DNA from: Thermovibrio guaymasensis
GTDB taxonomy: Bacteria; Aquificota; Aquificia; Desulfurobacteriales; Desulfurobacteriaceae
DNA: 64,000 bases
Direction of reading: 5' to 3'
Assembly (NCBI RefSeq): GCF_003633715.1
Contig: NZ_RBIE01000001.1
Coordinates: 372,001 to 436,000 of the forward strand
Shown here: positions 1-64,000 of the stretch, piece by piece
Layout of the letters: every line of letters starts with the position of its first letter
Numbering within the stretch: position 1 is the stretch's first letter
Notes under the pieces: model-generated
Database searches by the model: none
Seen by the model: the letters and a program-made list of their open reading frames with translations, nothing else
Told to the model about the DNA's origin: nothing
Position numbers and translations under genes: made by a program

Positions 1-435
1 ATAGTCTCAGCCTTTTTCGGCTACAGTGCTTTTATGTTTTCGGCCATTCTCTCTGTTATATATCTAATCTTTGAGAGGCACTTAAAGAGGAAGAAGTTCT
101 CTATTTTCTTCTTTAAGCTTCCTTCTTTAACAAAACTTGAAAGTATTATCTACACCTCAATAACCGTCGGGTTTGTATTTATAACTATTTCCATGTTCGT
201 TGGAGCCGTTTGGAGTGAGGAGCTCTTTGGAACTTACTGGAGCTGGCACCCTAAACAGGTTGCAACTCTCATTTCCTGGTTTACTTACGCCGGAATAATC
301 CACCTTTACCTCTATGGAAACTGGAAGGGAAAAAGAATTTGTTATTTAAGCATTTTAGGATTTTCTATAATACTTCTAAACTTTCTGGGGGTGAATCTCC
401 TTTCAAAGAAGGACGTTCACTCTTTTAAGGGGTAG
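1..435 (+). CDS. CcsA/HemX-like cytochrome c assembly family protein (3' part)
   Basis: The frame is already open at base 1, so the start lies outside the window; 144 C-terminal residues are visible. They hold several hydrophobic segments and a tryptophan-rich motif, FGTYWSWHPKQVATLI, characteristic of the CcsA/CcmC/HemX heme-handling family, where the usual core is W-x-W-D-P-K-E. Here the D is H and the E is Q. CcsA proteins move heme across the membrane for cytochrome c assembly; HemX relatives sit next to hemA and influence GluTR levels. The gene ends 2 bp before hemA, so it shares the hem transcript and could be either type. The substituted WWD-like motif leans towards HemX. Confidence 0.75.
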   Translation: MVSAFFGYSAFMFSAILSVIYLIFERHLKRKKFSIFFFKLPSLTKLESIIYTSITVGFVFITISMFVGAVWSEELFGTYWSWHPKQVATLISWFTYAGIIHLYLYGNWKGKRICYLSILGFSIILLNFLGVNLLSKKDVHSFKG

Positions 436-437
436 AG

Positions 438-1709
438 ATGGGAGATTTAAAGCTCTGCTGTTTGGGTCTCAGCCATAAAACGGCTCCTGTATCTGTAAGG
501 GAGAAGTTCGCCTTTAAGGGGGAAGGTTTAGAAGAGGCCCTTTTGAAACTCAACTCAATGGAGGGAGTTGACGAGTGTATGATCCTCTCAACCTGTAACA
601 GGGTTGAGATCTACTTTACTTCAAGGAGCGCCAATCCTTTCAAGGATCCCATTTCCTTCCTTCAGGAGGTAAAGGGAGCAACCCTTGATGAGCTTAACTC
701 CTTCTTCTACAGGAAGGTTGATAGAGATGCTGTTCGCCACGGCTTTTACGTTGCTTCAAGCCTTGATTCCCTCGTTGTTGGGGAGCCTCAGATAGTGGGC
801 CAGTTTAAGGATGCCTTTTTTACCGCTAAGGAGCTTGGAACTGTTGGAACCGTCCTGTGTCGCTTCTGTGAGACCGCCCTAAAGGTATCCAAGAGGGTAA
901 GGACAGAGACAGGAATTTCAAAGAACGCTGTTTCAATAAGCTTTGCTGCAGTTGAGCTTGCAAAGAAGATATTTGGCGATTTAAGGGGCACAAAGGTTGC
1001 AATTGTTGGCGCTGGAGAGATGGCTGAGCTTGCAGTTAAGCACCTTATTACAAACGGAGCTAGCGACGTCTTTGTTGTAAATAGGACCCTTGAGAGGGCA
1101 AGGGCCCTTGCTGAAGAGTTTGGGGGGAAACCTTATCCCCTTACTGAACTCGCTAGCGTCTTAAAGCTTTCAGATATAGTAATAAGTTCAACTGGAGCTC
1201 CCGGCTACGTTATTACGAAGGACTTAGTTGAGGGAGCTCTAAAGAGTAGGGGAGGAAGACCTATTTTCCTCATAGATATTGCTGTTCCAAGGGACATAGA
1301 GCCTGAAGTAGATTCCCTTGACGGAGTTTACCTCTACGACATAGACGACCTTCAGCAGGTAGTTGAAGCCAACATTAAGGAGAGGTTGAGGGAAGCTGAG
1401 GTAGCAAAAGAAATTATTGAGGACTACGTTGAGCGTTTCATAAAGTGGATGAGGGAGTTAGAAATTGCTCCCCTTATCGCCGAACTTAAGCAGAAGGCCG
1501 AGGAGATAAGGAGGGAGGTTCTTGAGAAGCGCCTTCATAAGCTCAACTTAACTCCTGAGCAGGAGGCTGAGGTAGAGAACATAACTAGGATAATAATTAA
1601 CAAGCTCCTCCATCAGCCAATTACCAGCGTTAAGAAGAAGGCAGTAGAGGAGAGCCAAAATCAGGTTGTTCAAATCTTCAGGGAAATTTTCGGTCTTGGG
1701 AAGGAGTAA
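438..1709 (+). CDS. hemA: glutamyl-tRNA reductase
   Basis: Reduces glutamyl-tRNA(Glu) to glutamate-1-semialdehyde, the first committed step of C5 tetrapyrrole synthesis in the cytoplasm. The 423-residue length is normal. The N-terminal catalytic domain carries the nucleophilic cysteine in LSTCNRVEIY, then the S-x-x-VVGEPQI motif, an NADPH-binding GAGEMAELA loop near residue 190, and a C-terminal helical dimerisation domain. First enzyme gene of a hemA-hemC-hemD run; the ATG follows the ccsA-like stop by 2 bp. Heme is needed here for cytochrome bd, the c-type cytochromes and the heme sensor encoded elsewhere in the window; hydrogenases themselves need none. Confidence 0.97.
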   Translation: MGDLKLCCLGLSHKTAPVSVREKFAFKGEGLEEALLKLNSMEGVDECMILSTCNRVEIYFTSRSANPFKDPISFLQEVKGATLDELNSFFYRKVDRDAVRHGFYVASSLDSLVVGEPQIVGQFKDAFFTAKELGTVGTVLCRFCETALKVSKRVRTETGISKNAVSISFAAVELAKKIFGDLRGTKVAIVGAGEMAELAVKHLITNGASDVFVVNRTLERARALAEEFGGKPYPLTELASVLKLSDIVISSTGAPGYVITKDLVEGALKSRGGRPIFLIDIAVPRDIEPEVDSLDGVYLYDIDDLQQVVEANIKERLREAEVAKEIIEDYVERFIKWMRELEIAPLIAELKQKAEEIRREVLEKRLHKLNLTPEQEAEVENITRIIINKLLHQPITSVKKKAVEESQNQVVQIFREIFGLGKE

Positions 1710-1712
1710 AGA

Positions 1713-2648
1713 ATGAAAATAAGAATCGGAACTAGAAAGAGTAAACTAGCCCTTTGGCAGTCTGAGTGGGTTAAGGCCCAGATAGAGAAGAAGTTTCCCG
1801 ACGTTGAAGTTGATCTGGTAAAGATAACCACCAAGGGAGACAAGATTTTAGACGTTCCACTTGCAAAAATCGGAGATAAGGGCCTCTTTACTAAAGAGAT
1901 TGAAGAGGCAATGCTAAGGGGAGAAGTTGATATAGCAGTTCACAGCTTAAAGGACGTTCCGAGTAAACTTCCCGAAGGTTTGAAGTTGATAGCCTATTCG
2001 GACAGGGAAGACCCGAGGGATGCATTCCTCTCAAACGGTAAGTTTACCCTTGAAACTCTCCCTCAAGGGGCAGTGGTTGGGACGAGCTCCTTAAGGAGAA
2101 AGGCCCAGCTTAGGATTTTAAGGCCCGACGTTCAGATAAAGGACTTAAGGGGAAACGTTGACACAAGGATAAGGAAGTTAAAAGAGGGAGAGTACGACGC
2201 CATTATCCTAGCCGCAGCCGGTGTTAAGAGGCTCGGATGGGAAGAGGAGATAGATGAGGTCCTCTCCCCGGATAAGTTTATTCCCTCTGTTTCTCAAGGA
2301 ATTTTGGGTATAGAGGCTAGGGAAGGAGATGAGGAGATAGAGAGGATTGTGAGGGAGGCCATAAACTCCTACGAGAGTGAAGTTGCAGCTACACTTGAGA
2401 GGGCCTTTTTAAGGACTTTGGAAGGTGGATGTCAGGTTCCTATGGGGTGTTATGCCATTGTTAACGAAGATAGGGTTCACGTTAGGGCTTTCATTTCAGA
2501 CCTTGAGGGTAAGTTCTTCCACAGGGAAGAGGGAGTTTTTAGTTTTAAAGACTTGAAAGACGCAGATAGAATTGGAGTCTCAATAGCCGAAAGGTTATTG
2601 AGTGCAGGCGGAAGGGAAATTCTGGAAGAGCTCCTAAAATGCCAGTAA
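1713..2648 (+). CDS. hemC: porphobilinogen deaminase (hydroxymethylbilane synthase)
   Basis: Polymerises four porphobilinogens to hydroxymethylbilane on a covalent dipyrromethane cofactor. The 311 residues match the family length. Visible motifs are the N-terminal RIGTRKSKLALWQ, the VHSLKDVPS catalytic stretch, GTSSLRRKAQL and D-L-R-G-N-V-D-T-R for substrate phosphate/carboxylate binding, and the cofactor-anchoring cysteine in EGGCQVPMG. The gene starts 3 bp after hemA and its last 10 bases overlap hemD, indicating translational coupling. Confidence 0.97.
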   Translation: MKIRIGTRKSKLALWQSEWVKAQIEKKFPDVEVDLVKITTKGDKILDVPLAKIGDKGLFTKEIEEAMLRGEVDIAVHSLKDVPSKLPEGLKLIAYSDREDPRDAFLSNGKFTLETLPQGAVVGTSSLRRKAQLRILRPDVQIKDLRGNVDTRIRKLKEGEYDAIILAAAGVKRLGWEEEIDEVLSPDKFIPSVSQGILGIEAREGDEEIERIVREAINSYESEVAATLERAFLRTLEGGCQVPMGCYAIVNEDRVHVRAFISDLEGKFFHREEGVFSFKDLKDADRIGVSIAERLLSAGGREILEELLKCQ

Positions 2649-3370
2649 GGTTTTTTATCTCAAAGGAGCTTTCACAGGAGCAGGAAGAGAGGTTAAAGGA
2701 GGCTGGGGTAGATTTCCTCGGCCTTTCCCTTATAAAGACGGTTCCGGTTGAATTTGACGTTTCTGAAGTTCTCTCCTTTAGGCCTGAGTACGCTATCTTT
2801 TCCAGCAGGAACGGCGTAAAGTTCTTCTTTAGTAGGGTTAAACCTGAAAATTTTAGAAGTGTGAAGTTTATCTCAGTTGGCTCTTCAACGGCGGCAGAGC
2901 TCTCAAAACTTGGCTTTAATCCGGTGATTCCAGACAACTTTAGTGCAGAGGGTTTGGTTGAACTTTTAAAAGGTGGGAATCTAAAGGGGAGGAGCTTTTT
3001 AATCGTTAGACCTAAGAAGGCAAGAACCCTTTTAAAGGATTTCTTATTAAGTAAAGGGGCTAACGTTTTAGAGGTTGTAACCTACCAGACCCTTCCAAAC
3101 TTGGAAGTAAAGGATAAAGTTTTAGGCTTTTTCTCTGAAAAAGTTGACTACGTTGCCTTTACCAGCCCTTCAAACTTTAAGGCGTTTCTTAAGGTTCTTC
3201 CTAGAGGTAAGGAAGTTTTAAGTTCTGTTAAAATAATACCGATCGGCCACGTGACGGAGAAGGCAATTAAAAAGGAGGGACTTTCTCCTTTGCCGCCTCC
3301 TAGTGAGTATACCGTTAACGGGATTATTGAGAAGCTCCTTTCACTTGAAAAAAATTCTCAAATCTCCTAA
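2639..3370 (+). CDS. hemD: uroporphyrinogen-III synthase
   Basis: Cyclises hydroxymethylbilane with inversion of ring D. HemD is poorly conserved; the call rests on the two-lobed Rossmann-like pattern (FISKELS near the start, AIFSSRNGVKFFF, FLIVRPKKAR, VAFTSPSNFKAFL, PIGHVTEKAIKKEG), the 243-residue length and position straight after hemC with a 10 bp overlap. hemB and later heme genes are not in the window. The last part of the gene becomes AT-rich and runs into the flgM promoter region. Confidence 0.9.
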   Translation: MPVRFFISKELSQEQEERLKEAGVDFLGLSLIKTVPVEFDVSEVLSFRPEYAIFSSRNGVKFFFSRVKPENFRSVKFISVGSSTAAELSKLGFNPVIPDNFSAEGLVELLKGGNLKGRSFLIVRPKKARTLLKDFLLSKGANVLEVVTYQTLPNLEVKDKVLGFFSEKVDYVAFTSPSNFKAFLKVLPRGKEVLSSVKIIPIGHVTEKAIKKEGLSPLPPPSEYTVNGIIEKLLSLEKNSQIS

Positions 3371-3376
3371 TTTTTC

Positions 3377-3403
3377 TCAAAATATTTCTCTTTCTACCGA
3401 TAA
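3377..3403 (+). promoter_or_regulatory. sigma-28 (FliA)-type promoter of flgM
   Basis: TCAA, 15 bases, then ACCGATAA. The flagellar sigma-28 consensus is TAAA-N15-GCCGATAA, so the -35 matches 3 of 4 and the -10 matches 7 of 8 at the exact spacing. It lies about 30 bp before the flgM start, leaving a leader of roughly 20 nt that contains the AGGAGGGGAG ribosome site. FlgM is the anti-sigma factor of FliA and flgM is a classical FliA-dependent late gene. Confidence 0.75.
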
Positions 3404-3432
3404 TCTTATTAGAACCGTAGGAGGGGAGAGCT

Positions 3433-3705
3433 TTGAAAATAGACGGATTATCATCTGAAGTTTTAAGGCTCCTTTACGGAGAGAAGTCTGAAGTTAACAG
3501 GGAAGGGAAGGCTGAAAGGAGGAAAAGTTCTTCCCAGGACATTTCCGTTGAGATCTCAAAGGAAGTTTTGAACCTTTCTCCTCGGGAGATTTCAAGGGAG
3601 AAGGTTGAGAGAATAAAGGAGGCCATAAAGAGCGGTAACTATGAGGTAAACCCCCACAGGATCTCTGAGGCTCTAATTAGGGAGATTTTGGGAGACGACC
3701 TGTAA
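3433..3705 (+). CDS. flgM: FlgM-like anti-sigma-28 factor
   Basis: Ninety residues starting at TTG with GGAGGGGAG upstream. The N-terminal half is polar and probably disordered. The C-terminal half has the FlgM signature R-E-K-V-E-R-I-K-E-A-I-K-S-G-N-Y-E-V-N followed by an I-A/S-E-A-L-I-type helix, the part that binds FliA. FlgM holds flagellin transcription off until it is exported through the hook-basal body. The sigma-28-like promoter just upstream supports the call. Its 3' end overlaps the convergent FlhB-like gene by 29 bp. Confidence 0.85.
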   Translation: MKIDGLSSEVLRLLYGEKSEVNREGKAERRKSSSQDISVEISKEVLNLSPREISREKVERIKEAIKSGNYEVNPHRISEALIREILGDDL

Positions 3706-3943
3706 CTTTGTAAACGTAAGCCAGTATCTTTGCCACCGCCTTGTAGAGCTGAGGCGGGATCTCCTTTCCTACGTCAACTTTTACCAAAAGTTCAACCAGT
3801 TCCCTATCTTCCAAAATAGGAACTCCGTTCTTCCTAGCCAGTTCTACTATTTTATCCGCGATTTTCCCCTGGCCCTTTGCAACTACTTGTGGAGCTCCCT
3901 TCCCCCTTTCGTACTTTAAAGCTGCTGCTTTTTTCTTCTCCAT
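3677..3943 (-). CDS. FlhB C-terminal-domain-like protein (FlhX type)
   Basis: Eighty-eight residues resembling only the cytoplasmic C-terminal part of FlhB/YscU, the substrate-specificity switch of flagellar export. It begins with AAALKYERGKGAPQVVAKG, which lies just after the autocleaved NPTH site in full-length FlhB, and continues through A-R-K-N-G-V-P-I-L-E-D and the V-G-K-E-I-P-P-Q-L-Y motif. No membrane domain and no NPTH are present. Such stand-alone FlhX proteins are known and can partly replace the cleaved FlhB fragment. Together with flgM this is a small flagellar outpost; no other flagellar genes are near. Confidence 0.85.
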   Translation of the reverse strand: MEKKKAAALKYERGKGAPQVVAKGQGKIADKIVELARKNGVPILEDRELVELLVKVDVGKEIPPQLYKAVAKILAYVYKVTGRLPKSP

Positions 3944-3997
3944 ATTCTTAGTTTAACAGTTAAAATAGGGAAATACAAAGAGTTTGGAGGTAAAGGA

Positions 3998-5452
3998 ATG
4001 AGCGTTAGGGTAAGGTTTGCTCCGAGTCCAACCGGCTTTATGCACGTGGGAAACGCAAGGACGGCCCTCTTCAACTACCTTTTTGCAAGACACCACGGTG
4101 GTAAGTTCGTTCTGAGAATAGAGGATACAGATGTTGAGCGCCACAACGAAGAGGCAGTTAAAGTTATCTACGAAGCCTTAAGGTGGATGGGCCTTAACTG
4201 GGATGAAGGCCCAGACGTTGGAGGTCCTTACAGTCCTTACAGGCAGTCTGAGAGGCTGGATATTTACAGGGAGTTTATTGATAAGTTAAAGGAAAAAGGT
4301 TTGGTCTATGAGTGTTTCTGTACCCAGGAAGAGCTTGATAGGATGAGGAAGGAACAGCTTGAAAGGGGAGAACCTCCAAGGTATACGGGAAAGTGCAGGA
4401 ACTTAACCGAAGAGGAGAAAGAGAGGTTAAGGGCTGAGGGGAGGAAGCCGGTCTTAAGGTTTAAGGTCCCTGAGGATAGGGTTGTTAAGTTTAACGACCT
4501 CATTAAGGGAGAAATTGAGATAAGCAGCCGTCAACTTGGAGGAGACTTTGTAATAGTTCGCTCAAACGGAATGCCAGTTTACAACTTCGTTGTTGTCGTT
4601 GACGATGCCCTCATGAAGATAACCCACGTTATAAGGGGGGAAGACCACATATCAAATACTCCAAAGCAAATTCTCCTTTACGAGGCTTTAGGTTTTGAGC
4701 CTCCTCAGTTTGCCCACCTTCCTATGATTTTAGGTCCAGATAGGAGTAAACTCTCTAAACGCCACGGCTCAACTTCCGTTAGAGAGTTTAGGGAAAAGGG
4801 TTACCTTCCAGAGGCTTTTGTTAACTTCCTTGCGCTCCTTGGCTGGTACCCTAAAGATGGGAAAGAGATTCTCTCTATGGATGAGTTAATAGAGAAGTTT
4901 GACATAAAAGAAGTTAACAGCGCTCCGGCCGTCTTTGATACTACAAAGCTTAACTGGATGAATCAGGTTTACATAAGGAACTACCCTATAGATAAGTTAA
5001 CGGACTTAATTATTCCTTACCTTGAAAAGGCAGGGTTTGACCTTTCCCAATTTGACAGGGAGTGGCTTGAAAAGGTTGTTGAGGTAACGAGAGAGTACTT
5101 TACAGTTCTATCTGATGCTCCTACTTATATGGAGGTTTTCTTAAAGGACGACTTTGAGGTTGAACCTCAAGCCAAGGAGTTTATCTCTGAAGATCCTAAT
5201 AGGCTGAAAGTTATAGAGCTCTTCCTTGAGAAGTTGGAAAACTTAGAAGGGGAGCTGAGCTCCGATTCCTTTAAAAGGCTCGTTAAGGAAGTTGGGAAAG
5301 AGCTTGGAGTTAAAGGTAAGAACCTCTTTATGCCCATAAGGATTGGTTTAACTGGAAGGATGAGTGGTGTAGAGCTCCCAGTTTTAGTAGAACTCCTTGG
5401 AAAGGAAAGGGTTTTGAGGAGACTCAAGAATAGCCTTTCAAAAATAAAGTAA
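3998..5452 (+). CDS. gltX: glutamyl-tRNA synthetase
   Basis: Class I aminoacyl-tRNA synthetase charging tRNA(Glu), the substrate of HemA upstream. 484 residues. The HIGH signature appears as HVGN in APSPTGFMHVGNART, and the KMSKS loop as DRSKLSKRHG. An intermediate C-x-C ... Y-x-x-x-C segment (CFC near residue 105, then YTGKC) corresponds to the zinc-binding insertion of some GluRS enzymes. The C-terminal all-helical anticodon domain is present. The ATG has GGAGG 7 bases upstream. Confidence 0.97.
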   Translation: MSVRVRFAPSPTGFMHVGNARTALFNYLFARHHGGKFVLRIEDTDVERHNEEAVKVIYEALRWMGLNWDEGPDVGGPYSPYRQSERLDIYREFIDKLKEKGLVYECFCTQEELDRMRKEQLERGEPPRYTGKCRNLTEEEKERLRAEGRKPVLRFKVPEDRVVKFNDLIKGEIEISSRQLGGDFVIVRSNGMPVYNFVVVVDDALMKITHVIRGEDHISNTPKQILLYEALGFEPPQFAHLPMILGPDRSKLSKRHGSTSVREFREKGYLPEAFVNFLALLGWYPKDGKEILSMDELIEKFDIKEVNSAPAVFDTTKLNWMNQVYIRNYPIDKLTDLIIPYLEKAGFDLSQFDREWLEKVVEVTREYFTVLSDAPTYMEVFLKDDFEVEPQAKEFISEDPNRLKVIELFLEKLENLEGELSSDSFKRLVKEVGKELGVKGKNLFMPIRIGLTGRMSGVELPVLVELLGKERVLRRLKNSLSKIK

Positions 5453-5471
5453 GAACTTTTGAGGGGGTGTT

Positions 5472-5990
5472 GTGTATAGGGAGTACTATACATATCAAGA
5501 TTACCGAAACTGGAAAGGGGATTGGGAGTTAATAGAAGGTATGCCCTTTCCCCTTCCTCCTCTTTCATCTATTAAAGATCAAGTTCTAATTTTCAGGTTG
5601 ATTCACCTATTAAGGGAAAGGATTAAGGGCTTTTCTGTTTTTTCTGAAGTCCAATGGGTTGTGAGGACAGATACGGTTCTTGTCCCTAGTCTTTTAGTTG
5701 TTGAGGGGGAGGTTGAACCTCCCATAACTATCCCTCCAACCGTAGTTTTTGAATTAGTTTCTCCCATTCTTTACCGTAGGGTTGAAAGCTATAAGTTCGA
5801 GCTTTACAGAAGGGAAGGTATTAAGTTTTATGGTCTTATTTATCCTCCGGTGAGGAAAATTAAAATTTATGACTTTAGAGGTCAACTTCCCCGTCTTCTC
5901 TTTGATGGAACTTTTGGAGAAGTTAGAATACCTTTAAGTAACGAATACGAGGTTACCTTAACGGTGGAAGAAGTCTTTGAGGAACTATGA
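5472..5990 (+). CDS. Uma2 (DUF820) family putative restriction-endonuclease-fold protein
   Basis: 172 residues from a GTG start behind GAGGGGG. It follows the Uma2/DUF820 pattern: N-terminal YTYQDYRNWKGDWELIEGMP, a central strand, FELVSPILYRRVESYKFELY corresponding to the E-x-S ... D/E-x-x-x-K-x-x-x-Y core, and a G-I-K-F-Y-G-L strand. In family members with an intact PD-(D/E)xK site an aspartate follows the proline in the central strand; here the sequence is VPSLLVVEG, so that residue is serine. Catalysis is therefore doubtful. It sits between gltX and miaA and overlaps miaA by 4 bp (ATGA). Function unknown. Confidence 0.75.
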   Translation: MYREYYTYQDYRNWKGDWELIEGMPFPLPPLSSIKDQVLIFRLIHLLRERIKGFSVFSEVQWVVRTDTVLVPSLLVVEGEVEPPITIPPTVVFELVSPILYRRVESYKFELYRREGIKFYGLIYPPVRKIKIYDFRGQLPRLLFDGTFGEVRIPLSNEYEVTLTVEEVFEEL

Positions 5991-6895
5991 AAGAAAAGCC
6001 AGTAATAGTTATAACTGGACCTACTGCTACAGGTAAAACAGACTTCTCAATAAAACTTGCAAGAGAAATCGGTGGGGAGGTAATCTCTGCAGACTCAATG
6101 CAGGTTTACAAGGGACTTGACGTTGGAACGGATAAGGTCTCTAAGGAAATTAGAAAGGAAATTCCCCACTACCTTATTGACGTTGTTGAGCCTACTGAGA
6201 AGTTCTCAGTTGCAGACTTTGTGAGGGAGGCAGATAGGGCTATAGAGAAGATTAGAAGGAAGGGAAAATACCCGATTGTTGTAGGAGGGACAGGTTTCTA
6301 CATTAAGTCCCTCCTCTTTGGCCTTCCCCAAACCCCTCCATCGGATGAGAGGTTGAGGGAGGAGTTAAAGAAGCTTTCAGATGAGGAGCTCTTTAGCGAA
6401 GTTAAGAAAATCAGTCCGGAATATGCGGAGAAGGTAGGTTCAAAGGACAGGAAGAGGCTGATTAGAGCACTTGAAGTTTACAATCTAACAGGGAAGCCAA
6501 TAACTGAGTTTAAACCTTGGGGGGATAAACCCAGATATCGGTTCTTGGGCTACTTCCTTTATAGGAACAGGCCCGACCTCTACAGAAGAATTGAGGACAG
6601 GGTAGAAAGTCAGGTTAGGAGGGGGCTTGTTGATGAGGCAAAGTGGCTTCTATCCCTTGGAGAGGACTTAACAGCCCTTCAGGCTCTCGGTTATAAGGAG
6701 ATGGCAGGGTACATAGAGGGGAAGATGAGTTTAGAGGAGGCAAAGAGACTTTTAAAGAGGAGAACTAAGGAGTTTGCGAAGCGCCAGTTTACGTGGTTTA
6801 GGAAGGAGAAGGGCTTTAAGTGGGTAAACTTGTCTGAAGTTAGCCAAGAGGAGCTCCTTAAACAGATAAAGGAAGAGCTAAAGGAATTTGAGTAG
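5987..6895 (+). CDS. miaA: tRNA dimethylallyltransferase
   Basis: Transfers a dimethylallyl group to A37 of tRNAs reading UNN codons. 302 residues. Visible motifs: P-loop GPTATGKTDFS, the DSMQVYKGLDVGTDK stretch, H-Y-L-I-D-V-V-E-P, the GGTGFYIKSLLFG substrate motif, and the C-terminal ALGYKEM and RRTKEFAKRQFTWFR motifs. It is coupled to the Uma2-like gene by an ATGA overlap. hfq follows 42 bp later, the miaA-hfq order common in bacteria. Confidence 0.97.
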   Translation: MKEKPVIVITGPTATGKTDFSIKLAREIGGEVISADSMQVYKGLDVGTDKVSKEIRKEIPHYLIDVVEPTEKFSVADFVREADRAIEKIRRKGKYPIVVGGTGFYIKSLLFGLPQTPPSDERLREELKKLSDEELFSEVKKISPEYAEKVGSKDRKRLIRALEVYNLTGKPITEFKPWGDKPRYRFLGYFLYRNRPDLYRRIEDRVESQVRRGLVDEAKWLLSLGEDLTALQALGYKEMAGYIEGKMSLEEAKRLLKRRTKEFAKRQFTWFRKEKGFKWVNLSEVSQEELLKQIKEELKEFE

Positions 6896-6937
6896 CATAT
6901 ATTAAATGTTAAATAACGATACAAAAAGGGAGGAGTC

Positions 6938-7174
6938 ATGAACCTTCAGGATGCTTACCTTAACAGACTGAGGAAGGAGAGGATTCCCGTTAGCATTTTC
7001 CTTGCTAAGGGAACTCGTCTTCAAGGAGTTATAACTTTCTTTGACCAGTTTACGATTTTACTTGAGAACGGCGGAACTCAGCAGTTAATCTATAAGCACT
7101 CCGTTGCAACAATCGTTCCTTCAAGACCTGTAAAGAACATTTTCCCAGAGCAGAAGGGCGAAGGTAATGGCTAA
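6938..7174 (+). CDS. hfq: RNA chaperone Hfq
   Basis: A 78-residue Sm-like protein that forms hexamers and pairs small RNAs with mRNAs. Sm1 is seen as V-S-I-F-L-A-K-G-T-R-L-Q-G-V-I with FDQFTILL, and Sm2 as IYKHSVATIVPSRPV, matching the family's YKHAIST motif. The C-terminal tail is short. The ATG follows GGGAGG. The last 8 bases overlap the next gene. Confidence 0.97.
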   Translation: MNLQDAYLNRLRKERIPVSIFLAKGTRLQGVITFFDQFTILLENGGTQQLIYKHSVATIVPSRPVKNIFPEQKGEGNG

Positions 7175-8588
7175 AACTATCCTCTTTGGAGGCCTCACTC
7201 CCCTTCACGAACTCTTCATAAAGGGAGCCGTAGAGGGGTTTGGTTATAGGGCTCAATTTCTACCAAATCCAGATAACGAGTCTTTGAGGGTTGGTAGGGA
7301 GTACTGTAACAGAGGAATGTGCAACCCTACCTACTACACAGTTGGTAATCTCATAAAGTTCCTAAAAGAGAAGGCCTCTCAGGGAATTCCCGTGGAGGAA
7401 GAGTTTCTCTTCGTTACTGTAGGTGCCTGCGGACCTTGCCGCTTTGGAATGTATGAAACTGAGTACCTTCACGCCCTCAAAGAGGCAGGGTTTAAGAACT
7501 TTAAGGTTTCTATATTGAATCAGAGTGAGTTTTCAAGTGAAGGGGATTTTAAGCTAACTCCTTCTCTAGTCTGGGCCCTTGTAAAGGCAGTTTGGCTTGC
7601 AGACATTGTCAGGGACCTTGGCTATCAGCTCAGGCCTTACGAAGTTGAAAGGGGTAGTGTAGATAGGGAGATTGACCGAGTTAGTAGGGAGATATACGAA
7701 GCTCTAAAGGGTAGAGCAGGCGTTTTGGAGCTCTACTCCCTTTTAAAGGGTTTTAGGAGAAGGTTAGAAGCTATTCCTTTTGACTACACTAGGGTAAAGC
7801 CTGTTATTAGCGTTATAGGTGAATTTTGGGCTCATACTACGGAGAGTGATGGTAACTACCACATTCACAGGTGGCTTGAGGAGGAGGGAGCTGAGGTTCG
7901 CCCTGAGCCGGTTGCAGGCTGGATAGATTACCAGCTCTTCATAGAGACTGAGAAGATAAAGAGGCAGATGAAGGTTAAAGGATTTTCCTTTGACAGGTTA
8001 AAGAGGCTTTTAGCAGTTAGGGCTATGGCTTTTGTTTTTCGCTCCCTCTATCAGCTATTTAGAGCTCCCTTTTCATTTAGGCCTAAAGCCCTACCTTCCC
8101 AGAAACTCCTTTCAGAGCTTGCAAGTCCCTACTTTGACTACATGGTCGTTGGAGGAGAAGGTCACCTTGAGGTTGCAAAGCACGTTTACAGCGTAAAGTA
8201 TAAAAAGGCCCACATGGTTGTTTCTGTTAAGCCTTTCGGGTGCATGCCCTCTACCCAAAGTGACGGAGCGCAGGTTAAAGTTCTCTCAGATTATCCGGAC
8301 TCAATCTTCATATCTGTTGAGACCTCCGGAGACGGTGAAGTTAACGTAAAGAGCAGGGTTCAGATGAAGCTCTATGAGGCAAAGAAAGCTGCAGATGAAG
8401 AGTTTAAATCTCTCCTAAAAAATTTAAAAGTTAGTTACTCAGATTTTAAAAGCCTATTCTCCCTTCCAGAGTTTCAAAAACCCTTTATAAAACTTTCAAG
8501 TAACTTTATCGGAACAGCCTCAAGGGCCCTCTGGGCAAATAGATTAAAACTTAAATCCTCCTTAGAGACCGTAGAAGAGGTTCTTTAA
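7167..8588 (+). CDS. acyl-CoA dehydratase activase-related protein (DUF2229-type)
   Basis: 473 residues resembling the C-terminal half of large 2-hydroxyacyl-CoA dehydratase activase-type proteins, without the ASKHA ATPase domain that precedes it there. Cysteine clusters likely to bind an Fe-S cluster occur at EYCNRGMCNPTYY (residues about 47-60) and GACGPCRFGMYE (about 87-98), with a further cysteine in KPFGCMPSTQSDG near residue 355. Such proteins are widespread in anaerobes and their substrate is mostly unknown. It starts inside the end of hfq (8 bp overlap) and ends one base into rqcH, so it is part of that transcript. No dehydratase subunit is nearby. Confidence 0.75.
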   Translation: MAKTILFGGLTPLHELFIKGAVEGFGYRAQFLPNPDNESLRVGREYCNRGMCNPTYYTVGNLIKFLKEKASQGIPVEEEFLFVTVGACGPCRFGMYETEYLHALKEAGFKNFKVSILNQSEFSSEGDFKLTPSLVWALVKAVWLADIVRDLGYQLRPYEVERGSVDREIDRVSREIYEALKGRAGVLELYSLLKGFRRRLEAIPFDYTRVKPVISVIGEFWAHTTESDGNYHIHRWLEEEGAEVRPEPVAGWIDYQLFIETEKIKRQMKVKGFSFDRLKRLLAVRAMAFVFRSLYQLFRAPFSFRPKALPSQKLLSELASPYFDYMVVGGEGHLEVAKHVYSVKYKKAHMVVSVKPFGCMPSTQSDGAQVKVLSDYPDSIFISVETSGDGEVNVKSRVQMKLYEAKKAADEEFKSLLKNLKVSYSDFKSLFSLPEFQKPFIKLSSNFIGTASRALWANRLKLKSSLETVEEVL

Positions 8589-10237
8589 TGGACTACCTCT
8601 ACCTTGAAAAGGTTACCTCAGAGATAGAACAATTCCTTAAAAAGGCGAGAATTTCTGAAGTTTACCTATCTGGAAAAAAGCTATCAATCGGTTTTGGGAG
8701 GTTTTACCTTAACTGTTACTTCGGCGTTCCTAACGCCTTTTTCCTCTCCTCTAATCCAATTACTCAGGAGAGATTCCCTCACCTTAATCCACTTAAGAGC
8801 TCTTACTTAAAAGAAATCTCTATGCCCTATAAGGATAGAGTTGTAGAGCTCTCCCTCGTTAAGATTCTCTCCCCGACCCAGTTTGAAAAGTACTACTTAG
8901 TTTTAGAGATTACTGGGAAGAACGCAAACCTTTTCCTCCTTGATTCTGAAAGGAAGATTAAGTTCATGTTGAGGCCTACTTTGAGCTCTGTTAGGGAGCT
9001 CTCCCTGAAGGAAGAGTATCAGCCTCCTCCCCTTGATAAGAGGCCCTTTGAAGAGCTCTCATTTGGCCAAGTTATCCCAGAAGGTATAGAGAAGAGCTTG
9101 TATAAGTACGCTCTCTTTTTATCTCCTTTAAACTCAAGGGAAATTGCGGCCATTTACAGGGAAGTTGGGGACTTGAAGAGAGCTTACCAGCTCTTTATGG
9201 AGAGGCATAGGAACTCTACTTCAGCCTATCTCTACTACAAAAACGGTAAGCCCGCTTACCTAACTACTTTCCCTTACCTAAGTTTGTCCGGCCTTGAGTG
9301 TAAGGAGTTCTCGGGAGAGCTCCCCTACAGCAGGGCTTGGGAGGAGTTCTACAGAGAAAAGGCTTTAAAGGGAGAGGTTGAAAGTCTAAAGGCAAGACTT
9401 ATTGAGAGGTTGGAGAAGAGGAAGAGAGCTCTCTTAAAGGAACTCTCAAGCTTAAAAGGAGAAGAGGAACTCTTAAGGGAAGCAGAAGAGAAGAGAAAGT
9501 TTGGAGAGCTGTTAAAAGTTAACCTGCATAAGGTTAGGTCGGGAATGGAAGAGGTAGAGGTTTACGATTTTGAAAGGGGAGAAAAGGTTACTGTTCCTTT
9601 AGAACCTTCTCTTAGCCCTCACAGAAATCTGGAGTTCTACTTTAAAGCTTACAGGAAGTTAAAGAGGAAGGCAGAAGTTTCTTCAGAGAGGAGAAAGGAA
9701 ATTGAGAGAGAACTCTCTTTCCTAGAGAACTTAACTTCTGTAATCTCTTCTCTTGAGGACCTGGAGAAGTTAAGGGAGCTATCCGGTGAGTTTTCAAGGA
9801 AAGATAACGTTAAAAACTCTCTTTCATTTAAGACCTTTACGCTTCCAACTGGGAAAAAAATTATAGTAGGAAGGAGTGCAAGGGAAAATGAGCTTATTTC
9901 ACTTAAACTCTCCAACCCTTGGGACTTGTGGTTTCACGCTAAGGACGTTCCCGGTTCCCACGTGGTACTTAAGTTAAAGAGGGGGGAGGAACCTACCAAA
10001 GAGGATATTCTCCTTGCTGCTTCGGCTGCAGCTTACTTTAGTAAGGGAAGGAACTCTGGAAAAGTTCCTGTTGACTATACCTTAGTTAAGAGGCTCAAGA
10101 AGCCCCCTAAGAGTCCGGTCGGTTTTGTTACTTACTCTGGGGAAAAGACTGTTTGGGTGAAGCCTGAGGCCTTTGAGGAAGTTTTAAAGCCCCCAAAAGA
10201 GGGGGCTGAGGAAGTTCCTATTGGGAAGAAACGATAA
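8588..10237 (+). CDS. rqcH: NFACT family protein (RqcH-type ribosome quality control factor)
   Basis: 549 residues with the NFACT layout: an N-terminal NFACT-N domain, a central charged coiled coil (about residues 255-400), and the C-terminal NFACT-R RNA-binding domain with the hallmark PWDLWFHAKDVPGSHVVLK and A-A-A-Y-F-S-K-G-R. RqcH binds the 50S subunit with peptidyl-tRNA and adds C-terminal alanine tails to stalled chains; older annotations call these fibronectin-binding proteins. The ATG shares its A with the preceding stop (TAATG). The 3' end overlaps a tiny convergent gene by 20 bp. Confidence 0.9.
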   Translation: MDYLYLEKVTSEIEQFLKKARISEVYLSGKKLSIGFGRFYLNCYFGVPNAFFLSSNPITQERFPHLNPLKSSYLKEISMPYKDRVVELSLVKILSPTQFEKYYLVLEITGKNANLFLLDSERKIKFMLRPTLSSVRELSLKEEYQPPPLDKRPFEELSFGQVIPEGIEKSLYKYALFLSPLNSREIAAIYREVGDLKRAYQLFMERHRNSTSAYLYYKNGKPAYLTTFPYLSLSGLECKEFSGELPYSRAWEEFYREKALKGEVESLKARLIERLEKRKRALLKELSSLKGEEELLREAEEKRKFGELLKVNLHKVRSGMEEVEVYDFERGEKVTVPLEPSLSPHRNLEFYFKAYRKLKRKAEVSSERRKEIERELSFLENLTSVISSLEDLEKLRELSGEFSRKDNVKNSLSFKTFTLPTGKKIIVGRSARENELISLKLSNPWDLWFHAKDVPGSHVVLKLKRGEEPTKEDILLAASAAAYFSKGRNSGKVPVDYTLVKRLKKPPKSPVGFVTYSGEKTVWVKPEAFEEVLKPPKEGAEEVPIGKKR

Positions 10238-10319
10238 CAAAGGAAGTTATCAGAACTATGAGGATGTATATTCCAAAAACTCCGTAGAGAAGAAGCGTCT
10301 TAATTGGGCTGTTTTCCAT
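10218..10319 (-). CDS. 33-residue single-span membrane protein at the end of the cyd operon
   Basis: A short gene, MENSPIKTLLLYGVFGIYI followed by LIVLITSFVIVSSQ, with one strongly hydrophobic segment at residues 8-30. Support: an excellent ribosome site (AAGGAGGGGAC immediately before ATG), translational coupling to the preceding 137-residue membrane protein (20 bp overlap), and position as the last gene of the cydA-cydB-cydX series. It overlaps the 3' end of rqcH on the other strand by 20 bp. I do not recognise its family; a small accessory subunit of the bd oxidase is a reasonable guess only. Confidence 0.65.
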   Translation of the reverse strand: MENSPIKTLLLYGVFGIYILIVLITSFVIVSSQ

Positions 10320-10713
10320 TGTCCCCTCCTTCAATAGATGCTTTTAGAGCTCTTAGCTCAGCTTCAAACCTATCTCTGTTTATAAAGATAACAACGTAGT
10401 GGCCTACGAAACCTTTGAGTGCAAACATTGCACTTAGGATAAAGAGGAGCCTTGAGATAAAGTGAGCGGTAGTTCCCGGTTCAAAGTAGACCTTCCACAG
10501 GTATAGAAGGGGAAGGATTAGAGCTCCACCAAAGATTAGGAAGTAGGTAAAGAGGTTAGGCTTTAAAAGGGAAATTTCCTCTTTAAACTCCTCCCTTATA
10601 AACTCCTCAATTTCCTTCCAGCTCTTTCCTTCTTTCTTTAGCTGGCGGGCCTTGTCAAGGAGCTCTCTCTTGCCCTTTAAAAACTCTTCCTTTAAGCCTA
10701 TGATTCCGGTCAT
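10300..10713 (-). CDS. two-span membrane protein of unknown function in the cyd operon
   Basis: 137 residues. A charged amphipathic N-terminal region (residues 1-52, rich in K and E) is followed by two membrane segments at about 54-77 and 84-111 and a short charged tail. The start ATG has GGAG six bases upstream. It lies 30 bp after the CydX-like gene on the same strand and overlaps the 33-residue gene by 20 bp. By position it could parallel YbgE, the extra membrane protein of Escherichia coli cyd operons, but I see no sequence signature linking the two. Confidence 0.75.
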   Translation of the reverse strand: MTGIIGLKEEFLKGKRELLDKARQLKKEGKSWKEIEEFIREEFKEEISLLKPNLFTYFLIFGGALILPLLYLWKVYFEPGTTAHFISRLLFILSAMFALKGFVGHYVVIFINRDRFEAELRALKASIEGGDNGKQPN

Positions 10714-10743
10714 CTACCGCTCCTTAAAAGGTTAAGGGAGCCC

Positions 10744-10830
10744 TTAGGCCCCCTCAAATTTAGACTTTGCAAGTGCATATGTAGCGTAGGCTACAAAAAC
10801 CCACCAAACGAAAGATATTATAAGCCACAT
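10744..10830 (-). CDS. cydX: CydX-like small subunit of cytochrome bd oxidase
   Basis: A 28-residue protein, MWLIISFVWWVFVAYATYA then LAKSKFEGA, 17 bp after cydB. CydX proteins are 30-40 residue single-span subunits that start with M-W and stabilise the hemes of cytochrome bd; the MW start, hydrophobic span and position all match. The GGGAGG site is 9 bases before this ATG. A competing ATG seven bases nearer the ribosome site opens a different frame (24 codons, ending in a cysteine-containing non-hydrophobic tail) and is too close to it to be used well. Confidence 0.75.
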   Translation of the reverse strand: MWLIISFVWWVFVAYATYALAKSKFEGA

Positions 10831-10847
10831 TCTTCATTACCTCCCTT

Positions 10848-12044
10848 TTAGTATTCTGCTCCTTCAAGCTCTCTCTTGATTGATTCGGGAGAGATCTTGA
10901 AGAGGAACATCTTGTAAACCCAAGCCTGGTAAGCAATTACGATTGGTGTGAAGATTAATGCTGCAACGAGCATGACCGTTAGTGTAAGGTGGCTTGAAGC
11001 ACCGTTGTAGATTGTGATGGAGTGTTCAAGTCCAAGGCTTGAAGGAACTGCAAGGGGGTAAGCTCCAAACATAACTGCAAAACCAGCAAAGAGGAAAGTA
11101 AGTGTTGAGAAGAGGAAAGCTTTAGCTCCATTTACTGCCTTGACTGCAAGGAGCCAGCCTACGGCAGATAGAGCAGCAAGAACGATAAGAACGAGCTCTA
11201 TTACTGGGAATCTGAAAAGTGCATGGTGGAGAACACCGTTGCTGTCAATCATGCTTGCAATTTGCTTGAACATATCAGGTGGAAGTTGGAGGTACTTTTG
11301 GGCAAGTTCAGGATTTTCTACTTTGAATGAGATTGTGTAGGCAAGGCCTGTGCAGACAACGTACATGATTACAAAGGGAAGCCATACCTTTAAACCTATG
11401 TTCCTTGCCCTTTCAGCAATACTTCCTTCAGTTTTCCACAGGAGCCATGAGACTCCGTGCATTATTATGAAGAGAACTGTTGCAATTCCAACGAGGATTC
11501 CAAAGAGTCCGTGGAAAGTAAATGGATTAACGAGGTTAATAAAGCTTATCGGGAACTTCTCAGCGTAAACGAACCCGAGGAGTTCATTTCCTTCAATTGC
11601 CATGTTCTTAATTGGAAGGCCTGCAAGGATGTTTCCAATAGCGACTCCGATTAAGAGGGCAACGACGAAGGATGACCAGAAGATGCTCTGATCCCAGAAC
11701 TTCCTCCAGCCTTCACTCTCCTCTTTACTCCTGAACTCAAAGGATACCGCCCTGTATATTAGGGCAAGTAAAACTACAAAGAGGGCTATGTAGAGAGAGC
11801 TAAATAGAGCTGCGTAGAGCTCGGGGAAAGCAGCAAAAGCTGCACCGCCTGCAGTGATGAACCAAACCTCGTTTCCGTCCCAGACGGGACCTATTGCGTT
11901 AATGTTTACTCTTCTCTCAATGTCTGTCTTTGCTACGAAGAGGTGGAGGATTCCCACCCCAAGGTCAAAACCGTCTGTAACTATATAACCGGCAATTAGT
12001 ATAGTAACCAGTATCGCCCAAATAGTCTGTAAGTCAAAGTGCAT
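10848..12044 (-). CDS. cydB: cytochrome bd oxidase subunit II
   Basis: 398 residues, many hydrophobic segments. The N-terminal I-A-G-Y-I-V-T-D-G-F-D-L-G-V-G stretch and the G-P-V-W-D-G-N-E-V-W motif (residues about 52-61) are diagnostic of CydB. With CydA it forms the quinol oxidase reducing oxygen to water at very low oxygen levels. In a hydrogen-dependent anaerobe or microaerophile its likely job is oxygen removal. It follows cydA by 15 bp and precedes the CydX-like gene. Confidence 0.97.
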   Translation of the reverse strand: MHFDLQTIWAILVTILIAGYIVTDGFDLGVGILHLFVAKTDIERRVNINAIGPVWDGNEVWFITAGGAAFAAFPELYAALFSSLYIALFVVLLALIYRAVSFEFRSKEESEGWRKFWDQSIFWSSFVVALLIGVAIGNILAGLPIKNMAIEGNELLGFVYAEKFPISFINLVNPFTFHGLFGILVGIATVLFIIMHGVSWLLWKTEGSIAERARNIGLKVWLPFVIMYVVCTGLAYTISFKVENPELAQKYLQLPPDMFKQIASMIDSNGVLHHALFRFPVIELVLIVLAALSAVGWLLAVKAVNGAKAFLFSTLTFLFAGFAVMFGAYPLAVPSSLGLEHSITIYNGASSHLTLTVMLVAALIFTPIVIAYQAWVYKMFLFKISPESIKRELEGAEY

Positions 12045-12059
12045 AATCCACCTCCTCCA

Positions 12060-13460
12060 TTAGTAAAGTTCTGCTTCTTTCTCTGGTCCTTTTGTGGCGA
12101 ACTTGGCAAGCAGGTAGAAGTCTGCGATTGCAAGTCCGGTGAAAGTAAGGGCGAAGAGGATGTAAGTGATTATTACCTCAACGTTTGTAAGTGGTGAAAC
12201 GGCTTGGGCTGTTTTAAGTCCGATTTCAGGCATAAGGATTTTTCCGTAGTCATCGGTGAGAGGGTAGACTATCCAAGGCTGTCTTCCAACTTCAGCTGTT
12301 GCCCATCCTAACCAGCATGCAATGTATGGAAGGGGAAGTGAGTAAAGGGCAACCTTCAAGAAACCATTAGCGTTCTCAAGGTCTTTGTATTTCATAAGTC
12401 CCCAGATGAAGAGGAGCACAAAGAAGAAGCCTAAGTAAACCATTATGTGGAATGCCCAGAAGACGAAGTTTACAGGTGGAATGTAGTTTCCTGGGCCAAA
12501 CTTTGCTTCAAACATCTTCTGAAGTTCCTTTGCTCCAAGGAGCTTACCGTTAAAGTCGTGGGTTGCAAGGAATGAAAGGAGTCCTGGAATTGGAAGGGGA
12601 ATCTCAACTACGTTCTTCTGGGCTTTTTCGTCGGCCCATGCTGCAAGGAGGATTGAGGCTCCTTCCTTTGTTTCCCAGAGGGCTTCCATAGCAGCAAGTT
12701 TTGTAGGCTGGGTTTTAGCTACTTCGTGAGCGTGAATGTCGCCGATGATAACTTCACCTACTGAAGCTATGAGTCCGAAGATTAAAGCTATGTAAGCAGA
12801 CTTTTTGAAGAATTCAACGTTCTGTTTTTTGAGGAGGTGGTAAGCACTTACAGAGAGGACGAAGATTGCAGAAAGAACCATTCCTGCAGTTGCAGTGTGC
12901 CAGAACTTAACGTCTGCAACTGGGTTAAATACGACTGCCCACCAGTCGGTCATAACAGCTCTTTTACCGGCTGCTGCCATTTCAACTTCTGCTCCGGTTG
13001 GGTGCTGCATCCAGCCGTTAGCAACTAGAATCCAGAGAGCAGATAGGTTTGAGCCGATAGATGAAAGCCACGCAGCAAGAAGGTGAACGGCCTTTGGAAC
13101 CCTGTCCCAACCAAAGAGGAATACTCCCATGAAGGTTGACTCCATGAAGAATGCAAGGAGACCTTCAATGGCAAGTGGAGCTCCAAAAATGTCTCCAACG
13201 AACCTTGAGTAAACAGACCAGTTCATACCGAACTCAAACTCGTGAACCAGACCTGTAGCAACTCCGAGGGCGAAGTTAATAGCAAAGAGCTTTGACCAGA
13301 ACTTGGCCATGTCCCTGTAGATCTCTTTGCCGGTTGCGTAGTGGAGAGTTAACATAAGTGCAGATAAGGTTGACAGCCCTAGAGTTAAAGGAACGAAGAT
13401 AAAGTGGAAGAAGGCTGTCATCGCGAACTGCAGTCGCGATACCAGTAGTACGAAGTCCAT
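12060..13460 (-). CDS. cydA: cytochrome bd oxidase subunit I
   Basis: 466 residues, nine or so membrane segments. Histidine 19 (TAFFHFIFVP) matches the heme b595 ligand position of Escherichia coli CydA. The quinol-site and heme region motif AEVGRQPWIVYPL is present. The length is about 55 residues below the E. coli protein, fitting the short Q-loop class. First gene of the minus-strand cyd operon; the ATG follows GGGAGG by 7 bases, with a recognisable promoter upstream. Confidence 0.97.
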   Translation of the reverse strand: MDFVLLVSRLQFAMTAFFHFIFVPLTLGLSTLSALMLTLHYATGKEIYRDMAKFWSKLFAINFALGVATGLVHEFEFGMNWSVYSRFVGDIFGAPLAIEGLLAFFMESTFMGVFLFGWDRVPKAVHLLAAWLSSIGSNLSALWILVANGWMQHPTGAEVEMAAAGKRAVMTDWWAVVFNPVADVKFWHTATAGMVLSAIFVLSVSAYHLLKKQNVEFFKKSAYIALIFGLIASVGEVIIGDIHAHEVAKTQPTKLAAMEALWETKEGASILLAAWADEKAQKNVVEIPLPIPGLLSFLATHDFNGKLLGAKELQKMFEAKFGPGNYIPPVNFVFWAFHIMVYLGFFFVLLFIWGLMKYKDLENANGFLKVALYSLPLPYIACWLGWATAEVGRQPWIVYPLTDDYGKILMPEIGLKTAQAVSPLTNVEVIITYILFALTFTGLAIADFYLLAKFATKGPEKEAELY

Positions 13461-13527
13461 TGTGGCACCTCCCTTAAAGGTTTAAGTGTTGTTCTACCTT
13501 CCTTTTAGAGTGTTTTTCCAAACAGTG

Positions 13528-13556
13528 ATTATATCAAAATAGACCGAGTTCTCTAA
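13528..13556 (-). promoter_or_regulatory. putative promoter of the cyd operon
   Basis: On the minus strand, TTAGAG, 17 bases, then TATAAT. The -10 is perfect and the -35 matches the housekeeping consensus at half of its positions. It would start transcription about 60 bp before cydA. The sequence around the -10 (TGATATAATCA) is a partial palindrome, but it is too short and wrongly spaced for a standard FNR site. Confidence 0.5.
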
Positions 13557-13585
13557 GTTTACGAAGTTTAAATATTTAAAATTTT

Positions 13586-15080
<1,495 letters not shown>

Positions 15081-15103
<23 letters not shown>

Positions 15104-16022
15104 GGAGTTTTGACGTTGAAAATGGAATAACTTCCTCCAAGTTCTCCTTTCCTAGTAGGAGCATTAAAAGTCTATCAAACCCCAGTGCAACTCCTTCACA
15201 TTTAGGAAGGGGTTTCCTCTTTAGTAGTTCCAAAAACCTCTTATCCAATGCACAAATTCCCTTCTTTTCAAACTTTTCCCTGTAGCTTCCGTAGTCCCTT
15301 AGCTCTGTGTAACCGTTTGCAAGTTCAACTCCCGCGATGTAAAGCTCAAACCTCTGGGCAATTCCGTTCTCTACTTCAGCCATTGCAGAGAACTCCTCCG
15401 GATATCCAAACAGGAAAACAGGGTGCGGAAGTTGAGCCAGTTTTGGCTCAACTCTATCTACTAAGAGCTTAAAGAATGCACCTTCGTAGTCTTTTTCTCC
15501 GGATATCTTTATGACTTGTTCTCTATCAAGTACGTTAACGCCTGCAAATTCCTCAAATGCCTCTTTTACGCTTATCCTTTTAAATTCCTTTAGGCTTGTT
15601 TTATTTCCTCTAAAAGTGATCTCTTTAACCCCAAACTCTTCAGCTCCCCTTTTAACTATCTCCTCAGTTTCTTCCATGCCTTTTTTAAAGTCTTCTCCAA
15701 CCCTGTACCATTCAACCATAGTAAACTCTACCTGGTGGAGGGGAGTAATCTCTCCGCTTCTAAAAACTTTTGTAATCTGAAAGATTCTCTCTGCCCCCAA
15801 CCAAATTAACCTTTTCATGAAGAATTCGGGGGATGTATGGAGGAACCAGGTATGCTTTTTCCCTTGGAAGTCTTTAAACTCGGTCCTTACGTTTTCAACG
15901 TTGTTGTCAGGGTTACAGTAAGGTATTAAAGTGGGAGTTTCAACTTCGGTAAATCCCCAGCTTAAAAAGAGCTCCCTTATACTTTCCTTTAGTCTATTTC
16001 TGGCTATAATGGTTTCTAACAT
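15081..16022 (-). CDS. epmA: EF-P lysine ligase / lysyl-tRNA synthetase-like protein
   Basis: 313 residues resembling the catalytic core of class II lysyl-tRNA synthetase without the anticodon-binding domain, the hallmark of EpmA (GenX/PoxA), which attaches beta-lysine to elongation factor P. Motif 2 is seen as the F-R-S-G-E-I-T-P-L-H-Q-V-E-F-T-M stretch and motif 3 as GVALGFDRLLMLLLG. The start is placed at 16022 (MLETIIARN) with GGAG 7 bases upstream; a longer frame to 16085 would run into the divergent gene. EpmB and EF-P are not in the window. Confidence 0.88.
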
Positions 16023-16027
16023 CCTAA

Positions 16028-16039
16028 TTCTCCGGAGAA
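16028..16039. promoter_or_regulatory. palindrome supplying ribosome sites to two divergent genes
   Basis: TTCTCCGGAGAA is a perfect 12 bp palindrome in the 21 bp between the divergent start codons of epmA (16022, minus) and the phosphoesterase gene (16044, plus). Its two halves place GGAG 7 bases before the epmA ATG and 6 bases before the TTG of the other gene. There is no room for promoters between the genes, so each promoter must lie inside the coding region of the other. Confidence 0.6.
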
Positions 16040-16043
16040 CCTT

Positions 16044-16766
16044 TTGAGAGTAGGAATAATATCGGATATTCACGCTAATATCCACGCCTTAAAAGAAGTT
16101 GATAGAAAGCTAAAGGAGGAAGGAGTTGATGAAGTTTGGTGCTTGGGGGATACTGTAGGTTATGGGGCCTTTCCAAACGAGTGTCTTGATTGGGTAAGGG
16201 AGAACTGTAGTATCGTTCTACTTGGAAACCACGAGCTTGTAGTTCTTGGCTACTATGATGAGAGTCTTTTAAACGAATATGCTGCGGCCTCACTTATCTG
16301 GACTAAGGAGAGGTTGAAAGCAGAAAACGTTGAGTTTCTAAAGAAACTCTCGGTCCAGCACCTAACCGACTGTTGCCAGCTGGTCCACGATACACCAGAA
16401 AGTCCGGGGAGCATGAAGTATATCCTTTCAAAAAACGATGCTTACTATGCCCTTTTGAAACAACTAAGAAGCCTATGCTTTTTCGGTCATACTCATATTC
16501 CAGCGGCTTACCGTCTTTGGGGACCTGAAGTTGACAAGGTTTCTGCTAATCCCCTTTACGTAAGGGCAGGAAGGTATCTAATTAATCCCGGTAGCGTCGG
16601 TCAGCCGAGGGATAAGGATCCGAGAGCTTCCTTTGGGATATTTGACCTTGAAAGTAAGAGTTTTAAGCTTTATCGGGTAGAATACAACTTTAAAGTTGCA
16701 GCGAGGGAGATTTTAAGGGCAGGGCTTCCGGAATTCCTTGCAGCAAGGCTGGTTTTGGGGGTTTAG
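16044..16766 (+). CDS. metallophosphoesterase (YfcE/MJ0936-like)
   Basis: 240 residues from a TTG start. All calcineurin-fold metal motifs are visible: SDIHANIHAL (D-x-H), CLGDTVGYG (G-D), LLGNHE (G-N-H-E), a histidine in QLVHDTPES and FFGHTHIP (G-H-x-H), followed by INPGSVGQPRD. The fold hydrolyses phosphodiesters or phosphomonoesters with two metal ions; the natural substrate is not evident. It is 1 bp from the aldehyde dehydrogenase gene, so they are co-transcribed. Confidence 0.9.
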   Translation: MRVGIISDIHANIHALKEVDRKLKEEGVDEVWCLGDTVGYGAFPNECLDWVRENCSIVLLGNHELVVLGYYDESLLNEYAAASLIWTKERLKAENVEFLKKLSVQHLTDCCQLVHDTPESPGSMKYILSKNDAYYALLKQLRSLCFFGHTHIPAAYRLWGPEVDKVSANPLYVRAGRYLINPGSVGQPRDKDPRASFGIFDLESKSFKLYRVEYNFKVAAREILRAGLPEFLAARLVLGV

Positions 16767-16767
16767 G

Positions 16768-18201
16768 ATGAAGGGATACATGCTTATAGGCGGTAAGAGG
16801 GTCTTTAAGAAGGAAGAGATAGAGATCAGATTTCCCTACGATAACTCCTTAGTTGGGACGATTCCGAGGGGTGATGAGAGGGATGCTCAACTTGCTGTTG
16901 AAGTAGCAGAAGTAGGTTTTAAAAAGCTCAAGGAAATGACGGCCTACGAGAGGTTTAGAGCCCTTGAGAAGGCAGCAAGGATCATATCAAAAAGGTCTCA
17001 GGAGTTTGCTCAACTTTTAACGCTGGAAGTTGGGAAAACTATTAAGGAGTCAATGGGGGAAGTCGGAAGGGCCGTTAATACGCTTACCCTTTCTGCAGAA
17101 GAGGCAAAGAGGGTTCTAGGGGAGGAAGTCCCTTTTGAGGGAGCTCCTGGAGTAAAGGGAAAGGTAGGCTTTTATAGAAGAGTTCCCATTGGAGTTATTG
17201 GGTGCATTACTCCTTTTAACTTTCCTCTAAACCTTACCTGCCATAAAGTAGGTCCTGCTTTGGCTGCAGGAAATTCTGTAGTCATAAAACCCTCTGAAAA
17301 TACCTCACTAACAGTTATAAAGCTTGCAGAAGTTCTAATAGAGGCAGGTTTCCCTCCCGAGGCAGTTAACGTTTTAACCGGATACGGTGAAGAGGTTGGA
17401 GATGCTCTGGTTAGAAACTCAAAGGTAAGGATGATTACCTTTACGGGTAGCGTAGAAACTGGAAAGGTTATTATGAGCCGAGGGGGGCTGAAGAAGTACG
17501 CTATGGAGCTAGGTTCTAACGCTGGAGTTTATGTTGATAGGGACCAAAGCTCAAGGTTAAAGGAACTAGCAGAGAGGATAGGAAGGGGTGGTTTTACGCT
17601 TGCCGGTCAGGTGTGTATTTCCGTTCAAAGGGTATTTGTCCACTCTGAAGTTTACGATGGCTTTTTGAAGGAGCTCTCCTCATTTGCAGAAGGCCTTAAA
17701 GTTGGTGATCCTCGCAGTGAGGATACCGACGTTGGCCCGGTTATTGATAAAGGAGCAGCCGATAGGATAATGGACTGGATAGAGGAAGCCTTAAGTAAAG
17801 GTGCAGAGCTCGTGTGTGGAGGAAAGAGGTTATCCGATACCCTGATAGAGCCTACCGTTATTAGGGACGTTCCAAGGGATTCAAAGCTATTTAGGAAGGA
17901 GGTTTTCGGTCCGGTTATAGTTGTTAACAGGGTTTCTTCCCTTGAAGAGGCAATTGAGATGATTAACGACTCTCCTTACGGCCTTCAGGCTGGAATCTTT
18001 ACAAATGACCTAAAGGGAGCCATGAAGTTTGCCCAGGAAGTTGAGTGTGGCGGAATAACGGTTAACGAGATTCCAACCTTTAGAGTAGATCAGATGCCCT
18101 ACGGAGGGGTTAAAGAGAGCGGTATAGGTAGGGAAGGGCCTAAGTTTGCAGTTGAGGAGATGACAGAGATAAAAACTATTTGCTTTGACCTTAACTACTG
18201 A
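16768..18201 (+). CDS. NAD(P)-dependent aldehyde dehydrogenase
   Basis: 477 residues. Cofactor and catalytic motifs: ITPFNFPLNL (Asn), VIKPSENT, FTGSVETGK, the glutamate in MELGSNAGVY and the catalytic cysteine in AGQVCISVQRV. The overall pattern, with VQRV after the cysteine, resembles the lactaldehyde/succinate-semialdehyde group found in thermophiles; substrate not determined. Start chosen at 16768, one base after the preceding stop; a frame extension ten codons upstream overlaps that gene and has no better ribosome site. Confidence 0.9.
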   Translation: MKGYMLIGGKRVFKKEEIEIRFPYDNSLVGTIPRGDERDAQLAVEVAEVGFKKLKEMTAYERFRALEKAARIISKRSQEFAQLLTLEVGKTIKESMGEVGRAVNTLTLSAEEAKRVLGEEVPFEGAPGVKGKVGFYRRVPIGVIGCITPFNFPLNLTCHKVGPALAAGNSVVIKPSENTSLTVIKLAEVLIEAGFPPEAVNVLTGYGEEVGDALVRNSKVRMITFTGSVETGKVIMSRGGLKKYAMELGSNAGVYVDRDQSSRLKELAERIGRGGFTLAGQVCISVQRVFVHSEVYDGFLKELSSFAEGLKVGDPRSEDTDVGPVIDKGAADRIMDWIEEALSKGAELVCGGKRLSDTLIEPTVIRDVPRDSKLFRKEVFGPVIVVNRVSSLEEAIEMINDSPYGLQAGIFTNDLKGAMKFAQEVECGGITVNEIPTFRVDQMPYGGVKESGIGREGPKFAVEEMTEIKTICFDLNY

Positions 18202-18209
18202 AGTTATTT

Positions 18210-18701
18210 TCACTTTTTAAACTTTTCTTTAAGTCTTCTTTCAACCGCCTTTGTTACGAACTGGGAAACGTCTCCCCCGTAGGAGGCTATTTCTCTAACT
18301 GCGGAGGAGGAGAGGTAGGCGTAGTCGTCTGAGGGCATTAAGAAGACTGTTTCAATTTCCGGGTAGAGCTTCCTGTTTAGTGAAGCCATTGTAAATTCAT
18401 GGTCCATATCTGAAACGATTCTTATTCCCCTTAGTATTGCTACTGCCCCTTCCTTTTTCGCAAATTCTACTAGTAAAGAATTGAAGGTTTTTACTTTTAC
18501 TTTACCTTCAAGTCCAACTTCTTTTAGGCTTTCTTCAAACATTTCCTTTCTTTCCTGTAGGGTGAAAAGAGGTTTCTTCTTTGGGTTTTCGGCTATTCCA
18601 ACTATCAGTTCTGGAAATAGTTCTAGACCCCTTCTAACTATGTCTAGGTGGCCAAAGGTAACCGGGTCAAAAGTTCCTGGGTATATGGCTCTTTTAATCA
18701 T
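18210..18701 (-). CDS. coaD: phosphopantetheine adenylyltransferase
   Basis: Penultimate step of coenzyme A synthesis. 163 residues, normal length. The nucleotidyl-transferase T/HxGH motif is in PGTFDPVTFGHLDIV, with the substrate loop LRGIRIVSDMDHEF and the C-terminal LSSSAVREIASYGGDV signature. Monocistronic, diverging from the hydrogenase operon across a 187 bp AT-rich region. Confidence 0.97.
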   Translation of the reverse strand: MIKRAIYPGTFDPVTFGHLDIVRRGLELFPELIVGIAENPKKKPLFTLQERKEMFEESLKEVGLEGKVKVKTFNSLLVEFAKKEGAVAILRGIRIVSDMDHEFTMASLNRKLYPEIETVFLMPSDDYAYLSSSAVREIASYGGDVSQFVTKAVERRLKEKFKK

Positions 18702-18810
18702 CTGAAACCTCCTGTCTTCCGAATTTTAACAGCTAATTGATGCAACGGTTTTTATATTCAATTTTCTTTATATTCAATAAACTTTATTAATATTAGTAAA
18801 TTAGAAAAGG

Positions 18811-18839
18811 TTGACTTAATAAAAAACTTTTTATATAAA
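18811..18839 (+). promoter_or_regulatory. near-consensus promoter of the hydrogenase operon
   Basis: TTGACT, 17 bases, TATAAA: five of six matches in each box with ideal spacing, set in a very AT-rich stretch. Transcription would start near 18846, about 43 bp before the first hydrogenase gene, putting the inverted repeat at 18859-18878 in the leader. Confidence 0.7.
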
Positions 18840-18858
18840 TCTGGATACATGCGGTTTA

Positions 18859-18878
18859 CATCAAATTAACATTTGATG
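18859..18878 (+). promoter_or_regulatory. leader inverted repeat before the hydrogenase operon
   Basis: CATCAAAT-TAAC-ATTTGATG: perfect 8 bp arms around a 4 bp spacer. It lies just downstream of the predicted start site and directly touches the GGGAGGAG ribosome site of the first gene. It could be a repressor operator or, as RNA, a short hairpin controlling ribosome access. The half-site resembles TTGAT/ATCAA of Crp/Fnr sites, but the arms are arranged in the opposite sense, so a standard FNR site is unlikely. Confidence 0.6.
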
Positions 18879-18888
18879 GGAGGAGTTA

Positions 18889-19956
18889 TTGGAATTCCAC
18901 ATAGATAGGGCAAAGGTCCTTCCTAAGGCTAATGTTTGGGAGTTCCTTGAGGGGTTAAAGAGGCGCTTTAAGCTGATAGCCCCTGTAAAAGAGGGGGAAA
19001 AGTGCTCATATAAAGAGATCTCCGATGTAACTACCGTTGAGTTAAGCTATACGAGAACGGTTCTACCTCCGAAAAAGTACCTCCTTCCCTACAGAAGGGA
19101 GAGGTTCTCTTATAACCCTGAAACTATGGAGTTTAAAACTTTTAACTCTATCCAGGAGCAAGTAATCTTTGGAGTTCACTCCTGTGACCTTCATGGAATT
19201 TCAATACTTGATTCAGTCTACCTAAAGGAAAACCCCGACCCCCGCTATTTAGAGGTCAGGAAGAAAACGATCCTCATCGGACTTTCCTGCTATCCAGATG
19301 AGTACTGTTTTTGCCTTTCAACTGGAACGGCCTTTCCGGACGGGGCAAACTGGGATCTTTTCCTAACTGATATAGGGGCTGATTACTTCGTTTCAATTGG
19401 GAGCCCTAAGGGGGACGAGATAGTTCTTACCTTAAAGAACCTATTTAGAGAAATTGAAAAGGAGGACTTGGAGCTCTACAAAAGGAGTACCCGTAAGAAG
19501 AAAGAAGCTTTTAATAGAAAGGAGCTTCCCGACCTTGAAAGGATTTCCCAGTTAATTGAGCTTGAGTACGACTCTCCGGTTTGGGAAGAGGAAGCTAAGA
19601 AGTGTTTAGGTTGCGGAACGTGTACTAACGTATGCCCTACCTGCTTCTGCTATACCAGCGTTGATATTCCCGACTTAGAAGGGAAAGAGGTTAAGAGGGT
19701 AGAGTTTGTTACTTCCTGTCAGTATCCTTACTACTCCTTGGTTGCAGGTGGACACTACTTTAAGCCGACAAGGACTTCCCGCTTTAGGCACCGTTATTAC
19801 CACAAGTTTGTTGGCTTCCCTTACCAGGTTGAGAAGTTAGGCTGTGTCGGCTGTGGAAGGTGCAGTTCAGAGTGTCCAGCCGAAATAAGCATAGTGAGGA
19901 CTATTAAGAAGTTGAGAGGAACGGATGAAAAAGAGCTTAGAGAAGCTGTTAAATAA
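18889..19956 (+). CDS. hydB: soluble hydrogenase beta subunit (Fe-S, sulfhydrogenase type)
   Basis: 355 residues from TTG behind GGGAGGAG. The C-terminal third has two four-cysteine Fe-S motifs: CLGCGTCTNVCPTCFC (about residues 238-253) and CVGCGRCSSECP (about 323-334). The N-terminal part contains FGVHSCDLHGI, as in the beta subunits of archaeal sulfhydrogenase and anaerobic sulfite reductase A. It passes electrons between the small subunit and the flavin subunit. Gene order beta-gamma-delta-alpha is that of the Pyrococcus-type group 3b enzyme. The 3' end overlaps hydG by 32 bp. Confidence 0.9.
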   Translation: MEFHIDRAKVLPKANVWEFLEGLKRRFKLIAPVKEGEKCSYKEISDVTTVELSYTRTVLPPKKYLLPYRRERFSYNPETMEFKTFNSIQEQVIFGVHSCDLHGISILDSVYLKENPDPRYLEVRKKTILIGLSCYPDEYCFCLSTGTAFPDGANWDLFLTDIGADYFVSIGSPKGDEIVLTLKNLFREIEKEDLELYKRSTRKKKEAFNRKELPDLERISQLIELEYDSPVWEEEAKKCLGCGTCTNVCPTCFCYTSVDIPDLEGKEVKRVEFVTSCQYPYYSLVAGGHYFKPTRTSRFRHRYYHKFVGFPYQVEKLGCVGCGRCSSECPAEISIVRTIKKLRGTDEKELREAVK

Positions 19957-20806
19957 GCCCCTTCCTGCTGATCCGTTTTTACCCCAGAAGGTAGTTATAA
20001 CCGATGTGGAGGAGCTAGCTCCTGAACATAAGAAGTTCACCTTCTCATTCCTTGAACCTAGCTCCTGCGAGAGGTGGAACCACATTCCCGGCCAGTTTGT
20101 AATGCTTACTGTACCTAAGGCCGGAGAGATACCGATTTCTATCTGTTCGTCCCCAACGAGGAAAGGTGTTATAGAGCTTACAGTTAGAAAAGTTGGTAGG
20201 AAGACGGAGGTTCTCCACTCCTTAGGCCCTGGAAGCGTAGTTGCACTGAGAGGACCTTACGGTAACGGTTTTCCGATTGGAATTATGGAAAACCACAACG
20301 TTTTGATAATAGCCGGAGGTTTAGGTATAGCTCCACTTCGCTCTTTAATCTGGTACATCCTTGATAGACGCCATCTCTTTAAGGAAGTTTACCTCCTCTA
20401 CGGAACGAGGAACTACTCCTCTGTTCTCTATAAAGATGAGCTCTCCAGGCTTAAGGAGAGGAAGGATATAAAGTGCCTTTACATCCTTGATAGGTTGGAG
20501 ACTCCCGAGGATGAGGAGTGGAGCCAGGGAAGGGAAGGACTCATTACGGATCTTATCCCTGAAGTTTCCCTTGAGCCGAAAGAGACTTACGTTGCCGTGT
20601 GCGGTCCGCCCATTGCTTATAAGTTCATAGGGAAAGAGCTCTTGAAAAATGGTTATCCTGAAAGCCAAATTTTCGTTTCTCTAGAGAGGAAAATGGAGTG
20701 TGGCATCGGTAAGTGTGGCCACTGTCAAATTGGATACAAGTTTGCCTGCGTTGATGGTCCAATTTTCCCTCTGTGGGATACAAAAAACCTTCCGGAGATG
20801 ATTTAG
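19925..20806 (+). CDS. hydG: soluble hydrogenase gamma subunit (FAD/NAD(P)-binding)
   Basis: 293 residues of the ferredoxin-NADP reductase superfamily. An FAD-binding beta barrel (QFVMLTVPKAGEIPISIC) is followed by an NAD(P) domain with IIAGGLGIAPLRSL and VAVCGPP. The C-terminal CGIGKCGHCQIG ... C motif binds a [2Fe-2S] cluster as in dihydroorotate dehydrogenase electron-transfer subunits. It is the site where NAD(P)+ is reduced with electrons from hydrogen, or the reverse. It ends exactly where hydD begins. Confidence 0.92.
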   Translation: MKKSLEKLLNKPLPADPFLPQKVVITDVEELAPEHKKFTFSFLEPSSCERWNHIPGQFVMLTVPKAGEIPISICSSPTRKGVIELTVRKVGRKTEVLHSLGPGSVVALRGPYGNGFPIGIMENHNVLIIAGGLGIAPLRSLIWYILDRRHLFKEVYLLYGTRNYSSVLYKDELSRLKERKDIKCLYILDRLETPEDEEWSQGREGLITDLIPEVSLEPKETYVAVCGPPIAYKFIGKELLKNGYPESQIFVSLERKMECGIGKCGHCQIGYKFACVDGPIFPLWDTKNLPEMI

Positions 20807-21568
20807 ATGGTGAAAATAGGAGTTATTGGTCTAACGGGATGTTCAGGTTGTCAGTGCGAAATACTTAATTGTCAAGATGCCCTTTTGAAGTTGCTTTCAA
20901 AGGTTGAGATTTCCCTCTTTCCCCTTGCAAAGGATGACAACTTAGAGGATGAGCTTGACCTCTTATTCGTTGAGGGGTCAGTTTCAACGTCCCTTGACAG
21001 GGATTGGCTTTTGAGACTTAGGGAGAGGACAAAGGTCCTCGTTGCTGTTGGTTCCTGTGCCTGCTACGGGGGAGTCCAAGCCCAGAGGAACGATGAAGTT
21101 CAGATTGAGGAGATGGTAAAAGAGGTTTACGGTAGTTGGAAACTTCCTTTTGAGGTCTTTAAGCCCTCTCCCGTTTCTGAGTTTGTAAAAGTTGATTACT
21201 TCCTACCTGGGTGTCCTTTAGATAAAAAGCAGTTTGTCTATACTGTTTCATTTCTTCTTAACGGGGTCAAGCCTTTCTTTCCAAAGATTCCCGTCTGTCA
21301 TGAGTGTAAACTTTCGGAGAACGAGTGTCTCCTTTTAAAGGGAATTCCTTGTCAAGGGCCCGTTACTTATGCTGGGTGTGGAGCTCCCTGCACTTCAAAG
21401 GGAGTAGGATGCCAGGGCTGTAGGGGGGACTGTGACTTTCCAAACCACGAGGAGATTATCTCCATACTTACAAAGAAAGGACTTTCCTACGAAGATGCCC
21501 TTAAGTTCTTGAAGGTCTTTAGAGGGAATACCTTCAGAGTGAGGAGAGTAGATGAAAAAGGAGCTTAA
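20807..21568 (+). CDS. hydD: soluble hydrogenase delta (small) subunit
   Basis: 253 residues. The proximal cluster motif is TGCSGCQCE (C12, C15), followed by VAVGSCACYGG and a FLPGCPLDK cysteine. The C-terminal region has further cysteines (VCHECKLSENEC, CQGPVTYAGCG, GCQGCRGDC) expected for medial and distal [4Fe-4S] clusters. It channels electrons from the Ni-Fe site of the alpha subunit to HydB/HydG. It overlaps the alpha gene by 17 bp. No signal peptide, so the enzyme is cytoplasmic. Confidence 0.95.
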   Translation: MVKIGVIGLTGCSGCQCEILNCQDALLKLLSKVEISLFPLAKDDNLEDELDLLFVEGSVSTSLDRDWLLRLRERTKVLVAVGSCACYGGVQAQRNDEVQIEEMVKEVYGSWKLPFEVFKPSPVSEFVKVDYFLPGCPLDKKQFVYTVSFLLNGVKPFFPKIPVCHECKLSENECLLLKGIPCQGPVTYAGCGAPCTSKGVGCQGCRGDCDFPNHEEIISILTKKGLSYEDALKFLKVFRGNTFRVRRVDEKGA

Positions 21569-22850
21569 CGTTAATCACTTAACTAGGGTTGAGGGACACG
21601 GAGCGGTAGATATAGTTATTGAGAATTCAAGGCTTTCTGAAATCAGGTTAAGGTTTGCTGAAGGTCCTAGGTTCTTTGAAGTTATAACCAAAGATAGGCT
21701 CTATACTGAGATACCAAAAATAGTTTCTAGGATCTGCGGAATCTGTTACGTTTCCCACAGGCTGGCCGCTGTTTTTGCCATTGAAGATGCCTTTAGGGTT
21801 AAGGTAAACAGAGGGATTGAACTTTTAAGGAGTTTGTTAACCGTTGGGGAATTCTTGGAGAGCCACTCCCTTCACATTTACTTCCTTGCCCTTCCTGACT
21901 ACATGGGGTACCCGTCAACTTTGGCTATGGTTAAAGATTACCCGAACGTGGTAAAGAGGGGTTTTAAGCTGAAGGAAGTTGGAAACAGGATAATGAAGTT
22001 AATCGGCGGTAAAACTGTTCACGGTGAGAATATACTAGTTGGCGGTTTTGCCTCTATTCCTTCTCGGGAGGAGTTAGAGGAGGTAGGAAGGAGCCTTTTA
22101 AAGTTAATACCTGAGATTGAATCTACCTTATTCTTTCTTGACGGCCTTGAGTATCCGGAGTTTGAGTCTTCCCACGAGATGGAAATGTGCCTTAATTCGC
22201 CATCTCCTTCACTCTTTTCTTCAGAGGTTTCCCTTTCCGATGGAACAAATTTCACAAAGAGGGAGTATGAACTCTTTGTAAGAGAGGAGGTATCCCCTTA
22301 CAGTACCGCAAAAGTTTCAAAGGTAAAAGGAAAGCCTTTCTTAATAGGCCCTCTTGCAAGGGTTAACAGGCTTGAACTTCACCCGAAGGTTCTGGAATTA
22401 ACAAAGAGGTTGAAACACTCTTTCCCTTCTAAAAACAGCCACTTGGCAAACCTTGCAAGGGCAGTTGAGCTCCTTGATGTTGCTTACAGGGGAGTTGAGT
22501 TTGTTGAAGAGCTCCTTTCTCTCTATCCTTTTGAGCCTACGGTTGAGGTTAATCCGAGGGAAGGAACAGGTTTTGGAGTTAAAGAAGCTCCAAGGGGAAC
22601 TCTCTACCACAAGTACACCTTTGATTCAAAGGGAAGGTGTATCGGAGCAAACATAATAACTCCGACTGCTCAGCTTCAGTCTGTAATTGAGGATGATTTA
22701 AGGGCTCTTGTTGAAACGAGTCTTGATAGTGAAGATTCAGAGATTAAGAAGAGAGCTGAGGTCCTTATAAGGGCTTACGATCCGTGAATTGCCTGTGCAG
22801 TCCACCAGTTTGGTGGAGAGTTTGAGACTGTAAGGGTTATAAGGAGATAG
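21552..22850 (+). CDS. hydA: soluble hydrogenase alpha (large) subunit with selenocysteine at UGA ([NiFeSe])
   Basis: The frame from ATG 21552 has the L1 motif RICGIC (C62, C65) and runs to ...RAYDP followed by TGA at 22785-22787. The TGA stands exactly where the first cysteine of the family's C-terminal motif DPCxxCxxH belongs. The same frame continues IACAVH, completing the motif, then 14 more residues to TAG at 22848. Read with selenocysteine 412 the protein has 432 residues, with ligands U412 and C415 and the expected maturation-protease cut after H418. A 7 bp hairpin begins 13 bases after TGA. A chance nonsense mutation would be unlikely to leave the rest of the motif and the tail intact. 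The next gene's ribosome site overlaps the TAG, so the true end is 22850. Confidence 0.9.
22801..22817 (+). promoter_or_regulatory. bacterial-type SECIS hairpin of hydA
   Basis: TCCACCA-GTT-TGGTGGA, a perfect 7 bp stem with a small loop. Opening the closing A-U pair gives a 6 bp stem and the loop AGUUU. It begins 13 bases after the UGA and its loop G is 21 bases past it. Bacterial SECIS elements need a short stem-loop inside the coding region just after UGA, with a G in the first two loop positions; both conditions are met. SelB would bind it to deliver Sec-tRNA. Confidence 0.75.
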
Positions 22851-22852
22851 AC

Positions 22853-23323
22853 GTGGTAGAAAGGTGTAGGCTCTTTAGTGACTTTTCTCCCATTGAGAAG
22901 GGAACGCTGTCTGGAGTTTTAATCCCGGTCTCTTTTAGTAAAGGTGAAATACTCTTTGATGAATTTCAGGAGGCCGATTCAGTTTACTTCATTATGGAGG
23001 GAAGTGTTGGCCTTTACAGGAGCGATAACTTCGGAAGGTGGACTAAAGTTGCCCTTATTTATAAGGGAACTCCTTTAGGGGAGTGTGCCTTCTTTTTAAA
23101 CGCTCCTCACTCATTAAGGGCTGTTGCTGAAAGCCCCGTTAAGGCTTTGAAAATCACTAAAGAGGGAGCTGAAAGCTTAAAGAGAGAAGCTCCGAAAGTT
23201 TATGCAAAGTTGGTTGAAAAGCTCGTTTCTGTTATGGCGGAGAGGTTGAAATCTTCAGACTTTAAGTTCTCACAAATCTGCGGATTTTTCTCCGTTCCAG
23301 GAGGAGGTAGATGGAAAAGGTAG
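22853..23323 (+). CDS. stand-alone cyclic-nucleotide-binding-type domain protein
   Basis: 156 residues from GTG with AAGGAG six bases upstream. The sequence follows the Crp-type effector domain: F-S-D-F-S-P-I-E-K, FSKGEILFDEFQEADSVYFI, a phosphate-binding-cassette-like GECAFFLNAPHSLRAVAE with one arginine, then a long helix (about residues 110-135). There is no C-terminal helix-turn-helix; the protein ends SVPGGGRWKR, overlapping echA by 13 bp. It lies between the two hydrogenases, so it is probably a regulatory or structural partner of one of them and not a DNA-binding regulator. Confidence 0.8.
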   Translation: MVERCRLFSDFSPIEKGTLSGVLIPVSFSKGEILFDEFQEADSVYFIMEGSVGLYRSDNFGRWTKVALIYKGTPLGECAFFLNAPHSLRAVAESPVKALKITKEGAESLKREAPKVYAKLVEKLVSVMAERLKSSDFKFSQICGFFSVPGGGRWKR

Positions 23324-25170
23324 TGGGAGCTCTAGTTCTAGTTCCTTGGCTGCTGGCCCTTTTAGTCTTCATTTCACCCTGGCATAGGGTTAGGCAGTTC
23401 TTTACTTTCCTTTCACTTCCTATACTGACTTTTCTTACCTATAGAGTTTCAGCTGGGAACTTACCTCTTTTGGTTGAAACTCCAAACTGGTTAAACGGTT
23501 TTGTTACCCTTTACGACTTTCTCCTCCTTTTCTACTTCCTTTATCAAGGTTTAAAGTTTAGGAACTTTTTAGTTTCAGTTCTCTCTCTCTTCCAGCTCTT
23601 TCTACTTGTATGGGTTTTAAAAGTCCTTCCCCACAAGGAGGGGGCGGAGCTCTTAGTTGATAGGCTGACCGTCTTTATGTACTGGATTGTTGCAACCGTT
23701 GGAACTTTAATTGCCTTTTACGCTACCAAGTACATGGAGCAGGAGGACTTAAGTAGGGAGAACAGGTTCGTTTCAGTTCTCCTTTGGTTCTTGGGAGTTA
23801 TGAACTTTGCAGTTTCCGTTAATAACCTGGAGTGGTTCTTTGCACTCTTTGAGACCACGACCCTTGCCTCTTACGTCCTGATCAGGTTCAGGTGGGATGA
23901 GATTTCAATTAAAAATGCCCTAAGGGCTCTCTGGATGAACCAGATCGGTGGAGTTGCTATCCTCCTGGCAATCCTGTTTGCAGTTAAGTACTACGGAGTT
24001 TACAGGTTTACAGAGATTCTCTCAATGAAGGGACATTTAGTTTCTATGGTTCCCTTGAGCTTCCTGGCAATTTCAGCTTTAGTTAAAGGGGCTCAGCTTC
24101 CCTTCCACAGGTGGCTTTTAGGGGCAATGGTTGCTCCTACTCCCGTTAGTGCAATTCTCCACTCTGCAACTATGGTAAAGATTGCTCCTTACTTAATTTT
24201 GAGGCTCTCTCCCGTAATTAAGGGGACCCTTCTGGCTAAACTTTTGATTATCACAACAGGTTTCGTTTTCGTTTCTGCGGGCCTTTTGGCCCTTACCCAG
24301 AGTAACTTTAAGAAGATACTTGCCTATTCGACAATTTCCCTCCTTGGCCTTATGATGTTAACCGGTTCAATGGGAAGTCCTACCGCCGTTTTGGCCTCTC
24401 TCCTTCTAATTCTCTTCCACGCCGTTGTAAAGGCCCTCCTCTTTATGGAAGCCGGAGTTATGGAGAAGTTGTTTAAGGCTAAATATATAGAGGATATAAA
24501 GAGGCTTGTGGAGAGAGCTCCAGTAACGGTTCTCTTTATCTCCATAGGCTTTATGAGTATGACCATAGTCCCTTACGGTATTTTTGTTGCAAAGTGGTTA
24601 ACTATTGAGGAAGCATCAAACTTCCTCTCCCACGGGGCTTACATCAGTTCAATAATCTTCGTTGCAATCGGCGGAGTAATCCTTTCACTCCTTTACTTTA
24701 AGGTAATAGGGGTTATGACCAGAAAGAGGGAGGAGTTCGTTAGGTTTAGACTGGAGAGGCTTCCATTTGTTTACCTGTTTTCAACCGTTCCTTTAGTCCT
24801 GTTTACAGTTTTTGGTTCGCTTTTCATAGCCAGACTCTCAGCAGAGCTGATTAATCCGGTTGTAGCTCAGGTTGTAGGCTCTCCTGCACCTGTAAAAGCC
24901 GCTGGTCTAACCTTAATAACTGGAGTTTCAGCCCTCTACGGCTGGCAGATAATAGGTGCCTTCCTCCTTCTCCTCATTGTTCCTATTCTTGCCTACTTTG
25001 TTCACTTTTCAGGTACCGATAGGGTGTTCCCCTATACCTGTGGGGAGAGGGTAGATTTAACCCTTGGAACTTACAACTTCTTCTGCGTTTCATCCATTGA
25101 ACCCTTTGTTGAAACGGCATCAGTAGCTCTCTTCATTCTGACCCTCGTTCTTGGAGGAGGTCTAGTATGA
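23311..25170 (+). CDS. echA: Ech-like membrane hydrogenase, antiporter-type subunit A (NuoL/CooM family)
   Basis: 619 residues, about 15 hydrophobic spans. Central proton-conducting antiporter motifs are visible: YATKYMEQED near residue 135, ALVKGAQLPFHRWLLGAMVAPTPVSAILHSATMVK (lysine and histidines of the channel), and LLILFHAVVKALLFMEAG. It would couple hydrogenase turnover to ion translocation. It is the first gene of an echABCDE(cyt)F series in the same order as the Ech hydrogenase cluster and the related carbon monoxide-linked Coo enzyme. It overlaps both neighbours. Confidence 0.9.
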   Translation: MEKVVGALVLVPWLLALLVFISPWHRVRQFFTFLSLPILTFLTYRVSAGNLPLLVETPNWLNGFVTLYDFLLLFYFLYQGLKFRNFLVSVLSLFQLFLLVWVLKVLPHKEGAELLVDRLTVFMYWIVATVGTLIAFYATKYMEQEDLSRENRFVSVLLWFLGVMNFAVSVNNLEWFFALFETTTLASYVLIRFRWDEISIKNALRALWMNQIGGVAILLAILFAVKYYGVYRFTEILSMKGHLVSMVPLSFLAISALVKGAQLPFHRWLLGAMVAPTPVSAILHSATMVKIAPYLILRLSPVIKGTLLAKLLIITTGFVFVSAGLLALTQSNFKKILAYSTISLLGLMMLTGSMGSPTAVLASLLLILFHAVVKALLFMEAGVMEKLFKAKYIEDIKRLVERAPVTVLFISIGFMSMTIVPYGIFVAKWLTIEEASNFLSHGAYISSIIFVAIGGVILSLLYFKVIGVMTRKREEFVRFRLERLPFVYLFSTVPLVLFTVFGSLFIARLSAELINPVVAQVVGSPAPVKAAGLTLITGVSALYGWQIIGAFLLLLIVPILAYFVHFSGTDRVFPYTCGERVDLTLGTYNFFCVSSIEPFVETASVALFILTLVLGGGLV

Positions 25171-26003
25171 CTCTTGCTTTAGTCCTCACTCTCCTTTCTC
25201 CCATTATAGGCGGTTTCGTTTACGGTTTTGAGAGGATTTTAAGGGCAAGGATGCAGGGAAGGGTCGGTCCTCCACTCCTACAGCCCTTTTATGACTTCTT
25301 TAAGCTCTTAGAGAAGAGGAGTTTAATAGTTCACTCTTTCCACGCCTTTATGGGAATTATGTATCTACTTGGAACCTGGTTTTCCCTCTACGTTCTCCTT
25401 TCAGGCGGTGACATTCTGGTTGCTATATTCTTCCACCTATTGTCCCTTGCCTTCTTGGTTGTCGGAGGTTTCAGCGTTCGTTCTCCCTACTCCATCATCG
25501 GTTCAATGAGGGAGCTCCTCCATATGGTGGCCTACGAGCCGGTTTTCGTCCTTGCTGCTGCGGGGCTTTACCTTGTAACCGGTACCTTTCAGGTTTCTGA
25601 GATCCTTCACTCTGACCAACTTCCCATCCTTTATGTTCCGCTTGTCTTCCTGTCTCTCCTCTTGGCACTTCCATCTGTCTTGAAGAAATCTCCCTTTGAC
25701 CTTTCGGAAGCTCACCAGGAGATAATAGGCGGACCTGAGATTGAGTACTCGGGTAAGTACTACGAGGCGGTTTATACTGCAAAGTGGATTGAGTACGTCT
25801 ATGCTTTCTTCTTCGTCTTCCTATTTGCAGGTGGTAAGTGGTGGTTGGGAGCTCTCTTAGTTTTATTTTCCTTCTTTCTAGTTAACCTTATAGATAACGT
25901 TACTGCAAGGTTTAACTTCAGACAGATGGTTGCCTTTCACTGGTACATCCTAATTCCCCTTACAGTTATTAACCTTATGCTACTTGCCCTCTGGAGGAAC
26001 TGA
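25167..26003 (+). CDS. echB: Ech-like membrane hydrogenase subunit B (NuoH/CooK family)
   Basis: 278 residues, about eight membrane spans. Homologous in pattern to complex I subunit 1: GFVYGFERILRARMQGRVGPPLLQPFYDFFKL at the N-terminus and KKSPFDLSEAHQEIIGGPEIEYSGKYYE in the loop facing the Fe-S subunit. It links the hydrophilic arm to the antiporter-like subunit. ATGA overlap with echA. Confidence 0.93.
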   Translation: MTLALVLTLLSPIIGGFVYGFERILRARMQGRVGPPLLQPFYDFFKLLEKRSLIVHSFHAFMGIMYLLGTWFSLYVLLSGGDILVAIFFHLLSLAFLVVGGFSVRSPYSIIGSMRELLHMVAYEPVFVLAAAGLYLVTGTFQVSEILHSDQLPILYVPLVFLSLLLALPSVLKKSPFDLSEAHQEIIGGPEIEYSGKYYEAVYTAKWIEYVYAFFFVFLFAGGKWWLGALLVLFSFFLVNLIDNVTARFNFRQMVAFHWYILIPLTVINLMLLALWRN

Positions 26004-26005
26004 GT

Positions 26006-26530
26006 ATGGATCTAAAGAAGTTTAGGAGTAAGTCTCCCTGGCTCCTTCACTACAACACAGGAAGCTGTAACGGGTGTGACATTGAGATCCTTGCCTGTCT
26101 TGCTCCAAAGTATGACCTTGAGAGGTTCGGGATACTCAACAGGGGGAACCCGAAGCAGTCTGATGTCCTCATCGTTACCGGCCCTGTAACTAAGAGGGCG
26201 AGAGAAAGGTTGATTCGCCTCTACCTGGAGATGCCTGAACCGAAAGTGGTTGTTGCAGTTGGGGCCTGTGCCTGTACCGGCGGCGTCTTTAGGCACATGT
26301 ATAACGTTTTAAACGGTGTTGATAAGGTGATTCCCGTTGACGTCTACGTTCCCGGCTGTGCTGCAAGGCCTGAGGCGATAATAGATGGAGTTGTTAAAGC
26401 CCTTGAAATCCTTGAGAGGAAGAGAAAAGATTTTGTTCCCCCGAAAGTCTGTAAGAACCTTGAAGTTAAGGAGCCGGTCAACAGGAAGTTCTTTTTGGAA
26501 AAATGTCTGGGGGTAAAGAATGGAAGTTGA
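26006..26530 (+). CDS. echC: Ech-like membrane hydrogenase small subunit C (NuoB/CooL family)
   Basis: 174 residues. The [4Fe-4S] ligands are in NTGSCNGCDIEILAC, VAVGACACTGG and VYVPGCAARPE, matching the N2-type proximal cluster of group 4 hydrogenases and complex I. It is a cytoplasmic peripheral subunit taking electrons to or from the Ni-Fe site. Starts 2 bp after echB; overlaps echD by 11 bp. Confidence 0.95.
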   Translation: MDLKKFRSKSPWLLHYNTGSCNGCDIEILACLAPKYDLERFGILNRGNPKQSDVLIVTGPVTKRARERLIRLYLEMPEPKVVVAVGACACTGGVFRHMYNVLNGVDKVIPVDVYVPGCAARPEAIIDGVVKALEILERKRKDFVPPKVCKNLEVKEPVNRKFFLEKCLGVKNGS

Positions 26531-26864
26531 GGAGATTAAAGTTCCTCTAAGGGACGTTAGGAAAACTATTAAGGAGTTTTACGAAGAGGATAAGTGGCAC
26601 TTTATAACTGTTAACGCCGTTGACTTGGGCGGAAAGGTTGAACTAAAGTGGTTTTTCTCCCCTTACGGTGAAAAGGAACGCTTTAAGGTTGTTGTATCTG
26701 AGGTAAGCTACGACGAGGAGATTCCAACAATTACCTACCTAATTCCTTCAGCCTGGATTTCAGAGTGGGAGCTTGCAGACCTGTTTGGGCTTAACGTTGA
26801 AGGGGCGAAGACTGGTTTGTTCCTTGAGCCTGATAGTCCTAAGGCACCTTTAAGGAGAGGTTAG
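26520..26864 (+). CDS. echD: Ech-like membrane hydrogenase subunit D (NuoC/CooU family)
   Basis: 114 residues, similar to the NuoC fold: DKWHFITVNAVDLGGKVELKWFF, then TYLIPSAWISEWELADLFGLNVEGAK, the segment corresponding to the W-x-E-R-E-v-x-D-m-f-G signature of 30 kDa complex I subunits. It is a structural partner of EchE. Position inside the ech series supports the call. Confidence 0.88.
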   Translation: MEVEEIKVPLRDVRKTIKEFYEEDKWHFITVNAVDLGGKVELKWFFSPYGEKERFKVVVSEVSYDEEIPTITYLIPSAWISEWELADLFGLNVEGAKTGLFLEPDSPKAPLRRG

Positions 26865-26866
26865 AG

Positions 26867-27952
26867 ATGGGAAATAGGATAACAATTCCCTTTGGTAGTC
26901 AACACGTTGCTCTTCCAGAGCCTATAAAGTTCGTCTTTCAGACTGAGAACGAGAGGATTACTTCAGTTGAGGTTGACGTCGGTTATGTTCACAGGGGAAT
27001 AGAGAAGGCCTGTCAGACCAAGTTTAAGTACACTCAGGTTGGATACGTTGTGGCGAGGGTTTGTGGACTGTGTTCTATTTCCCACACCCTTGCTTACGTT
27101 ACGGCGGTTGAGAGGTTAATGGAAGTAGAGGTTCCAAAGAGGGCCCTTTACCTGAGGTTGATAGTTAGTGAGCTTGATAGGGTTCACTCTCACCTCCTTG
27201 CCATGGGGCACACGGCCGAGGTTGCAGGTTATGAAAACCTCTTTATGCAGACCTTCAGGTATAGAGAAACGGTTATGGAGCTCCTTGAACTTTTAACGGG
27301 AAACAGGGTTCAGTATGACTATGCCTGTATCGGTGGAGTGAACAGGGACGTAACCCCTGAGGTGGCCAAGACCCTTAAGGAGAGGTTGAAGGAGCTTAAG
27401 GAGAAGTGTCTGTGGATTAAAGATGTCTTTGAAAACGACCTTACCCTGAAGTACAGGTGGAAAGGTGTGGGGGTTGTTACAAAAGAAATGGCAAAGGAGT
27501 TTAACGTTGTCGGCCCTCCTGCAAGGGCTGCAGGCCTTGAAACCGACTGTAGGGCTGAGTTTAACTACCTACCTTTTGATGAGGTTGGCTACAAAATGGT
27601 AGTTCGGAAGGGGGGCGATATTTACGATAGGAACCTTGTCAGGGCATATGAGGTTCTAAACTCAATAGAGATGGTTGAAAACGCCCTTGACTCCCTCCCT
27701 CAGGGAGAGATAAAGGTTCCAGTTAAAGGCCTTCCCGATGGAGAGAGCTTTGTAAGGGTTGAGGCTCCAAGGGGGGAGCTCTTTTACTACGTAAAGGGTT
27801 CAAAGAAGTTGGTCCTAGATAGGGTGAGAATCAGAGTTCCCACCTTTGCAAATATCCCTGTTATGAAGGAGCTCTTTATCGGAATGGATTATTCAGACGT
27901 TCCGGCAACAGTTATCAGCTTTGACCCGTGTCTATCATGTACCGCAAGGTAG
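26867..27952 (+). CDS. echE: Ech-like membrane hydrogenase large subunit E (NuoD/CooH family)
   Basis: 361 residues. Both Ni-binding motifs are present with ordinary cysteines: RVCGLCSISHT (C66, C69) and DPCLSCTAR at the extreme C-terminus (C355, C358). The protein ends right after the arginine, so no maturation peptide needs to be removed, as in several group 4 enzymes. VGYVHRGIEKACQ matches the group 4/complex I pattern. This contrasts with the UGA-containing large subunit of the first hydrogenase in the same operon. Confidence 0.95.
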   Translation: MGNRITIPFGSQHVALPEPIKFVFQTENERITSVEVDVGYVHRGIEKACQTKFKYTQVGYVVARVCGLCSISHTLAYVTAVERLMEVEVPKRALYLRLIVSELDRVHSHLLAMGHTAEVAGYENLFMQTFRYRETVMELLELLTGNRVQYDYACIGGVNRDVTPEVAKTLKERLKELKEKCLWIKDVFENDLTLKYRWKGVGVVTKEMAKEFNVVGPPARAAGLETDCRAEFNYLPFDEVGYKMVVRKGGDIYDRNLVRAYEVLNSIEMVENALDSLPQGEIKVPVKGLPDGESFVRVEAPRGELFYYVKGSKKLVLDRVRIRVPTFANIPVMKELFIGMDYSDVPATVISFDPCLSCTAR

Positions 27953-27960
27953 GAGGAAGT

Positions 27961-28311
27961 GTGAGGTTTTTCCTTCTCCTCTTATTAGTTACTCAGGCAT
28001 TTGGTTATTCCTTTGCCTGCAGTAGTGACTGTTACCAGTGCCACACCATTCCAAAGGATAGAGACCATGAACCTATTAAGACGTGTACCAAGTGTCATGG
28101 GGAACACTCAGAAGGAGCCTTGGGGGGAAAGTGCGGGGCAGACTGTTTTGACTGTCATGATTACAGGAAAGTTTCCCGTTCTTCAAAGGCCCACAGAGTT
28201 TTAAGTAGGTGTATTGAATGCCATAAATCCTTAAAGTTGAAGAGCCTTCCTGAACCTTTAAAGGCTCTTTTAGGAGGAAGTAATGAAGGAGATGTTAATC
28301 CAGACTATTAA
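27961..28311 (+). CDS. tetraheme c-type cytochrome in the hydrogenase operon
   Basis: 116 residues from GTG 27961, which follows an AGGAGG site and gives a clean signal peptide (MRFFLLLLLVTQAFG, then YSFA). A longer frame from 27928 overlaps echE and spoils the signal. Four CxxCH sites: CYQCH (24-28), CTKCH (42-46), CFDCH (62-66) and CIECH (84-88), so four hemes c are expected outside the cytoplasmic membrane. No membrane anchor beyond the signal. It overlaps echF by 29 bp and separates echE from echF. It may carry electrons between the membrane complex and periplasmic or quinone partners. Confidence 0.85.
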   Translation: MRFFLLLLLVTQAFGYSFACSSDCYQCHTIPKDRDHEPIKTCTKCHGEHSEGALGGKCGADCFDCHDYRKVSRSSKAHRVLSRCIECHKSLKLKSLPEPLKALLGGSNEGDVNPDY

Positions 28312-28705
28312 AAACCTATTTAGCAAACCAGAAACTGTTAACTACCCTGCAGAGCCCTCCCCTACTCCTCCCGGTTATAGGGGGCTAATAGTTTACGATG
28401 AGAGCCTCTGTATCTTCTGCACTAAGTGTGAGATTGTTTGCCCTCCGGGGGCTATAAGGTTCGTTTATACTGATGAAGGGGAGAAGAAGTATAACTACAA
28501 TCCATACCTGTGTATTTACTGTGGTGAGTGTGTAAGGGCCTGTCCAAAGGCGGGAGTTCTGGTTCAGGTTGAGGAGACTGCACCTCCTGAGGTTTCCCTT
28601 CCAGACTGGGACTCTATTGAAAGGGAGGCCGATGAGAGTAAGAAGCGCTTCCTTTCACGTAAGAAAAAGAGCTTAAACCCCTCTAAGAAGAGAACTTCTC
28701 AATGA
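28283..28705 (+). CDS. echF: Ech-like membrane hydrogenase polyferredoxin subunit F (NuoI/CooX family)
   Basis: 140 residues with two [4Fe-4S] motifs, CIFCTKCEIVCPPG (about 47-60) and CIYCGECVRACPK (about 77-89), in a NuoI-like context, followed by a long lysine-rich tail. It connects the hydrogenase to soluble ferredoxin. Last gene of the operon starting at 18889. Its ATG has AGGAGGAAGTA upstream. Its 3' end overlaps the convergent small gene by 23 bp. Confidence 0.9.
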   Translation: MKEMLIQTIKNLFSKPETVNYPAEPSPTPPGYRGLIVYDESLCIFCTKCEIVCPPGAIRFVYTDEGEKKYNYNPYLCIYCGECVRACPKAGVLVQVEETAPPEVSLPDWDSIEREADESKKRFLSRKKKSLNPSKKRTSQ

Positions 28706-28952
28706 GGGAGAGGAGGAGATCTTTATTTCTCAAGTTCCTCTTTGTTAGTTCCTTTACGTCGTCAAGAATCAGAAGTAGGTCTTTGTTATCAAGCTTAAGG
28801 ATCTTTTCTATGAGGGGTCTCTTCCTCTCCTGGAATTTCTTTATCTCCTCCAAGTCCTCCTTTGTTACCCTTCCTGCGTCAAGGAGGCATCTTAAAAAGA
28901 TATTCTCACTACGGAGAACTTCTGCTAGCTCCTTAATTGTACTCTTAGGCAT
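28683..28952 (-). CDS. small helical protein, possibly FlgN-like
   Basis: 89 residues, predicted entirely helical: K-E-L-A-E-V-L-R-S-E-N-I-F-L, a middle helix rich in K and E, and VKELTKRNLRNKDLLLSLIEK. The leucine spacing and the terminal N-x-x-N-x-x-L-L pattern recall the flagellar chaperone FlgN, but the protein is shorter than typical FlgN. The ATG has GGAG six bases upstream. Its neighbours are not flagellar, so the function is uncertain. Confidence 0.55.
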   Translation of the reverse strand: MPKSTIKELAEVLRSENIFLRCLLDAGRVTKEDLEEIKKFQERKRPLIEKILKLDNKDLLLILDDVKELTKRNLRNKDLLLSLIEKFSS

Positions 28953-29096
28953 CTTAGCTCCAGCATACGTTTCTTTAGTTTAATTTAGCTCCTTTAACTG
29001 TAAGAGGAGGTGACTTACGTCAAACTGTAAGTTAAAAACTTGTTAAAATAATGTTAAAATATTTGTGCTTTTTGAACAAAGGACCTGGAGGGCAAG

Positions 29097-30038
29097 TTGG
29101 AAAAGAAGAAAATAACTATAGTTGGGGCTGGTAATATCGGCTCTACTTTGGCTCTTCTCCTTGCTAGGAGGGAGACTGCAGACATTACCCTCATTGATAT
29201 AAACGAGGGGGTTGCTAAAGGTAAGGCCCTTGACATAATGGAAGCCTCTCCTATCCTTGGCTTTAACTCCCACGTCGTTGGAACCGGCGACTATAAGGAT
29301 ACTGCCAACTCCGACGTTGTAGTGATTACGGCCGGCTTTCCTAGGAAGCCGGGAATGAGTAGAGATGACCTTCTCTTTAAGAACTATGAAGTTGTTAAGA
29401 GCGTTTGTGAGCAAATTAAGAGGTACTCCCCTGAGGCTTTCGTTATTGTAGTTACAAATCCCCTTGACGCTATGACCTATACTGCTCTTAAGGTGACTGG
29501 GTTTCCAAAAGAAAGGGTTATGGGAATGGCAGGGGTTCTTGATTCATCCAGGTTCGCTTACTTTATTTCCGAGAAGACGGGAATTTCGGTTGAGAACATT
29601 AACGCCTTCGTGATAGGGGGACACGGTGATGATATGGTTCCCCTCCGTAAGTTTACGACTATAGCAGGTATGCCTGTAACTAACTTCCTTTCCAAAGAAG
29701 AGCTTGAGGAAGTGATTGAGAGAACAAGATTTGGAGGAGGAGAGATAGTCCAGCTCTTAAGGACCGGAAGTGCTTTCTACGCTCCTGCAGCTTCAATTCT
29801 TGATATGGTCCTTGCAATTTTATGGAATAAGAGGAAAATACTCTCTGCAAGCGTTTACCTTGACGGGGATGTTGGGGAGTACTACGGGGCTTCTGGACTT
29901 TGTGTTGGAGTTCCGATAGTCCTTGGAAAGGATGGGGTTGAGGAAATAATAAAGCTTGACCTTTCAGATGAGGAGTGGGCAGACTGGAGAAAGTCCGTTG
30001 ATTCGGTGAGGAAGTTAGTTGAGAAGTTACCCCTTTAA
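29097..30038 (+). CDS. mdh: malate dehydrogenase
   Basis: Interconverts malate and oxaloacetate with NAD(H). 313 residues from TTG after GGAGGG. The NAD motif is GAGNIGSTLA with an aspartate in DINEG (NAD preference), then TAGFPRKPGMSRDDLL with the substrate arginines, VTNPLDAMTY, and the catalytic histidine in GGHGDDM. It is of the lactate/malate dehydrogenase type used by thermophilic bacteria. With the fumarase gene 12 bp later it covers two steps of the TCA cycle run reductively or oxidatively. Confidence 0.95.
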   Translation: MEKKKITIVGAGNIGSTLALLLARRETADITLIDINEGVAKGKALDIMEASPILGFNSHVVGTGDYKDTANSDVVVITAGFPRKPGMSRDDLLFKNYEVVKSVCEQIKRYSPEAFVIVVTNPLDAMTYTALKVTGFPKERVMGMAGVLDSSRFAYFISEKTGISVENINAFVIGGHGDDMVPLRKFTTIAGMPVTNFLSKEELEEVIERTRFGGGEIVQLLRTGSAFYAPAASILDMVLAILWNKRKILSASVYLDGDVGEYYGASGLCVGVPIVLGKDGVEEIIKLDLSDEEWADWRKSVDSVRKLVEKLPL

Positions 30039-30050
30039 ACTGGAGGATCT

Positions 30051-30896
30051 ATGAGGGAAGTTCACGTAGAAAAAGTTAAAGAAACTGTCAAAAGGCTATG
30101 TATGGAGGCTAACTACTTCCTTCCTAAAGATGTTTTAAACGCTTTTAAAGAGGGTAAAGAGAAAGAGGTTTCTCAGATTGGGAAAAACGTATTTAACATA
30201 CTTGAGGAGAACGCAAAGATTGCTTCTACTGAGGAAATTCCCTACTGTCAGGATACCGGTTTTGCGGTAGTTTTCCTTGAGATTGGTCAGGACGTAAGGT
30301 TTGTAGGTGGGAGCCTTGAAGAGGCGGTGAATAGGGGAGTTGCTGAAGGTTATACTGAAGGTTACCTAAGGAAGTCAATCGTTTCAGACCCCCTCTTTGA
30401 TAGGAAGAATACCGGTGATAACACTCCTGCAGTAATCCACTACAGGATAGTACCCGGTGATAGAGTTAAGATAACCGTTGCAGCCAAAGGTGGCGGAAGT
30501 GAGAATATGAGCCGCCTTGCAATGTTAAAGCCGGCTGATGGACTTGAAGGGGTTAAGAAGTTTATTCTGAAAACTGTTAGTGATGCAGGTCCCAATCCGT
30601 GTCCTCCTATAATTGTTGGAGTTGGGATTGGCGGGACTTTTGAAAAAGTCGCTTACCTTGCCAAAAAGGCCCTCTTGAGGCCTATAGGACACAGGAATCC
30701 AGATCCCCGTTACGCTAGGTTTGAAGAGGAGCTCCTTGAAGAAGTAAATAAGCTCGGCATAGGTCCTTCGGGATTTGGTGGGAAAGTTACTGCCCTTGAT
30801 GTTAAGATTGAGTGGTACCCCTGCCATATAGCTTCCCTTCCTGTTGCTGTGAACATTCAGTGCCACGCTTCAAGGCATAAGGAGGCTGAGATTTAA
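30051..30896 (+). CDS. class I fumarate hydratase alpha subunit
   Basis: 281 residues matching the N-terminal (alpha, TtdA-like) domain of oxygen-sensitive [4Fe-4S] fumarase. Cluster cysteines are expected in IPYCQDTGFAV (C65 region), PNPCPPIIVGVGIGG and the C-terminal EWYPCHIASLPVA. Other motifs: NTGDNTPAVIHY and AAKGGGSENMS. It hydrates fumarate to malate and fits mdh immediately upstream. The beta subunit gene that normally follows is absent: the next gene is on the other strand. Tartrate dehydratase alpha is a less likely alternative. Confidence 0.9.
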   Translation: MREVHVEKVKETVKRLCMEANYFLPKDVLNAFKEGKEKEVSQIGKNVFNILEENAKIASTEEIPYCQDTGFAVVFLEIGQDVRFVGGSLEEAVNRGVAEGYTEGYLRKSIVSDPLFDRKNTGDNTPAVIHYRIVPGDRVKITVAAKGGGSENMSRLAMLKPADGLEGVKKFILKTVSDAGPNPCPPIIVGVGIGGTFEKVAYLAKKALLRPIGHRNPDPRYARFEEELLEEVNKLGIGPSGFGGKVTALDVKIEWYPCHIASLPVAVNIQCHASRHKEAEI

Positions 30897-31594
30897 ACTT
30901 TCTTAGCTGTAAAGAGGAAAACTCTATACTCTACTACCGGATTTTTACTGTAGATTTCAAGGAACTTGATTACCTCTCTTCTCTTTCCCCTTCCGTAGGG
31001 GTTCTTTGCCCCTATCTCTGTTACTGCTTTTAGGGCCTCTTTTGAGCTTTTAAACTCCATTTTTAGGTTCAGTCTTTCAAATTCAATTAGCTCAAAATTT
31101 CCCTTTAGGCCTTTGAAGACTTCCTCCTCTTTGGGGAATTTGAAGAGGAGTAAGGAGCTCCCCGTCTCCCTCCAGCACTCAAAGAGCGTTTTTAAACTCC
31201 CTTCAACTGGAATAGATGCAACGAAGAAACCTCCTTTTCTTAAAACCCTTCCGATTTCAGAGAAGCTTCTTTTAATTTGAGTCCATTGAAGGGCAAAGTT
31301 TGAGATTACACACTTAAAGGTTGAGTCTTTAAAGGGCAGTTCCTCAGCGTCTGCGCATACGCCTAAATTCCACCTCTTTCTTGCTTCCTTTACCATCCCT
31401 AAGGCTATGTCAAGGCCAAGAGCTCCCTTTGGAGTAAGGCTTCCATCTCCACAGCCGACGTCAAGCAGAGGGTATGGGTTTTCAATTAGGTTAAGCCTTT
31501 TAAGGAGCTCCTTCCCGGCTCTCTTTTGAAGTAGAGCTCTATTTCCGTATTTCCTTGCGGCAGCTGAAAAGCTCTTTTTAACTCTCTCCTTCAT
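30893..31594 (-). CDS. bioC: BioC-like SAM-dependent methyltransferase
   Basis: 233 residues from ATG 31594 (MKERVKKSF). The pattern S-F-S-A-A-A-R-K-Y then LLDVGCGDGSL (SAM motif I), L-G-L-D-I-A, ELPFKDSTF and ISNFALQW matches BioC, the malonyl-ACP O-methyltransferase of biotin synthesis; the S-N-x-A-x-Q-W stretch is typical. A longer frame to 31690 lies antisense to ispG and is rejected. No other biotin genes are here, so a related methyltransferase remains possible. No clear ribosome site precedes the ATG. 4 bp convergent overlap with the fumarase gene. Confidence 0.7.
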   Translation of the reverse strand: MKERVKKSFSAAARKYGNRALLQKRAGKELLKRLNLIENPYPLLDVGCGDGSLTPKGALGLDIALGMVKEARKRWNLGVCADAEELPFKDSTFKCVISNFALQWTQIKRSFSEIGRVLRKGGFFVASIPVEGSLKTLFECWRETGSSLLLFKFPKEEEVFKGLKGNFELIEFERLNLKMEFKSSKEALKAVTEIGAKNPYGRGKRREVIKFLEIYSKNPVVEYRVFLFTAKKV

Positions 31595-31606
31595 GACGCT
31601 AAAGAA

Positions 31607-31612
31607 TATAAT
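31607..31612 (+). promoter_or_regulatory. candidate -10 box of the ispG transcript
   Basis: A perfect TATAAT 22 bp before the favoured ispG start. The same bases read on the other strand offer TATATT (31605-31610) ten bases before the bioC-like ATG, so the two divergent -10 boxes would overlap. No convincing -35 is seen for either. Confidence 0.4.
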
Positions 31613-31634
31613 TTCTGAAACTGTGGAGGAAACC

Positions 31635-32705
31635 TTGAGCTGGATAGAGAGGAGAAGGACAAGGACCGTTTGGGTCGGTAGAGTTCCCATTGGAAGTTCC
31701 CATCCTATAGTTGTTCAGTCAATGACGAACACTTTTACTGAGGACGTTCCTGCAACTGTTGCCCAGATAAAGGAGCTTGAAAGGGTAGGTTGTGAGGTAG
31801 TCAGGGTTGCAGTTCCATCCGTTGAGGCAGCAAGGGCAATCTCAAAGATAAAGGAACAGATTTCAATTCCCCTCATAGCAGATATCCACTTTGACCATCG
31901 CCTTGCCCTTTTGTCAATTGAGGAAGGTGCGGACTGTATAAGGATAAATCCGGGAAATATTGGAGCTGAATGGAAGGTTAAGGAAATAGTTAACTTAGCT
32001 AAGGAGAGGGGAATTTCAATAAGAGTTGGAGTGAATGCAGGTTCAATTCCCTCTGAGTTAATTAATAAGTACGGCTCTCCTAAACCTGAAGCCCTTGCAG
32101 AGGCCGCTTTAAGTTACTCTAAACTCCTTGAGGATTGGGGATTTACGAACGTTAAGTTCTCCCTTAAAGGTTCAGACGTTAAGACAACGGTTCTTGCCAA
32201 CAAGATTTTTGCGTCTCAGACCGATTACCCGATACATATTGGAATTACTGAGGCAGGAACTTTTATCTCCGGTGCAGTTAAATCCTCCGTTGGAGTTGGG
32301 ATTCTCCTTTACGAAGGAATTGGAGATACTTTAAGGATTTCCCTTACTACCCATCCAAAGGAAGAGGTAAAGATAGCCTATAAGATACTCTCAGCCCTTG
32401 AGCTGAGGAAAAGAGGAGTTGAGGTGATTTCCTGCCCGACCTGTGGAAGGTGCTTGGTTGATGTTGAGGGGCTGGCAAAGGAAGTGGAGGAGAGGCTTGA
32501 GCATATAGATAAACCTTTAAAGGTTGCAGTTATGGGCTGTGCAGTTAACGGTCCGGGGGAGGCCAGGTTTGCAGACGTCGGGATAGCAGGAGCCGGAAAC
32601 TACTTTATCCTATTTGTTAAAGGTAAAGTTGTTGAAAAGTTAAGACCTGAGGAGGCCTTAAACAGGTTGGTTGAAGAAGTTGAGAGGCTTGCGGAGGAAA
32701 GGTGA
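31635..32705 (+). CDS. ispG: 4-hydroxy-3-methylbut-2-enyl diphosphate synthase
   Basis: GcpE, the penultimate [4Fe-4S] enzyme of the MEP isoprenoid pathway. 356 residues. Start chosen at TTG 31635 because GGAGGA lies four bases upstream and a TATAAT box lies between it and the earlier ATG at 31593, whose CATG also forms the divergent bioC-like start. Motifs: GSSHPIVVQSMTNT, ADIHFDHRLAL, RINPGNIG, and cluster ligands SCPTCGRC and MGCAVNGPGEA. ispF is also in this window at 41793. Confidence 0.95.
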   Translation: MSWIERRRTRTVWVGRVPIGSSHPIVVQSMTNTFTEDVPATVAQIKELERVGCEVVRVAVPSVEAARAISKIKEQISIPLIADIHFDHRLALLSIEEGADCIRINPGNIGAEWKVKEIVNLAKERGISIRVGVNAGSIPSELINKYGSPKPEALAEAALSYSKLLEDWGFTNVKFSLKGSDVKTTVLANKIFASQTDYPIHIGITEAGTFISGAVKSSVGVGILLYEGIGDTLRISLTTHPKEEVKIAYKILSALELRKRGVEVISCPTCGRCLVDVEGLAKEVEERLEHIDKPLKVAVMGCAVNGPGEARFADVGIAGAGNYFILFVKGKVVEKLRPEEALNRLVEEVERLAEER

Positions 32706-33034
32706 AAGTAAGGAGCGTTTTTATAGAAAAAATGAAAGTTCACGTTAAGTGTGGAGTTTATAAGGAGGAGAGGGAACTTGGAGTGCAGGCTGAAGTTTCC
32801 GTTAAGGTAACCTCAGATGAGTTTGTGGATTATCAGGAGCTCCACTCCTTAATTCTGAGGGTTTCGGCTCAAACTTTCACTTACATTGAGGACTTTCAAG
32901 ATCAACTTCTTGATGAAATTAAAAATAAATGGAATCCTAAAAAAGTTATGATAAAAATTGCTAAAATTAGTATTCCATTTCAACACAGTTTTGAAAGGGC
33001 GGGGGTGGAGCTGATATGGAAGAGAGAAGAATAG
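32702..33034 (+). CDS. folB: dihydroneopterin aldolase-like protein
   Basis: 110 residues from GTG overlapping the ispG stop by 4 bp. The FolB pattern is visible: an N-terminal strand, KCGVYKEERELGVQAEVSV (the G-V-x-x-x-E-R-x-x-x-Q motif with the conserved glutamate), then a VDYQELHSLI stretch, a helix, and a final KISIP strand whose lysine corresponds to the catalytic K of the K-P motif. It would cleave dihydroneopterin in folate synthesis; epimerase or tunnelling-fold relatives cannot be excluded. More AT-rich than its neighbours towards the 3' end. Confidence 0.75.
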   Translation: MKVRSVFIEKMKVHVKCGVYKEERELGVQAEVSVKVTSDEFVDYQELHSLILRVSAQTFTYIEDFQDQLLDEIKNKWNPKKVMIKIAKISIPFQHSFERAGVELIWKREE

Positions 33035-34095
33035 AGTGTAAAGTTTTGAAGAGAATAAGGGAGAAGAAAGAGTTAACTCCCCAGGAGCTTCAGTTCATAA
33101 CGAAAGTTGCAAAGGAAGAACTAAAGTTCTTAGCGAGGAACAACATTCCTCTTACTCCGGAAAACTACGTTCTTTGGTTTGAGATTTTCTGTTACATCAT
33201 GGAAAACAATCTAAACCTTTCTGACCTTGAGATTATAGGGCTCTTTAAGGAGAAGTACCCAACAAGCGAGAAGGTTGAAAGTATACTGGTTTCTGTTGAT
33301 CCAGAGGAGAAGGAGATAATAAGGAAAGTTTCTGAAAAGATAGTTGAAGAAGTTAATACGCTAATTGAGACCTTAGAAACTCACAACAGGAATATTGAGG
33401 AAAAAGAGGCCTCCTTTAAGGAAATAAGGGAAAAAGTTTCGGATAATACTGTAAAGGAGCTTCTCGGGAAAATTTTATCTGAGCTCTCGGATATAAAAAA
33501 GCAAAACGAAGACCTTAAAAGTAAACTTGAGGAGGCTAATGCCCAAATAAATAAGTTAACTAGCGAGCTGGAAGAGACGAGGAAAGAGGCTTCAACCGAC
33601 TTCCTTACACAGGTTGCAAACCGTGCAAGTTTTGATAGGGCAATATCAGATTTAGTTAACGATTTTTACAAGAGGAACTACCCCTTTGTCCTTCTAATGA
33701 TAGACATTGATCACTTTAAGAAGATAAACGATACTTATGGTCATCAGGCAGGAGACTTTGTCCTCCGTGAACTTGCAAGGCTCTTAAAGAGCCAGTTGAG
33801 GGCTAGGGATATTATTGCAAGGTACGGAGGGGAGGAGTTCGCAATTCTTCTTCCGGGAATTACTTTCAGTCAGGCTATTAGAGTGGCTGAGAGGCTGCGT
33901 AGGACTGTAGAGAAACACCTCTTTAAATACGGAGATAGAGAGATTCCGGTTACAGTTAGTATAGGTGTGGCTCCTATGAGGGAAGGGCTTGACGAGACTT
34001 CTCTGGTTGAAAAGGCCGATAAAGCCCTATACCTCGCCAAACGTTCAGGAAGGAATCAGGTAAAGACAGACCTTGATGTGGAGTTAGAAGAGTGA
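33016..34095 (+). CDS. diguanylate cyclase (GGDEF) with N-terminal helical domain
   Basis: 359 residues. The N-terminal 120 residues are helical and soluble, containing NNIPLTPENYVLWFE, a pattern common ahead of GGDEF domains. A long coiled coil (about 120-190) joins it to a GGDEF domain with MIDIDHFKKINDTYGH and an active GGEEF site (271-275). RARD (262-265), five residues before it, is a product-inhibition I-site. It makes cyclic di-GMP. No membrane segment. Overlaps folB by 19 bp and queH by 4 bp. Confidence 0.93.
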   Translation: MEERRIECKVLKRIREKKELTPQELQFITKVAKEELKFLARNNIPLTPENYVLWFEIFCYIMENNLNLSDLEIIGLFKEKYPTSEKVESILVSVDPEEKEIIRKVSEKIVEEVNTLIETLETHNRNIEEKEASFKEIREKVSDNTVKELLGKILSELSDIKKQNEDLKSKLEEANAQINKLTSELEETRKEASTDFLTQVANRASFDRAISDLVNDFYKRNYPFVLLMIDIDHFKKINDTYGHQAGDFVLRELARLLKSQLRARDIIARYGGEEFAILLPGITFSQAIRVAERLRRTVEKHLFKYGDREIPVTVSIGVAPMREGLDETSLVEKADKALYLAKRSGRNQVKTDLDVELEE

Positions 34096-34703
34096 GAGTT
34101 TTACTCCATATCTGCTGTGGGCCTTGTGCCTGCTATCCGATTAAGGTTTTAAAGGAAAGGGGTTATGAGGTTGTAGGCCTCTGGTATAACCCTAACATTC
34201 ATCCCTGTACCGAGTTTGTAAAGAGAATGGAGGCTGTAAAGAAACTTGAAGAGATAGAGGGGATAAAAGTCATATACTTTGACTCTTATGAGCCGGAGAA
34301 ATGGTTTAGGGCCGTAGCTTTTAGGGAAGAGAAGCCTGTAAGGTGCCAAATCTGTTACTCAATGCGCCTTGAGATGGCTGCTTCTGTTGCAAAGAAGGGT
34401 AAGTTTGACGCCTTTACATCTACCCTTTTCTACAGTAAGTATCAAAAGAGGGAGCTTATGGTTCCCCTTGCTGAGAATGCTTCAAAGAAGTTCGGTGTTC
34501 ATTTCTTAGACGTTGACTTTCGGGAAGGTTGGAAAGAGGGAATAGAGGTTTCCAAGGATTACGGTCTCTACCGTCAGCAGTACTGCGGCTGCCTTTATTC
34601 GGAAAAGGAACGCTACTGTCCCAAAGGGAAAACTAAACCTGATTGGATTTTAAAGCAGGTAGTTGAAGAGGCTGAAAGGGTAGTTGAACACTACGGAAGT
34701 TAA
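34092..34703 (+). CDS. queH: epoxyqueuosine reductase QueH
   Basis: 203 residues of the DUF208 family, the non-homologous replacement for QueG in the last step of queuosine tRNA modification. The family cysteines are visible: HICCGPCACYP at the N-terminus (adjacent cysteines), RCQICYSMRL in the middle and YCGCLYSEKERYC near the C-terminus, which bind an Fe-S cluster and a second iron. Starts at GTG overlapping the previous stop (GTGA). Confidence 0.92.
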   Translation: MRVLLHICCGPCACYPIKVLKERGYEVVGLWYNPNIHPCTEFVKRMEAVKKLEEIEGIKVIYFDSYEPEKWFRAVAFREEKPVRCQICYSMRLEMAASVAKKGKFDAFTSTLFYSKYQKRELMVPLAENASKKFGVHFLDVDFREGWKEGIEVSKDYGLYRQQYCGCLYSEKERYCPKGKTKPDWILKQVVEEAERVVEHYGS

Positions 34704-34719
34704 TTACCTATAATTAAAT

Positions 34720-34741
34720 CTCCTAAATCCCTTTTAGGAGG
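34720..34741 (+). promoter_or_regulatory. hairpin that hides the metH ribosome site
   Basis: CTCCTAAA-TCCCT-TTTAGGAG forms an 8 bp stem with a 5-base loop, and its 3' arm contains most of the AGGAGG site used by metH (start 34749). Folding would hide the ribosome site. No run of T follows, so it is not a standard terminator. It could act as a heat-sensitive or ligand-independent translation control. Confidence 0.5.
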
Positions 34742-34748
34742 CTCTTTC

Positions 34749-37274
34749 TTGAAAAACCCCTTCCTTGAAAGCAAGAAGATATGGGTGCTTGACGGTGCAA
34801 TGGGAACCATGCTAATGAAGAAGGGGCTTGACGTTAATTATGCCCCAGAGCTCCTTAACGTAAAGCACCCTGAAGTTTTAAAGGAAATTCACTCTGAGTA
34901 CATTGAAGCCGGTGCAGACATAATAGAGACCAACACTTTCGGTTCCAACAGGATAAAGCTCTACCACTACGGTTTAGAGGATAGGGTAAGGGAACTAACT
35001 GCTGCCGGCGTGAAACTTGCTAAAGAGGTAGCTAGAGGTAGAGCTCTTGTAGCCCTTTCTGTTGGCCCTACAGGTATCTTCGTTGAGCCTGTTGGAGATT
35101 ATACCTTTGATGAAGTTGTTGACGTTTTCAAGGAACAGATAGAGGCCGGCGCAGATGCAGGTGCAGACCTTATCCTAATTGAGACTATGTCTGATATAAA
35201 GGAGGCAAAGGCTGCCGTAGTTGCTGCCCAGGAGGTTTGTGACTTACCTGTGATGGTAAGTATGACCTATCAGGAAGACGGTAGAACTCTCCTGGGAACT
35301 CCTCCTGAAGTCTCTGCTGCAGTCTTTGAAGGTTTTAAAGTGGCAGCTATAGGTGCCAACTGTTCGCTTGGGCCGGAGAGGTTTACTGAACTCATTAAGA
35401 AGATGGCTGAGGTTACCCAAACTCCGATAGTAGTTTACGCTAACGCTGGCCTTCCAGTTCTGAAGGACGGTAAGACCATATATCCGGAACCGCCTGAAAC
35501 CTTTAGAAAGTACGCTGTAGAGTTTGTTAAGGCCGGTGCCAACATAATTGGTGGTTGTTGTGGAACTACTCCTGAGCACATAAGGGCGATTAAGGAGGCT
35601 GTTAAGGACTTAAGGCCCGTTCCAAGGAACCCTGTTAGAGGGTTAAAGGTTGCAAGTAGGACACAGCTCGTTTTAGTAGGTTCAGACTACCCAACGAGGA
35701 TAATAGGTGAAAGGATAAACCCTACCGGAAAAAAGAGGCTTCAGGAGGCCCTTAAGAAGGGGGACTTTAGCCTCGTGAGGGAAGAGGCTAGGAAACAGGT
35801 TGAGGAGGGAGCGGAGCTCCTTGACGTTAACGTAGGGGTTCCGGGAATTGATGAGGTAAAGGCTTTAAAGGAGGCTGTAAGAACAGTTATAGAAGCAGTT
35901 GATGTTCCGATTGTAATTGACAGTAAAGACCCTAAGGCCGTTGAAGAAGCTTTGAAGATGGCCGATGGAAGGCCTATTGTTAACTCCTGTTCTGGAGAGG
36001 AGAAGGACATAGAGAATATCCTTCCTCTGGCTAAGAAGTACGGAGCCAACGTTCTACTCCTTGCAATAGACGATGAAGGCCTTAAGGAAAAGGCTGAGGA
36101 TAGGGTAAAGGTTATTGAGAACCTCCTTAAAGAGTGTGAAAGGGTCGGAATAGATAGGAATTCTACTATTGCCGATGTCTTAAACCTTGCAGTTAGTGCA
36201 ATGCCTGAATCAGCAGTTGAGACTTTGAAGGCGATAAGACTTGTAAAGGAGAAGTTTGGAATACCGACAACCCTTGGGGTTAGCAACGTCTCTTTTGGCC
36301 TTCCATCCCGTTCCCTTATAAACTCTGCCTTTATGGCTATGGCCATTTACAGCGGTCTTGACAGTGGCATACTCAACCCAAGTGATAGCCGAATGGTAGA
36401 GACCGTATACGCCTCAGACGTTTTAGTAGGGAAGGACAGGGGGGCTGAGAGGTTTGTTTCAAAGTTTCAGAACTACAAACCTAAAGGGGAAGATAAAGAA
36501 TGTAGGGAGCTCCTTGCGAAGATTCACGCCCTTACAGGCGGTTTTTTGGAAGGAAAGAAGGTTGAACTTAAAGAAGTAAAAGAGGAAAAAGGAAAGGAGG
36601 TTAGGGAGAGTGATAAAGAGGAAGAGGAGGGAGCTCCTTCAGGTATTTTAGGGGAAATCTTTAGGAAGGTCCTTGAAGGGGATAAGGAAGCAATAGTTAG
36701 CTTAACTAAAGAGGCCTTAAAGGAGCATGAGCCCCTTGAGATAAGTGATGAGGCTTTAATAAAGGCCCTAGACGTTGTTGGGAAGAGGTTTGAAAGGGGA
36801 GAGATATTCCTTCCTCAGATGCTCCGTTCAGCCCAGGCAGTTCAGGCATCATTTAACGTTTTAAAGGATGAGCTTAAGAAGAGGGGAAGTAGCGTAAAGG
36901 AGAGCGGAAAGATAGTAATGGCAACGGTTCACGGTGACGTTCACGAAATAGGTAAGAACATTGTAATAACTATGCTTGAAAATAGTGGCTTTGAAGTTAT
37001 AGACCTTGGGACTAACGTTCCCCCTGAGGTAATAGTTGAAACTGCAAAGAAGGAAAACGCAGATATTGTCGGCCTTTCTGCCTTAATGACGACAACCCTT
37101 CCTTCAATGGAGGCAACGATAAAGGCCATTAGAGAGGCTGGTCTGAAAGTTCCCGTTATAGTTGGTGGTGCGGTGGTAACTCCGGAATACGCCAAGTCAA
37201 TAGGGGGAATTTATGGAGGAGATGCCCAAGAGGCTGTTAAAATAGTTAAGCAACTTTTAAAGGAGGGAAAATGA
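34749..37274 (+). CDS. metH: cobalamin-dependent methionine synthase lacking the reactivation domain
   Basis: 841 residues from TTG. Domain order: homocysteine-binding barrel (1 to about 290; zinc cysteines in AAIGANCSLGPE and IIGGCCGTTPEH), methyltetrahydrofolate-binding barrel (about 310-580; RIIGERINPTGKKRL, DVNVGVPG, VPIVIDSK), a charged linker, and a B12 cap plus Rossmann domain (about 635-841) with the cobalt-ligand motif VHGDVHEIGKNIV. The C-terminal SAM-dependent reactivation domain of E. coli MetH is absent, as in Thermotoga-type enzymes, so a separate reductive activation partner is needed. Confidence 0.93.
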   Translation: MKNPFLESKKIWVLDGAMGTMLMKKGLDVNYAPELLNVKHPEVLKEIHSEYIEAGADIIETNTFGSNRIKLYHYGLEDRVRELTAAGVKLAKEVARGRALVALSVGPTGIFVEPVGDYTFDEVVDVFKEQIEAGADAGADLILIETMSDIKEAKAAVVAAQEVCDLPVMVSMTYQEDGRTLLGTPPEVSAAVFEGFKVAAIGANCSLGPERFTELIKKMAEVTQTPIVVYANAGLPVLKDGKTIYPEPPETFRKYAVEFVKAGANIIGGCCGTTPEHIRAIKEAVKDLRPVPRNPVRGLKVASRTQLVLVGSDYPTRIIGERINPTGKKRLQEALKKGDFSLVREEARKQVEEGAELLDVNVGVPGIDEVKALKEAVRTVIEAVDVPIVIDSKDPKAVEEALKMADGRPIVNSCSGEEKDIENILPLAKKYGANVLLLAIDDEGLKEKAEDRVKVIENLLKECERVGIDRNSTIADVLNLAVSAMPESAVETLKAIRLVKEKFGIPTTLGVSNVSFGLPSRSLINSAFMAMAIYSGLDSGILNPSDSRMVETVYASDVLVGKDRGAERFVSKFQNYKPKGEDKECRELLAKIHALTGGFLEGKKVELKEVKEEKGKEVRESDKEEEEGAPSGILGEIFRKVLEGDKEAIVSLTKEALKEHEPLEISDEALIKALDVVGKRFERGEIFLPQMLRSAQAVQASFNVLKDELKKRGSSVKESGKIVMATVHGDVHEIGKNIVITMLENSGFEVIDLGTNVPPEVIVETAKKENADIVGLSALMTTTLPSMEATIKAIREAGLKVPVIVGGAVVTPEYAKSIGGIYGGDAQEAVKIVKQLLKEGK

Positions 37275-37831
37275 GCTTTAAAGAGACAGATCTAGATATT
37301 CACAAGGAGATAGAGGAACTTAAGTCTTTAATAAGGGACGTTCCAGACTTTCCAAAGCCCGGTATAGTCTTTAAGGATATTACGCCTCTCCTCCATAAAC
37401 CTTGGGCTTTCCAGAAGGTAATAGACTACATAGGGAACCGTTATATAGGTGCAGGGGTTGAAATAGTAGCAGGGATTGAGTCTAGAGGGTTCATTCTGGC
37501 CTCTGCACTCGCCTATAAGATAGGCGCAGGCCTTGCAATTATCAGAAAGCCCGGAAAGCTCCCGTATAAGACCGTCAGTGCCAGCTATACCCTTGAGTAC
37601 GGTCAGGACACTATAGAAATTCACGAGGATGCTATAACAAAGGGTACAAAAGTTGTGCTTATAGACGATGTCCTTGCAACCGGTGGGACTATGAGTGCAG
37701 CAATTGACCTTGTTGAAAAGTTGGGAGGTAACATAGTAAGCGTTGATTTCCTCCTGGAACTTACCTTCCTTGGAGGGAGGAAGAGGATACTGGAGAAGGG
37801 TTATCCCGTATTTTCATTAATAAAGTTTTAA
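37271..37831 (+). CDS. apt: adenine phosphoribosyltransferase
   Basis: Salvages adenine to AMP with PRPP. 186 residues. FPKPGIVFKDITPLL at the N-terminus, IESRGFILASALAYK, and the PRPP loop VVLIDDVLATGGTM. ATGA overlap with metH. Adenine arises from methionine-cycle by-products, so this neighbour relation makes metabolic sense. Confidence 0.96.
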   Translation: MSFKETDLDIHKEIEELKSLIRDVPDFPKPGIVFKDITPLLHKPWAFQKVIDYIGNRYIGAGVEIVAGIESRGFILASALAYKIGAGLAIIRKPGKLPYKTVSASYTLEYGQDTIEIHEDAITKGTKVVLIDDVLATGGTMSAAIDLVEKLGGNIVSVDFLLELTFLGGRKRILEKGYPVFSLIKF

Positions 37832-37842
37832 AGGAGTTCTAG

Positions 37843-39078
37843 ATGAAGAAGAGGGTGGTAATAACCGGTTTAGGGGTTGTTTCTCCGGTAGGGAGTGACG
37901 TTGAAACCTTCTGGAAGAATATAACTTCAGGGAAGTCCGGAATAGGAAGGATTACAAAGTTTGACCCAACCGGCTTTCCAGTTCAGATAGCAGGAGAAGT
38001 TAAAGACTTTGATCCTTTAAAGTACTTTGATAAGAAAGAAATCAGGCGCCTTGACCCATTTATTCAGTTTGCAGTTGCAGCGGCAGACCAGGCAGTAAAA
38101 CAGGCTGGAATTGACTCAGACGATATAGACAAGGAAAGAGTAGGCGTTTTTATAGGCTCAGGAATAGGGGGACTTAGTACTACTGAAGAACAGCACAAAA
38201 TCCTCCTTGAGAAGGGGCCTAGGAGAATTTCCCCCTACTGCGTTCCTATGGAAATTATAAACATGGCTTCAGGTATGGTTTCAATAAGGTTTGGATTTAA
38301 AGGGCCTAACATTTCCGTAGTTACCGCCTGTGCAACCGGAACTCATTCAATTGGGGAGGCGTACAGGGCTATCCAGTACGGAGATGCTGACGTTGCAGTT
38401 GCTGGAGGAGCTGAGAGCTGTATAACTCCTTTAGCCGTTGCAGGTTTTGCCGCTGCTAGAGCCCTTTCTACGAGGAACGATGAGCCTGAAAAGGCAAGTA
38501 GGCCTTTTGAGAAGAACAGGGACGGCTTTGTTATGAGTGAAGGGGCAGGTATTGTAGTCCTGGAGGAGTACGAGCATGCTAAGAGGAGGGGAGCTCAAAT
38601 ACTTGCAGAAGTTGTCGGCTATGGAGCAAGCGGTGACGCTTACCACATGACGGCACCGGCTCCTGGAGGGGAAGGAGCTGCAAGGGCGATAAGGAACGCC
38701 CTTAAGGATGCTGGAATCTCCCCAGAGCAGATAGACTACATTAACGCCCACGGAACTTCAACTAAGTTTAACGACCTTTACGAGACGATGGCCATAAAGG
38801 AGGTTTTTGGGGATCATGCTTATAAAGTAAAAATCAGCAGTATAAAGTCTATGATCGGCCACCTTTTAGGTGCTGCCGGTGGTGTAGAAGTTGTATCCTC
38901 CGTTCTTACCCTCCTTACAGGCGTTATACCTCCTACTATTAACTACGAAGAGCCAGACCCAGAGTGTGACCTTGACTACACTCCAAATCAGGCTGTAGAG
39001 AAGGAAGTAAAGTACGTTCTCAAGAACTCCTTTGGATTCGGTGGAACGAACGCATGTTTAGTTTTAAAGAAGATTTAA
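37843..39078 (+). CDS. fabF: 3-oxoacyl-ACP synthase II
   Basis: Condensing enzyme of fatty-acid elongation. 411 residues. Catalytic Cys in [15 protein letters not shown], His in [11 protein letters not shown] and His in [13 protein letters not shown], the C-H-H triad. The acyl carrier protein gene that often precedes fabF is not here. rnc starts within the last 25 bp. Confidence 0.97.
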
Positions 39079-39794
39079 ATTTTGTTCAGGAAGATAAGTT
39101 GGTTGAGCTTGAGAGGAGGCTCAATTATACTTTTAAGGATAAGGATCTTTTGAAAAAGGCCCTTATCCACCGTTCCTTTGCATTTGAGAAGGACCTGAAG
39201 GATAACTACGAAGTCTTAGAATTCTTGGGAGATGCAGTAATTGGCCTCATAGTTAGCGAAGAGCTGATAAAGAGGTTTCCCGATAAGAGGGAAGGGGAAC
39301 TGAGTCAGATAAGGGCCTTTTTAGTCAGTGAACCTTCCCTTTCAAAGCTTGCAAAGTCAATAGGGCTAGGGGAATTCCTCTACCTTGGAAGGGGAGAGAG
39401 GCGAACTGGAGGGAAGGAGAAGAGTTCTATCCTCTGTGACGTCTTTGAGTCTATCTTTGGAGCTCTCTACCTTGATGCCGGCTTTGATAAGGCGAAAGAG
39501 ATATTTAATAGGAAGTTCCTTCCGCTGATGTGGGAGATTTTAGAGAGAGCTCCAACCTATAAGGACTTTAAAAGCTACCTTCAGGAAGTTACCCAGAGGG
39601 AGTATAAGGTCCTTCCCCAGTATAGGCTCCTTGATTCAGTTGGCCCTGAGCACGATAAAGAGTTTATAGTTGAGTGTAAGGTAAAGGAGCTTAAAACTGT
39701 TGGAAAGGGTAAGACTAAGAAAGGTGCTGAGCAGAATGCTGCTAAGGAGATGTTAAAGGTCCTCGGGGTGATAGATGAGGGTGGAGAAGGTTAA
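39054..39794 (+). CDS. rnc: ribonuclease III
   Basis: Double-strand-specific endonuclease for rRNA and mRNA processing. 246 residues: RNase III domain with the signature [15 protein letters not shown] and downstream acidic residues in [14 protein letters not shown], then a dsRNA-binding domain (about 170-243) ending [17 protein letters not shown]. fabF-rnc is a conserved gene pair. Overlaps fabF by 25 bp and maf by 20 bp. Confidence 0.97.
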
Positions 39795-40356
39795 TATAGC
39801 TCTTGTTTCCTCTTCTCCGAGGAGAAGGGAAATTTTAGAAATGGTCGGTTTTAACTTTAGGGTAATTAAGGTTGAAACCGAGGAGAAATTGGAAAGTTCA
39901 CCTTATTTAACTACTGTGAAAAACTCAGAGCTGAAAGTTTTAGCTGCTAAAGGTTTAATCAACGACGGAGAAATTGGCCTTGCTGCCGATACAATTGTAG
40001 TTATGGGCGATGAGATTTTGGGGAAACCAAAAGATGAAGGGGAGGCTAGGGAGTTCCTTAAAAAGCTCTCTGGGAAGTGGCATACGGTGATAACCGGTTT
40101 TGCCCTTTTAATAGGGGAAAGGTTAATTTCTGGATTTGAGGAGACAAGGGTAAAATTTAAGAAGCTAACTCTTCCTGAAATTGATTGGTACATTTCTACT
40201 AGAGAGCCACTTGATAAGGCTGGAGCTTACGGGATTCAGGGCAAAGGTGCTCTTTTTATAGAAACTATTGATGGGGACTTTTTTAACGTTATGGGACTAC
40301 CTATTGGGAGGATATACGATATACTTGAACTTGAAATAGAAGGTGGAGGGAATTAA
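39775..40356 (+). CDS. maf: Maf-family nucleoside triphosphate pyrophosphatase
   Basis: 193 residues. SSSPRRREILEMVGF is the N-terminal Maf signature, followed by the catalytic-site LAADTIV, GKPKDEGEA, the HTVITGFAL strand and AGAYGIQGKGALF. Maf proteins hydrolyse non-canonical or pyrimidine NTPs (dTTP, UTP). ATG lies inside the end of rnc. Confidence 0.93.
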   Translation: MRVEKVNIALVSSSPRRREILEMVGFNFRVIKVETEEKLESSPYLTTVKNSELKVLAAKGLINDGEIGLAADTIVVMGDEILGKPKDEGEAREFLKKLSGKWHTVITGFALLIGERLISGFEETRVKFKKLTLPEIDWYISTREPLDKAGAYGIQGKGALFIETIDGDFFNVMGLPIGRIYDILELEIEGGGN

Positions 40357-41061
40357 GTGGACTGGGGAGTTATTACTGCACTCGTTGCTATGATCTTTGC
40401 AGTTCTTGGTATAGGAATAGGGTTCTTTATGTCGAAGGTTCTCTCTGAGAAGAGAGAAGAAGTTCAGGTTTCTGCTCTTGGGGATAGATTAGAGGGAATA
40501 ACTAGTAAGATATCTGAAACGGTAGAAAAGGTAAATCAGAAGTTAACGGATTTAAAAGAAGAAAAACTATTTCAGTTGAAGGAAGAACTCTCTTTTTTAG
40601 AGGAAGAAGTAAAGCGTCTTAAAAAGGAAATAGCTTCACTTCCACTTTCTACAGGAAGCCTTGAAGCAGTTGAAAGAGCTGAGAAACTCCTAAAAGAGAT
40701 TGAATTTTCCCTACCGGAGGTTGATAACTCTCTACTTACCCAGGTAAAGGATAGCTTAATTATAGTTAGGAACGATGTTCAGAACTTAATTCAGATGGAG
40801 AAAGAGAAACAGAAGAAAGAAACATCAGTTCAAGTTCCTGAACTGGAAGATCTCCTATCTTCTATTAATTCTGCATTGAAACTTTCAAAGGAGATAAACA
40901 CCTCACTTGTGAAGAGTGAGTTGCTAACTTTAGCTTCCTCAATAAAAGGAGATATAGGAGAGGGAGTAGTTAAAGAGCTTGATAAACAGGCTTTAAACTC
41001 AAAGGAGTTAATCTTACTTCTTGAGAGTATAAAGAAAGAGCTTGAAGGGGTAAAGAGATGA
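40357..41061 (+). CDS. membrane-anchored coiled-coil protein of unknown function
   Basis: 234 residues from GTG immediately after maf. One N-terminal membrane span (about 5-27, ITALVAMIFAVLGIGIGFF), then a long charged helical region with heptad-like leucines (about 40-110 and 130-230). No catalytic motif seen. The shape suggests a cytoplasmic scaffold held at the membrane. It overlaps the response-regulator-like gene by 4 bp, and the two probably work together. Confidence 0.75.
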   Translation: MDWGVITALVAMIFAVLGIGIGFFMSKVLSEKREEVQVSALGDRLEGITSKISETVEKVNQKLTDLKEEKLFQLKEELSFLEEEVKRLKKEIASLPLSTGSLEAVERAEKLLKEIEFSLPEVDNSLLTQVKDSLIIVRNDVQNLIQMEKEKQKKETSVQVPELEDLLSSINSALKLSKEINTSLVKSELLTLASSIKGDIGEGVVKELDKQALNSKELILLLESIKKELEGVKR

Positions 41062-41792
41062 AAGTTCTATTTGCTGACGATAAAGAGACTTGGCATAGGT
41101 TATTTGAAATTGTTTTATCCTTAAGGGGAATTGATGTATCCCATGCCTATACACCGAAGGAGACCATAAATAAAGCTGTTTCTGAGAAACCTGACGTTGT
41201 TATAGCTGATGTTACCCTTTCCTCAGGTTCGGCTTACGACGTTATAAGGGATATTACCGATTTGGGGATACCTGTAATAGTTATAGGTCATAGGTCAGAG
41301 GGTTTTGATCCTGAAAAGGCCAAATCTTTAGGTGCTTATGCTGTATTAGAGAAGCCATTTACCGTTGAGGAACTGGTTTTTCTCCTGAGAGAACTTAAAA
41401 AAGAGAAACCTTTTTTTGAATTTAAAAGGGAAGAGGCTCTCGTTATACCTGCTGGAGGGGAAGTTCAAGAGTTAGTTCCTGAAGAGAAGGAGGAGGAAGT
41501 AATAGATCTTGAGGAAAGTCCAATAGAAACTATTGAGTTAGAAGAGCCTTATGAAGAAGAGGTTCCTATGATTGAAAAAAAGGAAGTTGAATCTACTGCC
41601 GAACCTAAAGAGTTTATTGAGGAAGTTTCTAAACCTGTAGCTGAAGGAATTTCAAAGAAGTCTGAACTCAATTTGCCGGCTGAAAAAGTTGAAGAGATAG
41701 TTAAGGAAATAGCGTGGGAAGTTATTCCAGAAATTGCAGAGAAGGTTATTAGGGAGGAGGTTGAAAAGTTAATCAAGAGCAGGCTTGCTTAG
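41058..41792 (+). CDS. response-regulator receiver protein with acidic linker and helical C-terminus
   Basis: 244 residues. A receiver domain (1-115) has acidic residues D7/D8, phosphoacceptor D51 (VVIADVTLS) and K99 (VLEKPF). The conserved Thr/Ser after strand 4 is Gly (VIVIGHRSE), so signalling may be atypical. A strongly acidic linker (about 135-195) leads to a terminal helix, EKVEEIVKEIAWEVIPEIAE..., a pattern I know from regulators of delta-proteobacteria and relatives. No DNA-binding or enzymatic output domain. Partner: the coiled-coil membrane protein upstream. Confidence 0.85.
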   Translation: MKVLFADDKETWHRLFEIVLSLRGIDVSHAYTPKETINKAVSEKPDVVIADVTLSSGSAYDVIRDITDLGIPVIVIGHRSEGFDPEKAKSLGAYAVLEKPFTVEELVFLLRELKKEKPFFEFKREEALVIPAGGEVQELVPEEKEEEVIDLEESPIETIELEEPYEEEVPMIEKKEVESTAEPKEFIEEVSKPVAEGISKKSELNLPAEKVEEIVKEIAWEVIPEIAEKVIREEVEKLIKSRLA

Positions 41793-42278
41793 ATGTTGAG
41801 GGTCGGCATAGGTTACGATGCCCACAGGTTGGTAGAGGGCAGGAAGTTAGTATTGGGCGGAGTTGAAATACCTTATTCAAAAGGCCTTTTGGGACATTCA
41901 GATGCCGATGTTCTCCTACATTCTATTTGTGATGCCATCCTTGGAGCTCTCTCCTTAGGTGATATTGGGGAGCTCTTCCCCGATACTGACGAGAGATTTA
42001 AAGGAATTTCAAGTTTACTTCTCCTAAAGGAAGTTAATTCAACTTTAAAGTCAAGAGGTTATAAAGTTTTAAACGTTGACTCTGTGGTGGTTGCTCAAAA
42101 GCCCAAGCTTAAGCCTTACAGGGAACAGATGGTCAAGAATATTTCATCGGTTCTTGATATACTTCCTTCGCAGGTCTCCGTAAAGTTCACCACGACTGAA
42201 AGTATGGGCTTTGAAGGAAAGGAAGAGGGAATTTCCGCTCAAGCAGTAGTATTAATCGGGGAGGTAGAGAAGTGGTAA
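41793..42278 (+). CDS. ispF: 2-C-methyl-D-erythritol 2,4-cyclodiphosphate synthase
   Basis: MEP isoprenoid pathway. 161 residues. Metal ligands in GIGYDAHRL (D-x-H) and [20 protein letters not shown]; the C-terminal [17 protein letters not shown] is the conserved tail motif. Starts directly after the previous stop and overlaps fabZ by 7 bp. Confidence 0.97.
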
Positions 42279-42709
42279 TGGATATTAACGAGATTATGAA
42301 AGTTATTCCTCACCGTTATCCTTTTCTCCTTGTTGATAAGATAGTTGATTTTGTCCCTAAGGAAAGGATTGTAGGTATAAAGAACGTTACAATGAACGAA
42401 CCCTTTTTTCAGGGGCACTTTCCAGGGCATCCTATTTTTCCGGGAGCCCTCTTAATAGAGGCTATGGCGCAAGTTGGCTGTATTTTAATGTTTAAGTCCT
42501 TTGACCTCTCTCCTGAGAAGTTCGTCGTTTACTTTATGGGAATAGATAAGGCCCGCTTTAGAAAGCCCGTTCGTCCGGGGGACACTGTGAAGTTTGTCCT
42601 TACTCCTACTGTTATAAAGTCAAAGATGTCAAAGATGAAGGGTGAAGCCTTTGTTGAGGATAGCTTAGTTGCTGAAGCAGAAATAATGGCTATGATTACG
42701 AGGAAGTAA
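42272..42709 (+). CDS. fabZ: 3-hydroxyacyl-ACP dehydratase FabZ
   Basis: 145 residues. [15 protein letters not shown] and the hot-dog catalytic motif [22 protein letters not shown] (His and Glu). GTG 42272 is preferred because GGAGG lies 7 bases upstream; an ATG two codons later shares a base with the ispF stop. fabZ-lpxA is the standard order in Gram-negative lipid A gene sets. Confidence 0.96.
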
Positions 42710-43488
42710 TGGCTGTAAAGATTTCTCCTTCTGCAGTTGTTGAAAGAGGTGCCGAACTTGAGGACGGGGTTATTGTAGAGCCTTTTGCTTACGTTGGTCC
42801 AAAGGTAAAGGTAGGAGGAGGAACCGTAATAAAGAGCGGTGCTTACATAACGGGTGATACTCAGATCGGCAGGGAGTGTGTGATCTTCTCATCCCATATA
42901 GGAGTTGAACCTCAGGACCTTAAGTATAAGGGAGAGGAAACGAAAGTTGTAATAGGAGATAGAGTAAGGATTAGGGAGTACGTTACTATACACAAGGGAA
43001 CTGAAGGAGGGGGAGGAGTAACTCAGATAGGAGACGACGTTCTCCTTATGGCTTACGTTCACGTTGCCCACGACGTTAAAATTGGAAATAAAGTTATAGT
43101 TGCAAACGCAGTCCAGATAGCTGGACACGTTGAAATAGGTGATTGGGCAGTTATAGGTGGCCTTACCGGTATTCACCAGTTCGTCAGAATTGGAAAGCAC
43201 GCCATGGTTGGAGGAGCTTCTGCTGTTCACAGGGACGTTCCTCCGTTTACAGTTGCCCAAGGGAATAGGGCTAAACTGGTTGGAATCAACCTGGTGGGCC
43301 TTAAGAGGAGAGGTTTTTCAAGGGAGAGTATAAGAGCTCTATCTGCGGCTTTTGAGATGGCCTTTAAAACGGAAGAACCTCTCTTGGTTGCCCTTAGGAG
43401 AGTTGAGGAGGAGCTTGGAGATTTCCCTGAAATTAGGGAGTTTGTAAGCTTCATTAAAGAGAGCAAAAGGGGTATCTGTCCAGTTTGA
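42709..43488 (+). CDS. lpxA: UDP-N-acetylglucosamine acyltransferase
   Basis: First enzyme of lipid A synthesis, showing that the cell has an LPS outer membrane. 259 residues built of hexapeptide repeats ([LIV]-G-x-x) across residues 1-190, with the catalytic histidine in AYVHVAHDVKIGN, IHQFVRIG, and the C-terminal helical part beginning NLVGLKRRGFS. One-base overlap with fabZ (TAATG). Confidence 0.96.
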   Translation: MAVKISPSAVVERGAELEDGVIVEPFAYVGPKVKVGGGTVIKSGAYITGDTQIGRECVIFSSHIGVEPQDLKYKGEETKVVIGDRVRIREYVTIHKGTEGGGGVTQIGDDVLLMAYVHVAHDVKIGNKVIVANAVQIAGHVEIGDWAVIGGLTGIHQFVRIGKHAMVGGASAVHRDVPPFTVAQGNRAKLVGINLVGLKRRGFSRESIRALSAAFEMAFKTEEPLLVALRRVEEELGDFPEIREFVSFIKESKRGICPV

Positions 43489-44288
43489 AGTTAAACAAGG
43501 ATTCCTTAAGAGGAAAGTTAGTTTTCCTCGGTACTGCTGGTGCAAGGTACGTTGCCTTTGGCTTTTTAAGACAGGCAGGTGGCCTCTACTTTGGGTTTGA
43601 TGAGGCCTTTGCTCACGTTGATCCGGGTCCCGGAGCCTTTGTTCACGCCCACAGGAAAGGGATAGAATCCTACTGGACAGAAATTGTAATCCTATCCCAC
43701 AGACACCTTGACCACTGTGCAGACGTTAATCACGTTTTAGAATCTATGACGTTAGGAGGAAAGAATAAGAGGGGAACTCTCCTGTGCCCTTCAGATGCTG
43801 TTGAAGAGGACCCGGTCGTCCTTGAGTTTACTAGGAAGAACGTAAAAGAAGTGAGAATCATAGGTGAGGGTAGCAGTTTTGAATTTCCTTCCTTTAAAGT
43901 GACCTTCCCGATAAAGCACCGTCACGGAGTTGAGACTTACGGAATGAGGTTTTCCTACGAAGGTCTTGAAGTATCCTACATTTCAGATACAGCCTTCTTT
44001 GAAGAGCTAGTAAAGGCCTATTCAAATTCAGATCTACTAATACTTAATACCACAATGTTAAAGAGGAATCCTTTAATAGATCACTTAAGTGCCCAAGACT
44101 CAGAGGTTCTAATAGGAGAGATAAAGCCAAGACTTGCCATTCTAACCCACTTCGGAAGGACTATGCTTTCGGCAAAGCCCTGGGAAGTTGCACTTGATAT
44201 TTCAAAGAGAACAGGAGTTAAGACAATAGCAGCTTACGACAACATGATAGTTGACCTTTTAAGCTTATCGGTTGTGAGGCAGAGGTGA
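43485..44288 (+). CDS. metallo-beta-lactamase-fold hydrolase
   Basis: 267 residues from TTG overlapping lpxA (TTGA). The metal motif is ILSHRHLDHCADVN (H-x-H-x-D-H), followed by IKHRHGVETYGMR, SYISDTAFF and LAILTHFGRTM, the later histidine and aspartate ligands. This layout fits the RNase Z/ElaC-like and phosphodiesterase-like branch, but the exact substrate cannot be told. Confidence 0.85.
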   Translation: MKLNKDSLRGKLVFLGTAGARYVAFGFLRQAGGLYFGFDEAFAHVDPGPGAFVHAHRKGIESYWTEIVILSHRHLDHCADVNHVLESMTLGGKNKRGTLLCPSDAVEEDPVVLEFTRKNVKEVRIIGEGSSFEFPSFKVTFPIKHRHGVETYGMRFSYEGLEVSYISDTAFFEELVKAYSNSDLLILNTTMLKRNPLIDHLSAQDSEVLIGEIKPRLAILTHFGRTMLSAKPWEVALDISKRTGVKTIAAYDNMIVDLLSLSVVRQR

Positions 44289-44830
44289 AGTTAGCCCTTA
44301 CAGGAAGGCCAAGAATAGGGAAAACAACGGCAGTTAAAAGGGTTTTTGAACTCCTTAAGGGAAGGGCTGAGGGTTTCTGGACTGAGGAAATTAGAAAAGG
44401 GGGAAGGAGGTGGGGCTTTAAAGTTGTGAGGAGTGACGGGTTTGAGTGCCTCCTTGCCAGCGTTGAAAGGGATTCTCAGTATAGGGTCGGTCGCTATAAA
44501 GTTTTCGTTGACCAGTTTAATAGGTGTGCAGTTCCTTTTCTAAATGAACTTTTATCTAAAAAGCCCTTTTTAATAGTCATTGATGAAGTTGGGAAGATGG
44601 AGCTCCTATCAAGAGATTTTCAAGATCTGTGCTGGAAGATACTGAGAGAGGAGGGGAACTTCTTAGTAACTTTGCCTTTAAAGAACTTTCACCCTATTAT
44701 TTTAGAGTTTAAAAAGACTTTTAAAGTAATACATTTAACCCAAGAAAATAGGGATAGTATTCCGTTTAAAATTGTAAACCTTCTGGAGGGTAGAGATGGA
44801 GAAGAAGAACATGGGTTTCCTTCCAAATAG
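44285..44830 (+). CDS. THEP1-type nucleoside-triphosphatase
   Basis: 181 residues from GTG. P-loop LTGRPRIGKTTAVKRV, a GFWTEEIR strand, and the Walker B-like FLIVIDEVGKMELLS, together diagnostic of the THEP1/NTPCR family, first described in Aquifex aeolicus. It hydrolyses various NTPs; the biological role is unclear. Overlaps hslO by 35 bp. Confidence 0.88.
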   Translation: MKLALTGRPRIGKTTAVKRVFELLKGRAEGFWTEEIRKGGRRWGFKVVRSDGFECLLASVERDSQYRVGRYKVFVDQFNRCAVPFLNELLSKKPFLIVIDEVGKMELLSRDFQDLCWKILREEGNFLVTLPLKNFHPIILEFKKTFKVIHLTQENRDSIPFKIVNLLEGRDGEEEHGFPSK

Positions 44831-45791
44831 GGAGAAGCTGGTAAAGGAGTTAACTCCTCAGGTTAAGGAAGACCTTAAAAACTACTTTCAGGATAGGGAT
44901 TACGGCGTAATTGCTATAACGAGAGAAGATGCCCTTAGAGCCTTTGTTGTAAAGGCTACTAACCTCTGTGAGATTGCCCGTTTAAGACATAAACTCTCCC
45001 CTATGGCTACTGCTGTTTTGGGAAGGGCTCTAATTGGGGCAATCCTTCTAACTTCCCTTTTAAAGCACGGAACAGACCAGAGGGTTCTTTTAAGGATTGA
45101 AGGAGACGGCCCGATAGGTTTAGTAGTTGCAGAGGCAAACGCTAAAGGGGAAGTAAGGGGCTTCGTTCAAAACCCCAACGTTCCTACCTTTGTTAAGGAA
45201 GAGAGTGGAAAGAAGAAGTTTGATATAGGTAAGGCAGTTGGTAAAGGAACCCTTACAGTCGTTAAGGACTTAGGTTTTGGAACTCCTTATGAAAGCTCCG
45301 TTCCCCTAGTTTCTGGAGAGATTGCTCAGGATATAGCTTACTACCTTTTAAAGTCTGAGCAAATTCCTTCTGCCGTTGCAATAGGCGTTTTAGTTGGAGA
45401 AACTGGAAAAGTTGAGGCGGCAGGAGGTTTCTTGGCTCAGCCACTTCCAGGAGCTTCTGAAGAGGCAATTGAGAAACTTGAGGAGAACGTTAAGTCACTC
45501 CCTCCAGTTAGTACCCTTATAAAGGAAGGTAAGAGGCCAGAGGATATTGCAGAGCTCCTCTTTAAAGGGTTTACAACGGAGCTCCTTGCACTTAAAGAGC
45601 TCTCCTTTAGATGTAAGTGCAGTAAGGAACTTGCAAGGGGAGGCCTTATCGCTATGCCTGAGGAGGAGCTCGAGAAGTTAATTGAGGAAGGTCAGGCCTC
45701 TGTTAAGTGTAACTTCTGTGGAGAGGAGTACGTCTTTACGAAGGAGGAGCTCCAGGAAATTATGGAAGAGAAGAGGAAGGGGAATAACTGA
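44796..45791 (+). CDS. hslO: redox-regulated chaperone Hsp33
   Basis: 331 residues. N-terminal chaperone domain (KATNLCEIARLRHKLSP, LLKHGTDQRVLLRIEGDGPIG) and the C-terminal zinc/redox switch CKC (about residue 271) and CNFC (about 305), which release zinc and form disulfides under oxidative stress. The start has GGAGG six bases upstream. It adds an oxidative-stress function to this largely anaerobic gene set. Confidence 0.95.
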   Translation: MEKKNMGFLPNREKLVKELTPQVKEDLKNYFQDRDYGVIAITREDALRAFVVKATNLCEIARLRHKLSPMATAVLGRALIGAILLTSLLKHGTDQRVLLRIEGDGPIGLVVAEANAKGEVRGFVQNPNVPTFVKEESGKKKFDIGKAVGKGTLTVVKDLGFGTPYESSVPLVSGEIAQDIAYYLLKSEQIPSAVAIGVLVGETGKVEAAGGFLAQPLPGASEEAIEKLEENVKSLPPVSTLIKEGKRPEDIAELLFKGFTTELLALKELSFRCKCSKELARGGLIAMPEEELEKLIEEGQASVKCNFCGEEYVFTKEELQEIMEEKRKGNN

Positions 45792-46312
45792 TGGCTGTTA
45801 TCTCTCTTTTCGGTATCGGAGCTATTTTGCCAAAGGTAGAGGAGGAGACTGAGAGGGTTTTAGTTGAGAAGTTTAGGCTGGAATCTCACTTTGAAGGTCT
45901 CGTTCCTCCAGATGCAACTCTTTCAAGGGGCTCTCAGCTCCTTGCGGATATCCAACTGAAAAAAGTTCTCTCCCTAAAACCTGAGGGCTCCTTCTTTGTT
46001 GGAGGGATAACCCCCTACGATATCTACAGCGATAACCTTAACTTCGTCTTTGGAATTGCACTTCCCTTTAAAGGTTTCCTGGTTTCCTACTCAAGGTTGA
46101 TTTCAGACGACGAGGAGCTCTTCTTGAGCCGTTTAAGGAAAGAGGTGACCCACGAGATGGGTCACGTTTTTGGCCTTCCCCACTGTCCCAATCCTAAGTG
46201 CGTTATGCACTTTTCAAACTCCTTAATAGACACTGATATGAAGAGAGAGGACTTCTGCCCCTCCTGTAAGAAGAGATTGACTGAATCAATGGCGAAACTG
46301 GGGCTACTTTAA
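45791..46312 (+). CDS. archaemetzincin-family zinc metalloprotease
   Basis: 173 residues. The extended zinc motif and following cysteines, HEMGHVFGLPHCPNPKCVM and later DFCPSCKKRL, are diagnostic: H-E-x-x-H-x-x-G-x-x-H-C plus a four-cysteine structural zinc site. Substrate unknown. No signal peptide. One-base overlap with hslO, so probably co-expressed. The 3' end overlaps the convergent phosphorylase gene by 9 bp. Confidence 0.92.
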   Translation: MAVISLFGIGAILPKVEEETERVLVEKFRLESHFEGLVPPDATLSRGSQLLADIQLKKVLSLKPEGSFFVGGITPYDIYSDNLNFVFGIALPFKGFLVSYSRLISDDEELFLSRLRKEVTHEMGHVFGLPHCPNPKCVMHFSNSLIDTDMKREDFCPSCKKRLTESMAKLGLL

Positions 46313-47086
46313 GGAACTTATAACTTCCTTTAGGAGGAGGGAGAGTTTCTCACCTCTCTCCTTTGCCACTTTAAGGACTTCAGTGTGGGTTGCCTTAAGG
46401 TTTAACGTATCGTTTGTAAAGATGGTTAGTCCGCAGACCTTCATTCCGAAGAACTTTGCAGCTATTGAGTCTGGAACCGTTGACATACTTACACAGTCTA
46501 CTCCCAGAGTTTCAAGCATTCTAATCTCTGCGAAAGTTTCGTAATTTGGGCCGAGCATTGCTGCAAGCGTTACAGGAACCGCCTTTATTCCAATTTCAAT
46601 GGCTGTCTTTAAAAAGAGCTCTCCAACCTCCAGGTCGTAAATTTCCTTTCCGTTTACAAAGACCCTATCCCCAAACTCCTCAATCAGACCTACTAAAGGG
46701 TTTTTCCCCGTTAGGTTTATGTGATCTAGGATAACTCCAACTTCGCTGAAAGCAGCCCTCCTTGAAACTGCACCTGAGGAGCACGTTGGAATGAAGAGTT
46801 CCACCCCGAGCTTTGAACACAGGAGAGGGATGAACCTTATTTCCCAGTCTTGCCTTCCTTCGTAGTAGTGAAACCTTCCCTCAAAGAAGAGGACTTTTTT
46901 ACTCCCGACTTTAAAGAGCTTTATAACTCCCCTGTGGCCTGGAACTTTAGGCTTAGGCATTCCGGGAACTTCAGAGTAGGGGAACTCTGCTACTCCTTTT
47001 CCAAGTTCTATACCTGAACCTCCTAATACTGCAACGTCAAACTTTTCCTCTCCGAAGAACTCCTTTACCTTCTCTTCAGCAGTCAT
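46304..47086 (-). CDS. punA: purine nucleoside phosphorylase (trimeric class)
   Basis: 260 residues. VAVLGGSGIELG phosphate loop, VPGHRG, VLFFEGRFHYYEGRQ, the GPNYETFAEIRMLETLG motif, MSTVPDSIAA and IFTNDTLN. The FTN residue order fits purine phosphorolysis; methylthioadenosine phosphorylases of the same family have different residues here. It follows the lipoprotein gene by 8 bp on the minus strand. Confidence 0.85.
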   Translation of the reverse strand: MTAEEKVKEFFGEEKFDVAVLGGSGIELGKGVAEFPYSEVPGMPKPKVPGHRGVIKLFKVGSKKVLFFEGRFHYYEGRQDWEIRFIPLLCSKLGVELFIPTCSSGAVSRRAAFSEVGVILDHINLTGKNPLVGLIEEFGDRVFVNGKEIYDLEVGELFLKTAIEIGIKAVPVTLAAMLGPNYETFAEIRMLETLGVDCVSMSTVPDSIAAKFFGMKVCGLTIFTNDTLNLKATHTEVLKVAKERGEKLSLLLKEVISSLK

Positions 47087-47094
47087 TACTTCCT

Positions 47095-48780
47095 CTAGAA
47101 CTTTGGTTTTATGAAAAGGAGTTTTGAATGTGGGTTTTTGAGGATGTTAACCTCTGTAAATATTGAGACAAAGACGTCGTACTGGGGAAGGTAGTCAAAC
47201 TCCTCTATACCTCCGAGTTTGTAGACTGGAGATGTTGCCTCCTCCCAGTCAAAGGTTTCTCCGCTTCTGTAAAGGAGTAAAACCCTTCCTCCGTCGAAGG
47301 TGTAGATGTTCCTTAGAACGCCTGGAACTGCGTTCTTATTCTGTGAAAAGAGCACTTCCTCGTTTCCGTCTCCATCGGCATCAATTGGCTTAGGTTTGGG
47401 GGTTATGTAGTAGCTTATAAGGATATCGTCGTTGTACCAGTAGATGCTGTTCGGTGAAGCTCCGATTTGGATTGGGGAGCGCCAGAGGAGTTTCTCACCA
47501 TCTGATACGTTAAAGTAGTAGTCAAGGTCGTAGTAGGCAAAGTAAGTCTTCCCGCCGTTTTTAAAGAGCTGTGCACTTGTAACTTGAAACTCTTTAGGAA
47601 CTTTTACTCTTTCAGTCTTCTTAAGCTTACTTCCGGAAACCTTTAACTTCCACACCCTCTTTCCAAAGAGTTTATCGCTCTCTGAGCTTACCTCTTGGCC
47701 GAAGATAGAGTCGTTTACACCGTCTCCGTCTGTATCAAAGCAGGACGTTATTAGGTTGGTTCTAGCAATCCTTACAAGTTTTCCGTTTTCAACTTTGAAA
47801 AGTCCTGAGGAGACGCTCTTATCCTCCTGATAAAAGCCGTCTACTATAAACTCAAAAACTCCACTCTTATCTAACTCAACCGGGCAAACGTGGAAGAGGT
47901 AAGAGCCCGGGAATGGGTTTTTAAACTTGTAGACCTCTTTTACTCCGTAAGGAGTGGCCCTAAATACCTTTATTGAATTTTTAGTTGATACAACTATTTC
48001 GGTTTCAGGGGAGGAGTCAATATTTGCTGCAAACAGGCTGGTTGCGTGCTTTCCTTTAAAGTCGTAAACGATACGGTAGAGGGAGCCTGGTGCAAGTGAG
48101 TATGACGTTACGGGAGCTCCCTCCCAGGGGAATATCTTAAGGAGCTTCTTAGTTCCATCGTAGACTTCCGTTCCTACATCTGTAACGATTATGTATCCGT
48201 CGTACCCTGTAAGCTTGTCTGCTGGAATTTTCCTCTTAAAGTCTGATGGGAACTTTAAGTGGAACTTCTCTTTAAACCTCTCTCCCTCCTCGTAGGGGGC
48301 AAGGTGGAGGGAGGGGACTTCCTTTTTGAGCTTCCTGTAGAGTTCTTTCCCCTTTCTCTTTGTAAAGTCTAGGTAAAGAACCCTGTTAAACAGTAACTTT
48401 TCAACCTTCTCACCGACCATAGGGTTTCCGAGAGTTGGAAGGGCTACAGAGTACTCCTTCCTTACCTGAGTAACTTTGAGAATGGCTCCGCTTTCTGTTA
48501 TGAACCTATCTCCAACTGAAACTCCACTTTCCTTTCCAAGGTCTATCAGAAAGCCGTCGTAACTGTTTAGAACTATCTCTCCCTCTAGAGGAGTAAATTC
48601 CCTTTTCATATAGTAAACAACGTTTTTAATTCCCTTAAGCCCTTTTGGAGCCTCTTGCTGAACGGAATAACCTGTGTATGTTTGGTATTTAACTTCCTCT
48701 TCCTTCTTAAAAGGGTTTAGTGAGCTTAAAGAACAGGAGCTGAGCAGTGCTACTGTTAAAAGTGAAAGTACCTTCCTCAT
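47095..48780 (-). CDS. large lipoprotein with FG-GAP-like calcium-binding segments
   Basis: 561 residues. The signal peptide ends in a lipobox, VALLSSCSL, with cysteine 16. Residues about 60-150 look like a beta-sheet domain, and the rest resembles beta-propeller repeats, with calcium-binding loops DTDGDGVND (about residue 348) and DADGDGNEE (about 484). No enzyme motif is visible. Likely anchored in the outer membrane facing the periplasm or the outside. The similar architecture in relatives is uncharacterised as far as I know. Diverges from the Fur-family gene. Confidence 0.8.
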   Translation of the reverse strand: MRKVLSLLTVALLSSCSLSSLNPFKKEEEVKYQTYTGYSVQQEAPKGLKGIKNVVYYMKREFTPLEGEIVLNSYDGFLIDLGKESGVSVGDRFITESGAILKVTQVRKEYSVALPTLGNPMVGEKVEKLLFNRVLYLDFTKRKGKELYRKLKKEVPSLHLAPYEEGERFKEKFHLKFPSDFKRKIPADKLTGYDGYIIVTDVGTEVYDGTKKLLKIFPWEGAPVTSYSLAPGSLYRIVYDFKGKHATSLFAANIDSSPETEIVVSTKNSIKVFRATPYGVKEVYKFKNPFPGSYLFHVCPVELDKSGVFEFIVDGFYQEDKSVSSGLFKVENGKLVRIARTNLITSCFDTDGDGVNDSIFGQEVSSESDKLFGKRVWKLKVSGSKLKKTERVKVPKEFQVTSAQLFKNGGKTYFAYYDLDYYFNVSDGEKLLWRSPIQIGASPNSIYWYNDDILISYYITPKPKPIDADGDGNEEVLFSQNKNAVPGVLRNIYTFDGGRVLLLYRSGETFDWEEATSPVYKLGGIEEFDYLPQYDVFVSIFTEVNILKNPHSKLLFIKPKF

Positions 48781-48854
48781 GGATTTCTCCAGTTTTGGTT
48801 TTTGAAATTCTATCAGTTTAATAAGGACTTTAGCTTTTGTTGAAATATTGAAGG

Positions 48855-48885
48855 GGTTGTTAAAACAACCTGATAATGGTTATCA
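48855..48885 (+). promoter_or_regulatory. Fur-type operator with adjacent inverted repeat before the fur-family gene
   Basis: TGATAATGGTTATCA (48871-48885) is an inverted repeat closely matching the 7-1-7 style Fur/PerR box core. Directly upstream sits a second perfect inverted repeat, GGTTGT-TAAA-ACAACC (48855-48870). TTGTTA (48857) and TATCAT (48881), 18 bases apart, give a plausible promoter whose -10 overlaps the box, as expected for autorepression. The divergent lipoprotein gene could share this control. Confidence 0.65.
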
Positions 48886-48920
48886 TTAAAACTTGTAAAT
48901 CTTTTCTTTGGGAGGTAGGT

Positions 48921-49346
48921 TTGGAGAAAATTAGGAAGAAGAAGAGGAACACTAAACAGAAGGCTGTTGTTTACCAGGTTGTCCTTGATTCCCACGATCA
49001 CCCAACTGCTGAGAAGGTTTACGAGAGGGCAAGGAAGGAGCTCCCTACAATAAGTCTTGGAACAGTTTACAGGGTTTTAAAGGAGCTGGTTTCAGAGGGT
49101 AAAATAAGGGAGATAGTTGTAAATAAACAGTCCCACTTTGAAGGTAGAACCGACTTTCACCACCACTTTATCTGTAGGGAGTGCGGGAAAATAGAGGACG
49201 TTGAGACTCCCCTTTGCCGCTATACCTGTAAGAAGGTTGAAGATAAGGGATACGTAGTTGAGGACGTTGAGTATAAGTTTTACGGGCTTTGCAGTAAGTG
49301 TGCACAGAAGTTGGGCATTTTAGAGGAGAGAGCTGTACAAGTTTAG
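48921..49346 (+). CDS. fur: Fur/PerR-family metal-dependent repressor
   Basis: 141 residues from TTG 48921, with GGGAGG five bases upstream; the earlier in-frame ATG lies inside the operator. A winged helix (PTAEKVYERARKELPTISLGTVYRVLKEL) precedes the metal-sensing HFEGRTDFHHHFICRECGKIEDVE, and the structural zinc site is C-x-x-C (CREC) plus CSKC near the end. The H-F-E-G sequence is like Fur, the following D more like PerR, so iron versus peroxide sensing cannot be settled here. Confidence 0.9.
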   Translation: MEKIRKKKRNTKQKAVVYQVVLDSHDHPTAEKVYERARKELPTISLGTVYRVLKELVSEGKIREIVVNKQSHFEGRTDFHHHFICRECGKIEDVETPLCRYTCKKVEDKGYVVEDVEYKFYGLCSKCAQKLGILEERAVQV

Positions 49347-49402
49347 TGCAGATTTCTACTTGAAGGGTTTAAAAGTTAAAGAAAAACAAAGCTTTCTGAG
49401 AT

Positions 49403-49418
49403 TGGCATGCAGTCTGTT
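49403..49418 (+). promoter_or_regulatory. degenerate sigma-54-like site before glnB
   Basis: TGGCAT-N5-CTGTT. The -24 half fits TGGCAC well; the -12 half keeps TG but has T in place of the conserved C of GC. It lies about 36 bp before glnB, a sensible distance, and nitrogen genes are often sigma-54 dependent, but the -12 mismatch makes it weak. Confidence 0.3.
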
Positions 49419-49420
49419 AA

Positions 49421-49792
<372 letters not shown>

Positions 49793-49816
49793 ATATTAAG
49801 GTTTAAGGAGGTACTT

Positions 49817-51235
49817 ATGAAGCCTAAAAACGCAAAAGAGGTAGTAGAGTTAATTCAAAGAGAAGGTGTTAAATTTGTAGACCTTAGGTTTACCGATATG
49901 TTCGGTACCTGGCACCACATTACCTACCCTGCTCATGAGATTGGTGAGGAGAGTTTTGAGCAGGGGCTCTTCTTTGACGGTTCATCAATTCGTCAGTGGC
50001 AGCCTATCAACGCGAGCGATATGATGTTTAAGCTTGACCCTACGACTGCTACGATTGATCCCCTTTCAGAGATTCCTACTCTCGTGGTAATTGCCGATAT
50101 CGTTGATCCGGTTACAAAAGAGCCTTACCACAAGGACCCAAGGAATATTGCAAAACTAGCGATTGAATACCTTAAATCAACAGGTATCGGTGATACGGTT
50201 TACTGCGGTCCAGAGCCTGAGTTCTTCATCTTTGACGACGTTCGCTACGACGTTGGAATGAACTATGGCTTTTACGAAGTTGACAGCGTAGAAGGGATTT
50301 GGAGGACAGGAGCTGAGGAGAATCCGAACCTCGGCCACAAAATTAAGCCTAAGGGAGGTTACTTCCCGGTTCCTCCAAACGACCAGCTTGACCACATAAG
50401 GAAGATTATGGCTATGAAAATGGAGGAGGCGGGGCTCGTAATAGAGGCTCTCCACCACGAGGTTGCTACCGGCGGACAGTGTGAGATTGACTTTAGGTTT
50501 GGAACACTGGTTGAGGCTGCAGACAACGTTCAGTGGCTCAAGTATATCGTTAAGAACGTTGCTAAGATGTTTGGAAAGACCGCAACCTTTATGCCAAAGC
50601 CTATTTTCGGGGATAATGGTTCAGGTATGCACGTTCATATGTCAATCTGGAAGAACGGAGAAAACCTCTTCCACGGGGAGAGTTACAGTGGGCTCTCTGA
50701 AACCGCCCTCTACTTCATAGGAGGAATTATTAAGCACGCAAAGGCAGTTTGTGCCTTTACTAACCCGACTGTTAACTCCTACAAGAGGCTCGTCCCTGGA
50801 TATGAAGCTCCCGTTAATCTGTGTTACTCTGCAAGGAACCGTTCTGCTGCAATAAGGGTTCCCGTTGTTGTGTCTCCTAAAGCTAAGAGGATTGAGGTAA
50901 GGTTCCCCGATCCATCTGGAGCTCCTTACCTTACGTTTACCGCTCTCCTCATGGCTGGTCTTGACGGAATTGAGAACAAAATACACCCAGGGGAGCCTGT
51001 TGATAAGAACCTCTACGACCTTCCACCAGAGGAGCTCGTTGACATTCCAACAGTTCCAGCTTCCCTTGATGAAGCACTTGATGCCCTTGAGAAGGACTAT
51101 GAGTTCCTTACAAAGGGCGGCGTAATGAGTGAGCAGTTCATTGAGGATTACATTGAGTACAAGCGTAAAGAGGAGATAGATCCTGTTCGCCTAAGGCCGA
51201 CACCTATGGAGTTCTTCCTCTACTACGACGTGTAA
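49817..51235 (+). CDS. glnA: glutamine synthetase type I
   Basis: 472 residues. Motifs: FDGSSIRQW, HHEVATGGQCEIDF, the ATP-site MPKPIFGDNGSGMHVHMS, and the glutamate-site NPTVNSYKRLVPGYEAP. KNLYDLPPEE carries the tyrosine that is adenylylated in GSI-beta enzymes. AAGGAGG precedes the ATG. A strong terminator follows. Confidence 0.98.
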   Translation: MKPKNAKEVVELIQREGVKFVDLRFTDMFGTWHHITYPAHEIGEESFEQGLFFDGSSIRQWQPINASDMMFKLDPTTATIDPLSEIPTLVVIADIVDPVTKEPYHKDPRNIAKLAIEYLKSTGIGDTVYCGPEPEFFIFDDVRYDVGMNYGFYEVDSVEGIWRTGAEENPNLGHKIKPKGGYFPVPPNDQLDHIRKIMAMKMEEAGLVIEALHHEVATGGQCEIDFRFGTLVEAADNVQWLKYIVKNVAKMFGKTATFMPKPIFGDNGSGMHVHMSIWKNGENLFHGESYSGLSETALYFIGGIIKHAKAVCAFTNPTVNSYKRLVPGYEAPVNLCYSARNRSAAIRVPVVVSPKAKRIEVRFPDPSGAPYLTFTALLMAGLDGIENKIHPGEPVDKNLYDLPPEELVDIPTVPASLDEALDALEKDYEFLTKGGVMSEQFIEDYIEYKRKEEIDPVRLRPTPMEFFLYYDV

Positions 51236-51260
51236 ACTAAGCTTAAAATTGACAAAATTG

Positions 51261-51283
51261 GGGCTCCTTCGGGAGCCCTTTTT
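51261..51283 (+). terminator. rho-independent terminator after glnA
   Basis: GGGCTCC-TTCG-GGAGCCC followed by five T: a 7 bp GC-rich stem with a stable UUCG loop, 25 bp after the glnA stop. It ends the glnBA transcript just before the methyltransferase gene. Confidence 0.92.
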
Positions 51284-51299
51284 AATTTCTGGAGGTTTG

Positions 51300-51914
51300 A
51301 TGGGAAGGAACGTCTTTGATGAAGCTGCAAGGACTTGGGATGAAAAGCCTTCAAGGGTAGAAAACGCTCAAAAGGTCGGAAGTGCTATTTTGGAGTTTTT
51401 ACCCGTCAGTAAAAGCTGGAGAGCCCTTGAGATCGGTGCAGGGACGGGACTTTTAACCTTTTACCTTCAACCCTATTTAGGTGAGATTGTTGCAGTTGAT
51501 TCTTCAAGGGGAATGTTTGAAGTCCTTAAGGAAAAAATAGAGAAGTTTAACGTTAAAAACGTTAAACCCCTTTTGATGGACGCTGAAACTCAACTTCCAG
51601 AGGTTAAGTTTAACCTTATTTTTCTCCATATGACCCTTCACCACGTTAAGGACGTTCTTTCCCTATTTAAAAAGCTAAGAGGACTCTTACTTCCAGGAGG
51701 CTTTTTAGCAGTTGGAGACCTTTTAAAGGAGGACGGAACTTTCCATAAGGATAACTCTAGCGTTTTCCACTTTGGATTTAGCAAAAAGGAACTCTTTAAC
51801 TACTTTAAGGAGGCAGGGCTTGAACCCTACCTCTTTGAAATTGTTCACAAAATAGAAAGGAACGGTAGAGATTATCCGATATTTTTAGGAGTTGCTAAAA
51901 CTCCCTTGAGATAA
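51300..51914 (+). CDS. class I SAM-dependent methyltransferase
   Basis: 204 residues from ATG 51300 (MGRNVFDEAARTWDE) with GGAGG four bases upstream; an earlier in-frame ATG lies before the terminator and is rejected. SAM motif I is ALEIGAGTGLLTF, followed by VAVDSSRGM, LLMDAET, LIFLHMTLHHV and GGFLAVGD. Resembles small-molecule methyltransferases of the UbiE type; substrate unknown. The 3' end overlaps lysA by 20 bp. Confidence 0.85.
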   Translation: MGRNVFDEAARTWDEKPSRVENAQKVGSAILEFLPVSKSWRALEIGAGTGLLTFYLQPYLGEIVAVDSSRGMFEVLKEKIEKFNVKNVKPLLMDAETQLPEVKFNLIFLHMTLHHVKDVLSLFKKLRGLLLPGGFLAVGDLLKEDGTFHKDNSSVFHFGFSKKELFNYFKEAGLEPYLFEIVHKIERNGRDYPIFLGVAKTPLR

Positions 51915-53148
51915 GGTCTGCTAACGTTTCCCTTTGCCTAATTACTTTAAAGTTGCTTCCGTCAACTAAGACTTCTGCAGGCCTTGGCCTTGAGTTGTAG
52001 TTGCTGGCCATTGAGAAGCCGTAAGCACCTGCACTGAAAACAGCTAAAAGTTCCCCTTCTTTAAGGAGGGGAAGGGGCCTATCCTGACCGAACTGATCTC
52101 CACTTTCGCAGATTGGCCCGACAACCGTTGCCTTAATTCTTTCTCCAGAAATTTCCTTTACCGGTTCTATGTGGTGGTAAGCTTTGTATAGGGAAGGTCT
52201 TGCAAGGTCGTTCATTCCAGCGTCAACCACGTAGAAGAGTTTTTCTGGAGTTTCTTTTCTGTAAAGGAGTTTAGTTACTAAAATCCCTGCGTTCCCTACG
52301 ATTCTCCTCCCTGGCTCAAGGATTAGCTTGCAGTTAACCTCTTTTACGTGTGGAATTAGAGCTTCAGCTAAAGCTTTTGCAGGAACGGGCTTTTCATCTG
52401 GTTTATAGTTGATTCCAAGTCCTCCCCCTGCATCAAAGTACTCAACTTCAACTCCTCTGCTTTGGAGCTCCTTTACAAGCTCCTTTACCTTTGAAGCTGC
52501 CTCTTCAAAGGCTGAAACGTCTGTAATCTGAGAACCTATGTGGAAGTGAATTCCAATGGGCTTTAGGTACCTGCTCTCCTTTGCCTTTCTGTAGAGCTTT
52601 AAAGCCGTCTCAAAGTCTACTCCAAACTTTGAACTCCTCAGTCCAGTGGCTATGTAGGGGTGAGTCTTTGGGTTAACCTCCGGGTTAACTCTGACTGCTA
52701 TGGGAGCTACTTTGTTTAACCTTTCTGCTACACTCTCTATTTTAAGGAGCTCCCCCTCACTTTCAACGTTGAACATTAAGATTCCCCTTTCAAGGGCAAA
52801 CTCTATTTCGTCTTCCCTCTTTCCTACTCCGGCAAAGAGGATCTTTTTAGGCTCTATCCCTGCCGTTATTGCCCTGAAGATTTCACCAACGGATACAGTA
52901 TCTGCTCCTGCTCCGAGCTCCTTTAAGACCTTTAAGACCCAGACGTTTGAATTTGACTTAACCGCAAAGGCTATTAAAAGGTTAACTTTACTGAAGGCTT
53001 CCTCAATTTCCCTGTAGGCTTTTTCAATTGCTCTCTTACTGTAAATGTAGACCGGCGTTCCGACTTCTTCAGCTATCTCTCTAACCTTTGTTTCTTCAAC
53101 GTAGAGCTCTCCACTTTTGTAACCAATAGAGGGGAAAATTTCTTTCAC
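51895..53148 (-). CDS. lysA: diaminopimelate decarboxylase
   Basis: Last step of lysine synthesis. 417 residues, PLP-dependent. The PLP lysine is in IAFAVKSNSNVWVLK, then HFHIGSQITD, the GGGLGINY glycine-rich loop, EPGRRIVGNAG and the catalytic cysteine in GPICESGDQFG. First of two genes transcribed after tyrA on the minus strand (10 bp spacing). Confidence 0.96.
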   Translation of the reverse strand: MKEIFPSIGYKSGELYVEETKVREIAEEVGTPVYIYSKRAIEKAYREIEEAFSKVNLLIAFAVKSNSNVWVLKVLKELGAGADTVSVGEIFRAITAGIEPKKILFAGVGKREDEIEFALERGILMFNVESEGELLKIESVAERLNKVAPIAVRVNPEVNPKTHPYIATGLRSSKFGVDFETALKLYRKAKESRYLKPIGIHFHIGSQITDVSAFEEAASKVKELVKELQSRGVEVEYFDAGGGLGINYKPDEKPVPAKALAEALIPHVKEVNCKLILEPGRRIVGNAGILVTKLLYRKETPEKLFYVVDAGMNDLARPSLYKAYHHIEPVKEISGERIKATVVGPICESGDQFGQDRPLPLLKEGELLAVFSAGAYGFSMASNYNSRPRPAEVLVDGSNFKVIRQRETLADLISREF

Positions 53149-53158
53149 CTTACTCCTC

Positions 53159-54022
53159 CTACTTTATAAAGCTCCTCTTCTCCTTTGCCTTCTGAAAGAA
53201 CTCCTTTAGGCCTTCCTTATCTTCTTTCTCTATTAACCTCTCAACTTCCGTTAGAGCTTCCTTAAACCGCTTAATTGATTTAAGTATGTTCTCCCTATTT
53301 CCTATACATATGTCCCTCCACATAATTGGGTCACTCATTGCAATCCTAGTAAAGTCCCTAAAACCGCCACCTGTAAACTCAAATAGATTTTCGCCGGTGT
53401 CTTCCGATAACTTCCCTATTGCGTTAACTATTGAGTAGGCAACCACGTGGGGAAGGTGGCTGACTGCAGCAAATACTCTATCGTGATGATATGGGTCCAT
53501 TTCTATTACTTTAGAACCTAACTTTTCCCACAGCTTTTTAATTTTCTCCTTTGCCTTAGGGTCTGTCTTCTCTGTAGGGGTTAGTATGAACTTTGCGTTT
53601 GCAAAGAGGTTTTCAACAGAATTTTCTACTCCCGACTTTTCCGTTCCTGCTATTGGGTGTCCTCCAACAAAAGGGGCAACTCCTTCCAAAATTTCCTCAC
53701 ACCTTTTAACCAGTTCTCCCTTTACGCTTCCAAGGTCTGTTACTATACATCCCTCCTTTATGTGAGGTTTAACTTGTTTAAGGACGCTTTCATATACTCC
53801 AACCGGAGTTGCAAGAACGATTAGATCAGCATTTATTGCTATAGAGTGCTTTATACTTCCCCTGTCTATGATTTCAAGCTCTATTCCCTTCTCTATGGCT
53901 TCTGGGTTAATGTCAACGGCAGTAATTCTTCCTGGGAAACCTTTTAACTTTAGGTTAAGCGCAAATGAACCTCCGATTAACCCAAGTCCTACTATGCATA
54001 TTTCGTTAAATTCCCACTCCAA
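53159..54022 (-). CDS. tyrA: prephenate dehydrogenase
   Basis: Tyrosine synthesis. 287 residues. NAD-binding VGLGLIGGSFALNLK with a D in AVDINPE, the active-site histidine in GGHPIAGTEKSG, and DPYHHDRVFAAVSHLPHVVAY, typical of the TyrA family. No fused chorismate mutase or ACT domain. Lies 12 bp after the class II aldolase gene and 10 bp before lysA, one minus-strand transcript. Confidence 0.93.
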   Translation of the reverse strand: MEWEFNEICIVGLGLIGGSFALNLKLKGFPGRITAVDINPEAIEKGIELEIIDRGSIKHSIAINADLIVLATPVGVYESVLKQVKPHIKEGCIVTDLGSVKGELVKRCEEILEGVAPFVGGHPIAGTEKSGVENSVENLFANAKFILTPTEKTDPKAKEKIKKLWEKLGSKVIEMDPYHHDRVFAAVSHLPHVVAYSIVNAIGKLSEDTGENLFEFTGGGFRDFTRIAMSDPIMWRDICIGNRENILKSIKRFKEALTEVERLIEKEDKEGLKEFFQKAKEKRSFIK

Positions 54023-54034
54023 TTTTTACCCCTT

Positions 54035-54607
54035 CTATCTGAGTTGAGAGTAAAAAGTTAAAATTTTGCAAGAATTTTCAAGGGCAGATAAGTATTTTAA
54101 AGCTTCCTCAATGTTCCTTCCTACTGCAAACGGTCCATGGCTGTAAACTACTGCAACCGGACACTTCCTTAAAAGACCGGGTAATCTCTCGGCAACCTCT
54201 TCTGAGGATACCACTTCTTTAGCTTTTAAAACGGGTATTTTGTCTCCAAGAAGTAGTTTACTTTCGGAGTCTAAAGGTTCAATCTCGTTGAATTTTAAAG
54301 AACAGGCAACGGTGTAAGGGGAGTGGGCGTGAAGGACTGCTTTAACTCCGGTTAGGTTTTTATAGATTGCCCTGTGAACTTTTAGCTCAACTGAGGCAAA
54401 CCTATCAAGGGAGGGGTTTTCATTGATAGTCGTTACTACAAAGTCTTCAGGTTGAAGTCTTCCTAAACTTTTACCTGAACGTTTTATGATTATAAAGTCT
54501 CCAGCTCTGCAGCTAAGGTTCCCTCCGTGGCTGTCGGTTAGGCCAAGTTGAAAAGTTAATTTTGCTACCTCAATGAGTTCTAACCTCTCATTTAAGAAAG
54601 GGAGCAT
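54035..54607 (-). CDS. class II aldolase/adducin family protein
   Basis: 190 residues. SHGGNLSCRAGD (phosphate site), VLHAHSPYTVACS (H-x-H metal ligands), and YSHGPFAVGRNIEEAL (third histidine). Catalytic glutamate candidates lie in the L-K-A-K-E-V stretch. Family members include fuculose- and ribulose-phosphate aldolases and methylthioribulose-phosphate dehydratase; the short length fits the fuculose-phosphate type. Substrate not determined. Confidence 0.85.
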   Translation of the reverse strand: MLPFLNERLELIEVAKLTFQLGLTDSHGGNLSCRAGDFIIIKRSGKSLGRLQPEDFVVTTINENPSLDRFASVELKVHRAIYKNLTGVKAVLHAHSPYTVACSLKFNEIEPLDSESKLLLGDKIPVLKAKEVVSSEEVAERLPGLLRKCPVAVVYSHGPFAVGRNIEEALKYLSALENSCKILTFYSQLR

Positions 54608-54621
54608 TCAGACCTCCTTAA

Positions 54622-54651
54622 ATAAAAAAGCCGCCACTAAATGGCGGCTTT
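54622..54651 (-). terminator. rho-independent terminator after the heme-sensor gene
   Basis: AAAGCCGCCA-CTAAA-TGGCGGCTTT gives a 10 bp stem. Read on the minus strand it is followed by a run of T, 24 bp after the stop of the sensor gene at 54675. The flanking A/T runs would also allow some termination on the plus strand. Confidence 0.88.
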
Positions 54652-54674
54652 AGTTAAGTTCTATAGGGAGTATT

Positions 54675-55658
54675 TTATCTTTTCTTCCTCAACCTATCCA
54701 TCGCTATTTGGATAGAGGCCCTTAACCTATCAATTGCTATTGCAAGTTTTGTAATTTCATCCTTCACTTCTTCTTCCTTCATTCCCCTTACGCCAAGGTC
54801 AATATCAAGCTTACCAAGGCTTATGTCGTGAGCGGCTTTAGTTAACCTTTCAATTGGAGTAATGATTTCCCTTTTAGCAAAGTACCAGAAGATTAAGAAA
54901 GCTAGGATTAGAGCTCCAATATTCCAGAAATCAATAAAGTTAAGGGCAGTTGAAAGGACTCCCGGCGGTAAGATCGTTACGCTTATGATACCTCTTAGGT
55001 CACCTTCTTTGTATCCTGTTGCCCTTCTAACTGCTTCTTCTCCGTACTTCGCAACCATAGCTTTGTAGAGGGTCGGGTCAATTTCACTTTGAGTTCCGTG
55101 ACACTTTAGACAAGCTCTCTTAACCTTGATTGCCTTTGCAAACCTAAACTTATCTCCATCCCAGCTCCAAAATTCATCTTTCCCTGAAGGAAGTTCCTTT
55201 TTAATTACCGATATTGCTTTTTTCTCCCAGCTGTCTGGTTTGCTCTCCTTTGCCATGTACCTGTCTGAAACTACCTTAAAGCTCCATCCGTACTCAACGT
55301 TGGAGAGCTTTGAGAGTTCCCTCGTGGCTAGGGCTGGGTTGTGTAAGTAAAAGTGTAAATTTGATAGGTTACCTAAGGTTTCCTCACTGTTAAAGGCTTT
55401 GACTACTCCACTGTCACTTTCTACTTCCATTAAGTAGCCGGTATCTGGTGAGTACTTGTTCATAGTCCATAGGCCACCAAAACCTGCTGCCCATTTCCTG
55501 AAGATCAGTATTTCCTGAGAAATACTTCTACCTTGATTTACCAGAGCGCTGTTGTAAGTTTTTTGGAGAAGGTGGATAAAGGATAGGGTAGCTAGGATGA
55601 CCACGATTGAAAATACAATTAAGACTTTCTGTCCGATAGTCAAGTTTTTAAGCTTCAT
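54675..55658 (-). CDS. membrane heme-c sensor (DUF3365) with HAMP domain
   Basis: 327 residues. Membrane span at 7-27, an extracytoplasmic DUF3365-type domain (about 30-225) with a single heme c site ACLKCHGTQ near residue 179, a second span (about 238-258), then a HAMP domain (KREIITPIERLTKAAHDISLGKLDI) and a short helical tail. No kinase, cyclase or methyl-accepting domain follows, so the output must come from a partner. The gene overlaps the PATAN-domain gene upstream by 11 bp, the obvious candidate. Confidence 0.88.
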   Translation of the reverse strand: MKLKNLTIGQKVLIVFSIVVILATLSFIHLLQKTYNSALVNQGRSISQEILIFRKWAAGFGGLWTMNKYSPDTGYLMEVESDSGVVKAFNSEETLGNLSNLHFYLHNPALATRELSKLSNVEYGWSFKVVSDRYMAKESKPDSWEKKAISVIKKELPSGKDEFWSWDGDKFRFAKAIKVKRACLKCHGTQSEIDPTLYKAMVAKYGEEAVRRATGYKEGDLRGIISVTILPPGVLSTALNFIDFWNIGALILAFLIFWYFAKREIITPIERLTKAAHDISLGKLDIDLGVRGMKEEEVKDEITKLAIAIDRLRASIQIAMDRLRKKR

Positions 55659-56541
55659 CAGAGCCTCCCTCTAAAATCTGTAGGAAATCTTCTTTTAATC
55701 TATCTCTACACTTTTCTCCCTCAATTAAGCAAGTGTCGGGAATCTTCTCAAGGATTGTATCAATAAACCTTGGAATTAAGTCAGTAGGTAGTTGACTGAT
55801 TTCCATGTCTTCAAGTGTTTCTTCAATTAAGAACTCCCCCATGGGACCCATTGCTTCAACGAGAAGTTCTCTAATTTTCTCCAATTTCTCCTCTGGTACA
55901 AAGGAAGTTGGAATCTTTCCTTTTTCTTCTACTGTTTTGAGGCTCTTTACCTCATCTGCTTTTTCCTTAATCATTCTGTGTTTAAATAAAACTTGGAGCG
56001 TTTTTGTATCTTCGCTAAAAGAAGTACCTTTCATGAGGAGAGCATCCCATATAGGTACTCCTCTGCAGATAGAGACTAAGAGCTTCCACCCTTGGGATGT
56101 TATTGTAATGGGAAGTTTTGCTTCCTCAGAAAGTGTAAAGACTTTGTTATTTTTTAGAGCTTCTTTTACTTCTTGATCCAATTCATCTTCTTCTTTGGTA
56201 AAGTTCATCATAATGTTAAGTGTATCTACATTTCCTATTCCTTCAAGTGAGATAGGTTTTTCAAGGAACAGGAATCTACCTTTGTCCCAGAGGGCTATGT
56301 GGTGAAGAAGGAAGTCTACTGCTTCGTTTAGGGGAATTTCTCCGGATAAGGTTCTTTCCCTCAATACCTTTAAAGCTGGAACGTTTGCGGAAAAGTCTAT
56401 CGCCTTTCCATCTTTAAAGAAGATTGTTATACTTTGGATATCGGATCTTAGGTTAACCTCCCCCGACTTCTTTCCCATTGTGATAATCTGGATTAGGTCT
56501 AGAATTTCTGAGTACGATTTGAAGTCTCCCCTTAGTTCCAT
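55648..56541 (-). CDS. PATAN (DUF4388)-domain protein with C-terminal helical module
   Basis: 297 residues. Residues 1-110 fit the DUF4388/PATAN domain (MELRGDFKSYSEILDLIQII, SGEVNLRS, ITIFFKDGKAIDFS), which in other bacteria binds response regulators. A central part looks like a degenerate winged helix. The C-terminal segment LLVEAMGPMGEFLIEETLED resembles helical modules repeated twice in the divergent gene at 56632. Co-transcribed with the heme sensor, so likely its output partner. Confidence 0.8.
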   Translation of the reverse strand: MELRGDFKSYSEILDLIQIITMGKKSGEVNLRSDIQSITIFFKDGKAIDFSANVPALKVLRERTLSGEIPLNEAVDFLLHHIALWDKGRFLFLEKPISLEGIGNVDTLNIMMNFTKEEDELDQEVKEALKNNKVFTLSEEAKLPITITSQGWKLLVSICRGVPIWDALLMKGTSFSEDTKTLQVLFKHRMIKEKADEVKSLKTVEEKGKIPTSFVPEEKLEKIRELLVEAMGPMGEFLIEETLEDMEISQLPTDLIPRFIDTILEKIPDTCLIEGEKCRDRLKEDFLQILEGGSDEA

Positions 56542-56591
56542 GATTGCTCCAATTAAATTTTATATCTTATTTCTGAATCAGGTCTTAATTG

Positions 56592-56597
56592 TATAAT
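56592..56597 (+). promoter_or_regulatory. candidate -10 box of the helical-repeat gene
   Basis: TATAAT in the AT-rich 90 bp between divergent genes (56541 minus, 56632 plus). No good -35 is visible 17 bp upstream. The leader would be about 28 nt with GAGGGA as ribosome site. Confidence 0.35.
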
Positions 56598-56631
56598 AAT
56601 CATATCATAAATTATTCTGAGAGGGAAATGG

Positions 56632-57348
56632 ATGTCAAAGTCAATAAACGAGGATATTAAAGCGGGAAAGAGCGTGTACCACATACAGACAGAGTACTAT
56701 AAGTCTTCTGGAAAGATTGTTACTACCATTTTTAAAGATGGTCGTTCTGTTAAAAGGCTTGAGAAGGAAGTTTCCGATGTTTCAGAGGAGGAACTGAATC
56801 AGGAAATTGAAAAGTTCCATAGGTATGTTCTTGATAGATTAAGAGGCCTTAAGAAAAAGGAAGTTCCAGCCCTTAGTTCTTCTGAGAGGAAGTTCTCTGT
56901 TCCACAAGAGCTCTATGAACGTTTGCTGATAGAGATTTCTCCCTTCTTTGGCATAGCTTCAGCTTTTGTCCTTGATGAGGCCATTGAGTCAGCCAGCGAT
57001 GTCTCTTCTTTTATTGAGGCCTTGACTTCTGACCTTTCAGAGGATCAAAAGGAACTCCTAGTTTCAAAGGTTAAGCCCCTTATTGAAGACCAGGTGTCGG
57101 TTTCTAAGGAGGAAGTTACTGAGGATGAGGAGAAGTTTAATTTAACTCCAGAGTTAGAGGAAAAAATCCTCTCTATTTTATCTGAGTACTTTGGAATAAT
57201 GGCGTCTTCCGTTTTTGAGGACTCTGTTAAGGAGTGGGAGCTTACCGGAAGGAGCTATGAAGAGCTTGTAGATGTAATATCTTCCCACGGTGATACAGAA
57301 GAGGAGAGGGAAGAGATAAGAAACAGGCTTATGTTTTTACAAACGTAG
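56632..57348 (+). CDS. protein with two helical GP/FG-I-A-type repeats, probable signalling partner
   Basis: 238 residues. The N-terminal 45 residues (VYHIQTEYYKSSGKIVTTIFKDGR) match a small beta domain found in delta-proteobacterial signalling proteins. Two similar helical modules follow: EISPFFGIASAFVLDEAIE (about 98-116) and ILSEYFGIMASSVFEDSVK (about 182-200), each followed by an acidic helix pair; they recall the DUF8082 module. A third copy of this type ends the divergent PATAN gene. Function unknown; likely part of the same sensory set. Overlaps mqnA at the 3' end by 20 bp. Confidence 0.75.
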   Translation: MSKSINEDIKAGKSVYHIQTEYYKSSGKIVTTIFKDGRSVKRLEKEVSDVSEEELNQEIEKFHRYVLDRLRGLKKKEVPALSSSERKFSVPQELYERLLIEISPFFGIASAFVLDEAIESASDVSSFIEALTSDLSEDQKELLVSKVKPLIEDQVSVSKEEVTEDEEKFNLTPELEEKILSILSEYFGIMASSVFEDSVKEWELTGRSYEELVDVISSHGDTEEEREEIRNRLMFLQT

Positions 57349-58135
57349 GGTTAAACTTTAAGCCTACCTTATTGCCGAAAACTTTGAGGGCTTCCAGTTC
57401 TTCCTTTCCTAAGTGGAAGTTAAGGGTTTCTAAGTACTTTTTACATAACCCTTTTGGTAAATTAAGTTTTCTAGAGTACTTTTCACATATTTCCTCGTAG
57501 GATCTCTCTCCGATGTTCCTTGAATTTAGGAGTTTTTTGTAGAACTCTTTAATCTCCTTCTCCTTTTCTCTATAGCTATCCTTTCTGGCCGCCCAGACTG
57601 CGAAGACGAAGGGAAGTTCTGTTAGGTTAAACCACTCCTCTGCTAGGTCGTATATGAAGGGATAGCGTTTAGAGTGGAGGAGCTTTAAAGCATCATCTCC
57701 TATTGCAAGTAGGGCTTTGGGGTTTGTTGGTAGTTCGTCCTCTTTCATAGAGTAGTAGTGAAAGTTTGGTTCTACTCCGTACACCTCCCTTAGTAGGTAT
57801 TTAAGGAGTTCCTTTGAGGTCATGGAGCTCTTTGTGAGCCAGACATCCTTCCTGTGGAGCTGGTGAATTGGAACCGTTGAGAAGAAGAGAACGCTCATGA
57901 CCTTTTTCTTAGCAGATATTGAAAAGTCAGGGAAAAGCAAGTACTTATCCTGATTCTTTAGGAACTCGTAGGAGGATATTACCGAAATATCAAGGAAACC
58001 TTCTCTTAAAAGTCTGTTTAACTCTGAAGGAACGTCATCGGTAAACTTGATTCCATTTAAAGGGACTTCTCCTTTAACGAATCCGTAGTAAACTGGAACT
58101 GTATTGAGGTACTCTATCTTTCCTACTTTTAACAT
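57329..58135 (-). CDS. mqnA: chorismate dehydratase of the futalosine pathway
   Basis: 268 residues from ATG 58135 (MLKVGKIEYLNT); a longer frame overlaps ttuA and has no ribosome site. The N-terminal V-G-K-I-E-Y-L-N-T-V-P-V-Y-Y, S-x-x-D-I-S-V-I-S-S-Y-E-F, and L-L-A-I-G-D-D-A-L motifs define MqnA, a periplasmic-binding-protein fold that dehydrates chorismate to start futalosine-type menaquinone synthesis. Menaquinone would be the quinone for cytochrome bd and membrane redox enzymes here. Overlaps ttuA by 7 bp. Confidence 0.92.
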   Translation of the reverse strand: MLKVGKIEYLNTVPVYYGFVKGEVPLNGIKFTDDVPSELNRLLREGFLDISVISSYEFLKNQDKYLLFPDFSISAKKKVMSVLFFSTVPIHQLHRKDVWLTKSSMTSKELLKYLLREVYGVEPNFHYYSMKEDELPTNPKALLAIGDDALKLLHSKRYPFIYDLAEEWFNLTELPFVFAVWAARKDSYREKEKEIKEFYKKLLNSRNIGERSYEEICEKYSRKLNLPKGLCKKYLETLNFHLGKEELEALKVFGNKVGLKFNPTFVKT

Positions 58136-59055
58136 TCTTTCAACCTCTGAAGTGTTCTGCATACTGAACAGACGGGAGCCGTTGTCGGCATTCCGCAGAC
58201 TTGACACTCGTTTAGTTCAACTTTTCCTCTAACTTCCTTTTCAAAGATAGGCTTAGCTTTCCTTAAAAACTCTTTGTAGAACCTGAGCTTTGTACCTGGC
58301 ATCTGGTGTTCAAGGTACGCTAGGGCCCTTTTAAAGTGACTTGAAGTGGCCTCTTTTGCGTTTGGACATCCGGTTTTCATATATTCAATTTCGTTGAGTA
58401 TTGCATAGCTTACTGTTTCTTTCTCTGTTAGGAAACAGAAAGGCTTTACTTTCCTTGCAAAACCTCCTTCTTCAGGCAAAACGGGGCTCTGTCTTCCGAG
58501 ATATCCAACCTCCCACCTGATCGTGTTTGATAGGAGAAGTGCGCTCTCATCGTCAAGGTTATGGCCGGTGGCGACAACTTTAAAACCTTTTTCTTTTGCT
58601 ATTTTATTCATTAGATACCTTTTGAAGCTACCGCAGACGGAGCAGACATCCTTCCTTTTACTTCCCTTTGCTATTTCTTCAATAGTATAGCCGAACTCTT
58701 CTTTTAAGTTAAAGACTATCAGTGGTCTTTCAATTCTATCTGAGAACTTCCTGCAGATCTCAAGGGATTTTTTTGAGTAGTCCCACTTTTCAATTCCAAG
58801 GGAGATGTGGAGGCCGTAGGTCTCGTACCTTAACTTGTTCAGGGCAAACCATAAGGATAGGCTGTCCTTTCCTCCCGAAACTGCTACTAAAACCTTCTCC
58901 TTCCTTGAGAACATTTTGAACTCTTTTATCGTCTTTTCTGTCTGTCTTTCAAACCACTCAATGAAGTGTTCTCTACAAAGGGCAAGTCTGTGGTGGCGGA
59001 GGTAGATTACTGCCTTTTCCCTTTTCCCTTTACTCTTACAGATTTTACAGAGCAC
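58129..59055 (-). CDS. ttuA: tRNA 2-thiolation protein TtuA
   Basis: 308 residues. N-terminal zinc finger CKICKSKGK with a later C-x-x-x-x-H site, PP-loop ATP pyrophosphatase motif VAVSGGKDSLSLW, Fe-S cysteines in CSVCGSF and GCPNAKEA, and a C-terminal zinc finger CQVCGMPT ... CSVC. This layout is that of TtuA, which makes 2-thio-ribothymidine at tRNA position 54, a modification of thermophiles. It supports a thermophilic host. Confidence 0.92.
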   Translation of the reverse strand: MLCKICKSKGKREKAVIYLRHHRLALCREHFIEWFERQTEKTIKEFKMFSRKEKVLVAVSGGKDSLSLWFALNKLRYETYGLHISLGIEKWDYSKKSLEICRKFSDRIERPLIVFNLKEEFGYTIEEIAKGSKRKDVCSVCGSFKRYLMNKIAKEKGFKVVATGHNLDDESALLLSNTIRWEVGYLGRQSPVLPEEGGFARKVKPFCFLTEKETVSYAILNEIEYMKTGCPNAKEATSSHFKRALAYLEHQMPGTKLRFYKEFLRKAKPIFEKEVRGKVELNECQVCGMPTTAPVCSVCRTLQRLKEC

Positions 59056-60010
59056 TTTTTAAAGCCTCCTTCAGCTCGTTAAGTGTAACAGTTGCAGTTC
59101 CTACTTTGCCTACAACTATTCCTGCTGCAAGGTTTGCTACTTCTGCTGCTGTAAAGGGGTCTGCTCCGCTTACAAAGGCTAGGGCAAATGTACTAATTAC
59201 CGTATCTCCTGCTCCGGTTACGTCATAGACCTGTTTTGCCCTGGTTGGTATGTGTTTTACTCTACTTTTAGTTATCACCGACATTCCTTTTTCACTCCTT
59301 GTTATAACGGCGAAGTCAAGTTGGAACTCCTCTATTAGCTTCTTTCCTGCTGTTTCGGCTTCTTCATTTGTTTCCGGTCTAATTCCAACAGCTTGAAAAG
59401 TTTCCTTTATGTTTGGAGTCATCGTTGTAACGTTTTTGTAAACCTTAAAGTTTTTCTCCTTTGGGTCAAGGAAAATGGGAGTTTTCTCCTTTACCTTACC
59501 TGTAACTTTGAAGAGATTTCTAGTTACTACTCCCTTTCCGTAATCTGAAATTACTATTCCGTCAAACTCTTCGTAGTTGTTTAAAAGGAATGAGAGGATT
59601 TTGTTTTCTACTTCCTTTGTGACCTCCTCTCTGCATTCCCAATCTACCCTTAGTAACTGTTGGGATGAGGCTATTATTCGGGTTTTCTTTGTAGTCGGTC
59701 TTGAAGGGTCTTCTATTAGAGTCTCTGTCGGAACTCCAACCTTCTTTAACTCCTCCTTTAACTTCCTTCCGTCCTCATCTCCTCCAACTACTCCTAGAGG
59801 AACTGCAAAGGCTCCTAAAGAAACGAGGTTAGCAACTACGTTTGCCGCTCCTCCCGGTCTTATATCTATTCCTTTTGCCTCTACTACAGGTACGGGGGCT
59901 TCAGGGGAAATCCTCTCAACTTTCCCTTCAATGTACTCGTCAAGCATAAAGTCGCCTATTACGAGGATTTTTTTACCTACGAAGCTCTCTAGGAGCCTTG
60001 GATTAAACAA
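59045..60010 (-). CDS. hldA: heptose-7-phosphate kinase (HldA/RfaE1-type)
   Basis: 321 residues, PfkB sugar-kinase fold. VIGDFMLDEYIEG, ISPEAPVPVV, RPGGAANVVANLVSLGA and the C-terminal DVTGAGDTVISTFALA (anion hole and catalytic Asp). It phosphorylates heptose-7-phosphate for the LPS inner core; the nucleotidyltransferase domain found in HldE is not fused. TTG 60010 is favoured as start: GGGGGA sits five bases upstream and it overlaps the radC stop by 8 bp. The first possible TTG at 60052 has no ribosome site. Confidence 0.92.
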   Translation of the reverse strand: MFNPRLLESFVGKKILVIGDFMLDEYIEGKVERISPEAPVPVVEAKGIDIRPGGAANVVANLVSLGAFAVPLGVVGGDEDGRKLKEELKKVGVPTETLIEDPSRPTTKKTRIIASSQQLLRVDWECREEVTKEVENKILSFLLNNYEEFDGIVISDYGKGVVTRNLFKVTGKVKEKTPIFLDPKEKNFKVYKNVTTMTPNIKETFQAVGIRPETNEEAETAGKKLIEEFQLDFAVITRSEKGMSVITKSRVKHIPTRAKQVYDVTGAGDTVISTFALAFVSGADPFTAAEVANLAAGIVVGKVGTATVTLNELKEALKSAL

Positions 60011-60674
60011 GTCCTTCCCCCTTAAAGCTAAAGAAGTTTTCCTCCGTAACAATTATGTGGTCTAGGAGCTCTATCCCGAGAATTTTGCAGGCCTCCTTTA
60101 ACTTTTCCGTTATGTGAATATCCTCAGGGCTTGGCTTTAAACTTCCGGATGGATGGTTGTGGAATAGGATTATTCCTTCTGCAAGGTCCTTTACGGCAGG
60201 CCTTAAAATTTCCTTTGCCCTTACAGAGACTCTGTTTGAACCGCCCCTTGCAACTTTATGAATTCCAATGACCTCTCCAGCCGAGTTAAGGGTTAAAATA
60301 CCGAGTTCCTCAACCTTTAACTTATCAACCAGTGGTTTTATTACCTCAAAGGCGTCCTTCGGGGACTTTACCTTTTTAGGGCTGAGGCTGTTTGAGGCTC
60401 TCCTGCCAACTTCAAATGCAGCTATTAAGGTTATGGCCTTTGCTTTTCCCAGACCTTTAAATGAGGTAAGTTCCTGAAGGGAGGCTTCAGAGATTTTCTT
60501 CAAGTTGCCAAATTCCTTTAGGAGTTCCCTTGCAAGTGTGACGGCGCTCTTTCCGTTAGTTCCCGTTCTAAGGAGGACGGCAAGGAGCTCCGAGTCGGTA
60601 AGGCTCTCCGCTCCAAACTTCTCAATCTTTTCTCGGGGCCTATCCTCCTCTGGGAGCTCCTTGATCCTATCCAA
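60003..60674 (-). CDS. radC: RadC/JAB-domain protein
   Basis: 223 residues from TTG 60674, which has AAGGAG six bases upstream and lies one base after the ileS stop. N-terminal helix-hairpin-helix region (LTSFKGLGKAKAITLIAAFE) and C-terminal JAB metalloprotease-like domain with the zinc motif LFHNHPSGSLKPSPEDI. Despite its name the family has no proven DNA-repair function. The start 57 bp further upstream reads inside ileS and is rejected. Confidence 0.92.
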   Translation of the reverse strand: MDRIKELPEEDRPREKIEKFGAESLTDSELLAVLLRTGTNGKSAVTLARELLKEFGNLKKISEASLQELTSFKGLGKAKAITLIAAFEVGRRASNSLSPKKVKSPKDAFEVIKPLVDKLKVEELGILTLNSAGEVIGIHKVARGGSNRVSVRAKEILRPAVKDLAEGIILFHNHPSGSLKPSPEDIHITEKLKEACKILGIELLDHIIVTEENFFSFKGEGLV

Positions 60675-60675
60675 A

Positions 60676-63441
60676 TTACTCTCCTTCAAGCTTCTTGAGG
60701 ACTTCCCTACACCTTGGGCATACGCCGTCAATTAGCTGGGCGTACATCCAACACCTTGGGCACTTCTCTCCTTCTGCCCTTTCAATTACTACCTTAACGC
60801 CCTTCAAGGTTTCTGTATCTTCAACTGCGTTTTCTGGGGCCTCTTCAATTGGTAAAACTTCTGCTTGGGAAGTTATAAATACAAAGGGTAGTTCCTCTTC
60901 GTACTTCTTTAACAGGTCGTAAAGTTCCCCTTTTGCGTAAACCTTTGCCTTGGCTTCAAGTGGATGGTTTACCAGTTCCTTCTTCCTTGCTTCTTCTAGG
61001 GCTTTATTAACAACTCCTTTTACCTTTATTAGTGTATTCCACCTACTGAGTACTTCCTCATCAACTTTTTCACAGAGGGCGGGGAACTCCTCAAGGAAGA
61101 TTGACTCCTTTTCCCTTCCCGGTAGGTAGGAGTAGGCTTCTTCCGCTGTAAATGAGAGAATTGGAGCTATTAAGGTAAGTAGGCCGTAGAGGATTCTGTA
61201 AATTGCAGTTTGTGAACTCCTTCTCCTCTTTGAATTTGGGTGTTCGCAGTACAGGGAGTCTTTACTTATATCAAGGTAAATAGCAGAAAGCTCGTTTGAG
61301 CAGTACTCGTAGAGCTTCCTAAATATCCTGTTAAACCTGTAGTTTTCGTAGTCTTCTATTACTTCATTTGTAATCTGGTAGAACCTGTTGAGTGCCCACT
61401 TATCAAGTTCGTGGAGTTCATCGTAAGGTAGTGATTCGTTAGGGTTAAAGTCGTAAAGGTTTCCAAGCATGAACCTGATCGTATTCCTTATCTTCCTGTA
61501 GGCATCGCTTACGCCCTTTAGGATGTTCTTTGAGATTCTTACGTCTTCTGTGAAGTTTTCACTTGAAACCCAGAGTCTGAGGATATCTGCTCCAAACTCC
61601 TTTATAACGTCAAGGGGAGAGATAACGTTTCCAAGGCTCTTACTCATCTTGTAACCTTTCTCATCAAGGGTGAAGCCGTGGGTAAGGACTGAACGGTATG
61701 GGGCCTTCCCCCTAGTTCCACAAGACTCTAATAGGCTAGCCTGGAACCATCCCCTGTGCTGGTCTGAACCTTCAAGGTAGAGGTCTGCAGGCCAGGAGAG
61801 CTCCACTCTCCTTTCAAGGACGGCTGCATGGGAAGAGCCTGAATCAAACCAGACGTCTAAAATGTCCATCTCCTTCTCAAACTCTTCTCCGCCACACTTT
61901 GGACACTTAAAACCAGAAGGCAGGAGCTCCTTAGCATCTTTTACGTACCAGGCGTCAGCACTCTCCTTTTCAAATATGTTAGCTACCCTCTCTGCAATTT
62001 CCTTACTGTATATGAGCTCTCCGCACCCTTTACAGTAAAAGGCAACTATCGGAACTCCCCAAATTCTCTGCCTTGAAATGCACCAATCGGGTCTGTTTTC
62101 AACCATATTTCTAATTCTCGTTCTTCCCCACTCTGGAATCCAACTTACCCTATCAATTTCACTGAGGGCGGTTTCCCTAAGGGTTGGTTTTCCTTTATCA
62201 AGGGCTATAAACCACTGAGGTGTAGCTCTAAAAATTACCTTTCCCTTACACCTCCAGCAGTGGGGATAGGAGTGGGTAATCTCTCCGGCGTAGAGTAAAT
62301 TTCCCAGCTCTTTTAGCTTTTCAATTATTACTTTGTTTGCTTCCCAGATTTTCATTCCCTTTAACCACTGGGGAGCTTCGTCCGTAAACCTTCCGTAGTC
62401 ATCAACGGGAACTAAAATAGGTAGGTTGTACTTGAGTCCAACCTGGTAGTCCTCCTCTCCGTGTCCTGGAGCTATATGAACAAGTCCTGTACCTGTATCT
62501 GAAGCTACGTAGTCTGCTAGAACTACTTTACCTTCTCTATCGATAAAGGGATGGGTGTAGGTTAACCCTTCAATTTCGCTTCCTTTAAACTCCTTTATAA
62601 CCTCCCCTTCAAGGCCCGTTTTCTCCTTAAAGTCGTTAAGGAGCTCTTTAGCAACTATTAAGTTCCCCTTTTCCGTCTTCAGGATTACGTATTTAAGTTC
62701 AGGGTTTACCGCAATTGCAACGTTTGCGGGTAAAGTCCAGGGAGTTGTTGTCCATATAACTAAGTAGGTCTCTTCTGGAAAATCCTTAACCTTAAATGCA
62801 ACGTAAATTGAAGGGGATTTCTCCTCCCAGTACTCAATTTCTGCTTCTGCAAGGGCAGTTACGCAGGACGGGCACCAGTAAACGGGTTTTTTAGCCCTGT
62901 AGACTAGACCTTTTTCAAAGAACTTGCCAAGTTCCCTTACTATGTCGGCCTGGTATTTTGGATCCATAGTTATATATGGATTTTCCCAATCTCCCAGTAC
63001 TCCTAGCCTTATAAACTCTTCCTTTTGAGTCTTTACCCACTTTTCAGCGTAGTTCCTACACTTCTTCCTTACTTCTACCGGATCAACTTCGTCCTTCCTC
63101 TTCTTAATTTCCTTAAAAACAGCCCTTTCAATAGGTAGACCGTGGCAGTCCCATCCGGGTACGAAGGGAACTTGGTACCCCTGCATTAGCTTGGACTTTA
63201 TAACTATGTCCTTAAGGATTTTGTTAAGGGCATGGCCTATGTGAATGTGGCCGTTTGCGTAAGGTGGGCCGTCGTGAAGGATGAACTTGTCGTCACACTT
63301 GTGCTCTTCTAAAACTTTTTTGTAAAGTCCAATTTCCTGCCACTTCTTAAGTATTTCAGGTTCCTTCTTGGGTAAGTTTCCCCTCATGGGGAACTGGGTC
63401 TTGGGAAGATTAAGAGTCTCCTTGTAGTCTTTACCGGCCAT
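60676..63441 (-). CDS. ileS: isoleucyl-tRNA synthetase
   Basis: 921 residues. HIGH motif in GPPYANGHIHIGHALNKIL, KMSKS in GYKMSKSLGNV, an editing (CP1) domain including WTTTPWTLPANVA, and a C-terminal zinc site CPRCW ... CPRC. This is the bacterial type. AGGAGG lies six bases before the ATG. First of the minus-strand genes ileS-radC-hldA-ttuA-mqnA, all overlapping or nearly so. Confidence 0.98.
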   Translation of the reverse strand: MAGKDYKETLNLPKTQFPMRGNLPKKEPEILKKWQEIGLYKKVLEEHKCDDKFILHDGPPYANGHIHIGHALNKILKDIVIKSKLMQGYQVPFVPGWDCHGLPIERAVFKEIKKRKDEVDPVEVRKKCRNYAEKWVKTQKEEFIRLGVLGDWENPYITMDPKYQADIVRELGKFFEKGLVYRAKKPVYWCPSCVTALAEAEIEYWEEKSPSIYVAFKVKDFPEETYLVIWTTTPWTLPANVAIAVNPELKYVILKTEKGNLIVAKELLNDFKEKTGLEGEVIKEFKGSEIEGLTYTHPFIDREGKVVLADYVASDTGTGLVHIAPGHGEEDYQVGLKYNLPILVPVDDYGRFTDEAPQWLKGMKIWEANKVIIEKLKELGNLLYAGEITHSYPHCWRCKGKVIFRATPQWFIALDKGKPTLRETALSEIDRVSWIPEWGRTRIRNMVENRPDWCISRQRIWGVPIVAFYCKGCGELIYSKEIAERVANIFEKESADAWYVKDAKELLPSGFKCPKCGGEEFEKEMDILDVWFDSGSSHAAVLERRVELSWPADLYLEGSDQHRGWFQASLLESCGTRGKAPYRSVLTHGFTLDEKGYKMSKSLGNVISPLDVIKEFGADILRLWVSSENFTEDVRISKNILKGVSDAYRKIRNTIRFMLGNLYDFNPNESLPYDELHELDKWALNRFYQITNEVIEDYENYRFNRIFRKLYEYCSNELSAIYLDISKDSLYCEHPNSKRRRSSQTAIYRILYGLLTLIAPILSFTAEEAYSYLPGREKESIFLEEFPALCEKVDEEVLSRWNTLIKVKGVVNKALEEARKKELVNHPLEAKAKVYAKGELYDLLKKYEEELPFVFITSQAEVLPIEEAPENAVEDTETLKGVKVVIERAEGEKCPRCWMYAQLIDGVCPRCREVLKKLEGE

Positions 63442-63468
63442 TACATTCCTCCTGCCGTTGGTGGCTCT

Positions 63469-63477
63469 ATTTTAGCA
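63469..63477 (-). promoter_or_regulatory. candidate extended -10 promoter of ileS
   Basis: On the minus strand TGCTAAAAT, an extended -10 (TG-N-TAAAAT), about 30 bp before the ileS ATG. No clear -35. No T-box leader is present. Confidence 0.35.
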
Positions 63478-63518
63478 GAGGTTGGGGAAGGGGGGATTTT
63501 TGAAGGGGGTAGGAAACC

Positions 63519-63917
63519 CTACCCCTCAGTGTGGGCCCTGTGGCACTCAATGAGGTTGTCAATGTCACCGTCAAGGACGTAAACGTTAACGTATCCCATC
63601 GCTTCAAGGAAGCCAGCTACTCTATTTGCCAACTTTCCGGTTTTACATCCTACTAAAATAGGGTGGTTTTTTGGTTTAGGTAGCCTGTCAAGGTTTTCGG
63701 GGAGCTCGGGATAAGGGATGTAAACTGCTCCGGGAATCCCTATTTCCTCGGCATTCTCCCTCTCTACATGCTCAGGAGGTCTAACGTCAAGGACGAATGC
63801 TCCCAATTCCTTAATTAGCTCCCTTGCTCTGTGGAGGTCTACGTTTCCGTAAAGGGGCTTTTCCTTGTCGGCCTTGATGGCCTCCTTCAGGTTTTCAATT
63901 AGGATTTCAATGCTCAT
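63519..63917 (-). CDS. rhodanese-like domain protein
   Basis: 132 residues. Rhodanese fold with FVLDVRPPEH, IPGAVYIPY and the active-site loop VGCKTGKLANRVA, cysteine followed by a six-residue loop, consistent with a sulfurtransferase. No signal peptide, so cytoplasmic. GGAGGGAGAG precedes the ATG. In a sulfur-metabolising organism it may carry persulfide sulfur, including to thiolases such as TtuA (inference). Confidence 0.85.
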   Translation of the reverse strand: MSIEILIENLKEAIKADKEKPLYGNVDLHRARELIKELGAFVLDVRPPEHVERENAEEIGIPGAVYIPYPELPENLDRLPKPKNHPILVGCKTGKLANRVAGFLEAMGYVNVYVLDGDIDNLIECHRAHTEG

Positions 63918-63959
63918 CTCTCCCTCCTTTTATTTGGTTTCTAGATTTAATCTAATTCT

Positions 63960-64000
63960 CTAGAATTCTCCTTCAACGATTACGTCTCCGGTCATTTCTG
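63960..64000 (-). CDS. C-terminal end of an upstream gene (partial)
   Basis: On the minus strand a frame enters from beyond the window and ends ...EMTGDVIVEGEF then TAG, 42 bp before the rhodanese start. The short spacing and sensible residues suggest a real gene tail; too little is visible to name it. Confidence 0.4.
   Translation of the reverse strand, partial: EMTGDVIVEGEF

Follow-up and report, generated by a model that had tools for sequence, protein, structure and literature searches.

A probable selenocysteine-containing group 3b hydrogenase in Thermovibrio guaymasensis and other Desulfurobacteriaceae

A hydrogenase operon in the window studied here, a 64,000-nucleotide stretch of Thermovibrio guaymasensis DNA, points to selenocysteine (Sec) in a class of soluble, NAD(P)-coupled enzymes. 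We propose that the product of its last gene, hydA, is a large subunit with Sec, belonging to a soluble group 3b [NiFe(Se)] hydrogenase of four subunits, in which an in-frame UGA would be read by means of SelB and a hairpin, and we put the probability of this reading at roughly 0.94. An initial annotation of the same DNA had suggested a UGA-decoded hydrogenase; that suggestion is supported by the presence of selA, selB, selC and selD in the genome, by alternation of Sec and Cys at the site among relatives, and by the retention of IACAVH in homologues. The operon and the features of hydA are as follows.

18889-19956, + strand: hydB/shyB-like beta subunit (4Fe-4S ferredoxin-type, AsrA-like; NF040833 1.6e-93, NF040829 8.5e-92, Fer4_22)
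19925-20806, + strand: hydG/shyC-like gamma subunit (FAD / NAD(P)-binding, DHODB-type Fe-S; NF040830 3.7e-77, NF040835 2.3e-74; PDB 9nez_C, sulfhydrogenase 1 gamma, 7e-73)
20807-21568, + strand: hydD/shyD-like delta (small, Fe-S) subunit (NF040836 2.3e-59, NF040831 1.1e-56)
21552-22850, + strand: hydA, large (alpha) catalytic subunit, 432 aa with the predicted Sec412, TAG stop at 22848-22850 (NF040828 1.1e-99, NF040832 4.7e-91; PDB 9nez_D, sulfhydrogenase 1 alpha, 3.9e-82)
21735-21746, + strand: N-terminal Ni-site CxxC (C62 and C65 of RICGIC), read from the sequence and aligned with RICSFC of P. furiosus
22785-22787, + strand: in-frame UGA, predicted to encode selenocysteine 412, the putative first ligand of DPUxxCxxH; in the alignment with sulfhydrogenase I it falls on DPC
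22794-22805, + strand: C415 and H418 of the C-terminal ligand motif, read from the sequence; both are lost if the UGA is a stop
22801-22817, + strand: putative bacterial SECIS hairpin UCCACCA-GUU-UGGUGGA, 7 bp with a loop G, 13 nt 3' of the UGA, from folding and frozen synonymous sites
22806-22847, + strand: 14-residue C-terminal tail past His418, read from the sequence

Frame inspection places the hydA start at the ATG at 21552 and finds a lone in-frame TGA, right behind RAYDP, past which the frame continues through IACAVH and the 14 residues QFGGEFETVRVIRR to the TAG; the positions first given proved correct on re-inspection. Under the standard code, hydA would be an open reading frame of 411 amino acids. 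Why read on past a stop codon? In a phmmer search against the PDB, residue 412 aligned with the first Cys of DPCISCSVH in the sulfhydrogenase I of Pyrococcus and Thermococcus, which fixes it as the Ni-ligand position. The downstream gene starts at a GTG at 22853, 2 nt past the hydA TAG, with a Shine-Dalgarno-like AAGGAGA ahead of it, and because this start is placed behind the TAG and not behind the TGA, the operon is spaced for read-through. Nor is the TGA a product of chance, since the same codon and frame recur in 14 Desulfurobacteriaceae genomes. By analogy with [NiFe] hydrogenase maturation, the 14-residue tail would presumably be cleaved as the Ni site matures.

The beta-gamma-delta-alpha operon (18889-22850, hydA last) matches NCBIfam sulfhydrogenase models in all four of its subunits. 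It combines beta, gamma (FAD/NAD), delta and alpha genes, the arrangement of group 3b, and its alpha subunit is nearest to ShyA/HydA by profile, by PDB sequence search and in the tree; the four-subunit, NAD(P)-flavin setting assigned at the outset was right, to judge by the subunit profiles and the match of gamma to sulfhydrogenase I. The alpha subunit scored 1e-99 and 5e-91 with the ShyA/HydA profiles, compared with 1e-44 for VhuA and 6e-40 for HysA, and since its best models are ShyA/HydA yet its bit scores fall below the NCBIfam equivalog cut-offs (334 vs 700 and 306 vs 880), we regard it as a divergent member of group 3b. The operon has neither the best profile nor the matching partners of a HysA-type or Vhu-type Sec hydrogenase. 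Among solved structures, alpha and gamma are closest to the group 3b sulfhydrogenase I of P. furiosus (HydBGDA) and the cytosolic [NiFe] hydrogenase of Thermococcus (PDB 9nez, 9e15, 5yxy), which share the beta-gamma-delta-alpha architecture but carry DPC where Thermovibrio has DPU. By contrast, the [NiFeSe] enzyme HysAB of Desulfovibrio and Desulfomicrobium (group 1) uses Sec for the same ligand in DPUxxCxxH, but it is a periplasmic two-subunit respiratory enzyme that lies far off in the tree, and HysA chains match the Thermovibrio alpha subunit at about 1e-33 in the PDB search, against 4e-82 for sulfhydrogenase I. The Sec-containing Vhu/Mvh (group 3c) and F420-reducing (group 3a) enzymes of methanogens and Desulfobacterota also belong to group 3 and use the same Sec site, but their partners are Hdr/Vhu or F420 subunits rather than an FAD-NAD(P) gamma subunit, and they occupy another clade.

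The neighborhood of the operon has features of its own. Directly 3' is an operon (23311-28705) for a membrane-bound hydrogenase of group 4 (Ech/complex I-like), with proton-antiporter, NuoH-, NuoB-, NuoC-, NuoD- and ferredoxin-like genes, and between it and hydA a 156-aa protein with a cNMP-binding domain (22853-23323), in which no DNA-binding domain was detected and which is possibly a redox or gas sensor. Inside the Ech-type operon, an unusual setting for a multihaem cytochrome, 27928-28311 encodes a small protein that bears four CxxCH haem motifs, a weak cytochrome c3 match and what looks like a signal peptide.

Across Desulfurobacteriaceae, a family search found TGA at the residue-412 codon of a full hydA in 14 genomes from several genera, both isolates and metagenome assemblies, including T. 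ammonificans, a congener of T. guaymasensis in which the Sec form sits on a finished chromosome. All 14 keep the TGA and IACAVHQFGG, and 20-27 codons 3' of the TGA are conserved in frame. Four genomes of one sister genus have TGT or TGC at the same codon, one further genome contains only a 5' hydA fragment, and three gave no strong hydA match (two of these are less than 90% complete). The U/C alternation that the initial annotation had proposed to look for among relatives is thus seen, with 14 Sec and 4 Cys genomes in the family, and close homologues keep the IACAVH whose absence after the stop it had named as evidence against recoding.

The hydA hairpin resembles a bacterial SECIS element (described in general terms in PMC1088965), being a stem-loop just 3' of the UGA with a G in its small apical loop. 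In each of the 14 Sec genes the folding energy of its core is about -9 to -11 kcal/mol, whereas the four Cys genes of the family lack it (0 to -2.0 kcal/mol); weak folds, down to -6.8, occur in some remoter Cys genes of the same phylum. The hairpin codons, which are V, H, Q and both G, are synonymously frozen, unlike the rest of hydA: in the 14 Sec genes, none of the 44 invariant degenerate amino-acid columns in the last 140 codons 5' of the UGA uses a single codon, whereas 3' of it C, V, H, Q and G do so in 14 of 14 and the second G in 13 of 14. Were single-codon columns distributed at random, all five would fall in the last 10 of 54 with a chance of about 8e-5, a figure that serves as a guide only since the sequences are related. 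Because the stem is nearly invariant across the Sec genes of the family, there is no compensatory covariation to support the pairing, and an Rfam search at the hairpin returned no match.

Is the genome equipped to decode such a codon? The selA, selB, selC and selD genes that the initial annotation had asked for elsewhere in the genome are all present over cut-off: selA at 2e-183, selB at 1.4e-129, selD at 9e-112, and a tRNA-Sec of 80.8 bits with anticodon UCA. The tRNA-Sec of T. ammonificans and D. thermolithotrophum had already been published (PMC4227106). In T. guaymasensis, selD (positions 38087-39013 of contig C1) has its own in-frame UGA (SGUGAK), common to all four genomes of the genus, with a hairpin AGCCC-GGUC-GGGCU about 12 nt on; as UGA and hairpin stand at nearly the spacing seen in hydA, UGA recoding is very probably used in selD too, which makes selD a positive control for the predicted reading of hydA. 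One Sec-form genome, in 30 contigs, yielded no tRNA-Sec over cut-off, probably an assembly gap. The four Cys-form genomes keep selB, so the Cys of that sister genus does not stem from a loss of decoding.

Taking the UGA as a true stop, with a subunit that ends at P411 and is either a pseudogene product or truncated and non-catalytic, accords with the 411-aa frame of the standard code, but this is very improbable given that the 20-27 codons beyond it, C415 and H418 included, are conserved in frame in 14 genomes, that the next gene starts behind the TAG, that Cys relatives in the family encode the full motif and that the hairpin is frozen at synonymous sites. A TGA produced by faulty sequencing, or by misreading of a normal Cys codon, would take one base, the distance from TGT or TGC; the recurrence of the TGA in 14 independent genomes (isolates, metagenome assemblies and the finished T. 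ammonificans chromosome) already refutes it, leaving it a negligible probability. For decoding as some other residue (a suppressor or altered code giving Cys or Trp), or for plain read-through without SelB, there is nothing specific, the position needing a thiol or selenol ligand. Such decoding is hard to credit in view of the UGA that serves as the ordinary hydA stop in three relatives, the complete Sec system with its own UGA in selD, and a hairpin at the expected position.

A further alternative leaves the Sec residue in place and reassigns the enzyme, to one of the known Sec types in group 3c (Vhu/Mvh) or group 1 (HysA). These share a near-identical DPUxxCxxH motif and account for most of the DPU matches listed, yet the ShyA/HydA models score far better than VhuA and HysA, the best solved structures are those of sulfhydrogenase I, beta and gamma partners adjoin hydA, and the tree places the subunit inside group 3b and apart from both known Sec groups, so we consider this assignment most unlikely. 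We therefore retain the reading of hydA as a Sec-containing group 3b subunit.

Searches beyond the family suggest that this form is confined to it. A scan for the DPU motif, with one genome per species and a pattern that left out AGY serine at one position, gave at least 119 loci, and among those listed, gamma and beta genes of this type lie nearby only in the Desulfurobacteriaceae loci; group 3b enzymes among the other listed matches were accordingly rejected, there being no such neighbors. Among the remaining loci, three representatives were classified: Vhu (group 3c) for two of them, HysA (group 1) for the third. The rest were assigned from motif and length only. A survey of the phylum found strong matches in 48 of 136 genomes, with TGA at the site only in Desulfurobacteriaceae, and neither the matches in Thermodesulfobacteriota (75 of 395 genomes) nor those in Actinomycetota (86 of 397) had UGA at the Ni-ligand site; one match ends before that site. 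Internal TGA codons in group 3b matches from seven Thermodesulfobacteriota and two Actinomycetota were dismissed, as all nine have TGT or TGC at the ligand and the TGA is a normal stop. Separately, Actinomycetota, Bacillota and Dehalococcoidia also carry DPU hydrogenases that look like group 1 by their motif, length or position in the tree (L107, L133, L159 and many Actinomycetota loci), a range broader than "sulfate reducers and methanogens".

Maximum-likelihood analysis gathers the family's Sec forms in a single clade (98/97) nested among Cys group 3b enzymes. Its neighbors are the Cys genus and a Cys family from the same class, whose grouping with each other has weak support (83/64), and it stands well apart from both Sec group 3c and Sec group 1. 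Because the Sec forms are a single clade within Cys group 3b, a local Cys-to-Sec change within Desulfurobacteriaceae is the shortest account of these sequences and appears the likeliest, an older Sec state with later losses being possible.

Sec insertion by SelB at the hydA UGA appears very well supported by comparison among genomes. In the mechanism we propose, SelB with Sec-tRNA(UCA) would decode the UGA under the direction of the hairpin, and Sec412, derived from Cys within the family, would replace the first C-terminal Cys and, by its aligned position, join C62, C65 and C415 as a terminal ligand of the Ni. Electrons would pass from the Ni-Fe site through the Fe-S clusters of delta and beta to the FAD-containing gamma subunit and on to NAD(P)+, or the opposite way, a path between H2 and NAD(P) drawn from the group 3b family; the Thermovibrio enzyme may possibly reduce sulfur as well. 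Known [NiFeSe] enzymes suggest that the benefit of Sec likely lies in faster reactivation and resistance of the Ni site to oxidative damage, and the effects of Sec/Cys exchange on O2 tolerance and reactivation in other hydrogenases are summarized in PMC9961374. We think it probable that a [NiFeSe] enzyme arose here separately and independently, by Cys-to-Sec change in the NAD(P)-linked group 3b hydrogenase of Desulfurobacteriaceae from vents, beyond the sulfate reducers and methanogens, and that it was selected for sustaining H2-NAD(P) exchange under oxidant or sulfide stress.

The same gene and operon were described from the same family, in T. ammonificans and D. thermolithotrophum, in 2017 (PMC5441870). 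That study placed the T. ammonificans operon in group 3b, reported for HydA no other significant homologue outside the family, and found group 3 hydrogenases other than Frh in the T. ammonificans proteome; it does not mention selenocysteine in HydA, using the word for the tRNA only. Surveys from 2006 and 2016 list FrhA, and a 2026 review describes [NiFeSe] enzymes as restricted to sulfate reducers and methanogens (PMC13188914). Searches of the open-access literature, which covered sulfhydrogenase, Thermovibrio and Desulfurobacterium, gave no report of Sec in group 3b, though mention elsewhere is possible; within their limits, the literature and genome searches agree with the initial remark that this is an unfamiliar setting for selenocysteine.

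Automatic gene calls would stop HydA at P411 and lose two ligands, and hydA is likely mis-annotated in public records, because NCBIfam has dedicated models for HysA and VhuU, whereas hydA scores far under the cut-offs of the group 3b models. In conclusion, the Thermovibrio hydA would contradict the restriction of [NiFeSe] enzymes to sulfate reducers and methanogens stated in PMC13188914. It would add a soluble, NAD(P)-coupled class to the hydrogenases that use selenocysteine, one whose members include well-studied thermostable enzymes relevant to hydrogen biotechnology. Moreover, the family would offer natural Sec/Cys pairs (14 Sec genomes, and 4 Cys genomes with selB) for probing the role of selenium at the Ni-Fe site.

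Follow-up and report, generated by a model that had tools for sequence, protein, structure and literature searches.

Ech complexes are regarded as enzymes that work with ferredoxin in the cytoplasm and carry an ion-pumping arm. In Thermovibrio ammonificans HB-1 the ech set has been described, in the portion of the paper available to us, as seven genes, echABCDEFG, Theam_0476-0482 (PMC5441870), and neither Theam_0477, EchG nor heme occurs in the main text of that paper. For Desulfurobacterium thermolithotrophum HR11 the corresponding portion describes six genes (echABCDEF), whose products increase 7.8- to 15.2-fold at low H2, with hyd rising alongside ech (PMC12724263), and six ech genes have likewise been described, in the sections available, for Nautilia profundicola (PMC2628731). 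The Nautilia papers, in their accessible sections, mention the ech genes with no cytochrome among them (PMC2628731, PMC10092268), and in the accessible parts of the open-licence literature we recognised no treatment of an Ech-linked cytochrome of the kind analysed here.

The window, a stretch of 64,000 nucleotides of Thermovibrio guaymasensis DNA, carries a complete operon for a group 4 Ech hydrogenase, with echA to echF in order and two membrane subunits, interrupted solely by the gene for a tetraheme cytochrome (Table 1). Both Ni-binding CxxC motifs are present in EchE, whose best solved relative is the alpha subunit of Pyrococcus MBH (6cfw_L, full-length, E 1.4e-78). The two 4Fe-4S motifs of EchF and the four conserved cysteines of EchC are kept in 19 of 19 aligned rows. 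Upstream of the operon lies a sulfhydrogenase-type group 3b hydrogenase set (18889-22787), and downstream are malate dehydrogenase-like and fumarase-like genes, named from their sequences. The preliminary description of this locus had placed an exported protein with four CxxCH sites between the large-subunit and ferredoxin genes, overlapping or abutting both, and its coordinates, strand and content are confirmed: the gene starts 9 nt after the echE stop codon (echE ends at 27952) and its last 29 nt overlap echF (echF start 28283, cytochrome end 28311).

Table 1. Features of the ech operon and of its cytochrome gene, numbered from the first letter of the window.
Feature	Positions	Strand	Basis
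cNMP-binding-domain protein, 156 aa, between the group 3b genes and echA	22853..23323	+	Pfam/NCBIfam
echA, NuoL-like membrane subunit	23311..25170	+	Pfam/NCBIfam
echB, NuoH-like membrane subunit	25167..26003	+	Pfam/NCBIfam
echC, small subunit, NuoB-like	26006..26530	+	Pfam/NCBIfam
echD, NuoC-like	26520..26864	+	Pfam/NCBIfam
echE, [NiFe] large subunit, RVCGLC and C-terminal DPCLSCTAR	26867..27952	+	sequence, Pfam/NCBIfam
AGGAGG ribosome-binding site of the cytochrome gene, overlapping the echE stop codon	27951..27956	+	sequence
Tetraheme c-type cytochrome gene, 116 aa, GTG start	27961..28311	+	ORF translation, family alignment
Signal peptide, residues 1-19	27961..28017	+	predicted cleavage before C20; type I and lipoprotein type both considered
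Invariant extra Cys C20, first mature residue	28018..28020	+	51/51 family rows
Heme site 1 CYQCH, module 1	28030..28044	+	translation, family alignment
Heme site 2 CTKCH, module 1, followed by H49	28084..28098	+	translation, family alignment
Invariant extra Cys C58, module 2 counterpart of C20	28132..28134	+	family alignment
Heme site 3 CFDCH, module 2	28144..28158	+	translation, family alignment
Heme site 4 CIECH, module 2	28210..28224	+	translation, family alignment
AGGAGG ribosome-binding site of echF, within the cytochrome gene	28272..28277	+	sequence
echF, two 4Fe-4S motifs	28283..28705	+	sequence, Pfam/NCBIfam

Other features of the surroundings deserve mention. The protein encoded directly before echA consists of a cNMP-binding domain only, and its gene overlaps echA by 13 nt. 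It was found at 9 of 12 other Desulfurobacteriaceae loci, being absent in G005, G006 and G010. As a gene that might accompany the cytochrome it is inconsistent, since it is absent in G010, where the cytochrome is present, and present in G008, where the cytochrome lies elsewhere. Further upstream the window holds cytochrome bd oxidase-like genes (10848-13460) and, at its very start, a partial gene resembling ccsA of the System II pathway for c-type cytochrome maturation (34-435) beside a hemA-like gene, all named from sequence.

The four heme sites, in a 116-residue translation that begins with a hydrophobic, export-type N-terminus (cleavage predicted), identify the protein as a c-type multiheme cytochrome. 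Four or more CxxCH motifs appeared in none of 20000 composition-preserving shuffles of the protein, the shuffle maximum being 2. The two halves align with each other (hhalign E 4.4e-10), which points to tandem duplication of one diheme module, and for two of four single sequences the half-against-half score was equalled in 35 and 27 of 500 shuffles with Cys and His held fixed. In 13 aligned members the four CxxCH sites, H36, H49, H78, C20 and C58 are invariant. Neither the duplication nor the two extra cysteines figured in the preliminary description. Across the broad family C20, C58, H36 and H78 are conserved in 51 of 51 rows, of which the extraction pattern itself required C20 and C58 (no locus failed it), and H49, by reading of the same alignment, is confined to the 27 rows on the Ech side. 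Class III and small tetraheme cytochromes with four bis-His hemes are expected to have four conserved distal histidines; the Ech-linked set has three and the broad family two. With four hemes and three conserved distal histidines, at least one heme should have another distal ligand or none, and C20 and C58 are candidate distal ligands judging from the alignment. C20 directly follows a signal-peptide-like stretch in 51 of 51 rows. A PROSITE-like lipobox pattern fits 32 of these rows, the window protein not among them, and a signal peptidase I pattern fits 29.

Against the Pfam family Cytochrom_c3_2 (PF14537) the window protein scores 21.7 bits, below the cut-off of 25, and all 13 relatives scanned match it at E <=0.01 (best 3.7e-7). 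Searching solved structures by sequence gave matches at the level of heme motifs only, the best being a nitrite reductase (8bcx_A, E 3.3e-7 summed over weak pieces), and an AlphaFold2 model built from 12 sequences reached a mean pLDDT of 58 and a pTM of 0.40, too poor to place the cysteines. The sole other match in the genome (L002, E 8.7e-4) resembles the cytochrome in its heme sites only and was rejected as a paralog. This other tetraheme gene, whose product is a NapM-like tetraheme protein, adjoins NapC-like and molybdopterin-oxidoreductase-like genes.

Within the Desulfurobacteriaceae we compared 22 genomes, including that of the window, counting EchE at 79% identity or above. EchE is present in 15 and lacking in seven, several of which are incomplete. 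The cytochrome occurs in 13 of the 15 Ech-bearing genomes and in none of the seven others, and its linkage to ech is kept across five genera of the family. The preliminary description had named absence or scatter among close relatives as grounds for rejecting its proposal, and these were found in part: the gene keeps its place between echE and echF in 12 of the 15 (12 of the 13 that have it), is missing from G005 and G006, and has moved in G008. All 12 occupied gaps are closely packed, with an overlap with echF of 29 nt at most or a spacing of 11 nt at most. In G005 and G006 echE and echF are adjacent in an intact operon, and no cytochrome was found in either genome. G008 also has adjacent echE and echF genes, and its cytochrome lies on another contig beside unrelated genes. 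The EchE of this genome groups with other genera of the family (95/86) and not with its own genus, and the cytochrome copy persists elsewhere; a replacement of its ech operon is possible. In the sister family (G022, G023) Ech occurs without the cytochrome.

Beyond this family, searching named genomes for EchE yielded 49 loci, of which 46 were examined for multiheme reading frames. All seven Desulfurobacteriaceae or Thermovibrio loci among the 49 have the cytochrome in the gap between echE and echF, and of the six that bear the label Nautiliaceae, five have a homologous tetraheme gene within the ech operon and the sixth (L059) lacks it. There the gene stands at the end of the operon. Between it and echF, the Nautiliaceae conserve a gene whose sequence resembles that of a D-2-hydroxyacid dehydrogenase (L060, L062, L063, L065, L105-L110). 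In a set of 120 genomes from the order to which one Nautiliaceae genome belongs, nine have EchE at 70% identity or above, seven of them with the cytochrome at the operon end, which brings the distinct operons of this type to 11 across the two sets (G044 is the genome of L060). The stretches read around the Hydrogenimonas locus, two Sulfurovum loci, the Sulfurospirillum locus and that of G074 contain Ech and no cytochrome, and no multiheme reading frame was found in the stretches examined at archaeal, actinobacterial and other Ech loci. On a tree of EchE, from which nine loci of lower identity were left out, six changes are required for the label "cytochrome in operon", and well-supported branches force no fewer than five of them.

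The cytochrome family extends well beyond Ech. In the same order, a family member was found in 38 of the 120 genomes (E <=1e-10), 27 of which lack an EchE match at 1e-110. Thirty of the 38 contexts were read: seven are of the Nautiliaceae type within an ech operon, and the other 23 comprise 21 unrelated surroundings and two positions between hypD- and hypE-like genes. The latter, Campylobacterota members lying between hypD-like and hypE-like maturation genes, are L117 and L118 (1492-1872). In the Aquificota, 16 of 136 genomes match the cytochrome, namely 13 Desulfurobacteriaceae and three of another family (G247-G249), in which the gene stands alone near an hsp20-like gene. The EchE matches of these three are only about 31% identical and complex-I-like, and in G249 no hydrogenase large subunit over the Pfam cut-off was found. 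A phylum sample around a Pseudodesulfovibrio genome gave one weak match in 297 genomes. A Campylobacter jejuni heme lipoprotein locus was looked for in the literature and not found. In a tree of 51 members, built on 78 columns, the Desulfurobacteriaceae, the Nautiliaceae and the three stand-alone Aquificota genes fall on one side of a branch (91/84). From these sequences and contexts, the family appears to be one of mostly stand-alone tetraheme proteins common to Campylobacterota and Aquificota.

We hypothesise that the cytochrome is a small tetraheme carrier on the periplasmic side that works beside Ech and whose gene was taken into the ech operon so that the two are co-expressed, a reading to which we give a probability of about 0.5. 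The protein, with its two tandem diheme modules, would be exported, would receive its hemes outside the inner membrane and would remain on, or close to, the outer surface of this membrane. A stand-alone member of the family would have entered the ech operon once or twice in the lineage of the Desulfurobacteriaceae and Nautiliaceae, and from then on would have been made in step with Ech, possibly for the sake of that co-expression. Ech itself would continue to exchange electrons with cytoplasmic ferredoxin, powered by the ion gradient, and the cytochrome would most likely relay or buffer periplasmic electrons between H2- or quinol-oxidising enzymes and terminal reductases, so serving the side that maintains the gradient that Ech spends. 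We favour a separate carrier on account of the predicted export, the lack, to our knowledge, of a cofactor in the membrane arm of related enzymes, the lack of EchA or EchB histidines or cysteines that track the cytochrome, and the rise of a six-gene ech set at low H2 in strain HR11. Family members that stand alone elsewhere and the Ech of G005 and G006 without a cytochrome support it as well, as do the close packing of the 12 occupied gaps and the homologs that end 11 ech operons of the Nautiliaceae type. Counting against a free-standing carrier, the cytochrome occurs only together with Ech among the 22 Desulfurobacteriaceae genomes (13/15 versus 0/7).

The preliminary description had proposed that the cytochrome takes electrons from Ech to a periplasmic or quinone acceptor, giving an unrecognised electron exit from group 4 hydrogenases. 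The operon position and the conserved association with ech agree with this, and the remaining evidence makes it highly improbable. If exported, as its N-terminus predicts, the cytochrome could not meet the Fe-S clusters of EchC and EchF on the cytoplasmic side, where by family EchC, EchD, EchE and EchF reside, and we know of no cofactor in the membrane arm of MBH (6cfw) or related complexes. Comparing operons with and without the cytochrome, we found no histidine or cysteine of EchA or EchB, singly or as a conserved extra pair, that tracks it; nor did we find a heme or Fe-S path across the membrane. EchA H441, C577 and C592 were considered as cytochrome-specific residues and rejected, all three being kept in G005, G006, G008 and the cytochrome-less Nautiliaceae genome. 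H441 is conserved in the EchA of Desulfurobacteriaceae and Nautiliaceae, and this conservation does not extend to the sister family or to the remaining Campylobacterota in the comparison; C592 is present in the sister family too and, like H441, is kept where the cytochrome is missing. A connection between Ech and an outside acceptor also fits poorly with close relatives that have Ech and no cytochrome (G005, G006), with the relocated gene of G008 and the one Nautiliaceae operon without it, and with the presence of the family in genomes that lack this Ech, as in most of the Campylobacterota examined and three Aquificota of another family.

The protein might instead sit as an accessory subunit on the outer side of the membrane arm of Ech, where it would help assembly or stability and pass no electrons to the enzyme. 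Its conserved place between echE and echF, with close spacing and overlaps suggestive of coupled translation, its strict co-occurrence with Ech among the 22 genomes and the linkage in a second phylum would all suit such a role. Genomes with Ech and without the cytochrome argue that it is not essential to the enzyme, and intact ech operons without it are found in G005, G006, G022, G023, one Nautiliaceae genome and several other Campylobacterota; together with family members that occur without Ech and the lack of any EchA or EchB residue that follows the cytochrome, they make this role somewhat unlikely. A closer tie, in which a dedicated periplasm-side partner docks on the membrane arm and couples Ech activity to the periplasmic redox state, for example by allowing use of the gradient only during periplasmic oxidation of H2 or quinol, with Cys-ligated hemes as sensors, seems to us improbable. 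As a sensor of redox or H2 status, or a protein for thiol or heme handling, the cytochrome would use C20 and C58 as axial ligands or as a disulfide. Both cysteines occur in all 51 family rows and occupy matching positions in the two modules, and four hemes are served by two invariant distal histidines (H36, H78) in the broad family, plus H49 on the Ech side. We recognised no signalling or thiol-redox partner beside the gene, C20 may be a simple lipid anchor, and the structural model (pLDDT 58) cannot place the cysteines; such a function is therefore decidedly improbable. Nor do we think it likely that a periplasmic cytochrome gene landed by chance in a well-expressed operon and was kept for a job unrelated to Ech. 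The many contexts of the family and the persistence in G008 of a copy apart from Ech speak for such a passenger; against it stand the linkage across five Desulfurobacteriaceae genera and the Nautiliaceae, in two different operon positions, and the absence of the cytochrome from all seven Ech-less Desulfurobacteriaceae. Its retention in the ech operons of 12 of 15 Desulfurobacteriaceae and of 11 Nautiliaceae argues that the link was selected and did not arise by chance.

That ech operons of vent autotrophs from two phyla retain a periplasmic cytochrome suggests that these organisms co-express cytoplasmic ferredoxin reduction with a specific electron carrier outside. If this co-expression holds, it bears on the balance between making and spending the gradient at low H2 in organisms that fix CO2 with H2. 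Should the cytochrome turn out to have nothing to do with Ech, the locus would be a clear example of how operon position can mislead functional guesses.

Among described systems, that of T. ammonificans HB-1, from the same genus, resembles the window in its seven-gene ech set with a cytochrome between echE and echF and in the adjoining group 3b hyd genes. Its DNA shows seven tightly packed genes, six ech genes and the cytochrome, and the seventh ech gene of that species is thus probably the cytochrome, which the portion of the paper available to us does not discuss (PMC5441870). D. thermolithotrophum HR11 is similar in that hyd genes adjoin its ech genes in the same orientation, and differs in having, as described in the available portion of its report, a six-gene ech set with no cytochrome in the operon (PMC12724263). 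N. profundicola and other Nautiliaceae have a related Ech and a homologous tetraheme cytochrome in the ech operon, placed after echF and a 2-hydroxyacid-dehydrogenase-like gene instead of in the gap between echE and echF. The protein itself resembles the small tetraheme cytochromes of Cytochrom_c3_2 (PF14537) in having four CxxCH sites within about 100 residues, and differs from them in its diheme duplication, its two extra invariant cysteines and its set of only three conserved distal histidines.
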